From positions 1 to 34,945 of the forward strand of contig LFLC01000065.1 of assembly GCA_001543015.1 (NCBI GenBank): DNA of 34,945 bases. The letters are read 5' to 3'. The notes under the pieces were generated by a model. The model worked only from the letters and a program-made list of their open reading frames with translations. It searched no databases and had not been told where the DNA came from. Made by a program: the position numbers and the translations under genes. Below, one piece after another: positions 1-34,945 of the stretch. Origin of the DNA: Nitrosopumilus sp. LS_AOA (GTDB lineage Archaea > Thermoproteota > Nitrososphaeria > Nitrososphaerales > Nitrosopumilaceae). How positions within the stretch are numbered: position 1 is the first letter of the stretch; the number at the start of each line of letters is the position of its first letter.

Positions 1-138
1 ATAACTTATAAATAATTTTAGTGATTTTATTTAATATACTATTTGAGAATATCCGAGGCTATAAGTATAACTATGAGTTTGGCATTTGATACTAGGGTTG
101 TTGTCGAAACATCCTGGAAGACATCTTGAAGGGAATTC

Positions 139-175
139 TCCATGGACCTACAGTTTAAACTCCATGGATCTACAG
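139..175. repeat. Short direct repeat pair TCCATGGAYCTACAG
   Basis: Two 15-bp copies lie at 139-153 and 161-175 and differ at one base (C/T). They are separated by seven bases that contain most of the 8-bp palindrome GTTTAAAC at 153-160. Each copy contains the palindrome CCATGG. Function unknown; it may be part of a decayed element. Confidence 0.6.
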
Positions 176-294
176 CATATAGTGTTATAATACAGTGAAA
201 ATGGCGATACGTCACCTTTTTTAATGGAGCCTTAACTACATAAACGATGATACTGGCTGTTCCATATACACTTTGAAAATATTAAATAAGTGGT

Positions 295-540
295 TTAAAT
301 GAATTTCATATCACCGAATACCCCGTTTATGATCGTTTTGTACCTGTAAGAGCCGTATCGTACCTTAGATACAATTTTCAACTCGCTTCCATTTTGCACC
401 TCCTGAAGAGGTGCAAAATGGGCACAGAAAATATAATGAGACACAAAATATTTACTGTTAACATAATTTTTCCTAACAAGTAAACCATGGGGAACAAGAA
501 AATACCAAAGAAGTTTAATAGTTGGGGTGCATGCGGATCC
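295..540 (-). pseudogene. Possible C-terminal remnant of a transposase (very tentative)
   Basis: A minus-strand frame of about 82 codons runs to a TAA at 295-297 with no ATG start; its 5' limit is an in-frame TAG near 541-545. The last 23 codons read KVRYGSYRYKTIINGVF followed by GDMKFI, which loosely resembles the C-terminal region of DDE transposases (aromatic/basic residues before a G-V-F-x-x-M-K motif). The upstream half is not convincing protein and carries the 14-bp palindrome at 389-421. Chance openness of AT-rich DNA is a real alternative. Confidence 0.18.
389..421. repeat. Perfect 14-bp inverted repeat, 5-nt loop
   Basis: CCATTTTGCACCTC at 389-402 is followed by loop CTGAA at 403-407 and the exact reverse complement at 408-421. 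A perfect 14-bp stem with a short loop is the strongest hairpin in the window. No T-run follows on the plus strand, so it is not a typical archaeal terminator. It could be a hairpin in an untranslated RNA, a protein-binding site, or abutted terminal repeats of a small mobile element. Confidence 0.8.
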
Positions 541-735
541 ACCCTAGCCCAAGTACTAATTCAGTTACTAATTTAAACGAGAATACGAGAAATTCATTTT
601 GGTAACTCTATAAGCTTCATCGTTGAGGATGTTAATGTAATAATAATACTTGTGGGACTAGTTCAACTTAGTTTGGTAGATTATTCTTTGCTTTACTGAA
701 ATTCAATAAAGCGTTGTTTCGTGTGATTTTCATTG

Positions 736-761
736 TGCTTGGAACATTTGCTTGAAACATT
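736..761. repeat. 13-bp tandem duplication
   Basis: TGCTTGGAACATT at 736-748 is followed directly by TGCTTGAAACATT at 749-761. One mismatch. It lies upstream of the HIT gene, too far for a core promoter. Function unknown. Confidence 0.6.
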
Positions 762-884
762 TTTTGTTGATTACACACTTTTGGTTGAGTGCAACAATTG
801 TTCAAATGTGATTAGGTATCATTGAAGGAATGCTTTCTTGTTTTTTAATTAAAACAATAAATAAAATTAGAAATTGCTAAAACT

Positions 885-1292
885 ATGAATTGTATTTTTT
901 GTGATATTTTAGATGGAAAAAGAGATGGTCATTTTCTATATGAGGATGACTCACATGTCTCATTTTTAGACAAGTATCCAATTGATGTTGGTCACAGCTT
1001 AATTATTCCAAGAAAACATCATGAAACAATTACTGATATGACTCCAAAAGATGTTGGTAGTATTTTTTCTCTAGCCCCAAAAATTGCTAAAGCCATTTTA
1101 ATTGCAACTGGTGCTGATGCATTTAGTCTTGGTCAAAATAATGGAAAGGCAGCAAAACAAATTGTTCCACATGTTCACATACACATCATTCCAAGATATA
1201 ACGAGAAAGGTACTGTCTGGACAAAACGACAAATCTCAAATGATGCTGAATTATCAGAACTAGCAAAAAAAATACGTAGTGTTCTTACTTAG
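885..1292 (+). CDS. HIT family (Hint-type) nucleotide hydrolase/transferase
   Basis: A 135-aa protein, the normal length for single-domain HIT proteins. The histidine triad is HVHIHIIPR with H96, H98 and H100; the central His is the nucleophile in the family. N-terminal C3 and C6 (CIFC) are the pair that, with downstream His residues, bind zinc in Hint-like members. The family hydrolyses nucleoside phosphoramidates or dinucleotides in the cytoplasm; the substrate cannot be told from sequence. The gene starts at ATG in an AT-rich leader with TTAATTAAA-like TATA sequence around 847-855. It runs convergent to aRF1 and the two 3' ends overlap by 8 nt. Confidence 0.93.
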   Translation: MNCIFCDILDGKRDGHFLYEDDSHVSFLDKYPIDVGHSLIIPRKHHETITDMTPKDVGSIFSLAPKIAKAILIATGADAFSLGQNNGKAAKQIVPHVHIHIIPRYNEKGTVWTKRQISNDAELSELAKKIRSVLT

Positions 1293-2568
1293 AGTGGCCT
1301 GGATTATATCTCAAAACAGCACCAATTTTTCCAAGACTGGCAAGCATGTTTCCATGCTCAGCACTTCCAGAAATCACTTCTAATTGAGTTCCTGTTTTTG
1401 CTGCAATTAATTCTAGATAATCCACAATATCTTGTTCTTTGACTTCTGTGTCCATTGCATTACATTCTGGGCATGGTTTGTTTTTGTATTCTGTTTTTTT
1501 TGGAATTACAAGTGGTCTTTCTATAATTTCTTCTTGAATGTGTTTACAGCGCTTACATGTCGCCTCTACTCTATGTAAATTGGTGTTATCTGTAATCAGT
1601 AAAATCTTAACTACATTATTTTTTAGATACTCTATAACCTCTTGTAATCCGTATGCCCCTTTTCCTGTATTGGTGTTTATTTCTCTAAATAGATCCTCTA
1701 TCATTTTTTTCTCTTCAACCATTCTGAAGTTTCCTAAAATATCTCCTGATTTTGCAAATGCCTCTCTAATTCCTTCAGCTCCTGCATAACCCGCATCAAT
1801 TGTATTGATGATGTTATTTTGTAATCTGTATTCTAAATAATTTCCATTTATGAAATCTTCCTTTGTTGGGCCTGGACCTGAAATTATTAGTCCTTTAACT
1901 GGATAGATATCGATAAAATATTCTCTAGTAACTTGTGCAACTCTGTTGTAAAAATAACTTAATTCCATTTCTCTTAATTTTTGAAATCTTTTTGCAGATT
2001 GACCACCTTGTCTGTGCTTTCCTGCAACTCCAGAACCTGTCTGTCCTAAAACTTCAATTTTATCTCCATGTAATAATCCCCAACCTGCATCTTTTGCATC
2101 AATTGCTAAAAACCCGATAAGATTATCATCTTTTAACATATCTTTTAGAATGTCTACGTGAAAGTGATCATCACATCTGTAGAGATATTGATTCAAATCT
2201 TTTGGTGGATCAATTTCCCACACTGTAACTACTTCACTTCCCAATGGCCCTCCTTCTTCTGAAGGTAGTGCGCCACAAAATATCACTAATCCCCTTTCAG
2301 GTGTTTTTTTGTATAGCTTTAATCTTTGAACAACTTTACCTAGAGAATCAACAACATGTGATCTTGTAAGGTCTGACTTTATGTTATCTGCAGTACCCTG
2401 TTCTTGTTGAAGTGAACTAATAATTTCATGGAGTTGTTTTCCCTTTGGAATGTATACTGTAATTAATTCTGTACCTCTACCTGATTTTTCAGATAATTCT
2501 TCAAGTGTTTTTCTAATTTTATAGAGTTTAACTGAATCTTGTTTTTCTATGTTTATTTTTTTATTCAT
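1285..2568 (-). CDS. prf1: Peptide chain release factor aRF1
   Basis: A 427-aa archaeal class-1 release factor, close to the family's usual 410-420 aa. Domain 1 has the stop-codon reading motifs NIKS (62-65) and YxCxxxF (Y130, C132, F136). Domain 2 has GGQ at 188-190 in a GGQSAKRF context, which triggers peptidyl-tRNA hydrolysis. Domain 3 contains two cysteine pairs (CKRC, CPEC) typical of the archaeal zinc-containing C-terminal domain. It recognises all three stop codons on the ribosome. All expected catalytic residues are intact. The 3' end overlaps the convergent HIT gene. Confidence 0.97.
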   Translation of the reverse strand: MNKKINIEKQDSVKLYKIRKTLEELSEKSGRGTELITVYIPKGKQLHEIISSLQQEQGTADNIKSDLTRSHVVDSLGKVVQRLKLYKKTPERGLVIFCGALPSEEGGPLGSEVVTVWEIDPPKDLNQYLYRCDDHFHVDILKDMLKDDNLIGFLAIDAKDAGWGLLHGDKIEVLGQTGSGVAGKHRQGGQSAKRFQKLREMELSYFYNRVAQVTREYFIDIYPVKGLIISGPGPTKEDFINGNYLEYRLQNNIINTIDAGYAGAEGIREAFAKSGDILGNFRMVEEKKMIEDLFREINTNTGKGAYGLQEVIEYLKNNVVKILLITDNTNLHRVEATCKRCKHIQEEIIERPLVIPKKTEYKNKPCPECNAMDTEVKEQDIVDYLELIAAKTGTQLEVISGSAEHGNMLASLGKIGAVLRYNPGHSK

Positions 2569-2615
2569 TTATGATTTTTCCTAAATTTGCGAATATTAAT
2601 TGATTCACTTCTAAA

Positions 2616-3260
2616 TTACATCTCATCAATTGTTTTTAGAAATACTTCTAATGGTTGGTTTCCTCTGATTTTGATCACTTTTTGATCATTGAAGATTAAA
2701 AATGACGGTGTAGCATCAATCCCGATCTCTTTTCCAAATTCATGAAGTGTTTTTACCTTTTCTTCATATTTTTCACCATCTAGACATTTGTTGAATTCTT
2801 TTAAATCCAAACTCACTGTATTTGCAAATTTATCTAGTGATTCTCTTGTAATCCATCCTGTTTTTTCACCTCCCCAATTTTTGTATAGTTCGTTGTGATA
2901 TTGCCAATATTTTCCTTGATCTTCAGCACAATATGCTGCTTGAGCAGCAATTAGAGAATCTGGACCATTTAATGGAAAGTCCTTAAAGACCAGTTTGACT
3001 TTACCTGTTTTTATAAAATCTTCTTCAATAATGCTTAACGTGTTTTGATGAAACTTGTAACAATAGGTGCATTGGTAATCTCCCCACTCTAAAATTGTAA
3101 TTGATGCATTAGGATTCCCCAAAATTGGAGATCCATTTTCAATTAGTTTTGATACAGTAATTATTTTAGAATTATTTTCTGTTTCTGGATATATTGCTAA
3201 AAATCCCCCTACAACAATTCCGATAATTACTGGTATTGCAAGAAGATACAATTTTGTCAT
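2616..3260 (-). CDS. Membrane-anchored DsbA-family thiol-disulfide oxidoreductase
   Basis: 214 aa. Residues 4-24 form one hydrophobic signal-anchor segment, placing the catalytic domain outside the membrane. The thioredoxin-fold active site is CTYC (C64, C67) in the W-G-D-Y-Q-C-x-x-C context of DsbA/BdbD-like thioredoxin_4 proteins. The cis-proline loop is in TPSFLIF. The helical insert between these is of DsbA type. It probably oxidises or isomerises disulfides in exported proteins; AOA carry several such paralogues, so the specific client is unknown. It is divergent from cbtB copy 1 across a 117-bp intergenic region. Confidence 0.9.
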   Translation of the reverse strand: MTKLYLLAIPVIIGIVVGGFLAIYPETENNSKIITVSKLIENGSPILGNPNASITILEWGDYQCTYCYKFHQNTLSIIEEDFIKTGKVKLVFKDFPLNGPDSLIAAQAAYCAEDQGKYWQYHNELYKNWGGEKTGWITRESLDKFANTVSLDLKEFNKCLDGEKYEEKVKTLHEFGKEIGIDATPSFLIFNDQKVIKIRGNQPLEVFLKTIDEM

Positions 3261-3348
3261 ATTTTTTATGAATTTAATTTCTAGTATAAAGTGTCGATTT
3301 GATAAATTGATCTGGAGAAATGATCTTTACAATTTTCCATCCAAGAGC

Positions 3349-3358
3349 TTAAATATAT
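3349..3358 (+). promoter_or_regulatory. TATA box for cbtB copy 1
   Basis: TTAAATATAT is centred about 24 nt before the ATG at 3378. This spacing puts the transcription start at or next to that ATG, consistent with a leaderless mRNA and favouring 3378 over the in-frame TTG at 3366. Confidence 0.6.
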
Positions 3359-3377
3359 TCAAATCTTGATAATTTCG

Positions 3378-3593
3378 ATGTCCGAATCTAGACAAATTTC
3401 TGTATCAAAGAATGGTGTTTCAAAACTTGCAATAATTGCATTAGCATTAGTATTTGTAGCAGGATTATTTGTAGTAGGATTTGATCAAGGACATATCTTT
3501 AGTCTAGTTATTGGTGAGGAGGCATTTGCAGATCTTTACATCCATGAACTAACTCACGATATGCGTCATGCAGCCGGTTTTCCATGCCATTAA
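3378..3593 (+). CDS. cbtB: CbtB cobalt transporter subunit, copy 1
   Basis: 71 aa when started at ATG 3378. A TTG 12 nt upstream is possible, but the TATA spacing and alignment with copy 2 favour the ATG. One transmembrane helix (about 16-38) is followed by an acidic and His-rich tail ending HELTHDMRHAAGFPCH, the signature of CbtB. CbtB is the small partner of CbtA in a predicted cobalt uptake system first noted next to B12 regulation in bacteria; the His-rich tail is the likely metal ligand. The last 46 residues are identical to copy 2 at 4319, while the first 25 differ. It is the only gene on its transcript before a convergent regulator gene. Confidence 0.9.
   Translation: MSESRQISVSKNGVSKLAIIALALVFVAGLFVVGFDQGHIFSLVIGEEAFADLYIHELTHDMRHAAGFPCH
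3451..3586 (+). repeat. 136-bp identical block shared by two cbtB copies (copy 1)
   Basis: Positions 3451-3586 match 4392-4527 base for base (offset 941), including all synonymous sites. The flanking 5' coding parts are clearly diverged, and a synonymous C/T change follows immediately at 3587/4528. This pattern indicates recent gene conversion or partial duplication limited to the 3' part of the gene. Confidence 0.95.
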
Positions 3594-3607
3594 GAGTTCT
3601 AATATTT

Positions 3608-4252
3608 TCAACTAGTTCCTAACGTCCAAAGTATTGTATTGATTGCGGCTATTTCTGCTACGAATTTATCATCTGATGAAGTGATTATGACTATATCTCC
3701 TTCTTCAGGACTCAATAATTTTATCAAATTATCTTTGGTTTCTAATTCATCTGTAAAACAACTAATCTTATCCCCAGAAAAAACAAATTCCTTGTTTTTG
3801 AATATTAATGTTAAAGAATCACTTGCCCCATATAGGATAGCATAGTCCCGCTGTTGCATTCCATTTTCTATGCTTGCACCAAACTCTTTCTTTAGTAAAA
3901 TCGCATAATTGAATTTTCCATTTGTGATCCCACATTTTTTTATGAGACCTTGTGATGGCATTACATTGTAAAATTGGTTTGCAAACTTGATTCCTTTTTT
4001 TGTAAGAAAAGTTCCTGCTCTGATAGAATCCACTAGTCCGTATTCTTTTAAATGTGAAATCAATGTTTTAACTGCACCTTCACCCAAATGGATTTCTTTA
4101 CAAAATGTTGCTCTACTAACATATTTTTGATTAGCAAAACAAAAAATTGATTTTAAAACATGAGGTGCACTAAAAGTCAATATTTTACTTGACCCTTTTC
4201 TTGTAACAATATTTTGTAATGTTTTTACTTGCTGTCGCACATTTTTTATCAT
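3608..4252 (-). CDS. Winged-helix transcriptional regulator (DUF4443-like), candidate regulator of cobalt uptake
   Basis: 214 aa from ATG at 4252; a TTG at 4285 would add 11 residues. I prefer 4252 because the shared TATA element at 4288-4297 would place the transcript start near 4266. Residues about 30-95 form a winged helix (F-C-K-E-I-H-L-G-E-G-A-V-K-T-L-I-S-H-L-K recognition region, then a wing with GTFLTKKG). The C-terminal half resembles the archaeal DUF4443 ligand domain, by memory only. The gene lies antisense between two cbtB copies, is divergent from cbtB-2/cbtA by 66 bp and convergent with cbtB-1, so control of cobalt or cobalamin supply is a reasonable inference. Inducer unknown. 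Confidence 0.75.
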   Translation of the reverse strand: MIKNVRQQVKTLQNIVTRKGSSKILTFSAPHVLKSIFCFANQKYVSRATFCKEIHLGEGAVKTLISHLKEYGLVDSIRAGTFLTKKGIKFANQFYNVMPSQGLIKKCGITNGKFNYAILLKKEFGASIENGMQQRDYAILYGASDSLTLIFKNKEFVFSGDKISCFTDELETKDNLIKLLSPEEGDIVIITSSDDKFVAEIAAINTILWTLGTS

Positions 4253-4287
4253 TTTTGATGTATATAAATTGGATAAAACATCCAACG

Positions 4288-4297
4288 TTTTATATCA
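4288..4297. promoter_or_regulatory. Shared, bidirectional TATA element between regulator and cbtB copy 2
   Basis: TTTTATATCA reads as TGATATAAAA on the other strand. On the plus strand its centre is 26-27 nt before the TTG start of cbtB-2, fitting a leaderless transcript. On the minus strand it would start a transcript around 4266, shortly before the ATG at 4252. A regulator bound here would affect both genes. Confidence 0.5.
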
Positions 4298-4318
4298 TAC
4301 AAAAAAATCAAAATTTTA

Positions 4319-4534
4319 TTGTCACAATCAAAAGAGATTATAATTTCTAAATCTAGTATTCCTATTTTTGCAATAGTATTATTGGCAATGATATTTGTAG
4401 CAGGATTATTTGTAGTAGGATTTGATCAAGGACATATCTTTAGTCTAGTTATTGGTGAGGAGGCATTTGCAGATCTTTACATCCATGAACTAACTCACGA
4501 TATGCGTCATGCAGCCGGTTTTCCATGTCATTAG
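4319..4534 (+). CDS. cbtB: CbtB cobalt transporter subunit, copy 2 (TTG start)
   Basis: 71 aa, the same length as copy 1. The start is TTG at 4319; no in-frame ATG precedes the membrane helix, and the TATA box at 4288 gives leaderless spacing to this TTG. One helix (about 15-38) precedes the His-rich tail HELTHDMRHAAGFPCH. Residues 26-71 are identical to copy 1. It is followed by cbtA after 10 nt, so this is the copy cotranscribed with the transporter, whereas copy 1 is a stand-alone gene about 940 bp upstream. Confidence 0.9.
   Translation: MSQSKEIIISKSSIPIFAIVLLAMIFVAGLFVVGFDQGHIFSLVIGEEAFADLYIHELTHDMRHAAGFPCH
4392..4527 (+). repeat. 136-bp identical block shared by two cbtB copies (copy 2)
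   Basis: Exact match of 3451-3586. See copy 1. Confidence 0.95.
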
Positions 4535-4539
4535 GTGAT
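4534..4539 (+). promoter_or_regulatory. Shine-Dalgarno site of cbtA
   Basis: GGTGAT overlaps the last base of the cbtB-2 TAG stop and lies 5 nt before the cbtA ATG. As an internal operon gene, cbtA uses SD-led initiation, unlike the leaderless first genes nearby. Confidence 0.55.
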
Positions 4540-4544
4540 ATTGT

Positions 4545-5276
4545 ATGAAAACAGCTATTTTTCTAATCATTGTTTTAATTTCAGGAGCACTTGCAGGTTT
4601 TGTTCATGGAACAGTAAATTTTGCAATTGTTGAACCATACCTTGATCAAGCAATTGGCATTGAAAATCAAAATTTGTTTGCATCAGGTGAAGCAGAAGAC
4701 ACTCCTCAATTTTGGGCAGAATATGAGGGATATCGAATTTGGCAAAAAAGTGGCCAAGTTTTAGCTGGAGTCATTTTAGGTACATCTATTGGTGCATTAT
4801 TTGGTTTAGTGTTTGCATTTGCTAGAAACGTATTACCTGGAAATAATGATATCAAAAAAGCACTAGTTTTAGCTGGAATTATGTGGTTTACCATGTATTT
4901 GATTCCATTTCTCAAATATCCTGCAAACCCTCCAACTGTAGGTGACTCTGAAACTGTTGTGTTACGTGCGATACTGTATCTATCATTTATTGCAATTTCA
5001 GGATTTGGTGCATTGGGATTTTATCAATTATCAAAGAAATTCCAAAACAAGAAAAAAATTATTCCACTGGTAGGTTATGGTCTTTTCATTTCTATAGCAT
5101 TCTTTGTAATGCCTGAGAATCCTGATGAGATTACTGCGCCAATGAACTTGGTAAATGAATTTAGAATGATGTCTGTCCTTGGAGTAACTTCTTTTTGGAT
5201 ATCAGTTGGTGTATTCTTGGGATTGTTTTGGAATCGTCTAAAACCTCATCAAGAAACTACTCCATCTTTTAATTAG
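4545..5276 (+). CDS. cbtA: CbtA cobalt transporter membrane subunit
   Basis: 243 aa with about six hydrophobic segments (roughly 4-22, 71-93, 105-122, 137-160, 172-189, 210-229); the CbtA family is described with five or more helices. The N-terminal G-A-L-A-G-F-V-H-G and F-A-I-V-E-P motif and the E-G-Y-R segment before helix 2 are typical of CbtA. Together with CbtB it forms a predicted cobalt uptake system in the cytoplasmic membrane. It lies 10 nt after cbtB-2 with its own SD site, so it is cotranscribed. Ammonia-oxidising archaea make cobalamin, which explains the need for cobalt. Confidence 0.9.
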   Translation: MKTAIFLIIVLISGALAGFVHGTVNFAIVEPYLDQAIGIENQNLFASGEAEDTPQFWAEYEGYRIWQKSGQVLAGVILGTSIGALFGLVFAFARNVLPGNNDIKKALVLAGIMWFTMYLIPFLKYPANPPTVGDSETVVLRAILYLSFIAISGFGALGFYQLSKKFQNKKKIIPLVGYGLFISIAFFVMPENPDEITAPMNLVNEFRMMSVLGVTSFWISVGVFLGLFWNRLKPHQETTPSFN

Positions 5277-5298
5277 TTATTCTAACTCTCTAGAATGA
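5277..5298. promoter_or_regulatory. Candidate operator O1: TTATTCTA-N6-TAGAATGA
   Basis: Half-sites at 5277-5284 and 5291-5298 form an inverted repeat with a 6-bp spacer and one mismatch. It lies 17 bp upstream of the TATA box of the wHTH pair. The same arrangement recurs before phnD (6045-6066). The 12-mer TAGAATGAGAAT at 5291-5302 recurs exactly as its reverse complement at 6041-6052. Confidence 0.6.
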
Positions 5299-5314
5299 GA
5301 ATCATATATACTCG

Positions 5315-5323
5315 TTTAAATAT
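5315..5323 (+). promoter_or_regulatory. TATA box of the wHTH gene pair
   Basis: TTTAAATAT is centred 27 nt before the ATG at 5346, the standard distance for a leaderless archaeal transcript. Confidence 0.65.
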
Positions 5324-5345
5324 CTAAAATATTTACAACGTTAAC

Positions 5346-5678
5346 ATGTCAAGGCGATTAACATTACCACAATTAAAAAAATATGATATTACTCAAAAAG
5401 TAATTGAAGCACTTGCAGACTCTGAATCAAGAGCTATATTATTTTCAATAATTAGAAAAGGAAACACTGCAGCTGAACTTTCAAATAAACTCAAAATCCC
5501 ACTAAGTTCTGTTTACAAAAAACTCTCAGATCTTGAAGAACTAACTTTAATCAAAGTTGAAAAATGGATGATATCTGATAAGGGACGGAAATACAAAGTG
5601 TATAAGAGTAGAATCAGCAAAGCTGATATTTCAATTAGAAAACCTGAGCCAACTTTGATTTTAGTTCCAAACAAGTGA
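5346..5678 (+). CDS. Winged-helix (ArsR/TrmB-like) transcriptional regulator, paralogue 1
   Basis: 110 aa. A single wHTH domain fills residues about 14-90: D-I-T-Q-K-V-I-E-A-L, then AAELSNKLKIPLSSVYKKLSDLEELTLIK as the helix-turn-helix, and a wing around WMISDKGRKYKVYKSR. No ligand domain or metal-binding Cys/His cluster is visible. It forms a coupled pair with the next gene (stop TGA overlaps a possible GTG) and precedes the phnDCE transporter. Inverted repeats before both this gene and phnD suggest that the pair regulates itself and the transporter. Confidence 0.82.
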   Translation: MSRRLTLPQLKKYDITQKVIEALADSESRAILFSIIRKGNTAAELSNKLKIPLSSVYKKLSDLEELTLIKVEKWMISDKGRKYKVYKSRISKADISIRKPEPTLILVPNK

Positions 5679-5683
5679 GATTG

Positions 5684-6034
5684 ATGTCAAAACCAGGTAT
5701 TATTCAATTATCCGAGTTTGATATTACTCAAAAAATCATTGAATCCCTTAGTAATGTTTGTACTCGAGCTGTATTATTTTCAATAAAATATGAATCAAAA
5801 GATGCTACTCAAATTTCAGATGAATTGAAAATATCAATTTCAACTGTTTACAAAACATTGTCTATTCTTGAGGATCTTGCACTAGTTGAAATAGAACACT
5901 TTGTAATTTCTTCAGAAGGTAAAAAAATCAAACAATATCGAAGTAGAATTGGTAAAGTTGAAATTATTTTAGAGGATTCAGAACCTAGTTTGAGTTTGTA
6001 TCCAAATCTCTCAAATGTAAAATCTGATTCTTAG
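5684..6034 (+). CDS. Winged-helix transcriptional regulator, paralogue 2
   Basis: 116 aa from ATG 5684; a GTG at 5675 overlapping the upstream stop (GTGA) is the alternative. ATG is preferred because it aligns with the start of paralogue 1. The proteins match throughout: FDITQKIIESL versus YDITQKVIEAL, STVYKTLSILEDLALVEIEHF versus SSVYKKLSDLEELTLIKVEKW, and a shared wing ending YRSRIGK/YKSRISK. Tandem duplication followed by divergence is clear. Translational coupling suggests equal amounts and perhaps heterodimer formation, which is inference. Confidence 0.82.
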   Translation: MSKPGIIQLSEFDITQKIIESLSNVCTRAVLFSIKYESKDATQISDELKISISTVYKTLSILEDLALVEIEHFVISSEGKKIKQYRSRIGKVEIILEDSEPSLSLYPNLSNVKSDS

Positions 6035-6044
6035 TTTTACATTC

Positions 6045-6066
6045 TCATTCTATAGATTTAGAATGA
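6045..6066. promoter_or_regulatory. Candidate operator O2: TCATTCTA-N6-TAGAATGA (perfect)
   Basis: Perfect 8-bp half-sites at 6045-6052 and 6059-6066 with spacer TAGATT. It lies about 21 bp upstream of the phnD TATA box. A further partial half-site (GGAATGAA) follows at 6073-6080. It matches operator O1 before the wHTH genes in half-site sequence and spacer length. Confidence 0.65.
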
Positions 6067-6087
6067 ACCCTTGGAATGAATACTTGC

Positions 6088-6096
6088 TTTAAATAA
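6088..6096 (+). promoter_or_regulatory. TATA box of phnDCE operon
   Basis: TTTAAATAA is centred about 34 nt before the phnD ATG, leaving a short leader containing TTTAGGAAATT. It sits just downstream of operator O2. Confidence 0.55.
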
Positions 6097-6125
6097 TTAG
6101 CTTTTACTAAATTTTTTAGGAAATT

Positions 6126-7130
6126 ATGAAACAAAAAATAATTTTAACATTTGTTGTAATTGCTGTAGCTGCCTTTCTTGGTGGCTATGGTTTAGGGAAT
6201 GTGAATGATAATTCTGATTCTTTAACAACTAATGAAATCATTAACGTTTCATCTGAATCAAAATCTATTGATGTTGACACCCTAACTATTGGATTTATTC
6301 CAGTTGAAAAAGCTGATGAATTAACTCCAAAAGCTAAAGCACTAGAAGTATTTCTAGAAAATGAACTTGGTGTTGATGTAGATATAGTTGTTCCATCTGG
6401 ATATGAGGCAATCATTGAAGGAATGAGATTTGGTCACATTGATGCTGCTTTTATGGATACTGGCCCTGCATGGATTACCCATCAAAGGACTGGTGCAGAA
6501 GCAGTATTGGCAGAACTTGTTGCTGGAAAAGTAAACTATCAAGCAACAGTTTGGGCTTTGGCTGAGAATGACTCTATTCAATCATTAGAAGATACAATTG
6601 GTAAACGGGTAGCATTTACTAGCATTACCGGCTCTTCTGGTTTTGTTAGACCTATGGGTACCTTAGTTACTGAAGGACATATTGTCATTGAAGGCGATGA
6701 TATTATTGCATTACAATCTGCATTAACAAATAACTTTGAAAGTCATACTTTTGCAGGTGGTTACAAGGCAGCTTTGGAATTACTCTTACTTGACCAAGTC
6801 GATGTAGCATTTGGTTCAGATATTGCTCCTAAAAAATATCTTGATTTAGAAGATCAAGCAAAATTACGTCCTGTAACAACTATTGGACCTGTTCCATCAC
6901 ATGTTTTCATGGTACATTCTGACATGTCAGAATCTACTCGTGATGCACTAGTTAGTGCTTTAATCAAACTCAACTATGATGAGAATAATTCAATTTTGAC
7001 GGATTTGTATGGTGCTGATGCACTTGTCCCAACCACCACTAGTATGCATATCGGTGAGTTTGGTGACTACCTTAATGCATTAACTGGCCTTGATCAGCTT
7101 ATTCTTGACAAATATAATAAGAGCAAATAA
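6126..7130 (+). CDS. phnD: Phosphonate/phosphite-type ABC transporter substrate-binding protein (PhnD family)
   Basis: 334 aa. Residues 5-25 are a hydrophobic signal anchor without a lipobox cysteine, so it is probably tethered outside the membrane by this helix. The mature part has the PhnD fold: TIGFIPVEKADELTPKAKAL at the start, then PSGYEAIIEGMRFGHIDAAF and MDTGPAW, the conserved ligand-loop region. It would deliver phosphonate, phosphite or a related oxyanion to PhnCE. It is the first gene of a three-gene operon. No C-P lyase or phosphonatase gene is in the window, so the fate of the ligand is open. Confidence 0.88.
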   Translation: MKQKIILTFVVIAVAAFLGGYGLGNVNDNSDSLTTNEIINVSSESKSIDVDTLTIGFIPVEKADELTPKAKALEVFLENELGVDVDIVVPSGYEAIIEGMRFGHIDAAFMDTGPAWITHQRTGAEAVLAELVAGKVNYQATVWALAENDSIQSLEDTIGKRVAFTSITGSSGFVRPMGTLVTEGHIVIEGDDIIALQSALTNNFESHTFAGGYKAALELLLLDQVDVAFGSDIAPKKYLDLEDQAKLRPVTTIGPVPSHVFMVHSDMSESTRDALVSALIKLNYDENNSILTDLYGADALVPTTTSMHIGEFGDYLNALTGLDQLILDKYNKSK

Positions 7131-7147
7131 AAACTGGCATTCTGAAA

Positions 7148-7978
7148 ATGAAACAAATTCAGATGACCACTAATCCTTCTTTTTCATTAATTTCAACAAA
7201 AAAAGTTATTCAAATGAGTGATGTATGGTCATCATATGATTCTAAAAATTTTGCTTTAGAGGGAATTAATTTATCCATTGATAGGGGAACTATTTACTCA
7301 ATTGTCGGTCAATCTGGTTCAGGAAAATCTACTTTGCTCAAATTAATGAACGGGATGATGGTTCCAGGAAAAGGAATAATCAAAATTGATTATGTCACCC
7401 CTGATATGAATAATAAAAAATTTAAAACAATGATGCATACAATCGGATATATTCCTCAAAGTCTTGGGTTGATAAAAAATATCACAGTTCTTGACAATAT
7501 TCTCATTGGTGCATTACCTAGACTAAACAAAATTCAATCACTGTTAAAGAAATTTCCAGAAAATGAAGTAAAGGAAGCTAAAAGAATTCTTCAATTAGTT
7601 GGATTAACTGGAAAAGAGAATAGAAAAGTCTACATGATTAGTGGCGGTGAAAAGAGAAGAGTTGCAATTGCTAGGGCATTAATGCAAAAACCTACAATTT
7701 TGTTAGCAGATGAAATTGTTTCAGAATTAGATCACGTTACTGCACACGAGATTATGGATTTAATTATAGATGTTCAAAAAAGAACGAATTTGACTGCAAT
7801 AATGGTTCATCATGACATGCAACTAGCATTAGAATATGCAAATAGAGTTGCAGTTATCAAAGATGGGAAAAAAATCTTAGAGATAGGTGTTGAGGGTGAT
7901 AACATTGTTGATTTTCAAACAGGAGATATGACTACTGAAGAAATTATGGAGATGTATTCTGATGACCCCAAAAAATAA
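7148..7978 (+). CDS. phnC: Phosphonate-type ABC transporter ATP-binding protein
   Basis: 276 aa with a complete ABC ATPase core: Walker A GQSGSGKST (54-62), signature SGGEK (165-169), Walker B ILLADE (184-189), D-loop SELD (192-195) and switch His in MVHHD (H222). After Walker B the usual DEP is DEI, a substitution at the proline; this is conservative for catalysis because the Glu is kept. The closest general fit is PhnC by operon context. It starts 17 nt after phnD, and its 3' end overlaps phnE by 17 nt. ATPase acts at the inner membrane face. Confidence 0.9.
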   Translation: MKQIQMTTNPSFSLISTKKVIQMSDVWSSYDSKNFALEGINLSIDRGTIYSIVGQSGSGKSTLLKLMNGMMVPGKGIIKIDYVTPDMNNKKFKTMMHTIGYIPQSLGLIKNITVLDNILIGALPRLNKIQSLLKKFPENEVKEAKRILQLVGLTGKENRKVYMISGGEKRRVAIARALMQKPTILLADEIVSELDHVTAHEIMDLIIDVQKRTNLTAIMVHHDMQLALEYANRVAVIKDGKKILEIGVEGDNIVDFQTGDMTTEEIMEMYSDDPKK

Positions 7979-8747
7979 CATCATCATTGGAATAATTGTA
8001 GCATTACTAGTAATTGCATCTTATAATGTTGATGCAAATCCAATTGACTTTGTTGAAGGATTACCTAATCTTGTAATCATTCTTGAGGAGATAGTAGCAG
8101 TTGAACCAAAGTATATCCCAACTGCGCTATGGGCAATGTTTGAAACTATACAAATGGCATTTATTGGAACTGTAGTTGGAATTGCAATTGCACTACCTCT
8201 TAGTATGCTTGCTGCACGAAATCTAAACAGTAAATTTGTCTATGCCCCAATCAGAGCATTGTTAGCTGCGATTCGTACGTTTCCTTCTATTTTATGGGCA
8301 TTGTTGTTTGTGATAATGGTCGGAACTGGAACCTTTGCAGGAGTTTTAGCAATTATTATGTACACAATTGGATTTATTACAAAATTACAATACGAGGCAA
8401 TTGAAACAATTGATTCTGATCCTATGGATGCAGTTGGTTCTATTGGTGTATCAAAAATACAATTGATTAGTTATGTTGTGATTCCAGAATCGGCATCTCA
8501 TCTTCTTAGTCAAATGCTATACATGTTTGATTACAACATTCGTCAAACCAGTATACTTGGATTAGTTGGTGCAGGTGGAATTGGTTTTTACATTATTAAT
8601 TATATTAAATTCTTTGAGTATGGAAAAGCTGCTATCTTTATGTTGGTTGTTTTGATAACCGTTTTAATCATTGATTGGGTAAGTGTGAAGATTCGAGACA
8701 AGTACATTATCAAATCTCAACATGGTATGGATGTTCCCACAAAATAA
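7962..8747 (+). CDS. phnE: Phosphonate-type ABC transporter permease
   Basis: 261 aa with about six membrane helices (for example 7-22, 50-75, 87-105, 110-135 and 200-240). The EAA-like coupling loop is in D-A-V-G-S-I-G-V-S-K-I-Q-L-I-S-Y-V-V-I-P-E. The stretch LPLSMLAARN and the segment with RTFPSILWALLFV are typical of PhnE. It is the last gene of the phnDCE operon and its start lies inside phnC, suggesting translational coupling. It ends 14 bp from the convergent purP. Confidence 0.88.
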   Translation: MTPKNNIIIGIIVALLVIASYNVDANPIDFVEGLPNLVIILEEIVAVEPKYIPTALWAMFETIQMAFIGTVVGIAIALPLSMLAARNLNSKFVYAPIRALLAAIRTFPSILWALLFVIMVGTGTFAGVLAIIMYTIGFITKLQYEAIETIDSDPMDAVGSIGVSKIQLISYVVIPESASHLLSQMLYMFDYNIRQTSILGLVGAGGIGFYIINYIKFFEYGKAAIFMLVVLITVLIIDWVSVKIRDKYIIKSQHGMDVPTK

Positions 8748-8761
8748 TTTCTAAAATTTGA

Positions 8762-9787
8762 TTATGTGGTAATTTTATCTAGTTGATTTGATTCTGTGGC
8801 AGTTTTAATCTCTCTTGCAATTCTTTTACCCATACTCATAGGCTCATTAAACAATAGTGAATAGTATGGAGAACCATCCATGTAGATATTGGTTCCAGCA
8901 ACAATTCTTGCAGAAAACTCAAAGGATGTAAATTTTGCATTTTCATCATAAACCCCTTCAATACAAAATGGACCATTCATTCCTGGTGAAACAACTCTTT
9001 TTGCAGCCTCTACAAAATTTTCCCCCATAGTATACACTTCATCTAATAGTGATTCACGTAATACTAGAGGACTATTACCTATCACATTAAATGATGGAAC
9101 TTTTTTTGATTTTAGCTGTTGCTCTGATGGTATCCTTGCAAGACCTTCAATATCTGATTCGTGTCTTTGATCAACTCCAAAGAACTCTAATTCATCTTTT
9201 AATGGTGAGTAAAAAAATTGCAAGTAAGCTAAAACACCTGCAGCATATTCTTGTATGTAGAGTGTTTCATCTTTTGAAATCACTCCTTCTAAAATTAATT
9301 GATTTCTTTTTGTATTGTAATCCTCTTCATTTGCTGCCATAAAGTATCCTTTACCTCCAGCTGCGCCTTGTCTTTTTACAATTACTAATTTCTTAATGTC
9401 TTTAGGGTCTGATACAGGGTTTGGCATTGGTAAATTTGCTTCTTTCATGAGTTTTTCTTTCATTACTCTATCTGATTCCCATCTTAGAATCCATTTGTTT
9501 CCAAAGATTGGTGTCTTGATTGATTCTATTTCTTCAGAACTCATTTGTGCAATTAATGTTCCATGCGGAATTAAAACGGCATTATTATTTTCAAGAATGC
9601 TTTGACATTTTTGATCTAAAATTTCTTTGAATGAATCAACCATAATTAATTCGTCAATAAATGGAAATCTTTTATACAATTTTTCACGTTTTTTTTCACA
9701 AACAAGTATTGTTTTTAGGCCTTCATCTTTTGCACCTTTGAGAACTTGTAAAGAACAATGTGATCCTAATGTTGCTACAGCAGTCAT
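8762..9787 (-). CDS. purP: Formate-dependent FAICAR synthetase PurP
   Basis: 341 aa, typical length. An ATP-grasp ligase that formylates AICAR to FAICAR with formate and ATP, the archaeal replacement for the transformylase half of PurH in purine synthesis. Recognisable features are the N-terminal ATLGSHCSLQVLKGAKDEG, the phosphate-binding Gly-rich loop VKRQGAAGGKGYF, and the C-terminal metal-binding region FCIEGVYDENAKFTSFEFSA (E and N/E residues). It starts with ATG 28 nt downstream of a small gene on the same strand and is probably cotranscribed with it. Confidence 0.95.
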   Translation of the reverse strand: MTAVATLGSHCSLQVLKGAKDEGLKTILVCEKKREKLYKRFPFIDELIMVDSFKEILDQKCQSILENNNAVLIPHGTLIAQMSSEEIESIKTPIFGNKWILRWESDRVMKEKLMKEANLPMPNPVSDPKDIKKLVIVKRQGAAGGKGYFMAANEEDYNTKRNQLILEGVISKDETLYIQEYAAGVLAYLQFFYSPLKDELEFFGVDQRHESDIEGLARIPSEQQLKSKKVPSFNVIGNSPLVLRESLLDEVYTMGENFVEAAKRVVSPGMNGPFCIEGVYDENAKFTSFEFSARIVAGTNIYMDGSPYYSLLFNEPMSMGKRIAREIKTATESNQLDKITT

Positions 9788-9815
9788 TTTGATATCTCAA
9801 GTTAAATTTTATACT

Positions 9816-10025
9816 TTATGAACTATGTGTGGATGAGACGTACTGAAACACCTCATCTACTAATTCTATGTTTAATTCTGATTTTATATCCTCAGGAATC
9901 ACCTTTAATACAAAATCATACATTGTTGTATTTTTAGGCAATTCATCCCTTTCTTGCAATAAGATAAAGACTGCAATACCATTTGAGATAATTGCTACCA
10001 TTTTTTCTTTATCTGAAAGTGTCAT
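9816..10025 (-). CDS. Small conserved-looking protein upstream of purP, function unknown
   Basis: 69 aa, starting with ATG. Predicted as helical with one mildly hydrophobic helix (AIISNGIAVFILLQ) that is too short and polar-flanked to be a clear membrane span; the C-terminal half is acidic (DIKSELNIELVDEVFQYV). No family recognised. It shares the strand with purP and precedes it by 28 nt, so it is probably part of the same transcript, but there is no evidence for a purine role. Confidence 0.65.
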   Translation of the reverse strand: MTLSDKEKMVAIISNGIAVFILLQERDELPKNTTMYDFVLKVIPEDIKSELNIELVDEVFQYVSSTHSS

Positions 10026-10193
10026 AATACTGGTGAAAAATTGTTCTAATTTAATCTAAATCTCCAAGTTTATTGTGATGTAATCTGTCTTTTAGAGGTG
10101 TTTTACCTATTGAAAATCAAAAAATATTGCCTTATTTTGTTTTTTTTGTGGTGATAAATTAATTACACCGTGAAATGTGGAGTAAATTAAATT

Positions 10194-11504
10194 ATGATTG
10201 AAACTGAATTAGGAAGTTTACGTAGATCACACTATTCTAATGAAATTACATCTTCCATGGATGGTACTGAAGTGACTGTAATGGGGTGGGTCTTGACAAT
10301 AAGAGGCCATGGTAATATCACATTTGCAACCATTTGTGATAAAAATGGGGAAATTTCAATAATTGCAAAAAAAGGCGATTGCTCAGATGAAATTCGTGAA
10401 AAAATATCTTCTCTAAAAGCTCATTCATCAATTGCAGTAATTGGAAAGGTAAAGTCCTCTGAAAAAGCCCCAAATGGATTTGAAATAATTCCTACAGAAC
10501 TTAGAGTTTTCTCAGAAGTTGTTAAAATTCCACCCTTTGAGCCAACTGTCAAAACTGTAAAAAATATTGATACAAGACTAGAGGTCAGACCAATTGATCT
10601 TAGACGAAAGACATTACAGAATATTTTCAATGCTAGAAGTTCAGTATTAAAATCAATTAGAGATTATTTTACTAGTCAAAATTTTACTGAAATTAATACC
10701 CCAAAAATGATTGCGACAGCTACTGAAGGTGGCGCTGCACTATTTCCAATTTTTTATTATAACAAAGAGGCATTTTTGGCACAAAGCCCGCAATTGTATA
10801 AGGAACAACTAACAATGAGTTTTGAAAAAGTTTTTGAGATTGCACCAATATTTAGAGCAGAACCATCAAGAACTAACCGTCACTTGGCTGAAGCAATTTC
10901 AATTGATTTGGAGGAGGCTTTTATTGATTATAATGATGTTATGAATAGAATTGAGGAAATTATTAAAATTTCAATTAAAACAGTTATTGATTTTGCTAAG
11001 AATAATTCAAATGTAGAATTTATTATTCCTGAAATCCCTGAAACTATTCCAAGATATTCTTATGATGATTTAGTTGATAGAATGAAAAAAGTAGGTGCAA
11101 AAATAGAATGGGGTGATGATTTGTATCCATCAAATCTTAAAAAAATAGGAGTTGAGGGTTTTTATTTTATTACTGATTGGCCACTTGGTCCAAAGCCATT
11201 TTATGTTAAGGATAGTAAAACTAATCCAAAAATTTCAGAATCATTTGATTTGATGTATGGTGATTTGGAATTATCTTCTGGAAGTACAAGAATTGAAAAA
11301 CGAAATGAGTTAGTTGAAAGAATGAAAAATAAAGGGATGAAAACAGATTCCTTTGAATACCATCTTAGTGCATTTGATTATGGCGTTCCTCCTCATGCTG
11401 GATGTGGAATTGGTCTTGAGCGATTAATGATGGCATTAACTGGCACAGAAAACATTAGAGATGTGACATTTTATCCTAGAGATGTTGATAGATTAACTCC
11501 ATAA
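10194..11504 (+). CDS. aspS: Aspartyl-tRNA synthetase, archaeal type, probably non-discriminating
   Basis: 436 aa class II synthetase. An OB-fold anticodon domain (about 1-130) precedes the catalytic core with motif 2 FRAEPSRTNRHLAEAIS and motif 3 GCGIGLERLMMAL; ATATEGGAALF and FLAQSPQLYK are archaeal AspRS hallmarks. By my alignment from memory to the discriminating Thermococcus enzyme, its Trp26 is Leu34 here (GWVL) and its Lys85 is Pro93 (KAPNG). Loss of these residues, and Pro at the second site, is the pattern of non-discriminating enzymes that also charge tRNA(Asn). The gatCAB operon 2.5 kb downstream would finish Asn-tRNA synthesis. Confidence 0.95.
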   Translation: MIETELGSLRRSHYSNEITSSMDGTEVTVMGWVLTIRGHGNITFATICDKNGEISIIAKKGDCSDEIREKISSLKAHSSIAVIGKVKSSEKAPNGFEIIPTELRVFSEVVKIPPFEPTVKTVKNIDTRLEVRPIDLRRKTLQNIFNARSSVLKSIRDYFTSQNFTEINTPKMIATATEGGAALFPIFYYNKEAFLAQSPQLYKEQLTMSFEKVFEIAPIFRAEPSRTNRHLAEAISIDLEEAFIDYNDVMNRIEEIIKISIKTVIDFAKNNSNVEFIIPEIPETIPRYSYDDLVDRMKKVGAKIEWGDDLYPSNLKKIGVEGFYFITDWPLGPKPFYVKDSKTNPKISESFDLMYGDLELSSGSTRIEKRNELVERMKNKGMKTDSFEYHLSAFDYGVPPHAGCGIGLERLMMALTGTENIRDVTFYPRDVDRLTP

Positions 11505-11622
11505 TTTGTTAATAATATACCCTAATGATAATTGAAGAATTACATAAAATATATTATCATATATTATGAATTTCATTTTGATCAAATAAGAAGATATATT
11601 CTTTTTCACTGTTGGAAATACT

Positions 11623-12924
11623 ATGCTACAAAAAGAACAAGCAGTAGATTTTGTGTCAAGAGATTTTATCAATCCTCCAATAATGATTAGCAAAAATAAA
11701 AAAATGATTGATGTTATTGAAAAACTCACTGAAATGGATATTAGTAGATTAATAGTTCATGATTCTGGAAAACCCATTGGAATAATTTCCACCAAAGACT
11801 GGATTCATATTTTTCTAAATAATCAAAACATTTTGAATGAAGATAGTATTGAATTAACGGACATTATGCACAAAATCGTATATGTAGATTCAATGACGTC
11901 GATTAAAGATTGTGCAAAAATACTTCTTGCCAAAAGAATTAGTTCTTTAGCAATACAAAAAAATAATCACATTGAGGGCATATTTACAAAAACTGATTTA
12001 ATTCGTTTTTTTGCATCTAATTATAGTGATGAGAGTAAAGTTTCAGAATATATGACAAAAGATGTTATTTCTGTAACTTCAGATGAACCTTTGTATAAAG
12101 TGATACGAAAAATGATGGATTATAAAATACCTCGGATAGTTGTAACCGCTGATGATTCTTTTAAAATAATAACTATGGGTGATTTTTTTAGAGCAGCATA
12201 TGGGGTAAAACAGGATGATCATGTAGAAGAACGTGTTTCTAAACTAGAAAAAATTAGAGAAAATCTTCATAGTAGATTAATGATTGGAGACAATAATATA
12301 GCTAAAGATATCATGTCAAAAAATAATCTCATAATTGTAAATTCTTCAGATTCCCTAAAGTCTGCTTGTAAAATTATGCAATCAAATCATATAGATGCTG
12401 TAGGCGTAATTGATGAAAATCAAAAACTTTGTGGTATTCTAAGTAAAACCGATATAATGTGTGCAATTTTAAGTCAAAGAAAACAAAAATACACCATTTC
12501 AGAAATTGAATTAACAAAATCCCCTAAAATAAAAAAATCTTTGAATGTTTTAGTTGTAGATGATAGTAATTTTTCATTAAATATGTATGTGGATATTTTT
12601 AAAAATCGTGGGCATAAAATAGAAACTACAAGAAATGGACTAGAATGTATAGATGCATATAATTTTAAAATATTAGACAATCAAAATTCTACTGATTTAC
12701 CATTTGATGTGGTAATATTAGATTATGAGATGCCAGGATTAAAAGGAAATGAAGTTGCTAAAAGAATTTTAAATATTAATCCCAAACAAAAAATCACCAT
12801 TATCTCTTCTTGGGAAATAGAAAAAATGCAAGAAGAATTTAGTAAACTTGCAGATTATGTGGAATTAATTGAAAAAGGAACTCCTTTAGAAGCAATAGTG
12901 TCTGGTTTGGAGAAATATGCTTGA
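11623..12924 (+). CDS. Four-CBS-domain protein fused to a response-regulator receiver domain
   Basis: 433 aa. Four CBS repeats: about 10-68, 78-132, 143-195 and 228-285, each ending in a G-I-I-S-T-K-D-W or G-I-F-T-K-T-D-L type strand. A receiver domain fills 306-431 with acidic pocket D313/D314, phospho-acceptor D367 (VILDYEMPG), switch S395/S396 and K418. CBS pairs usually bind adenine nucleotides, so the protein could join energy sensing to a phosphorelay. No DNA-binding or enzymatic output domain is present. No histidine kinase is in the window. The gene has its own promoter region and is monocistronic. Confidence 0.92.
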   Translation: MLQKEQAVDFVSRDFINPPIMISKNKKMIDVIEKLTEMDISRLIVHDSGKPIGIISTKDWIHIFLNNQNILNEDSIELTDIMHKIVYVDSMTSIKDCAKILLAKRISSLAIQKNNHIEGIFTKTDLIRFFASNYSDESKVSEYMTKDVISVTSDEPLYKVIRKMMDYKIPRIVVTADDSFKIITMGDFFRAAYGVKQDDHVEERVSKLEKIRENLHSRLMIGDNNIAKDIMSKNNLIIVNSSDSLKSACKIMQSNHIDAVGVIDENQKLCGILSKTDIMCAILSQRKQKYTISEIELTKSPKIKKSLNVLVVDDSNFSLNMYVDIFKNRGHKIETTRNGLECIDAYNFKILDNQNSTDLPFDVVILDYEMPGLKGNEVAKRILNINPKQKITIISSWEIEKMQEEFSKLADYVELIEKGTPLEAIVSGLEKYA

Positions 12925-12961
12925 TTGTCTAAAACAGCCTAAAAGACAAATAAATCAAATT

Positions 12962-12992
12962 ATGATTTTTTGAATTTTAATTTTTTTTAAAA
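12962..12992 (+). terminator. T-rich terminator after the CBS-receiver gene
   Basis: Within 12964-12990 there are runs of six and eight T separated by GAATTTTAA. T-runs without a hairpin are the usual archaeal terminator form. The region lies between this gene and the convergent lysine-rich gene. Confidence 0.45.
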
Positions 12993-12995
12993 AGA

Positions 12996-13319
12996 TTATC
13001 TTGCGGGACGCTTATACCCCTTCTGTATTTTAGAATTTTTTACAGAAGACTCTTGATGCATTTTACCTGGATTCTTATTTGATGATTTTTCCTGATTTTC
13101 CTCTTTTAGAACTTTGAATACTTTTTCAATTTTAGGTTCATTTTTTTTAGTATTTTTATCATAAATGATGTTTGTTGGGGATGAATTTGGATTTTTCTTA
13201 CCTGTTTTTTTCTTTTTTGTCTGTCCTGCAGATAATGATTTTTTTCGTAACCATTGGATATTTCTCGTATCTGTTGATGATGATTTTTTAATATTATATT
13301 CCCCTAGTGATTTACCCAT
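12996..13319 (-). CDS. Lysine/asparagine-rich basic small protein, unknown
   Basis: 107 aa, of which about a quarter are Lys, with many Ser, Asn and Gln and very few hydrophobic residues. It is probably intrinsically disordered and could bind nucleic acid, which is inference from charge alone. No domain recognised. It begins with ATG (MGKSLGEYNIKKSSS) and ends KRPAR. The opposite strand has an open frame rich in Phe, but that composition is what the reverse of a Lys-rich gene gives. It lies between a CBS-receiver gene and a divergent response regulator. Confidence 0.55.
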   Translation of the reverse strand: MGKSLGEYNIKKSSSTDTRNIQWLRKKSLSAGQTKKKKTGKKNPNSSPTNIIYDKNTKKNEPKIEKVFKVLKEENQEKSSNKNPGKMHQESSVKNSKIQKGYKRPAR

Positions 13320-13440
13320 ATTTTGTAATTTTTTTAGTTCAATAATACTTTATCAAATGTATGTCGAGGATTTTTGTGACTAATTATTAATATTAAGATA
13401 TTATATTAAATTAAAAAGCAATAAATGACATTATGCCCTA

Positions 13441-13809
13441 ATGATAGAAATGTCAAGTCAAATTCTTTTAGTAGATGATGACGTTGATATACTTGCCACT
13501 TTTGAGGAATCACTTACTCTTCGAGGATATGATGTAGTTACTGCAAATAATGGTACAGTAGCTATTGAAAAGTACAAAGAAAATAATCCATGTATTACAT
13601 TTATGGATATCCGAATGCCTGGATTGGATGGGTATGAGACATTTTCAAAAATTAAAGAAATTTCTGATGATGCCAAAATTGTATTTATTACTGGCCATGA
13701 GACTCCAACTAAAACAGAAATTGCCAGAAAACAAGGATTGATAGGTGTTCTTGAAAAACCAACTATGTCTGAAAAAATTATTGACTTAATTAAAGCAAAT
13801 GATTGCTAA
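13441..13809 (+). CDS. Single-domain response regulator (CheY-like receiver)
   Basis: 122 aa, a stand-alone receiver. Acidic pocket D12-D14, phospho-acceptor D56 (FMDIRMPGLDG), switch T84 (FITGHE) and K106 (LEKP) are all present. No output domain, so it must act through protein contact. An internal ATG at 13450 is a second start option; the TATA-like sequence around 13405-13415 fits 13441. It is the second receiver within 1 kb, after the CBS-receiver fusion, though the two are on separate transcripts. Confidence 0.92.
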   Translation: MIEMSSQILLVDDDVDILATFEESLTLRGYDVVTANNGTVAIEKYKENNPCITFMDIRMPGLDGYETFSKIKEISDDAKIVFITGHETPTKTEIARKQGLIGVLEKPTMSEKIIDLIKANDC

Positions 13810-13978
13810 GTGAATCAATACTTGTTTAATCTATAATTATTCATTAAAAATTTAGAAAATTTTAAATTTTTATAAATCTGGAGAAACATTATATCTAAGA
13901 AATCTGATTCTCAAATTGAAATAAAAATGAAGCATTATAGTATGGCACAATTTCTGAGTAATACTTAGGTGATAAAAT

Positions 13979-14245
13979 ATGGTGACTGAAGAAGAAATAG
14001 AACGAGTATCAAAATTAATGAAAATTGATGTTGATGATCATAAGGAATATGTTGATAAAGTTCAAAGTATGATTAATTATTTTGATATTTTAGATTCTGC
14101 AGGCGTGGAATCAGAAGAAGTTACAATGCATGAAATCCCAATTTCTAGTTTGAGGGAGGATGAGCATATTCCATTTAATGATAAATTAATTGAAAAATTA
14201 AATAATTACAAAGGCACCTATGTTCGTGCACCAAAGATGTCTTGA
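13979..14245 (+). CDS. gatC: Asp-tRNA(Asn)/Glu-tRNA(Gln) amidotransferase subunit C
   Basis: 88 aa. GatC stabilises GatA and bridges it to GatB. The family pattern is visible: T-x-E-E-I-E-R-V-S-K-L at the start, a helix with F-D-I-L-D-S-A-G-V (the usual LDxVDT region), and a C-terminal LREDEHIPF segment (usual LRxD). It is the first gene of the gatCAB operon. A GGTGATAAA sequence 6-11 nt before the ATG is a good Shine-Dalgarno site. Confidence 0.9.
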   Translation: MVTEEEIERVSKLMKIDVDDHKEYVDKVQSMINYFDILDSAGVESEEVTMHEIPISSLREDEHIPFNDKLIEKLNNYKGTYVRAPKMS

Positions 14246-15690
14246 TGAACCTTAAAATTTCTGCCTTAGAATATGTACAACAAGTACAAAATGGAAATAT
14301 TTCTGCTGAGGATTTCATTTCAAAAACTCTAGAACAAATAAACAAAGTTGATGAAAAACTTCATGCTTTTTTATCCATAAATGATGATGCAGTTAATCAA
14401 GCAAGAGCAATTGATAAAAAAATAAAATCAGGAGATAAAGTTGGTTCGTGTTTTGGAATGCCAATATCAATTAAAGATAACATGTGTATTAAGGGCAGCA
14501 AAACCACATGTGGCTCAAAAATGCTTGAGAACTTTGTTGCACCTTATGATGCAACAGTCATATCAAAACTAAAACAACAAGATGCAATATTTATCGGAAA
14601 AGTAAATCTTGATGAATTTGCTATGGGATTAACAACTGAATTTAGTGCATTTGGTCCAAGTAAAAATCCCTGGAATCCAGAATATGTTCCTGGTGGTTCT
14701 TCTGGTGGGAGTGCAGTTTCTGTAAGTGCATTTGAATGTTTGATGTCTTTAGGTTCAGATACTGGTGGTTCTGTTAGAAACCCTGCAAGTTTTTGTTCAG
14801 TAGTTGGTTACAAACCAACTTATGGTTTGATTAGTAGATATGGATTAATTTCATATGCAAATAGTATTGAACAGATTGGTCCACTTACTAGGACTGTAAA
14901 GGATACTGCATTTATGCTAAATATGATTTCAGGTTTAGATCCTAATGATAACACTACAATTAATGTCAAAAATGGAGATTATCTTTCAGATATTGATTCA
15001 GGTATAGAAGGTAAAAAAATAGGAATTATCAAAGAGATGATGGCTGAAGGTACTGATCCTGCAGTTTTATCTGCCACAAATGATGCCATTGCAAAATTAG
15101 AGAGTTTAGGTGCAATTTGTGAGGAAATTTCCATTGATATGGTAAAATATTCTGTTGCAGCATATTATACAATTACTGCAACAGAAGCTGGAAGCAATCT
15201 TGCAAGATATGATAATATACGATATGGGTATGATTTTCCAGTTGAAGGGTATGAGTTTAATTCATACATTTCAAAGGCACGGAAAAATTTTGGGCCTGAA
15301 GTTATACGAAGAATGATTATTGGTGGTTTTGTTCCATCTGCAGGTCATGCAGGAAAATATTTCCTCAAAGCAATGAAAGTAAAAAGTAAACTTACAAAAG
15401 AAATTGATGAAGCATTTAAGAAATTTGATTTCTTAATTGCACCCACTGTTCCAATTCTCCCATTCAAACTAGGTGAAAAAATAAATGATCCTGTAGCATT
15501 ATTTTTAATTGATATCAATACTGTCACTGCAAATCTTACAGGAAAACCTGCAATTTCAATTCCATTTAGTATATCAAACGGATTACCCATAGGAATACAA
15601 CTATTTGCAGACTCTAATAATGATAAATCACTATTACAAGCAGCATATGCATTAGAACAAACCGTAAAATTACCTGAGGTTCCAATTTGA
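14245..15690 (+). CDS. gatA: Asp-tRNA(Asn)/Glu-tRNA(Gln) amidotransferase subunit A
   Basis: 481 aa amidase-signature glutaminase subunit. The Ser-cisSer-Lys triad is K77 (PISIKDN), S152 (GGSSGGS) and S176 (SDTGGSVRNP), all intact and spaced as in characterised GatA. It releases ammonia from glutamine, which is channelled to GatB. The start ATG overlaps the last base of the gatC stop (TGATG); a TTG 3 nt upstream is less likely. Cotranscribed with gatC and gatB. Confidence 0.96.
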   Translation: MNLKISALEYVQQVQNGNISAEDFISKTLEQINKVDEKLHAFLSINDDAVNQARAIDKKIKSGDKVGSCFGMPISIKDNMCIKGSKTTCGSKMLENFVAPYDATVISKLKQQDAIFIGKVNLDEFAMGLTTEFSAFGPSKNPWNPEYVPGGSSGGSAVSVSAFECLMSLGSDTGGSVRNPASFCSVVGYKPTYGLISRYGLISYANSIEQIGPLTRTVKDTAFMLNMISGLDPNDNTTINVKNGDYLSDIDSGIEGKKIGIIKEMMAEGTDPAVLSATNDAIAKLESLGAICEEISIDMVKYSVAAYYTITATEAGSNLARYDNIRYGYDFPVEGYEFNSYISKARKNFGPEVIRRMIIGGFVPSAGHAGKYFLKAMKVKSKLTKEIDEAFKKFDFLIAPTVPILPFKLGEKINDPVALFLIDINTVTANLTGKPAISIPFSISNGLPIGIQLFADSNNDKSLLQAAYALEQTVKLPEVPI

Positions 15691-17096
15691 CTAAAATAGG
15701 TTTAGAGATTCACTGTCAATTGACAAATCTAAAAAGTAAATTATTTTGTTCATGTAAAGCAAACTATAGAGAATTTGAAATCAATGAAAATATTTGTCCT
15801 ATTTGTATGGGGTTGCCTGGAAGTTTACCTAGATTAAATCAAGAGGCAGTAAAAAAAGCAACATTAATTGCAATGGCACTGAATTGTACCACTCCAAATA
15901 AAATTGCATTTTTTAGAAAAAATTATTTCTACCCCGACTTGCCAAAAAATTTCCAAATTACACAACTAAACATCTATGGTGATACAAGTATTGGAGGAGC
16001 AGGTTCAATTATTGTGGGAGATAAAAAAATCAATATTACAAGAATTCAACTAGAGGAGGATCCTGGACGATTAATCTATGAAGGCAGTTCCTCTAAAAAT
16101 CAAATTACTCTAGTTGACTACAATCGTGCAGGCACACCATTAGTTGAAATTGTTACTGAACCTGATTTTGAGAATCCAAAACATGTGCGAGAATTTCTAA
16201 ATATTTTATCTGATTTGTTAGAAAATTTGGGAGTATCTGATCCTACATTGGAGGGTGCAATGAGAGCTGATGCTAATGTTTCAATTGATGGTGGAAAGAA
16301 AGTTGAAGTTAAAAATATTGGTTCATTTCATGATTTAGAAAAAGCTGTACATTTTGAAATAACAAGACAAAATAGTTTACATGATAGAGATATTGAAATC
16401 ATTCAAGAAACACGTCATTGGGATGATAAAAGAAAAATTACCATTTCATCACGTTCTAAAGAAGAAGATCTTGATTATAGATATTTCCTAGAGGGTGATA
16501 TTCCTTGGATTACAATTGATCCTGAAATTCGAGAAAAATTAAAATTAGAAATGCCTGAAAGTATTAGTTCTAAAAAAGAAAGATATGTTTCAAAATATAA
16601 TATTCCACCACAAGTTGCAGATGTTTTATCTTCTGACAAATTTTATTCTGAATTATTTGATAAATCTCACACTGAATCTAATGCTAAAGAAATTGCAAAT
16701 ATAATTACAACTGATTTAATGGGATTAGTTGACACTAGAGAAAAACGTGAAGAATCAAAAATAACATCAACACATCTTAGAGATTTGGCAGATTCAATAC
16801 AATCTGAAAAGATTTCAAGAATTTCTGCAAAAAATGCTTTACATGAAATTCTCAAAACAGGAAAAAGTGTTGTAGATGTAATAACAGAATTAGATCTCGG
16901 CACTGTATCAAATGAATCAGAATTATCTGAAATCATTAAAGAAGTTATTACTAGTGAGCCCGAAGCAGTTGAACAAGCAAAATCAAATCCTCAAACCATA
17001 AATTATTTGGTTGGAAAAATAATGCAAAAAACTAAAGGAAAAGCTGATCCTAAACTATCCCTTGACTTGTTAAAACAACAACTAGATGATTTATGA
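15687..17096 (+). CDS. gatB: Asp-tRNA(Asn)/Glu-tRNA(Gln) amidotransferase subunit B
   Basis: 469 aa. The N-terminal kinase-like domain begins with GLEIHCQL, and a zinc site is formed by CSC and CPIC in the first 45 residues. The C-terminal YqeY-like tail domain (about 320-465) binds tRNA. The start is TTG overlapping the gatA stop as TTGA, with no nearby ATG alternative. With the apparent non-discriminating AspRS in the window and no GatDE signature here, the complex probably makes Asn-tRNA(Asn). It overlaps the following 87-aa gene by 4 nt (ATGA). Confidence 0.96.
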   Translation: MTKIGLEIHCQLTNLKSKLFCSCKANYREFEINENICPICMGLPGSLPRLNQEAVKKATLIAMALNCTTPNKIAFFRKNYFYPDLPKNFQITQLNIYGDTSIGGAGSIIVGDKKINITRIQLEEDPGRLIYEGSSSKNQITLVDYNRAGTPLVEIVTEPDFENPKHVREFLNILSDLLENLGVSDPTLEGAMRADANVSIDGGKKVEVKNIGSFHDLEKAVHFEITRQNSLHDRDIEIIQETRHWDDKRKITISSRSKEEDLDYRYFLEGDIPWITIDPEIREKLKLEMPESISSKKERYVSKYNIPPQVADVLSSDKFYSELFDKSHTESNAKEIANIITTDLMGLVDTREKREESKITSTHLRDLADSIQSEKISRISAKNALHEILKTGKSVVDVITELDLGTVSNESELSEIIKEVITSEPEAVEQAKSNPQTINYLVGKIMQKTKGKADPKLSLDLLKQQLDDL

Positions 17097-17356
17097 TTAA
17101 TTTATCCCTAGAAGACATTGAATTTATCAAAATTCTTGCCATGTCTGATGCTACAATACTTCAAGCAGGCATGAATGATGCAACTCGTACTAGGCTTGAT
17201 GAACAAATTGGAGTGATTTTAAGGGCATATTATCATGAAAACACTCGGAATACAGGTACTGATTTGACTAAACAATTAGAAAAATTCGGTATTTCTGAAG
17301 ATGATGGAAAATCTGCAATTGCATGTGCAAGACGTCTTGGTATTGATATTTCATAA
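17093..17356 (+). CDS. Small helical protein translationally coupled to gatB, unknown
   Basis: 87 aa. The ATG overlaps the gatB stop (ATGA), so translation is coupled and it is the fourth gene of the operon. The sequence is helical, soluble, with a mid-part T-R-T-R-L-D-E-Q-I-G-V-I-L-R-A-Y-Y-H-E and a C-terminal A-C-A-R-R-L-G-I-D-I-S. No family recognised. A role linked to amidotransferase or tRNA is suggested only by position. Confidence 0.75.
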   Translation: MINLSLEDIEFIKILAMSDATILQAGMNDATRTRLDEQIGVILRAYYHENTRNTGTDLTKQLEKFGISEDDGKSAIACARRLGIDIS

Positions 17357-17401
17357 ATTATAAAATCTTTTTACAGTAACAAACTAACTAAAAATTAAAT
17401 C

Positions 17402-19321
17402 TTGTCTGATTTTGAATTTATTCCAAGTGAAAAGCAAATTCAAGAATCTAATATTTTTCATTTCATGCAAAAACATAACATTGATTCATTAGATGAATTA
17501 TCTAACAAAGCAAACAATGATCTAGAATGGTTTTGGGAATCCGTTGATAAAGATTTGGGAATTATTTGGAATTCCCCCTATTCAAAAATTTTAGATACAT
17601 CTAATGGAATAATGTGGTCAAAATGGTTTGTAAATGGTAAAACAAATATTTACAGTTCTTCTGTTGAAAAATTTGCAAAAATTAACCCAAATAAAATTGC
17701 ATATTATTTTGAATCAGAAGATGGAATAAAATCACACATATCATATTCTGAATTAGATTCAAAGGTTTCAAAACTTGCAAATGGATTAAAATCACTTGGA
17801 GTTGAAAAAGGAGACGTAATTGCAATTTATTTACCTATGATTGAGGAGGCAATAGTTGCAATACTTGCAGCATCAAAAATTGGAGCTATCCAAACTGTAA
17901 TTTTTTCAGGATACAGTGCAGAATCACTTCACATTAGATTATTGGATTGTAAAGCTAAATTACTTTTTGTCTCTGATGGATTTTATAGAAAAGGGAAAAA
18001 TATTTCTCAAAAACAAATAGTTGAAACGGCTATAATTGATTCTGTTGTTGAAAAATTAATTGTTGTTCCTTACAAAGGAATTGATAACCATGTTGAATCT
18101 GAGAAAATAATTTTTTATGATCATCTAGTGTCCGCCCAAAATGGTATCTGTGCTACAGAAATTTTAGATTCTGAAGATCCTTTGTTTATTTTGTACACTT
18201 CTGGAACTACAGGCATGCCTAAAGGTGTAGTTCATGCTCATGGTGGCTTTTCCGTTTTTGCGGGACATCAATCAGCTTACCTAATTGACACGCATGAAAA
18301 TGACATTTTATTTTGGCCTGCAGATATTGGATGGATTACTGGGTTAGTTTGGAATGTCTATGGCTTACTAATCATGGGGGCAAGTGCAGTAATTTATGAT
18401 GGAGCATTGGAATACCCAAATTATGATAGAATCTGGAGGATGTTATCGGAGTATAACGCAACAATTTTTGGAATCTCTCCTACTGCAGTAAGATTATTTA
18501 TAAAAAATAATGTTGAACCATTAAAATCATTTTCATTAGATAAAATAAAAAACATTCCAACCACAGGTGAACCTATGGATAAAGAATCTTGGTTTTGGTT
18601 ATTTAACAAAGTTGGAAAAGGTAAAATTCCAATCATGAATCTTTCTGGTGGAACTGAGATTGGTGGTGCAATGTTGTCAGTTTTTCCCGGGATGAAACTA
18701 AAACCATCCACTGTTGGAATTCCTTGTCCTGGAATTAATTTGGATGTTGTTGATGATGATGGAAAATCAATTAGAGAAAAGAAAGGATATCTTGTGATTA
18801 AATCTTCATGGCCTGGAATGACTAGAGGATTATTAAATGACAATGATAGATATTTGAAAACGTATTGGTCTAGATTTAAAAATATTTGGTTTCATGGAGA
18901 TTATGTTTTAGTGGATAAAGATGGATTGTGGTATATGCATGGTCGTGTAGATGATGTAATTAATATTTCTGGACATAGGATGAGTACTACTGAAATTGAG
19001 CAATCAGTTCTCACTCATCCTGAAATCTTTGATGCAGCGTCTATTGCAATTCCTGATGAAATAACTGGAGAAGCAATTGTTGTTTTTGTAGTACTCAAAA
19101 ATAAACATCCAAACATTCAGGAAGAAATTACTAATCATCTTTCTGAGAAGATTGGTAAAGTCGCAAAACCAAAATATGTTTATGAAATATCAAATTTACC
19201 CAAAACTAAAACAGGTAAAATTATGAGAAGATTGCTAAAATCAAAACTTTTGGGACAAGAATTAGGTGATTTATCCTCACTTGAAAATCCCGACGTACTT
19301 AATGAGATAAAGACTCTCTAA
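17402..19321 (+). CDS. AMP-forming acyl-CoA synthetase (acetyl-/acetoacetyl-CoA synthetase family)
   Basis: 639 aa, full length for the ACS family. ANL motifs: YTSGTTGMPKG (265-275, phosphate loop), SGGTEIGGA (415-423), HGRVDDVINISGHR, and PKTKTGKIMRR with catalytic K606, also the usual acetylation site. Acetate enzymes have WWQTE where this protein has SGGTE: the pocket-closing second Trp is G416. In crenarchaeal synthetases a Gly here opens the pocket to longer acids such as 4-hydroxybutyrate, so the substrate is probably larger than acetate. The start is TTG, with TTATAAAA about 30-45 nt upstream. Not one of the ADP-forming enzymes known for the AOA cycle. Confidence 0.9.
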   Translation: MSDFEFIPSEKQIQESNIFHFMQKHNIDSLDELSNKANNDLEWFWESVDKDLGIIWNSPYSKILDTSNGIMWSKWFVNGKTNIYSSSVEKFAKINPNKIAYYFESEDGIKSHISYSELDSKVSKLANGLKSLGVEKGDVIAIYLPMIEEAIVAILAASKIGAIQTVIFSGYSAESLHIRLLDCKAKLLFVSDGFYRKGKNISQKQIVETAIIDSVVEKLIVVPYKGIDNHVESEKIIFYDHLVSAQNGICATEILDSEDPLFILYTSGTTGMPKGVVHAHGGFSVFAGHQSAYLIDTHENDILFWPADIGWITGLVWNVYGLLIMGASAVIYDGALEYPNYDRIWRMLSEYNATIFGISPTAVRLFIKNNVEPLKSFSLDKIKNIPTTGEPMDKESWFWLFNKVGKGKIPIMNLSGGTEIGGAMLSVFPGMKLKPSTVGIPCPGINLDVVDDDGKSIREKKGYLVIKSSWPGMTRGLLNDNDRYLKTYWSRFKNIWFHGDYVLVDKDGLWYMHGRVDDVINISGHRMSTTEIEQSVLTHPEIFDAASIAIPDEITGEAIVVFVVLKNKHPNIQEEITNHLSEKIGKVAKPKYVYEISNLPKTKTGKIMRRLLKSKLLGQELGDLSSLENPDVLNEIKTL

Positions 19322-19354
19322 AACTTAGCATTCAAGTCTGTATGATTTTCATGT

Positions 19355-19378
19355 ATTACTCAATGAATTATGAGTAAT
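19355..19378. repeat. Inverted repeat ATTACTCA-N8-TGAGTAAT
   Basis: Perfect 8-bp arms at 19355-19362 and 19371-19378, located 34 bp after the acyl-CoA synthetase stop and followed by TTTG. It may be a transcription end structure for that gene or an upstream operator of the aminotransferase. Confidence 0.6.
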
Positions 19379-19405
19379 TTGTTCATTTTGATAAGACGGG
19401 TATTT

Positions 19406-19423
19406 TAGTGAAAAATTTCACTA
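19406..19423. promoter_or_regulatory. Palindromic candidate operator TAGTGAAA-AA-TTTCACTA
   Basis: Perfect 8-bp arms at 19406-19413 and 19416-19423 with a 2-bp centre, ending 10 bp before the TTG start of the aminotransferase. This covers the expected transcription start region, so a bound protein would block initiation. A hairpin in a short leader is the alternative, but the 2-nt loop disfavours RNA folding. Confidence 0.6.
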
Positions 19424-19433
19424 TGAATGATAG

Positions 19434-20792
19434 TTGAAATTCATCATAGATCAGCAGGTAGAGGATATTGAGCTTCCCGAAAATCTCAAATTAAACACAT
19501 TTCTGCAAGAATTTCATTCAGATTGCCCACACCCTGAATGCTCATTTGGATTCTACGGCTATGCATTTGGACAATCTCCTTTTCATGTACCTCGACTAGT
19601 CCAAAAAGCACTGGTAGATAATGCTCACAAGGGGCAATATGCTGCAGTGCCTGGTGTAGAAGAACTACGAGAGGCAATTTCTGAATATAATAAATATTAT
19701 TTTCATATGGACGTTGATCCTGATAGAATCTATGTTGGACCTGGAACAAAAGAACTCATTTACAATTTATTAGAAATTTTACATGGAACTGTAATTTTGC
19801 CCACCCCTGCATGGCTAGGCTATCTTCCTCAAATTCGTTTTCTAAAAAAGAATTATCATATGTTACCTGCGGGAGTAGATAAAAAAATCAATCCTCAAGA
19901 TTTAGAAAAATTAGCATTGAGATTACATGACAGACAAAAAATTCTAATTTTTAATAATCCTAACAATCCTACAGGACTTGTTTATAGTAAAAAAGAGTTA
20001 GAAGTAATTGTAGAGGTTTGTAGAGAACAAAACATCATAGTAATTGCTGATGAAATTTATGCTCAAACTACATACGAGTTTGAAAACTTTGTAAGTATGG
20101 GTAAAATTTATCCTGAAGGAACATTCGTTACTAATGGTTTATCAAAATCTCATGCTGCTGGTGGTTATAGATTAGGTTATGTAATTTTTCCACAACATTC
20201 AGTTGATGTTAGAAGACAATTCAAAAAAATAGTTGCAACTGAATATACTGCAGTTACTACTCCAATTCAACATGCTGCAGTTGCTGGATTTCAAATTAGT
20301 AAAGAAATGGATGAATATTTTCAGATTACCCGAAAAATTCATGAAATAATGGGCGAGTATGTTTATGAAAAATTACATGAAATATCCGGCGTCACTTCTA
20401 CAAAACCACAAGCAACTTTTTATCTACTAGCTGATTTTAATCGATTTACCCCTGAATTTAACGCATCAAAAATCCCAACTTCACAAAAATTTTCTGAAAC
20501 TTTGATTCAACACCCATATCATACTGCAATAGTTGGTGGTGATAGTCTAGTTTTAGAGCGAACTGATTTTAGTGCAAGATTGGCTTTTGTTGATTATGAT
20601 GGCAAAAAAGCATATGATGCTTTTCGTGATGATTTTCCAAAATCTCATTCAGATAAATTAGAATTTGTAAAAACTAATGCACCCAAAGTTGTATCTGGAC
20701 TTAAAATGATTGAGACTTATTTTGATCATTTGTTACAAAATGCTGAATCAAAGATTGATTGTGATTTTTCATCATTATCAGTAGTAAACTAG
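19434..20792 (+). CDS. PLP-dependent class I/II aminotransferase
   Basis: 452 aa, slightly longer than typical 390-430 aa aspartate-type aminotransferases. Fold-type I marks: NNPNNPTG (174-181), ADEIYA with the cofactor Asp (205-210), and Schiff-base K238 in GLSKSHAAGGYRLGY. The N-terminus HPECSFGFYGYAFGQSPF binds substrate in related enzymes. The amino acid specificity cannot be set from sequence. The start is TTG because no upstream ATG is in frame; a palindrome covers the region just before it. The 3' end overlaps the convergent prepilin peptidase by 4 nt. Confidence 0.88.
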   Translation: MKFIIDQQVEDIELPENLKLNTFLQEFHSDCPHPECSFGFYGYAFGQSPFHVPRLVQKALVDNAHKGQYAAVPGVEELREAISEYNKYYFHMDVDPDRIYVGPGTKELIYNLLEILHGTVILPTPAWLGYLPQIRFLKKNYHMLPAGVDKKINPQDLEKLALRLHDRQKILIFNNPNNPTGLVYSKKELEVIVEVCREQNIIVIADEIYAQTTYEFENFVSMGKIYPEGTFVTNGLSKSHAAGGYRLGYVIFPQHSVDVRRQFKKIVATEYTAVTTPIQHAAVAGFQISKEMDEYFQITRKIHEIMGEYVYEKLHEISGVTSTKPQATFYLLADFNRFTPEFNASKIPTSQKFSETLIQHPYHTAIVGGDSLVLERTDFSARLAFVDYDGKKAYDAFRDDFPKSHSDKLEFVKTNAPKVVSGLKMIETYFDHLLQNAESKIDCDFSSLSVVN

Positions 20793-21493
20793 ACCAAATT
20801 AGTAATTGTAGATAGCCCATTCATTATTAGATCCCCTAACAACAATTGTATTACAAATCCTGCAATTATCAATAACAGATAAGGAATTCCGGGAGTAATC
20901 CATGTGTTTGGTTTTGTTGAAAAATTATCATTTTCTGCATGATGCATTTTAAATGAGAATTTTTTTGATTTCCCTCTTTTTCTCTCAATTGAAAATCCAT
21001 ATTTTGGTTGTTTTGATTTGTATCCGTAGATACATGCTATTATTTTTCGATATTTTGTTTCATTAAATCCCTCAAAAATATTTTCATGTCGAATTATTGA
21101 TGAAATGTTTCTCAATACATTGATAATTAATGGAATTATTATCAAAACTGCTGCATTTGATAGTGTTGTTAGTGGTGTAATTGCACTTTCAATCAATGTA
21201 ATTTGTGGTGCAATTAATGCAAGAGCAATTATAGCAAATGCATCAGCTCCTCCAAACATCCCTATCCTCCAAATAATTATTGAAACTGGTGCAATGATTA
21301 AAGCAAATAATATAGAATAAATTGCATCCATAGGTTCTGGTTCAATTAATAATACTACTAATCCAATTCCTCCAAAAATAACCCAAAGATAATCATGAAC
21401 TTCTCTTTTCCAAATATCAAAAACCCCGCCAATGGCAAGCATTACTAGTGCCAAAACTATTCTGATTAGATTAATGTCAGAAATAATTTCCAT
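20789..21493 (-). CDS. Archaeal type IV prepilin / pre-archaellin peptidase (A24 family)
   Basis: 234 aa membrane aspartic protease related to FlaK/PibD. The two catalytic aspartates are D26 in GGVFDIWKREV and D84 in GGAD, the archaeal form of the GxGD motif. About six hydrophobic segments are present, with a basic cytoplasmic insert around 140-190 (YKSKQPKYGFSIERKRGKSKK). It cleaves class III signal peptides of pilins or archaellins at the membrane. No pilin or assembly gene is adjacent. Confidence 0.88.
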   Translation of the reverse strand: MEIISDINLIRIVLALVMLAIGGVFDIWKREVHDYLWVIFGGIGLVVLLIEPEPMDAIYSILFALIIAPVSIIIWRIGMFGGADAFAIIALALIAPQITLIESAITPLTTLSNAAVLIIIPLIINVLRNISSIIRHENIFEGFNETKYRKIIACIYGYKSKQPKYGFSIERKRGKSKKFSFKMHHAENDNFSTKPNTWITPGIPYLLLIIAGFVIQLLLGDLIMNGLSTITNLV

Positions 21494-21590
21494 TTAAGAT
21501 GCATTCAAGTCATTGCTTTTTATACATTCTTTAAAAATTAGTCATTATAATTATAGATAAAAAATTAATTGATGAATTCTTACGAGTTGG

Positions 21591-22814
21591 TTATTTCTTT
21601 TTTTTAATTTTTTGTATAACCATTGGTAAGAATGCACCGACATCAGTTACTATTCCTAATGCTTGCCATGTTCCTCTATCCATTAATTTTGTAACTGTTG
21701 GTTGACTGATATCCACAACTATAACTTTGACATTAGCTGGTAACATGTTTCCTGTTGCAATGGAGTGAAGCATTGTTGAAATCATAATTACCATACTTGC
21801 ATCTTTTAGAACTTTTTTGTATTCTCTTTGTGCTTCAGATACATCTGTAATCACATCTGGTAGTGGACCATCATCACGAATTGACCCAGCTAGTACAAAT
21901 GGAATATTATTTTTTACACACTCATACATAATTCCTTTTTTCAACTTTTTAGATTTTACCATATTTGCAATAGAACCTGCTTTGAAAACTGAATTTATCG
22001 CATCCATGTGATTTCTATGTCCATGATATGCCAAAGTGCCATCTTGAACATTCATCCCCAGAGATGTCCCAAGTGTAGCATATTCAATATCATGAACTGC
22101 TAGGGCATTTCCTGCCAATAATCCATCAATGTATCCTAATTTGATTAATTCAGCTACTGAATCAGAAGCTCCCGTATGAACAATTGCAGGGCCACCTACT
22201 ATGATTATTTTACCTCCTTTCTTTTTTGTATTGTAAATATCATCTGCAACTTTTTTTGCAATATGCTGAGTTGGTCTTTCACTAGAGCTTGAACTTCCCA
22301 TAAATTCAAAGACATCTACCCCTTCCCTTGGACGTTCAGGTGGTGTAATTTTTACTCCATTTTCTCCTATGATTATCGCATCACCTTTCTTTACATCTCT
22401 TACTGGAACACAATACGCTTTGTTTCCTTTAACAACAATACATTTGTCCATCATCATATTTTCAACTTGGATCCATTTTTTCTGGTGAAAAATTTGGGTG
22501 TGATTATTTGTGGTACTGTAAAAAGTATCTGGCATTACACAGTTTTTTGTAGATTTTTTTAGAACGACCTCATTTTGAGTTTTAGAGACTGCACCCTCAC
22601 GATAAATTGTTTCAAGAATATTATCTAGATGTTTTTGATTTTTACCAATTATTTGTAATCTGGCATAAGATTGATCTTTCTTTTTTTTACCAATATCAAT
22701 TTCTTCTACAGTAAATTCTCCTTGTAAATCCATAATTTTATCAAAGATCTTAGTTAAAATCAAAGAATCAATGAGATGACCACTAACTTCAATCTGTTGT
22801 GTAAATTTTGTCAT
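21591..22814 (-). CDS. LOR/SDH-type archaeal ornithine cyclodeaminase homologue (TIGR00300-like)
   Basis: 407 aa. It matches the archaeal LOR/SDH bifunctional-enzyme conserved-region family, of which a methanogen member has been shown to convert ornithine to proline with NAD. Visible features: N-terminal LOR-type domain, GGPAIVHTGASDSVAELIKL, GNALAVHDIEYATLGTSLG and VVDISQPTVTKLMDRG in the NAD-binding part. Likely role is proline synthesis in an archaeon lacking the ProABC route, which is inference. A lysine-rich C-terminus (KIKKKK) is unusual but harmless. Confidence 0.88.
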   Translation of the reverse strand: MTKFTQQIEVSGHLIDSLILTKIFDKIMDLQGEFTVEEIDIGKKKKDQSYARLQIIGKNQKHLDNILETIYREGAVSKTQNEVVLKKSTKNCVMPDTFYSTTNNHTQIFHQKKWIQVENMMMDKCIVVKGNKAYCVPVRDVKKGDAIIIGENGVKITPPERPREGVDVFEFMGSSSSSERPTQHIAKKVADDIYNTKKKGGKIIIVGGPAIVHTGASDSVAELIKLGYIDGLLAGNALAVHDIEYATLGTSLGMNVQDGTLAYHGHRNHMDAINSVFKAGSIANMVKSKKLKKGIMYECVKNNIPFVLAGSIRDDGPLPDVITDVSEAQREYKKVLKDASMVIMISTMLHSIATGNMLPANVKVIVVDISQPTVTKLMDRGTWQALGIVTDVGAFLPMVIQKIKKKK

Positions 22815-22870
22815 TTTACTACCTCTACAATATGATAACTAAAGGTTTACGTTTTTTTTGAGGCTAAAAA

Positions 22871-23218
22871 TTAAACTGGTAATATTACCTTGCCTTCAAA
22901 TTTTGGAATATTGTCGGATTCAAAGATTTTTTCCAAATTTTCTTTTTGCTGTTTTGTAACTCCTTGAACAATCGTTTTTGATGAACCACTTTTGTCAACT
23001 AGTGCCAAAATATACCCACTATTGTCAGTCAAAACAAAACCTGCTGATTCATCAACAAATGCATAGAGATTTTCTTCACCTACTGCCTCCCAAATTTTTG
23101 ATTTATTATCAGTTAATGCTAATGCCGGCATTGCTTTACCATCAGTCAATTTATTGAGGTATTCTCTTGCCTCAGCAACCCTTTTTTGACCTAACTTTAA
23201 AGCTTGAAAATATTGCAT
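22871..23218 (-). CDS. Small conserved-looking protein, unknown
   Basis: 115 aa, soluble, mixed alpha/beta. An N-terminal helix (QKRVAEAREYLNKL) precedes a domain with beta-rich repeats of the type YAFVDESAGFVLTDNSGYILALVDKSG, which may be a small PAS/roadblock-like or ligand-binding fold; I cannot assign it. It is 56 bp upstream of the ornithine cyclodeaminase homologue on the same strand. Start ATG is followed closely by upstream TATA-like sequence in 23235-23250. Confidence 0.7.
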   Translation of the reverse strand: MQYFQALKLGQKRVAEAREYLNKLTDGKAMPALALTDNKSKIWEAVGEENLYAFVDESAGFVLTDNSGYILALVDKSGSSKTIVQGVTKQQKENLEKIFESDNIPKFEGKVILPV

Positions 23219-23297
23219 GCATCGAAGATATTGTGGTTGTTATAAAAACAATTTCTCTTCAAAAGACTGTTATAGAATATCTTAGTTGTCATTCAAT

Positions 23298-23591
23298 ATG
23301 CCATTAACAAATAATGTGATAATCAAACTAAATGAAATCACAACTATGACAGAAGATAAAACATTAATTTCAGAAAAAGAGATTGACGAAATTAAATTAA
23401 TTTTTAAAAATTTGGTAGAAAACAATGAAAGATACGATATAGATGAAATTGAATTTTGGTTTAAAAATGAAGGTAGTTGGAAGAAAAAAGAACCAATAAT
23501 TAGAATTGTTAATCTTTCAAGTTACATTCAAGATAAATATCAACAAACAGCTCATCTACGAATTCTTTCAGATGATGACTGTGGATGTTAA
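23298..23591 (+). CDS. Small acidic protein ending DDDCGC, unknown
   Basis: 97 aa from ATG 23298; a TTG at 23286 is possible, but GTTATAGAAT at 23270-23279 gives leaderless spacing to the ATG. The sequence is rich in Glu, Lys, Ile and Asn with aromatic I-E-F-W-F-K-N-E-G-S-W in the middle. The C-terminal DDDCGC offers two cysteines. No family recognised. Convergent with a coiled-coil gene, with 2 bp between their ends. Confidence 0.65.
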   Translation: MPLTNNVIIKLNEITTMTEDKTLISEKEIDEIKLIFKNLVENNERYDIDEIEFWFKNEGSWKKKEPIIRIVNLSSYIQDKYQQTAHLRILSDDDCGC

Positions 23592-23593
23592 AA

Positions 23594-23818
23594 TCAAGTT
23601 TCAAGTTGTTTTAATAAACGTCCAACAATTTCTGCATTAACTGTTCGCTCATCCATGATTTTTTTTAATCTAGATTCATTTTTTTCCTCATTGATAATTA
23701 ATTTAAAATATTCTTCATCTAGATCATTATTTGCTTGCAATCTTTTAACTACTTCAAACAAAATACCTATTACTTGTTTTTGTGCATCAATTAACTCATC
23801 TTTACTTCTTTCAGACAT
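23594..23818 (-). CDS. Small coiled-coil protein, unknown
   Basis: 74 aa from ATG 23818; a GTG at 23830 overlapping the upstream stop (GTGA) would add four residues. The protein is nearly all helix with heptad-like patterns (QKQVIGILFEVVKRLQANN and ESRLKKIMDERTVNAEIVGRL split across two helices). It follows the HD phosphohydrolase on the same strand and is probably cotranscribed. Function unknown. Confidence 0.65.
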   Translation of the reverse strand: MSERSKDELIDAQKQVIGILFEVVKRLQANNDLDEEYFKLIINEEKNESRLKKIMDERTVNAEIVGRLLKQLET

Positions 23819-23826
23819 TATAGATA

Positions 23827-24360
23827 TCACAAATCATTAACAATCTTTGTAAATAATTCTTTTAATTTTGGATTGGTAATACCTTTTTTTGCTGATTCAA
23901 AAAAAGATTCTAGCTTTTCATTTGAATGTCCTTCATTTTGATATATTTTTGCCTGTAATGCCATTTCTAATTTATCAATTTGATGTATAATTTTTGATTC
24001 TGGAGATGTGTTTTCTTGATATTCATTCCAAATTTCTAAATATTCATTTTTAATTGATTCTGGTAAATATTCAATTATTTCATTAAATGCAGTATTTTCA
24101 AGTTTAATTTTATTTTCTTTGTTTTTTTGTTCAGGTGTGAAATCTCCGATTTTTGATTCAGCCAAGTCATGTAATAGTACCATTTTTAGAATTTTTTCAG
24201 AATTATAATTTTCTAAATCAGATATCACCATACTAATCATTGCCATAGAGTATGAATGATCAGCTACTGATTCGGGGTTATCTATGGATAATTTATCAAT
24301 CCACCCTTGCCTAGAAATTTTTTTCAAATTTGCAGCTGTTTTAAAAAAATCTAATATCAT
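23827..24360 (-). CDS. HD-domain phosphohydrolase (HDDC2/YfbR-like 5'-nucleotidase)
   Basis: 177 aa single HD domain. Metal ligands H35 (ADHSYSMA), H64-D65 (LHDLAE) and a later Asp in QIDKLEMALQ match the HDDC2/YfbR pattern; R17 in the SRQGW segment and the D-N-P-E-S-V-A-D-H-S motif are typical. Such enzymes dephosphorylate deoxynucleoside monophosphates. Divergent from the PduO gene by 90 bp and followed by a small coiled-coil gene. Confidence 0.88.
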   Translation of the reverse strand: MILDFFKTAANLKKISRQGWIDKLSIDNPESVADHSYSMAMISMVISDLENYNSEKILKMVLLHDLAESKIGDFTPEQKNKENKIKLENTAFNEIIEYLPESIKNEYLEIWNEYQENTSPESKIIHQIDKLEMALQAKIYQNEGHSNEKLESFFESAKKGITNPKLKELFTKIVNDL

Positions 24361-24450
24361 TGTTACATAGTGATGAGATTTTCTACTAATGAATTTTCAT
24401 ATTATTGAATTTTAGAATAACATAATAGGTAATTTAGATGATAAATAATA

Positions 24451-24987
24451 ATGAAAATTTATACTAAAACAGGTGATGATGGGAGCACGGGATTACAAGG
24501 TAATCTAAGAATTGATAAATCTCATCCAAGAATTGTATCTTATGGTACCATAGATGAGGTAAATGCATCACTGGGTATAGTTTTAACAAATTCATTAGAT
24601 GCAGACATTACAAAATTATTAACAGAAATTCAAAATGACTTATTTTTATTAGGCTCTGATCTTTCTAATCCAAATCTAAATGATCTAAAAAACCGTGTTT
24701 CATTAGAAATGATTACTAATTTGGAATTAAATATTGATAAATTTGAATTAGAATTAATCCCATTAACTAATTTTATTTTACCTGGGGGCGATATTGCTGC
24801 AGCACAATTACATTATGTTCGTACAATTGTTAGAAGAGCAGAAACTCTAGTCGTAAAATTAAGTGAAAAAGATGAAATTAATTCAAATTGTATAAAATAT
24901 CTAAATAGATTATCTGATTTGTTTTTTGTTTTATGTCGTTTAATTAACAAACGAAAAAACAAAGAAGATATTTTATGGAAACCCTAG
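24451..24987 (+). CDS. PduO-type ATP:cob(I)alamin adenosyltransferase
   Basis: 178 aa, standard length. Family motifs: TKTGDDGSTGL at the N-terminus (ATP binding), YGTIDEVNASLG, LPGG-x4-A-Q-L-H-Y-V-R-T-I-V-R-R-A-E, and YLNRLSDLFFVLCR near the C-terminus with the corrinoid-contacting Asp/Phe region. It makes adenosylcobalamin, the cofactor of methylmalonyl-CoA mutase in the archaeal 3HP/4HB carbon-fixation cycle. With cbtAB at 4.3 kb it forms a cobalt/B12 theme in the window, although not one operon. ATG start; monocistronic. Confidence 0.95.
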   Translation: MKIYTKTGDDGSTGLQGNLRIDKSHPRIVSYGTIDEVNASLGIVLTNSLDADITKLLTEIQNDLFLLGSDLSNPNLNDLKNRVSLEMITNLELNIDKFELELIPLTNFILPGGDIAAAQLHYVRTIVRRAETLVVKLSEKDEINSNCIKYLNRLSDLFFVLCRLINKRKNKEDILWKP

Positions 24988-25105
24988 ATGATTAATTTCA
25001 CACAGATGTAGATTATATTTAAAAATGTAATAATTTTGGGCTTGAAAATCATCCTTTAACTCAAATTTTTCTGCAAAAATAAATGTCAAATATCATTGAA
25101 CGAAT

Positions 25106-25115
25106 CTAAATAAAT
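25106..25115 (+). promoter_or_regulatory. TATA box of the GAPDH gene
   Basis: CTAAATAAAT is centred about 26 nt before the ATG at 25136, consistent with leaderless transcription. Confidence 0.5.
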
Positions 25116-25135
25116 GGGTCAAGCATTCAATTAGT

Positions 25136-26188
25136 ATGAAGAAAGTTTTTGTTAATGGTTATGGTTCAATTGGTAGCCGAATTACCTCTTTTTTACAAGA
25201 TGATTCGGAAATTTCAGTAATTGGTATTGGAAAATATTCCCCTGATGAAAAAGTAAATGTTGCAAATTCTAGAGGTTTGGATGTATATGTGCCTGAAAAT
25301 AAACTTGACAAGTTTTCCAATCATAAAATTGCAGGTACTATAGAATCCGCACTTGATGATTGTGATTTAGTAATTGATGCATCGCCTGGCGGACATGGTT
25401 ATAAAAATAAAAAAAATCTTTATGAACCAAAAAATATTCCAGCAATTTATCAAGGAGGTGAATCAATTAGTGGTTCTGAATCTGTTTCAGATTTACTGTT
25501 TAACTCTAGAGTAAATTATGATCTTGTATCAGATAAACAGCATGTAATGCAAGGAAGTTGTAATGTTACGGGGATGGGGAAAATTTTAGAACCACTACGT
25601 GATAGTTTTGGTGAACGTATAGTTAGATTTGATGTTACTCTAATTAGAAGATGGGCAGATATTGAGCAAATTGATGAAAAACTTGTAGACACTATAGAAA
25701 TGACAGAAAAACCCCACCATGGAGATGATGTTAAAGAATATTTTGGTAAAGATGCACCTCTATACGTTCGTGCAATTAAGGTACCCACAAGACAAATGCA
25801 TTTGCACATTATGGATATTAGATTCAAAGATGTAGCACCAAAACCATCTGAAATACATGAGATATTTACAAATGAATTTGGAGTTGCAACTTTATGGACT
25901 GTAAAGGGTACCAAAGACATTAGAGATTATGCTCAAAAAATGGGTTTTAATTTCACTGATACTAACATGATCCACATTCATGCAAATATGACTACATCAA
26001 TTGGCGATACCGTACAAATGATGTATTCAGATGATCAAACAGGAATTGTAATTCCTGAGAATCACATGTTACTTCAAGCAATGTTGTTTAAAAAATCATA
26101 TGAAGAAGCATTCACTCATACTGAATCTATATTTCACATGACAGAAAAAAAGAAAAAATTACAAGATTATTTTTCTAGAAAAGAATAA
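25136..26188 (+). CDS. gap: Archaeal-type glyceraldehyde-3-phosphate dehydrogenase
   Basis: 350 aa, typical of archaeal (class II) GAPDH. The Rossmann loop is VNGYGSIGSR (7-16). Catalytic C142 is in GSCNVTGMGK; most archaeal members have SCNTT, so Val for Thr at the fourth site is a small change. The conserved H-I-H-A-N-M-T-T-S and R-W-A-D regions are present. In an autotrophic archaeon it should run in the gluconeogenic direction. Convergent with the CNNM gene, 2 bp apart. Confidence 0.95.
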   Translation: MKKVFVNGYGSIGSRITSFLQDDSEISVIGIGKYSPDEKVNVANSRGLDVYVPENKLDKFSNHKIAGTIESALDDCDLVIDASPGGHGYKNKKNLYEPKNIPAIYQGGESISGSESVSDLLFNSRVNYDLVSDKQHVMQGSCNVTGMGKILEPLRDSFGERIVRFDVTLIRRWADIEQIDEKLVDTIEMTEKPHHGDDVKEYFGKDAPLYVRAIKVPTRQMHLHIMDIRFKDVAPKPSEIHEIFTNEFGVATLWTVKGTKDIRDYAQKMGFNFTDTNMIHIHANMTTSIGDTVQMMYSDDQTGIVIPENHMLLQAMLFKKSYEEAFTHTESIFHMTEKKKKLQDYFSRKE

Positions 26189-26190
26189 TT

Positions 26191-27438
26191 TTAGATTTTT
26201 TTGATTCTAATTTTTTGGGCAATATTTTTTGATACTTTTTCTACAATTATTCTAAGGCCTTCAACTTCTATTTTATCTCCTTCTTGAGGAATGTCTTGAA
26301 GTTTTTCATGAAGTAAACCATTTAGTGATGCATAGTCATCACCTTCTGGAACTTTGGTATTAAAAATCTCATTAATTATGTCAATTTCGATATCACCGTT
26401 TGTAATTATTGTATCTTGATCAACTCTTTCGTATCCTACACTTCTCGTTTGATCACTTTCATCTTCAATTTCTCCAACAATTTCTTCCAACAAATCTTCC
26501 AAAGTAACTAAACCCTCAACACCACCATGTTCATCTATTACAATTGCCATGTGTGTTTTCCTTCCTTGCATCTCCTTTAACAAAGAACTAACCATTTTTT
26601 CTTGAGATGCAAAAACTGGTTTTCTTGCAATTTCTTTTAAACTAATACCGTCATTGTCTTTTTCTAATTCTTTTAGAATGTCTTTTGCATGAATAAAACC
26701 TATAATATCATCACCATTTTCTCCAAAAATTGGAATTCTTGAATGTCCACTTTGATTGATTTGCGGTAATGCTTCAAAAAGTAACATTTTGGAATTAAGG
26801 GTAAACATCTTTGTTCTGGGAGTCATTACAGAGCGAATTACTGTATCATCAAATTTTAGTGCACTATGAACTAACTCCATCTCTTCTTTTTCTAATGCCT
26901 TTTCAGCTAATCCTTGCTCAATGACTCCTTTGATATCTTCTTCAGTAATTGGTGGGGGGCTGTAACTACTTCCAGTTAATTTAACAACTCCTTTTGAAAT
27001 AATTTCAAAGAATTTCACTACGGGGTAAAACGCATAACTGAATCCCAGCAAAACCGGTGCATATCGTAGGGCAATTTTAGTTGAATTTGCATTACAGTAA
27101 GTTTTTGGAGTAATTTCTCCAAATACTAAAATCAAAAATGTCATGACACCTACGGCTATTCCCAACCCATCATCTCCAAATAATCTAATTGCTAAACTTG
27201 TTGCAAGAGCTGATGCACCTACATTTACAAGATTATTGCCAAGATTTACACTTGACATCATCCAACTTGGATTAGTTTTTAATTTGTGTAATGCTTTTGA
27301 TCCTTTCTTTTTCTCATTAAATAACTGAATTACTTTTGATTTTCTAATTCCTACAAGAGCAACTTCTAATCCACTAAAAAATCCGGATAACCCTATCAGG
27401 GTAGATAAAATTGCTATCTCAACCCATAATTCTACCAT
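26191..27438 (-). CDS. CNNM/CorC (HlyC/CorC) family membrane protein with CBS pair
   Basis: 415 aa. An N-terminal CNNM (DUF21) membrane domain with 3-4 helices (about 5-185) is followed by a CBS pair (about 205-330; RSVMTPRTKMF marks its start) and a C-terminal CorC/HlyC transporter-associated domain (about 345-412, with YASLNGLL). The family handles magnesium or other divalent cation efflux, with ATP-Mg binding to CBS. All domains are complete. Confidence 0.92.
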   Translation of the reverse strand: MVELWVEIAILSTLIGLSGFFSGLEVALVGIRKSKVIQLFNEKKKGSKALHKLKTNPSWMMSSVNLGNNLVNVGASALATSLAIRLFGDDGLGIAVGVMTFLILVFGEITPKTYCNANSTKIALRYAPVLLGFSYAFYPVVKFFEIISKGVVKLTGSSYSPPPITEEDIKGVIEQGLAEKALEKEEMELVHSALKFDDTVIRSVMTPRTKMFTLNSKMLLFEALPQINQSGHSRIPIFGENGDDIIGFIHAKDILKELEKDNDGISLKEIARKPVFASQEKMVSSLLKEMQGRKTHMAIVIDEHGGVEGLVTLEDLLEEIVGEIEDESDQTRSVGYERVDQDTIITNGDIEIDIINEIFNTKVPEGDDYASLNGLLHEKLQDIPQEGDKIEVEGLRIIVEKVSKNIAQKIRIKKI

Positions 27439-27588
27439 GAGTTTCTCCGAAATAATTTCTTAGAATAACTATATCCTCTATTCATTTAGTTTTTTTGCAC
27501 CATCTTTTGGTTAGATTAATTTTGTAAAACTCTGATTTAACTCTTAAGATGTTATGGTGATTTTAAATCAATTGAGCGTAATACGAGC

Positions 27589-28926
27589 CTAATTTTTTGG
27601 TGGTTTTGCAAATTTATTTTCTGGATTACTATGGTAATCTACTGGAAGCATTGCATCTTTTTGTCTACCTGTAAGGATTCCAACTACAATGTCATCTTTT
27701 TGAATTACTCCCTCATCAATTAATTTTTTAATTCCAACAACTGTTGCACCGGATGCCATCTCACAATCAAACCCATTTAGACCCACAACTGACATACCAT
27801 CAAGCATTTGAGAATCAGTAACTGTAGTAACAACACCATCTGTAAATTCTAATGCTCGTAAACCTTTCAAAATATTAGCAGGTCTACCAATTTGAATTGC
27901 AGTGGCTTTAGTTTTTGGTCTTAATCCTTCTTTATCTAAATGATCATAATATCTTGAAATTAACTCGGTGTTTGGTTTACCTTTATTCCATCTTAATTCT
28001 TCACCTTCAAATTTTCCATTATACAAATCAGATAATGTACTTGCACCTTCAGAATTAATCACCGCAATTCTTGGAATTTTTTTAATCCATCCCCAATCAT
28101 ACAATTCCATTAATGCCTTTCCACAACTTGAAGTATTTCCCAATGCTCCACCAGGATACACAATCCAATCAGGTGCTTCCCAATTAAGATATTCTAAAGA
28201 TCTAAACGGAATTGTTTTTTGTCCTTCAATTCTAAATGGGTTGATAGAGTTTACAGTATACCCATTATGGTTTTGTGCATCTTCTAATGATTGTTTTAAT
28301 GCATCATCAAAATTTCCATCTACTTCTAAAATTTGAGCTCCAAATTGATATGCTTGACTAAGCTTTCCTGGTGCAATTTGGCCTTTTGGAATATACACAT
28401 CACATTTAATTCCCTCATTTGCTGCAAACATTCCTGCAGAAGCTGAGGTATTTCCAGTAGATGCACAAACAATTTTTTTTGCACCAACCATTTTTGCATG
28501 AGTAACTGCTGTTGCCATACCATTATCTTTGAAGGAACCACTTGGATTATACCCTTCAGGCTGTAACCATAGATTATCATTTGACATCCCTATTAGATTC
28601 GCAGCTTTTGACATTCTGTATGGTTTTGATAATCTGCCTTCTGCACCATCCAGGGATACCAAATATTTTGAACACTCTTCAATATTTTCAGTATCAATCT
28701 GACAAAAATTTAGTAATTCTCGGAATCTCCAAACACCACTTTCATTAAAAATACTACCTTCTGGATTTCGTCTTTTGTAAAAAACTTCTTTTAGACTGGT
28801 TGGTGGTTTATTTTTATAAATTACATCTAAAAGATGACCTTTTTCACATTGAACATTTGTACTAGTTACTGGATACTCTAAACCACAGTGAGGATCAATA
28901 CATTTGAGATAAGCGTCACCCTTCAT
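27589..28926 (-). CDS. thrC: Threonine synthase
   Basis: 445 aa from ATG 28926. A longer frame starts 54 nt upstream, but the protein family begins at MKGDAYLKCI. PLP-binding K133 is in NPSGSFKDNG, and the phosphate loop is STGNTSASAG. The N-terminus has C9, C14, C27 and H31, a zinc-ribbon-like segment seen in many archaeal and fold-type II threonine synthases. It converts O-phosphohomoserine to threonine. Monocistronic; 150-bp spacing to the CNNM gene downstream. Confidence 0.94.
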   Translation of the reverse strand: MKGDAYLKCIDPHCGLEYPVTSTNVQCEKGHLLDVIYKNKPPTSLKEVFYKRRNPEGSIFNESGVWRFRELLNFCQIDTENIEECSKYLVSLDGAEGRLSKPYRMSKAANLIGMSNDNLWLQPEGYNPSGSFKDNGMATAVTHAKMVGAKKIVCASTGNTSASAGMFAANEGIKCDVYIPKGQIAPGKLSQAYQFGAQILEVDGNFDDALKQSLEDAQNHNGYTVNSINPFRIEGQKTIPFRSLEYLNWEAPDWIVYPGGALGNTSSCGKALMELYDWGWIKKIPRIAVINSEGASTLSDLYNGKFEGEELRWNKGKPNTELISRYYDHLDKEGLRPKTKATAIQIGRPANILKGLRALEFTDGVVTTVTDSQMLDGMSVVGLNGFDCEMASGATVVGIKKLIDEGVIQKDDIVVGILTGRQKDAMLPVDYHSNPENKFAKPPKN

Positions 28927-29030
28927 AGTAATTAGACATAATTGGTGATAATTTAAAGCAAATGTGAAACTTTTGTACAAGTCAAGCTATTTTTCCTAAA
29001 CTTTAGATTGGATAAATTCTGAAAATAGGT

Positions 29031-29405
29031 ATGGTTACACACTCTGATCATTTAAAAAAAATACTTGGACATGTGCTTGACTCTTACCATATTCTTAAAG
29101 AATTTGAGGATAAACCAGGTGATCTTGATAGAATCAAGATAGAATTATTGAAAATTAATGGATTTTTGAAAGTGGTTACAAACAAAATTGATACTAGTCT
29201 AATCCAGTTGTCAGATTATAAGATATTAAAATCAAAATTTCAACATTATTTAGAAAATTATTATTTTGAAAAAGAAATTAAAACAATGGAACCCTTGTAT
29301 TTTGATGATCTTTCTAGAGTAAAAAATATGAGATTAAAAATATTGGAAGCGTTAGAAGGAAAACATATGATGGAACTCACTAAAGATTTACATCAAATGC
29401 TATGA
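29031..29405 (+). CDS. Helical protein of unknown function, coupled to a Cys-rich micro-protein
   Basis: 124 aa, almost wholly helical, soluble, slightly basic, no membrane span. No family recognised. Features include H-S-D-H-L-K-K-I-L-G-H-V-L near the N-terminus and a long helix around LKSKFQHYLENYYFEKEIK. Its stop overlaps the start of a 33-aa Cys-rich gene by ATGA, so both are made together. It is divergent from thrC. Confidence 0.7.
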   Translation: MVTHSDHLKKILGHVLDSYHILKEFEDKPGDLDRIKIELLKINGFLKVVTNKIDTSLIQLSDYKILKSKFQHYLENYYFEKEIKTMEPLYFDDLSRVKNMRLKILEALEGKHMMELTKDLHQML

Positions 29406-29503
29406 CTGATAGAAAAAAATGCATCTTATGTGGATGTCAAGACCATAAATTATTTGGATGCTCAAGACATATTTCTAAAAAATGTAGTTGTTATGAAACA
29501 TAG
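29402..29503 (+). CDS. 33-aa Cys-rich zinc-binding micro-protein
   Basis: Starts at ATG overlapping the upstream stop as ATGA. The sequence has six cysteines and two histidines in 33 residues: C7-x2-C10-x-C12, H15, C20, H23, C28-x-C30. This could bind one or two zinc ions. It is too short for normal gene calling. The pattern resembles the convergent 37-aa gene at 29521-29634. Coupling to a real gene plus the Cys density supports it; function unknown. Confidence 0.65.
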   Translation: MTDRKKCILCGCQDHKLFGCSRHISKKCSCYET

Positions 29504-29520
29504 AAATTTTCTAATAATGA

Positions 29521-29634
29521 TTATTTTCGTTTAGGGCCTGATCTTTCATGAAAATTAAAACAACATTTGCATTCTTTTTCAATACATTCAGATTCATTAT
29601 GATGACCACAAATTCCGCATTCACAACTAGACAT
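29521..29634 (-). CDS. 37-aa Cys/His-rich zinc-binding micro-protein
   Basis: Begins MSSCECGICGHH and has cysteines at 4, 6, 9, 17, 22, 24 and 25 plus H11, H12 and H29. A TATA-like AAATTATATTC lies about 30 nt upstream on the minus strand. The layout C-x2-C-G-H-H-x4-C-x4-C-x-C-C resembles the convergent micro-gene at 29402. Basic C-terminus RSGPKRK. A small zinc protein of unknown role. Confidence 0.65.
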   Translation of the reverse strand: MSSCECGICGHHNESECIEKECKCCFNFHERSGPKRK

Positions 29635-29756
29635 GGTATAGATTATTTAGTTTAGAATATAATTTGTCAGCTGATTTTTTATGAGTTTTAGGTCAAAAGC
29701 GATGCGGAAAGATCCCATTTGGCTGGGTATAACGCTCATATTTAGGATTTGAGGGT

Positions 29757-30074
29757 TCATTTTTCAAAATGTTCCTTGATTAATTGTAACATTTCTACAA
29801 ATGCTTTATGATATAATTCAAAACTACCTTCTGTCATTTTTAATTTCTCTAATAATTCTCCAATGAATATTGGGTCAGCATAACTTACAACTACTGTGTA
29901 ATGCCCAAAATCATCTTTACCATTTTCATAGACAAGCTTCTTCTCATTTCCCACTACACATTTTTCTAAATTTTCATACATGTTATTGAAAAACCCTTTG
30001 TAACTTTCATCAGATGGTGATAATTCTCCGTCTTTAGAGGAAAGTCTAATTGTATAGGTAAATATTTTATTCAT
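29757..30074 (-). CDS. Small protein, unknown, third gene of a coupled minus-strand operon
   Basis: 105 aa, soluble alpha/beta. N-terminal beta strand (KIFTYTIRLSS) and a C-terminal helix (LYHKAFVEMLQLIKEHF). No family recognised. The ATG overlaps the stop of the 58-aa zinc protein upstream (ATGA). Together with that gene and the 103-aa gene at 30244 it makes a translationally coupled trio. Confidence 0.7.
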   Translation of the reverse strand: MNKIFTYTIRLSSKDGELSPSDESYKGFFNNMYENLEKCVVGNEKKLVYENGKDDFGHYTVVVSYADPIFIGELLEKLKMTEGSFELYHKAFVEMLQLIKEHFEK

Positions 30075-30094
30075 TTCTTAGAACTACTTAGATT
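30071..30094 (-). repeat. 24-bp 3'-end repeat, copy 1
   Basis: Identical to 30607-30630. It encodes NLSSSKK and a TGA stop preceded by an ATGA start for the next gene. See the copy at 30607. Confidence 0.9.
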
Positions 30095-30247
30095 ACTAAC
30101 AAGGTTCTTGCACACTTGTTCCCATTCTTGTTTTTTATCATCAAATTGCCATTCAGGTTTTTTTCCTGTTTGTTTTTCAAATTCTTCATAGAAGTGTTCA
30201 ACGCATAATGGTGCTTCGCTAACACAACCACATTTTATGCATCTCAT
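30071..30247 (-). CDS. 58-aa zinc-binding-type protein in a coupled operon
   Basis: Begins MRCIKCGCVSEAPLCVEHFY: C3, C6, C8, C15 and H18 form a compact knuckle, followed by a helical charged tail ending NLSSSKK. Both ends use ATGA overlaps: its start overlaps the stop of the 103-aa gene and its stop overlaps the start of the 105-aa gene. These couplings make it convincing despite its length. Its last 24 bases are identical to the 3' end of the gene at 30607. Confidence 0.8.
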   Translation of the reverse strand: MRCIKCGCVSEAPLCVEHFYEEFEKQTGKKPEWQFDDKKQEWEQVCKNLVSNLSSSKK

Positions 30248-30555
30248 TTTTTATTATCCTCGATTTTTTTTGTGTAATTTTCTATCATTTCCCAAAATTC
30301 CGGTGATTGATAAAACTCTATCATACCATCAGGTCTAAACATTTCTCTAGTTTCTGCAATAATTGATTCAAGAAATGTCATAATTTTCTGAATATCTACT
30401 TCTGATGGACTTCTAAGCCACAATATTTTTAGAGAATTCTCTATACCTTTTATGTAATGTTTTTGTGATTGATAATTTTGTGGTTTTTTACCATCAGTGA
30501 ATATTTTATCTCGTTTTTCCATCCATCTTCTAATAACTTCATCAGCATCTAACAT
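30244..30555 (-). CDS. Small protein, unknown, first gene of coupled operon
   Basis: 103 aa, helical and soluble, with several Trp (W11, W49, W88 approximately) and a C-terminal YQSPEFWEMIENYTKKI. No family recognised. It starts 19 nt downstream of an 18-bp promoter element shared exactly with the gene at 31517. Its stop overlaps the next gene start by ATGA. Confidence 0.75.
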   Translation of the reverse strand: MLDADEVIRRWMEKRDKIFTDGKKPQNYQSQKHYIKGIENSLKILWLRSPSEVDIQKIMTFLESIIAETREMFRPDGMIEFYQSPEFWEMIENYTKKIEDNKK

Positions 30556-30573
30556 GAATTTTTTACAAGAATT

Positions 30574-30605
30574 ATGAACTTAAAGTTTAGGGGGATTTTC
30601 CCTAA
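30574..30605 (-). promoter_or_regulatory. Shared promoter/operator element, copy A
   Basis: The 18-mer ATGAACTTAAAGTTTAGG at 30574-30591 (plus-strand reading) is identical to 31870-31887. On the minus strand it gives CTTTAAGTT, a TATA-like box about 30 nt before the ATG at 30555. Beside it is an inverted repeat TTAGGG-N7-CCCTAA (30587-30605), placed just upstream of the TATA box. Confidence 0.65.
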
Positions 30606-30606
30606 C

Positions 30607-30630
30607 TCATTTCTTAGAACTACTTAGATT
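30607..30630 (-). repeat. 24-bp 3'-end repeat, copy 2
   Basis: Identical to 30071-30094 although the two host genes are otherwise unrelated (a membrane protein and a zinc protein). It suggests local recombination or copying of gene ends. Confidence 0.9.
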
Positions 30631-30816
30631 CTTAATGTTCAAGGAACTAGTCTTAACAAAAATACTAGCCAAAATAAACAAAGAGGACATAGTTGATAAC
30701 AATCCACCTAGTAGAACAACTGCAAGTTCAGATAACTGTAAACCAATAGCAATCAGAAAAACACCTAAAATGAACACAAAGAATAATTTTGTAATTCTAT
30801 TCATGATTTCTACCAC
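30607..30816 (-). CDS. Small two-helix membrane protein
   Basis: 69 aa from GTG 30816, or 65 aa from ATG 30804. Two membrane helices (about 8-27 and 30-53) and a short basic tail KNLSSSKK. Its start overlaps the end of the zinc-ribbon gene upstream. Its last 24 bases are identical to those of the 58-aa gene at 30071; here the ATGA that would start the next gene leads at once to a stop (ATG AGT TAG), so the coupling signal is vestigial. Confidence 0.75.
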   Translation of the reverse strand: MVEIMNRITKLFFVFILGVFLIAIGLQLSELAVVLLGGLLSTMSSLFILASIFVKTSSLNIKNLSSSKK

Positions 30817-31019
30817 TCGGATAACGAACCATGATCAGTTTCAAAAAAAGATTTTCCATTATCTTTAGAACCTAATTGATGTTCACAATGTGGACAAGTC
30901 ATAAAAAAAGTTCCTGTCAAACCTGTTTTATCAGGGATATCGGCACTTATGTTACTACAACAGTACGGACATGATATTTCTTTAAGTTCAACTACGATTT
31001 TTTTCTTTCTTCCAAACAT
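30810..31019 (-). CDS. Small zinc-ribbon protein
   Basis: 69 aa. Two CxxC knuckles, CPYC (17-20) with an extra C21 and CPHC (42-45), form a classic zinc ribbon with a 20-residue spacer. Basic N-terminus (GRKKK) and acidic Ser-rich C-terminus. It overlaps the start of the membrane protein gene downstream by 7 nt, suggesting a two-gene unit. Function unknown; nucleic acid or protein binding are both common for this fold. Confidence 0.78.
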   Translation of the reverse strand: MFGRKKKIVVELKEISCPYCCSNISADIPDKTGLTGTFFMTCPHCEHQLGSKDNGKSFFETDHGSLSEW

Positions 31020-31040
31020 TTTCTATAAGTATGATCTTAG

Positions 31041-31063
31041 GGTTACTTATCCTCTTTTTTTAT
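31041..31063 (-). promoter_or_regulatory. Shared T-run element, copy 1
   Basis: A 23-bp sequence (plus-strand reading GGTTACTTATCCTC plus seven T and AT) matches 33474-33496 with one mismatch. On the minus strand it reads as A7-GAGGA-x-AAGTAACC upstream of the zinc-ribbon gene at 31019, in the same relative location as at the gene ending 33428. Confidence 0.55.
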
Positions 31064-31068
31064 TGAAT

Positions 31069-31225
31069 CTAATCTAATGAATGCATAATTGGACATTTTT
31101 TATGATCCTTCTTTGCAAAATTATAATTAGCACATAACAGTTGAAATTCAGAAGGAGAACGTGTCCCTTTCATGATTTGACGTACTAATGCTGTAATATC
31201 ATCTCCACCTGTTGACCTACTTCAT
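31069..31225 (-). pseudogene. Small zinc-type gene broken by a single-base insertion (or sequencing error)
   Basis: On the minus strand, ATG AAG at 31225-31220 is followed by an extra T that creates TAG. Removing this one base gives MKRSTGGDDITALVRQIM and continues for about 50 codons through a Cys/His-rich end (C-A-N-Y-N-F-A-K-K-D-H-K-K-C-P-I-M-H) to TAG at 31069. The coding look of the open frame and the restored ATG argue for a recent frameshift. An intact shorter product from ATG 31173 (34 aa) is the alternative. Confidence 0.5.
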
Positions 31226-31323
31226 TGAGGAATTAATACACATTAAATTAAATTCTCATAAGATTTGTGAACATAAATATTTCTATAATCAACTAAAGTT
31301 CAAAACTGCTTAGAGTTGTCATT

Positions 31324-31440
31324 CTATACTTCGTTTTTGTTAGATTCTTCGTTTTTGTTAGATTCTTGTTTATGCGCTTTGCGTCTTTTCTGTTTAGTGG
31401 TACCACCAAGATTATGTCCATTTGGTAATTTCTTAGTCAT
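31324..31440 (-). CDS. 38-aa basic micro-protein with hexapeptide repeat
   Basis: Starts MTKKLPNGHNLGGTTKQKRR and ends with two perfect copies of a six-residue unit (ESNKNE). It is encoded by an exact 18-bp tandem duplication at 31330-31365. Highly basic in the first half; probably disordered. The opposite strand open frame here is of low-complexity Phe/Leu type and is not favoured. Moderate support only. Confidence 0.45.
   Translation of the reverse strand: MTKKLPNGHNLGGTTKQKRRKAHKQESNKNEESNKNEV
31330..31365. repeat. Exact 18-bp tandem duplication
   Basis: TTCGTTTTTGTTAGATTC occurs twice back to back (31330-31347 and 31348-31365). The length is a multiple of three and it lies inside a minus-strand frame, so it adds six residues without breaking it. 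Confidence 0.9.
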
Positions 31441-31516
31441 TTCTATTCATTATTTCCATATCGTCATTTTAAAGCTTTGTAGATTCTTTTTCATGTTTTT
31501 GCTTCTCCTCCTCTAC

Positions 31517-31852
31517 CTAATTCCCTAATGAATTACCTTGACTTTTCTTTTTGTAATTTTTGTATAAAATACGAATACCGAATCCTATCACCAATATCCC
31601 AATAACTTGAAAATACCATTCTCCAAATGATACAATATGATAACTACCGATGATAATCATCATAATTCCCCATAGTCCACTTTGAGTAAGTTTTTGAAAT
31701 GAATTTTTAGGCACCATTTTTTGTGGTGTGTCATCTATTTTTTCTATTTTTTCTATTTTTTCTATTTCTACGTTACATTTACAATTTGGACAATATTTGA
31801 GCTTAGGATTTAATTCACTACCACATTCTCTACAGAGATTATCCTCAACCAT
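31517..31852 (-). CDS. Zinc-ribbon membrane protein
   Basis: 111 aa. An N-terminal zinc ribbon (CRECGSELNPKLKYCPNCKC; C7, C10, C21, C24) is followed by a short tandem EKI repeat (EIEKIEKIEKI), then two membrane helices (about 61-78 and 82-96) and a basic tail. The ribbon would face the cytoplasm. It starts 18 nt downstream of promoter element copy B. Function unknown. Confidence 0.8.
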   Translation of the reverse strand: MVEDNLCRECGSELNPKLKYCPNCKCNVEIEKIEKIEKIDDTPQKMVPKNSFQKLTQSGLWGIMMIIIGSYHIVSFGEWYFQVIGILVIGFGIRILYKNYKKKSQGNSLGN

Positions 31853-31869
31853 AATTTTCTAAATTTCAT

Positions 31870-31899
31870 ATGAACTTAAAGTTTAGGAGAATTTTTCCT
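31870..31899 (-). promoter_or_regulatory. Shared promoter/operator element, copy B
   Basis: 31870-31887 is identical to 30574-30591. The adjoining inverted repeat is weaker (AGGA-N7-TCCT, 31885-31899) but has the same 7-bp spacer and the same position relative to the TATA-like CTTTAAGTT. Distance to the start codon is 18 nt, against 19 nt in copy A. Confidence 0.6.
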
Positions 31900-31904
31900 C
31901 TATT

Positions 31905-32102
31905 TTATTTCCAGAAAGAAAAAATTTGATGAATTACATGTATTATCATTATCAAGCCTCCAATACCCAGAATAACACCGTATAATTTTTTGATGCGTAT
32001 TTTTTTTGAAAAATGTTTCCAGCAATACAGTTTACCTTTGAATTTTTCAGTTCCTTTTTCAGGACATTCATTATACTCACATTGATCCCTGAATTTACTC
32101 AT
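31905..32102 (-). CDS. Small zinc-motif membrane protein
   Basis: 65 aa. N-terminal C8, C13, C27 and H30 (CEYNEC...YCWKHF) form a zinc-binding knuckle, followed by one membrane helix (about 41-60) and a short WK tail. It starts from the divergent region 32103-32178 that contains an AGGGAAA inverted repeat. Resembles its neighbours in the zinc-head, membrane-tail layout. Confidence 0.75.
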   Translation of the reverse strand: MSKFRDQCEYNECPEKGTEKFKGKLYCWKHFSKKIRIKKLYGVILGIGGLIMIIHVIHQIFSFWK

Positions 32103-32123
32103 TTGATTTTTCTTTAATTATCT

Positions 32124-32147
32124 AGGGAAAAAGCTTCGGATTTCCCT
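32124..32147. promoter_or_regulatory. Inverted repeat AGGGAAA-N10-TTTCCCT in a divergent promoter region
   Basis: Arms at 32124-32130 and 32141-32147, with AAGCTT in the spacer. It lies 22 nt before the minus-strand start at 32102 and about 32 nt before the plus-strand start at 32179, so one site could control both. The 13-mer GAAGCTTTTTCCC (minus strand) recurs at 33192-33204 before another micro-gene. Confidence 0.6.
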
Positions 32148-32178
32148 CTTTTTTTTATGTTTGATCTTTTTTATAATA

Positions 32179-32607
32179 ATGAAAAATGATGGATTTATGC
32201 CAGTTGAGATTGCTAGAGAGGGAAATGTTTGTGAACGCTGTAAACTACAAGCAGGGGAAAATAATCACAAATTAGAACATTTTAAAAAATATGGAATAGA
32301 TGAAGTACTTTGTAGGGATTGTAGAGAAAAGATTGAAAATGATTTTATTAAAGAATGTCCTGAATGTAAAAAAGAAATTACATGGCAAAATCAAATTCAT
32401 CAATATAGAATTGTAACAAAGAAATTTCCAAATGGTGAAGATTTTAAACATTGTAGAAATTGTAAATTAAAACGACTTGAAAAAATATCAACTAGACGTA
32501 AAACAACACATTTCATAAAATCAAATTGGGATAAGTGGATTTTCATTACATTAGCAATAATGGGATTAATTGGAATTTCAAGTTGGATTTCTAACATCCA
32601 ACCATAA
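32179..32607 (+). CDS. Multi-CxxC zinc protein with C-terminal membrane helix
   Basis: 142 aa from ATG 32179 (a TTG 18 nt upstream is less likely). Zinc ligands are in at least three pairs: CERC, C-R-D-C, CPEC and CRNC, suggesting two zinc-ribbon units. A single helix near the C-terminus (WIFITLAIMGLIGISSWI) anchors it. Layout mirrors the neighbours but with the longest soluble head. Function unknown. Confidence 0.8.
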   Translation: MKNDGFMPVEIAREGNVCERCKLQAGENNHKLEHFKKYGIDEVLCRDCREKIENDFIKECPECKKEITWQNQIHQYRIVTKKFPNGEDFKHCRNCKLKRLEKISTRRKTTHFIKSNWDKWIFITLAIMGLIGISSWISNIQP

Positions 32608-32659
32608 AATCAGGTAATTAATTAAAAAGAATTTTTCTTTCTAATTGAGGCGATTAATT

Positions 32660-32770
32660 ATGGAACCTATACAAAATTCTAAATCCATTACAATTTCCCT
32701 ATTATTTCCCAATAAACCCCTAGAAATAGATGGATGGTTGATTCACCATCAAGACAGTTACAAAGTATAG
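32660..32770 (+). CDS. Possible 36-aa micro-protein (weak)
   Basis: ATG to TAG frame beginning MEPIQNSKSITISLLFPNKP. An AT-rich TATA-like stretch lies about 35-45 nt upstream. No Cys and no membrane span. Included because it occupies the only sizeable gap between two real genes; chance is a fair alternative. Confidence 0.25.
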   Translation: MEPIQNSKSITISLLFPNKPLEIDGWLIHHQDSYKV

Positions 32771-32871
32771 AGAAAAAAATAGAGTTTAGAATCTATAGCC
32801 ATTCAGTTTCAGAATGAGAACAATTGTACAATAAATTAAACAAATTTTTAATTTTTCATGATCATTCTTTT

Positions 32872-33078
32872 ATGATTCACACTGAACAACTCTATGTGGT
32901 AACTATCAGATGTGAAGAATGTGGTTTTGATTGTGAATTTGCCACAACAGGGAATGTTGAGAAAGTTGTTTTTGACTATTGGCAACATATGAACAACAAA
33001 CATGGGATTGAATATGCACCCGAAACTTTGGACAAATATGTATTAAAGAAAATCCCAGTCCAAATTCCCACAAGTTAG
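32872..33078 (+). CDS. Small C2H2-like zinc protein (DUF1059-like)
   Basis: 68 aa from ATG 32872; a TTG start at 32824 is possible but adds an atypical Asn/Phe-rich leader. The pattern C-x2-C-x3-C (CEECGFDC) and then QHMNNKH with two His fits the small DUF1059-type zinc proteins common in AOA, by general resemblance. Its stop overlaps the stop of a convergent 31-aa membrane ORF. Confidence 0.7.
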   Translation: MIHTEQLYVVTIRCEECGFDCEFATTGNVEKVVFDYWQHMNNKHGIEYAPETLDKYVLKKIPVQIPTS

Positions 33079-33170
33079 GAATAAAGAACTACCAATCCAA
33101 TTGCAGCAATAACAACCCCAACAATAGTGATTACGAGATTTTTATCCAATGGTTTGTCTTCTTTGCGCAA
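33075..33170 (-). CDS. 31-aa single-span membrane micro-protein
   Basis: TTG start at 33170. A charged N-terminus (RKEDKPLDKN) is followed by one clean 20-residue helix (LVITIVGVVIAAIGLVVLYS). The upstream sequence at 33192-33204 repeats the GAAGCTTTTTCCC box seen 22 nt before the gene at 32102, at the same distance (about 21 nt). The shared box is the main reason for believing the ORF. Confidence 0.5.
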   Translation of the reverse strand: MRKEDKPLDKNLVITIVGVVIAAIGLVVLYS

Positions 33171-33190
33171 TAATTTTTTCTAGATTGTAC

Positions 33191-33204
33191 GGGGAAAAAG
33201 CTTC
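33191..33204 (-). promoter_or_regulatory. Shared box GAAGCTTTTTCCCC before the 31-aa gene
   Basis: Its first 13 bases, read on the minus strand, are identical to those of the divergent region at 32102/32179, and the spacing to the start codon is equal within 1 nt. Function as promoter or operator is inference. Confidence 0.5.
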
Positions 33205-33215
33205 TGATTTAAGAT

Positions 33216-33428
33216 TTATAGAAATATTGGAAAAAGTGCAAGGAATGCCATGATCAACCCAACAAGACTTCGTTTGTCAATTACAATACGATTAGTATCA
33301 AACGATTTACTGCTATAATCATTAGAAAAACTACCTTTACGAAGTCTAAACACAAAGAAAAAGGCAATGGGAATACCTACCCCAACACCCAAACTTCTAA
33401 GAAATTCAGATAGCATTACAGTTTCCAT
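33216..33428 (-). CDS. Small two-helix membrane protein
   Basis: 70 aa. Two hydrophobic helices (about 13-28 and 55-70) are joined by a polar Ser/Asp/Arg loop. No Cys. The C-terminus ends inside the second helix. Start ATG; a TATA-like TCTTAAGTC lies about 30 nt upstream and the shared T-run element (33474-33496) lies further up. Function unknown. Confidence 0.7.
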   Translation of the reverse strand: METVMLSEFLRSLGVGVGIPIAFFFVFRLRKGSFSNDYSSKSFDTNRIVIDKRSLVGLIMAFLALFPIFL

Positions 33429-33473
33429 GTTTAATTTACTACAATAATTCTGGACTTAAGAATGCCGATGTGA

Positions 33474-33496
33474 GGTTACTTTTCCTCTTTTTTTAT
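33474..33496 (-). promoter_or_regulatory. Shared T-run element, copy 2
   Basis: Matches 31041-31063 with one mismatch over 23 bp. It lies 46 bp upstream of the gene starting at 33428. Confidence 0.5.
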
Positions 33497-33550
33497 GTTT
33501 GAAAATTATTACAAACAATTTCTTTTATCATAATTTGTTCTTCTATTAGT

Positions 33551-33571
33551 AAGACAACCTTTGTTTGTCTT
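33551..33571. repeat. Hairpin AAGACAA-N7-TTGTCTT in a gene-free stretch
   Basis: 7-bp arms at 33551-33557 and 33565-33571. A second, overlapping pair CTTGAC/GTCAAG spans 33569-33595. The 33429-33647 interval has no credible ORF, so this could be a 3' end structure or a small RNA. Confidence 0.45.
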
Positions 33572-33647
33572 GACTCATTTCTAGGTGGTGTCAAGCGTTC
33601 ATTGTTGTATTTCATTAGAGTCGGGAGTCGTTCCCTTACTCATTTTT

Positions 33648-34058
33648 TTATTTTTCCTCTTTTGCTAATCGGGGGTGAACAATACCCTCAACATATTCTG
33701 GGTATTGAATAAATTCAAGTTTATCAATTTCCTTGAATGCCTCTTTAAGTTCTTTAACTGAGCATTTTTCAACATCTAATCCTTTTAGCAGATTGTAATA
33801 CTTTACACGTTTTTTTGATGGTAGAACTCTATCAACACCTTTAGCAGTAGTGTATTCTCTTCTAGCTGTTTTTACATCTGTCCAAATAAAACTAGATACT
33901 TCTGGCTTGAATTTTCTCATTGCATCTCTTAGAGTTTTTTCATCTTTATCCAAAACTATGTCTTTGTTGCTCAATAATTCATCTAATTTTGACCTGAATT
34001 TAACTTTGAATGAAATGATGGCGTCCTCGTTGTTTCCAAAGAGCGCATTTTCATTCAA
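33648..34058 (-). CDS. Hypothetical protein, second gene of a two-gene operon
   Basis: 136 aa from a TTG start at 34058. Soluble, helical, highly charged; middle segment with SKKRVKYYNLLKGLDVEK and a C-terminal HPRLAKEEK. No family recognised. It starts 6 nt after the stop of the upstream gene, so it is cotranscribed. Confidence 0.7.
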   Translation of the reverse strand: MNENALFGNNEDAIISFKVKFRSKLDELLSNKDIVLDKDEKTLRDAMRKFKPEVSSFIWTDVKTARREYTTAKGVDRVLPSKKRVKYYNLLKGLDVEKCSVKELKEAFKEIDKLEFIQYPEYVEGIVHPRLAKEEK

Positions 34059-34064
34059 ATATGA

Positions 34065-34382
34065 TTATTTTTTAGATTTTGATTTTTTCTTAGGCTTTAC
34101 TTTATCTTGTAATTCTTTTTCGATTTCTGCTGATTTATTGTCTACAGCCTTGATGATTTCCTGAATTAACCCATCAAGATCACTGTCTTCTGCTGGAGGT
34201 TCTACAGTGCCTGCAATTTCATTAATTGTACTTGAAATTTCTGAACTCACATCTTCAAAACTTTCAGGATCTTCATATGCTGCATTATAGAGAGTTTTAA
34301 GATTATTTACATGTCCAATAACTTGATCTGTTAATACAATCTTGTAATCAGTACCGTTAACTTCAAATTCTTTTGCACTCAT
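34065..34382 (-). CDS. Hypothetical acidic protein with lysine tail
   Basis: 105 aa. An N-terminal beta-like segment (EFEVNGTDYKIVLTD) is followed by an acidic helical body and a basic tail of mixed Lys/Ser (KPKKKSKSKK). No family recognised. First gene of the pair with 33648. The acidic body plus basic tail is unusual for so short a protein. Confidence 0.72.
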   Translation of the reverse strand: MSAKEFEVNGTDYKIVLTDQVIGHVNNLKTLYNAAYEDPESFEDVSSEISSTINEIAGTVEPPAEDSDLDGLIQEIIKAVDNKSAEIEKELQDKVKPKKKSKSKK

Positions 34383-34448
34383 ATTTGTTTTTCAAATTCT
34401 TTTGTTTATAATGTTTTTCAGAGAATATGAATGAAAACAAGAGTGATA

Positions 34449-34544
34449 CTATCTACCAGTTAGTCTAGTATTATGACAAGAACATATACATCCATTAGGA
34501 CACATTTCATGAATCCATAATATACACCAAATTGATTTTCCCAT
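34449..34544 (-). CDS. 31-aa Cys-rich micro-protein
   Basis: ATG at 34544 reading MGKSIWCILWIHEMCPNG and then a C-x-C-x-C-H cluster: C7, C15, C19, C21, C23 and H24. A TTTAAATA box at 34567-34574 (minus strand) is centred 26 nt before the ATG, the exact spacing used by leaderless genes elsewhere in the window. Promoter plus Cys density support a real gene. Confidence 0.6.
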   Translation of the reverse strand: MGKSIWCILWIHEMCPNGCICSCHNTRLTGR

Positions 34545-34566
34545 CACAATGTATCCTAATTTACCA

Positions 34567-34574
34567 TATTTAAA
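34567..34574 (-). promoter_or_regulatory. TATA box of the 31-aa Cys-rich gene
   Basis: TTTAAATA on the minus strand, centred 26 nt before the ATG at 34544. Confidence 0.55.
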
Positions 34575-34612
34575 ATATATAACAAGTTAGTTAGTATTGA
34601 TATTTTCTAAAA

Positions 34613-34638
34613 ATAATCTATTGATCATCATAGATTAT
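34613..34638. repeat. Inverted repeat ATAATCTA-N10-TAGATTAT
   Basis: Perfect 8-bp arms at 34613-34620 and 34631-34638, with TGATCA in the spacer. It is about 40 bp upstream of the TATA box of the 31-aa gene, in an activator-like position. It could also be AT-rich chance. Confidence 0.4.
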
Positions 34639-34726
34639 GAATTTCTATGAAATCAATTGTACTAGTGTAATAATTGACATTACATGAGCCACACTAAATT
34701 AGTTAGAATTTATTTAGATATTTTCT

Positions 34727-34855
34727 TTATCCCCATTTCTGGGCATATTCTTCTTTAGTAATTGGAACTCTTGATTTGCATTTTACACATCTACGCATTT
34801 TATTATGTTTGGAATATCTCCATACATGACGTTCGCTTTTTTGATGACAATTCAT
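34727..34855 (-). CDS. 42-aa zinc-binding basic micro-protein
   Basis: ATG at 34855. Begins MNCHQKSERHVWRYSKHN and contains C3, H4, H10, H17 and a CVKC knuckle (C23, C26), ending EEYAQKWG. Strongly basic. A TCTAAATAC box lies about 28 nt upstream, and AGGGAAA, seen before other genes of the cluster, is just before the ATG. Another member of the small zinc protein group. Confidence 0.6.
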   Translation of the reverse strand: MNCHQKSERHVWRYSKHNKMRRCVKCKSRVPITKEEYAQKWG

Positions 34856-34945
34856 AATATTTCCCTATTTTAGCTAGTATTTAGAAGTCATCATTTGACA
34901 AGATTTAAAATAATTCTAAAAATTATTAATTTTATAAAGAAATTA

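Follow-up and report, generated by a model that had tools for sequence, protein, structure and literature searches.

Recurrent concerted evolution of protein-coding genes is rare in prokaryotes; a published survey reports 26 such genes, and all seven archaeal ones that it lists come from methanogens (PMC6053082). The nearest precedent for the case presented here is the mtrA-1/mtrA-2 pair of Methanococcales and Methanomicrobiales, in which one domain is homogenized at the DNA level within each species while another region stays distinct, and for which the same two models that concern us below, an old duplication followed by conversion or repeated duplication, have been weighed (PMC4632066). CbtAB, in turn, has been described as a predicted cobalt transporter encoded by adjacent genes, with bacterial cbtBA placed under the control of a B12 riboswitch (PMC2667541, PMC8123684).

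Here we describe a pair of cbtB genes, small membrane-protein genes with a probable role in cobalt handling, that share an identical 3' block in Nitrosopumilus sp. LS_AOA, a member of the Nitrosopumilaceae. They lie in what we call the window, that is, the whole stretch of DNA analyzed, 34,945 nucleotides of contig LFLC01000065.1. The process is a known one, as the mtrA study (PMC4632066) and the survey (PMC6053082) describe it, and cbtB in several marine ammonia-oxidizing archaea is a clear new example of it; we found no report of cbtB homogenization in the literature searched on CbtAB, on archaeal concerted evolution, on gene conversion in Thaumarchaeota, on DUF4443/PH0730 or on Nitrosopumilus cobalt transport, and both cbtB and Thaumarchaeota are absent from the main text of the survey (PMC6053082). 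Like the mtrA pair as described, the cbtB genes are tandem archaeal paralogs with partial homogenization within species; the mtrA copies belong to a single operon and are told apart by a transmembrane domain (PMC4632066), whereas the cbtB copies have separate promoters, a regulator gene between them and a homogenized part that includes half of a transmembrane helix. As in the surveyed genes, the cbtB paralogs are closer to each other than to their orthologs, synonymous sites included, and this in several species, but the survey addressed full-length homogenization and the cbtB case is partial (PMC6053082). The window also resembles the described bacterial systems in carrying Pfam CbtB and CbtA in adjacent genes, and differs from them in having a DUF4443 regulator and a palindrome in the place of the riboswitch (PMC2667541, PMC8123684). 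It offers a clean partial case in ammonia-oxidizing archaea with a natural control, in that homogenization affects linked copies and spares the unlinked ones of the genus, and it separates the parts that change (regulator, operator, start codon and N-terminus) from those that are equalized (half of the transmembrane helix and the tail).

The locus and its shared block

Both open reading frames encode CbtB (Pfam PF09489, E 8.8e-10 and 2.3e-9), with profile scores of 39 and 37.7 bits that stand above the curated cut-off of 27 bits, and genome-wide matches in this genome comprise two CbtB, one CbtA and one DUF4443 protein. The stand-alone copy, cbtB1 (3378-3593, plus strand), starts with ATG, encodes 71 aa and has a native-type 5' part; its ATG and N-terminus are kept in relatives, and the open reading frame list also offers a longer start at TTG 3366. 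The second copy, cbtB2 (4319-4534, plus strand), starts with TTG, has a cassette-type 5' part and stands directly before a native-type cbtA (4545-5276, plus strand; Pfam PF09490, E 2.6e-55). Setting cbtB1 apart from cbtA, besides cbtB2 itself, is R (3608-4252, minus strand; Pfam PF14544, E 1.3e-24), a gene for a DUF4443 / PH0730-like winged-helix regulator that is convergent with cbtB1 and divergent from cbtB2, and whose start is the ATG at 4252 where the open reading frame list puts it at TTG 4285. By Pfam and synteny, a DsbA-like gene (2616-3260, minus strand) marks the native locus on the left and two short winged-helix genes (5346-6034, plus strand; also in the open reading frame list) form its right flank, the native order being aRF1-DsbA-(R)-cbtB-cbtA-two wHTH genes-PhnD-type ABC transporter. 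The tandem winged-helix genes and the PhnD-type ABC transporter (6126-8747) are conserved beside cbtA across the genus, and in some relatives a minus-strand gene that by eye looks receiver-like (response-regulator) lies between DsbA and cbtB (L128:1566-2336, L061:2077-2655).

The initial annotation had described 136 identical bases with sharp ends, and such a tract between diverged flanks is indeed what the pair contains. The longest exact match between the two genes is 136 bp, 3451-3586 in cbtB1 and 4392-4527 in cbtB2, at an offset of +941; upstream of it, within the gene, identity falls to about 57-59%, and after the stop codons the sequences are unrelated, with nothing clear in common. The exact block ends 4 bp ahead of the first base of the stop codon, where the first base past it differs (TGC/TGT, synonymous, two codons before the stop), and this C/T difference is the sole change in the last 46 codons of the pair, 44 of 45 comparable codons being identical. 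The other exact 25-mer repeat in the window is a short one with a 9-bp period near 31734.

The initial annotation also spoke of the copies keeping the same metal-binding tail, but this is not what the identity is about. The His-tail motif HELTHDMRHAAGFPCH is nearly invariant also in unlinked copies, for most of which DNA identity across the block is only 69-82%; because these copies keep the tail anyway, it needs no homogenization. Conversion, as read from the sequence, would instead equalize synonymous sites together with the linker and the second half of the transmembrane helix.

Linked and unlinked pairs across the genus

A search with CbtB protein matched 82 of the 95 genus genomes, and two cbtB genes at this locus were found in 8 of the 95. 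The two genes lie within 1.3 kb of each other in the genome of the window (G000) and in G010, G054, G076, G027, G032 and G088, with G044 added by inspection; outside the genus, a family search that matched 210 of 250 genomes gave no comparable close cbtB pair among the matches listed. Denoting the genes B1, R, B2 and A, the order B1-R-B2-A is seen in the window, G010, G054, G076, G044 and G027, and the order R-B2-A-B1 in G088 and G032. The second copy of G027 has decayed and has no block common to both genes, and that of G044 is partly N; 25 nt can be read at either end of its block, and by eye, after alignment with a 3-nt offset, they are identical to the first copy.

In all six linked pairs that are intact and fully readable (G000, G088, G032, G076, G010 and G054), identity over the last 138 nt is 99.3-100%, the exact runs measure 136, 164, 153, 96, 209 and 140 nt, and 44-45 of 44-45 codons agree; the sequence of the block differs between species. 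The closest other-species copy to these 12 linked copies has 28-41 of 41-45 codons identical, in a comparison that rests on one genome per species, and for the window copies the nearest relative in another genome belongs to the sister species G015/NORP47 (40-41 of 44 codons). Among unlinked pairs within a genome, none of 24 reaches 97% identical codons (median 51%), the 24 being those used of 26 made, after G091 (two identical loci, 9% contamination) and G134 (broken frame) were dropped, and including two pairs whose block values of 52-54% are not relied on, as copies were aligned from the stop codon and the 75-aa copies involved (G078 L147 and G056 L148) may be mis-registered. The best unlinked pair, that of G017, shows partial homogenization, with a 111-nt run in common and 93% identical codons. 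At synonymous codons, identity is 98-100% in linked pairs versus a median of ~51% in unlinked pairs, and native copies compared between genomes agree at 66% (median of 1373 pairs). With comparable homogenization in none of the 24 unlinked pairs, G017 being a partial exception, proximity must matter.

Trees point the same way. Block trees, built from a short alignment with a bootstrap that had not fully settled, join both copies of each genome, and AU tests rejected both a single clade of the four second copies from intact B1-R-B2-A loci (p 0.00085, with two sets of identical rows left free) and a union of these second copies with cassette copies (p 2e-46). The expectation of the initial annotation, that copies within a genome would be more alike than orthologs if conversion were ongoing, is borne out in all six fully readable intact linked pairs, and together with the rejected clade of second copies this supports its proposal of gene conversion. 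Recurrent homogenization of linked cbtB copies is well supported at the sequence level, and long-running gene conversion is the best reading of their identity. Both blocks are native-type in the B1-R-B2-A loci and cassette-type in the R-B2-A-B1 loci, and the same is true of cbtA, so that block type matches cbtA type in 6 of 6 pairs, the window cbtA, which is cut in the locus used for typing, being called native by its 95% identity to the native cbtA of G015.

Control regions and the regulator between the copies

The two genes had further been noted to differ in promoter and N-terminus; this is so, and it can be put more sharply, in that palindrome, TTG start and R all belong to the second copy only. 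The likely promoter region of cbtB1 (3338-3357, plus strand) has a TATA-like element, CTTAAATATA (3348-3357), preceded at 3338-3344 by CATCCAA, the right half of the cbtB2 palindrome standing alone, and the best the region upstream of cbtB1 offers to the full palindrome carries 3 mismatches. The exact operator-like palindrome TTGGAT-AAAAC-ATCCAA (4269-4285, plus strand) lies in the interval from R to cbtB2, where it overlaps the promoter region.

Across relatives, TTGGAT-N5-ATCCAA with at most one mismatch occurs within 75 bp upstream of 34 of 34 R-adjacent cbtB genes (22 of them exact), and shuffled upstream regions yield it in 0.03%. It is also found at 11 of 48 cbtB genes that were not scored as R-adjacent; in three of these R lies 511-952 bp upstream, and the remainder gave no R match at the threshold used. 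In the seven scored pairs, the regulated copy has the exact palindrome (7/7) and the partner copy departs from it by 3-6 mismatches (7/7). Furthermore, the second copy starts with TTG in all six B1-R-B2-A loci readable at the start, where the first copy has ATG; in G010 the homogenized tract begins as early as coding nt 5, but the TTG and the operator are still there.

R joins a winged-helix N-domain to a DUF4443 domain, as judged by Pfam, model and fold match. Its AlphaFold model has a pLDDT of 90, and its best PDB match is PH0730 (2p8t), a hypothetical protein of like fold (E 2.9e-9, 192 columns, TM 0.69/0.79, 25% identity). The position of the palindrome suggests that R is probably a repressor binding it, the two being linked by association. 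The regulatory split between the copies is well supported as anatomy, and a functional split, such as the use under different cobalt states put forward in the initial annotation, may go with it. Ammonia-oxidizing archaea are thought to make B12, and R and its operator form a candidate pair for cobalt or B12 control.

Two broader control schemes were considered and set aside. The genome of the window fits the palindrome at 15 places when one mismatch is allowed, versus 2 for a reversed control pattern; we propose no wider operator regulon, the only other exact site lying inside an open reading frame on contig C25 that is permease-like by eye. Control by a riboswitch was likewise rejected, with no Rfam match at the gathering threshold in window positions 1-9000.

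Proposed gene conversion and its alternatives

We propose, with a probability of roughly 70%, that two cbtB genes sharing one locus and one cbtA are recurrently rewritten by gene conversion. cbtB1 has the native promoter and N-terminus, and cbtB2 would have arrived with the divergent R and the operator. Homologous recombination between these direct repeats would then overwrite the 3' two-thirds of one cbtB with the other, so that the two genes remain near-identical within any one species even as the species grow apart. The control elements (promoter and operator), the start codon and the N-terminal codons escape this, since they are situated past the point where homology drops, and selection probably maintains them as well. 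A crossover in place of conversion would loop out R and one copy and leave a single hybrid cbtB, as in the sister species. cbtB2-cbtA would be under the control of R, presumably in a metal-dependent manner, and cbtB1 would give R-independent CbtB with the same tail for the same CbtA. The tract starts at coding nt 74, 74, 76, 50, 41 or 5 and in every case extends as far as the stop region; the starts at nt 74-76, in three species, coincide with a drop in homology between native and cassette cbtB near nt 73-85.

The sister species (NORP47/G015) has a single cbtB with a B1-side 5' end and a B2-side 3' junction, and its locus holds no clear trace of R beyond short matches at chance level. This may be either what a loop-out across the repeats left behind or the locus as it was prior to insertion. 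In G071 (L126), a deletion fuses a 3' remnant of R to the interior of a shortened cbtA, downstream of cbtB1.

The main alternative, which we consider unlikely, is that a module of R, operator and first cbtB codons has been inserted repeatedly into native cbtB by homologous recombination; each insertion would duplicate the resident 3' block, as in ends-in recombination with gap repair, and the identity would date the insertion. Native-type sequence in both blocks of the four intact B1-R-B2-A loci, the sister species that has no such arrangement and the breakpoints inside cbtB in G017 would all accord with this, as does the history of R. On a flank tree made without G117, G132, G134 and G219 (other genera), G091 and rows with ≤250 filled columns, the B1-R-B2-A arrangement is scattered and needs at least five changes, so that repeated gain is possible. 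R and flank trees disagree, the R of G010 being nearest those of G000 and G044 where the flanks group G010 with G076 and G054, and R modules may therefore have been exchanged between species, gained repeatedly, or have evolved unevenly. A clade of the G010, G076 and G054 regulators was rejected at p 0.03, which is only indicative given its post hoc choice and long branches. However, a single clade of all six B1-R-B2-A regulators is compatible with the data (p 0.25), and the three flank-tree neighbors G010, G076 and G054 share the arrangement. Repeated insertion would moreover require all six pairs to be very young (≤1 mismatch per 138-209 nt) though R differs by 21-39% among B1-R-B2-A loci, and no intact pair of intermediate divergence is seen; it also fails to give the cassette-type homogenization of the R-B-A-B loci.

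Also unlikely is that selection for a match to a shared partner, and not proximity, drives homogenization, both CbtB proteins having to suit a single CbtA. All seven genomes with homogenized pairs have one CbtA above the cut-off, and the agreement of block type with cbtA type, native or cassette, in all six pairs is what such selection would produce. Against it, G048 and G057 have, next to a native-side cbtA, native-locus copies whose blocks are cassette-like, and G094, G055, G051 and G019 have one CbtA match and two unlinked CbtB whose blocks are only 73-82% identical. These last four genomes weaken partner matching as a sole cause, and they indicate that linkage matters and that a shared CbtA is insufficient.

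An assembly artifact, in the form of a collapsed or chimeric short-read repeat, might be suspected of a genome in 67 contigs, and the G044 copy is N over part of the repeat; it is nonetheless highly improbable, as the blocks differ between species and several independent genomes, whose unique flanks are not the same, share the arrangement; G010, one of them, consists of a single contig of 1.69 Mb and also shows the within-genome identity. Purifying selection alone, which would appeal to the strong conservation of the protein block across the family, is refuted by the synonymous codons of linked and unlinked pairs and can be dismissed.

A more novel but less likely reading is that the 3' part of cbtB might serve as a recombinase-free docking site, with a module of R, operator, TTG start and N-terminus moving in and out of cbtB-cbtA loci, and between Nitrosopumilus species, by homologous recombination, after which conversion re-matches the block. 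If true, regulation and N-terminus would be swapped, and the part that faces CbtA would be brought back to the resident type.

Two sets of loci are of separate note. At the native loci of G094, G055, G019 and G051 (L144, L145, L167 and L168), cbtA is reduced to fragments and the neighboring cbtB is intact; stand-alone cbtB has therefore arisen repeatedly, and it may act apart from a CbtA of its own. In G017 (L135, L136 and L137), contigs C10 and C11 look like reciprocal recombinants, seen as separate contigs, in which flanks switch between native and second type inside cbtB, in opposite senses, as would be expected of a cbtB block acting as a recombination point; the same genome also has a third, ordinary native locus.

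Follow-up and report, generated by a model that had tools for sequence, protein, structure and literature searches.

The locus analysed here touches on several described systems. Among regulators, these are the winged-helix (wHTH) proteins of the Phr/ArsR-SmtB family, to which P. furiosus Phr, CzrA and NolR belong, and the DtxR/IdeR/MntR family; among transporters, they are the FTR1/EfeU uptake system, with its imelysin-like EfeO partners, and the PhnDCE phosphonate and PtxABC phosphite importers of the ABC family. P. furiosus Phr is a repressor. Ammonia-oxidizing archaea (AOA) drive marine nitrification, and the way in which they acquire iron therefore bears on the nitrogen cycle. For N. maritimus SCM1, no iron-specific transporter has been found, and only generalist divalent-cation carriers have been pointed to (Shafiee et al. 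2019, PMC6776035). C-P lyase has been reported absent from AOA genomes (PMC7490402, PMC3990693), and for this reason phnCDE has been doubted as a phosphonate carrier in these organisms, where it probably transports something else or has no function (Qin et al. 2020, PMC7490402). In the literature outside subscription papers, no paper tying AOA phnCDE to iron was found.

An operator and an iron-type box common to phnDCE, FTR1 and ZIP genes join the question of the AOA phnCDE substrate (PMC7490402) to that of iron acquisition in Nitrosopumilus (PMC6776035), and named promoters and proteins are now available as test objects for AOA iron uptake. We propose, with a probability of about 0.7, that two palindromes of Nitrosopumilus sp. 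LS_AOA, O1 and O2, are operators of an iron (metal) uptake regulon of the Nitrosopumilaceae, in which the wHTH protein R1 would act together with DtxR-type control and phnDCE would be an iron-regulated importer. New in this work are the tie between phnDCE and an iron-type regulon, and a two-operator promoter that three unrelated transporters have in common.

Paired palindromes at the R1-R2-phnDCE locus

The window (the whole stretch of 34,945 nucleotides that was analysed, from contig LFLC01000065.1) carries the gene order cbtB, cbtB, cbtA, R1, R2, phnD, phnC, phnE. The second cbtB (4319-4534, + strand; PF09489) precedes cbtA (4545-5276, +; PF09490), which is the upstream neighbour of R1 (5346-5678, +); the latter encodes an ArsR/Phr-like winged-helix regulator of 110 residues, with Pfam matches to TrmB and HTH_20 just below cut-off. 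R2 (5684-6034, +), a paralogous wHTH regulator, starts 5 bp past the R1 stop codon, with its ATG at 5684 and an in-frame GTG at 5675. The two very similar cbtB copies (3366-3593 and 4319-4534) flank a divergent DUF4443 regulator gene (3608-4285, -), and may have arisen by recent duplication or represent a gene-conversion tract. No operator was found before cbtB among the sites scanned at locus L005.

O1 (5277-5298, +) begins at the base directly 3' of the cbtA stop codon and reads TTATTCTA-ACTCTC-TAGAATGA, one mismatch away from the form TCATTCTA-N6-TAGAATGA, which is matched perfectly by O2 (6045-6066, +; TCATTCTA-TAGATT-TAGAATGA), located 11 bases past the R2 stop. Both carry additional half-sites, an overlapping GAGAAT that ends at 5302 for O1 and a left-hand ATTCTC from 6041 for O2. 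The original prediction of 8-bp half-sites, a 6-bp spacer and a single mismatch at O1 is borne out by these sequences, and two wHTH paralogues do lie between the sites; the 12-mer that it described as common to both in opposite orientation, TAGAATGAGAAT, is found at 5291-5302 and, as its reverse complement, at 6041-6052. A TATA-like element, TTTAAATA, begins at both 5315 and 6088. The R1 TATA box (TTTAAATAT; 5315-5323, +) stands 31 bp before the R1 ATG and 16 bp past O1, one base short of the 17-21 bp initially claimed, and that of phnD (TTTAAATAA; 6088-6096, +) stands 21 bp past O2, as claimed. Between O2 and the latter lies a third, proximal half-site (TGGAATGA; 6072-6079, +), whose end is 8 bp before the TATA box.

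Conservation of the operators and of their spacing

In the window alone, sites with up to three mismatches are not significant, since 19 of 100 shuffles give at least two matches. A genome-wide motif search in the 1.93-Mb Nitrosopumilus genome shows that the motif is not randomly scattered, O1 and O2 being its sole sites with at most one mismatch. Conservation was scored at 134 distinct Nitrosopumilaceae loci from the best-matching site in the interval 25-95 bp upstream of R1; a site with no more than three mismatches is present at 104 of these, as compared to 0.19% of shuffles, counts that are not independent, because the genomes are related. The core TTCTA/TAGAA is near invariant before R1 (TT and GA 100%, C 98%, last A 99%), and the motif is also kept in phnD promoters. 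Among the matches listed for 60 genomes of the genus, ATTCTA-N6-TAGAATGA gives approximately 60 strand matches, and its reversed control none. The shorter ATTCTA-N6-TAGAAT occurs about 107 times in 30 genomes versus 8 times in the control (summed by hand), a raw count that overstates the regulon, as at least 17 matches, set aside here, fall within one glmM-like coding segment. This strict motif sits at one fixed place in the phosphoglucosamine-mutase-like (glmM-like) coding sequence of some 17 genomes (L284, L287, L292, L300 and others) and is probably a coding coincidence that inflates motif counts.

Both palindromes are real, non-random and conserved. The possibility that they are mere relics of shared descent was ruled out, since the half-sites and their distance to TATA are kept although spacers and flanks differ. 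Of 106 relatives, 74 have a gap of 16 bp between operator and TATA box at R1, and a further 15 have one of 10 bp; at phnD, the gap is 21 bp in 57 of the 59 promoters where a TATA box could be recognised. Among the strict sites of the loci retrieved, 98 have a TATA match, and for 81 of them the distance to the first TATA-like element is exactly 8, 16 or 21 bp, against a random-position control of roughly 0.1% per gap; the operator thus holds a fixed position relative to the core promoter. The proximal half-site of phnD promoters has the form T[GA]GAATGA, ends 8 bp before TATA, and occupies the position that, in FTR1 and ZIP promoters, belongs to the right half-site. In relatives, 29-34 bp separate the R1 TATA box from the start codon, and a leaderless or near-leaderless mRNA is therefore expected.

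The location of both palindromes just past stop codons, and the folding of the O2 region at -10.6 kcal/mol (z -3.2), could suggest that they act as RNA hairpins or terminators. This reading is extremely improbable and can be set aside, given that the O1 fold is weak (-5.5 kcal/mol, z -0.8), that terminator prediction gives no call at O1 or O2, and that the sites stand at a set distance upstream of TATA, also where the upstream gene differs.

R1 as a candidate operator-binding protein

The AlphaFold model of R1 (pLDDT 75) has the ArsR-type wHTH fold; among known structures it is matched best by P. furiosus Phr (2p4w, TM 0.71), with further matches to 4omz and 1r1u. R1 also resembles the Phr/ArsR-SmtB family in being a small, dimer-type wHTH protein that has a palindromic site and probably regulates its own gene. 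Unlike Phr, it lacks a C-terminal domain within its 110 residues, and it differs from the family at large in that its sites are placed before the TATA box and that it is devoid of cysteine in 132 of 134 orthologues and of histidine in 112 of 134. R1 does not show the Cys/His metal site of ArsR/SmtB sensors, and because it has no cysteine, it is not a classical metal-binding ArsR sensor. An orthologue is present in all 97 good Nitrosopumilaceae genomes, strong orthologues being confined to this family; a search of viral contigs found no R1 relatives.

Some genera retain R1 with an O1-type site but have no R2 (L042, L047 and, as a weaker case, the L044 group). R1 is accordingly the best candidate for the operator-binding protein, and R2 may modulate it or form heterodimers with it. 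Autoregulation, part of the original prediction, is likely, because the O1-type site accompanies R1 where R2 and phnDCE are not its downstream neighbours (L042, L047), and the sequence evidence taken together makes autoregulation by R1 and its control of phnDCE a well-supported proposal. R1, possibly together with R2, would bind the TTCTA-N6-TAGAA palindrome as a dimer, acting through O1 on its own gene and through O2 on phnDCE. From a proximal half-site 8-10 bp before TATA, it could contact TBP/TFB or RNA polymerase, and binding beside the BRE/TATA element would most likely help to recruit basal factors.

Activation by R1 is somewhat favoured over repression, because the operators lie upstream of TATA at rigid spacing. 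A role for R1 as repressor, where release from O1 and O2 would induce the genes and the wHTH pair rather than DtxR would carry the signal, is a possibility that we rate as less likely; it finds support in the structural match to Phr, itself a repressor, and in the fact that paired operators before a regulator and its target are common among repressors. However, the operators end 8-21 bp upstream of TATA, neither over nor past it, and their rigid spacing is a better fit to contact with basal factors.

An R1 paralogue (44% identity) is found divergent from an FTR1 operon, with an operator in between (L297, near 6900; L164:4121-4462). One of the genomes with this divergent arrangement, G134, has phnDCE too.

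A second box, possibly of iron type, downstream of TATA

Between the phnD TATA box and ATG, the window carries a DtxR/IdeR-like box (6097-6110, +), whose sequence TTAGC-TTTT-ACTAA (TTAGCTTTTACTAA) is a weak copy with two mismatches to TTAGG-N4-CCTAA; the family consensus is TTAGC-N4-CCTAA. Exact TTAG-N6-CTAA is present in 62 of 68 phnD promoters, as opposed to 0.5% of shuffles, at 9-11 bp from the start of TATA, FTR1 and ZIP promoters have the box at the same place, and R1 promoters of one genus (g9) carry a perfect TTAGG-N4-CCTAA. When 110 genomes of the family were searched blindly for TTTAAAT-N2-6-TTAGS-N4-CCTAA, around 83 matches (hand count) were obtained versus 1 for the reversed control, and all 30 of the loci retrieved lie directly before PhnD (23) or FTR1 (7), copies away from R1 included. 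The box is real and common to several promoters, which hence share a single module of operator, TATA and box.

The box resembles the half-site consensus proposed for IdeR/DtxR, TTAGGNNNNCCTAA (PMC8464063), and DtxR-family (Fe_dep_repr_C) genes occur in 30 of 30 genomes, at 2-5 copies each, with two in the LS_AOA genome. It is these likenesses to the DtxR/IdeR/MntR regulons that suggest that a DtxR-type protein reads the box. There are also differences from those regulons, in that the transporter boxes mostly have TTAGC as left half-site, that the combination of TATA and box stands almost only before phnD, FTR1, ZIP and R1, and that the box is coupled to a second, unrelated operator. No box was found in the promoters of 19 DtxR genes, and DtxR autoregulation was not borne out; in the LS_AOA genome, TTAGG-N4-CCTAA shows no enrichment when up to one mismatch is allowed (31 versus 139 in the control). 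A DtxR/IdeR-type iron-dependent repressor seated on TTAGC-N4-CCTAA would block the core promoter, turning phnDCE off when iron is plentiful, and it is this control of the phnD promoter that would make phnDCE an iron-regulated importer.

Regulon members and exchange of transporters

In relatives, the slot that follows R1-R2 is filled by phnDCE, by FTR1, by an FTR1 partner together with FTR1, by ZIP, or by imelysin-like genes, and the operator is found before nearly all of these. 'TPR' labels in this slot were set aside as artefacts that arise where long PhnD forms are matched in their N-terminal region, and phnD promoters were re-collected separately. Operators unlinked to R1 and phnD stand before FTR1, multicopper oxidases and imelysin-like (M75) proteins with PEFG tails, as well as before TFB (in several genomes), before the gene of a plastocyanin-domain protein and, in a single case, before sufB. 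The third best site of the LS_AOA genome (C34:5957) precedes an imelysin-like gene with the same 21-bp spacing. As would be expected of an iron-uptake regulon, the members include ZIP, imelysin-like M75 proteins and FTR1, and the FTR1 protein inspected carries the REXXE motifs REGLE and REGFE. FTR1 and PEFG-tailed imelysin-like proteins under R1-type operators are reminiscent of FTR1/EfeU uptake; unlike these relatives, the LS_AOA genome lacks FTR1, in place of which it carries phnDCE together with an imelysin-like gene at an unlinked site.

Genomes of the genus hardly ever encode both FTR1 and PhnD. Of the genomes at least 90% complete, 8 have FTR1 only, 28 PhnD only, 2 both and 1 neither (Fisher p=6e-6; p=6e-5 for all 60 genomes, with kinship ignored in both). 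This exchange could reflect common signalling instead of a common substrate.

Several further features were noted at these loci. Most FTR1 operons have, after FTR1, a hydantoinase/oxoprolinase-type protein of approximately 705 residues (PF05378, PF01968; L167:6694-8823, L168:5596-7719, L171:363-2489). The TFB (archaeal TFIIB) genes with an upstream operator (L115, L120, L121, L123, L124, L133, L321) mostly have a TTAGCTTAACCTAC element after it, and the presence of an operator here implies that the regulon may extend to a basal factor. In one genome, G104, an operator-like site (L314:17121) is found some 60 bp upstream of sufB (FeS cluster assembly), with TTAGCTGTGCCTAT near it. Met-rich secreted proteins with long M/N runs, possibly metal-binding, have an operator 21 bp before a TATA-like element (L291, L304).

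An alternative reading is that of a general trace-metal regulon, for copper, zinc, manganese or cobalt and not iron, with PhnDCE importing a metal chelate. ZIP, multicopper oxidases, the plastocyanin-domain protein and Met-rich proteins near operators speak for such a regulon, as does the adjacent cbtBA; we nevertheless regard it as unlikely, in view of FTR1 being an iron permease family, of the iron (or manganese) type of the TTAGG-N4-CCTAA box, and of the sufB site in one genome.

phnDCE and its substrate

The three transporter genes encode a PhnD-like substrate-binding protein (6126-7130, +; Phosphonate-bd PF12974, E=4e-42), a PhnC-like ABC ATPase (7148-7978, +) and a PhnE-like permease (7962-8747, +). 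They resemble PhnDCE phosphonate and PtxABC phosphite importers in ABC family and in gene order D-C-E, and the nearest solved relatives of PhnD are PtxB (5o2j) and E. coli PhnD (3p7i); its own structure model (pLDDT 47) is too poor for use. Unlike those importers, the archaeal genes stand in a metal-uptake regulatory context, and PhnD (91 versus 261 bits) and PhnC (TIGR02315, 198.8 versus 266.1 bits) fall below their NCBIfam equivalog cut-offs, PhnE being above its own (TIGR01097, 252 versus 216.7 bits). In a weak alignment, and as a single residue, Tyr213, invariant in 65 archaeal PhnD sequences, takes the position of His157 in E. coli PhnD; this residue and the sub-threshold PhnD score are suggestive, without being proof, of an importer of iron or an iron complex.

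The original prediction was that of a small autoregulated regulon for phosphonate-type transport. Its operators before R1 and phnD are conserved; its phosphonate part is not supported. A phosphonate or phosphate regulon, where R1 and R2 would autoregulate and control a true phosphonate/phosphite importer upon phosphorus shortage, would agree with the family assignment of PhnDCE, with the score of PhnE and with the conserved S-S-G oxyanion-type loop of PhnD, but is rendered improbable by the occurrence of the R1 and phnD operator also upstream of FTR1, ZIP, multicopper-oxidase and imelysin-like genes, by the exchange of phnDCE with FTR1, by the DtxR/IdeR-like box in the phnD promoter, by the invariant Tyr at the H157 position, and by the reported lack of C-P lyase (PMC7490402, PMC3990693).

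For the iron-uptake regulon proposed here, we infer the binding partners of each site, activation, and iron as both signal and substrate from the arrangement of promoters and genes. In the slot held by FTR1 or ZIP in relatives, phnDCE would most likely import iron or an iron complex. Counting against iron are the sequence-based placement of PhnD in the phosphonate/phosphite-binding family, with its S-S-G loop kept, the absence of cysteine from R1 and the degenerate box of the window. A more specific version is put forward tentatively, at somewhat less than even odds: AOA phnDCE would have been recruited from the phosphonate/phosphite ABC family as a high-affinity importer of iron or an iron complex, interchanging with FTR1 and ZIP at one locus, under the control of a thiol-free ArsR/Phr-like activator beside TATA and of a DtxR-type iron repressor after it. 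If this is true, AOA phnD in metagenomes would be a marker of iron, not of phosphorus. A second phnD-phnC copy, away from R1 (L349; genome G051, contig C29), likewise has the operator and the iron-type box, and its TATA spacing is the same.
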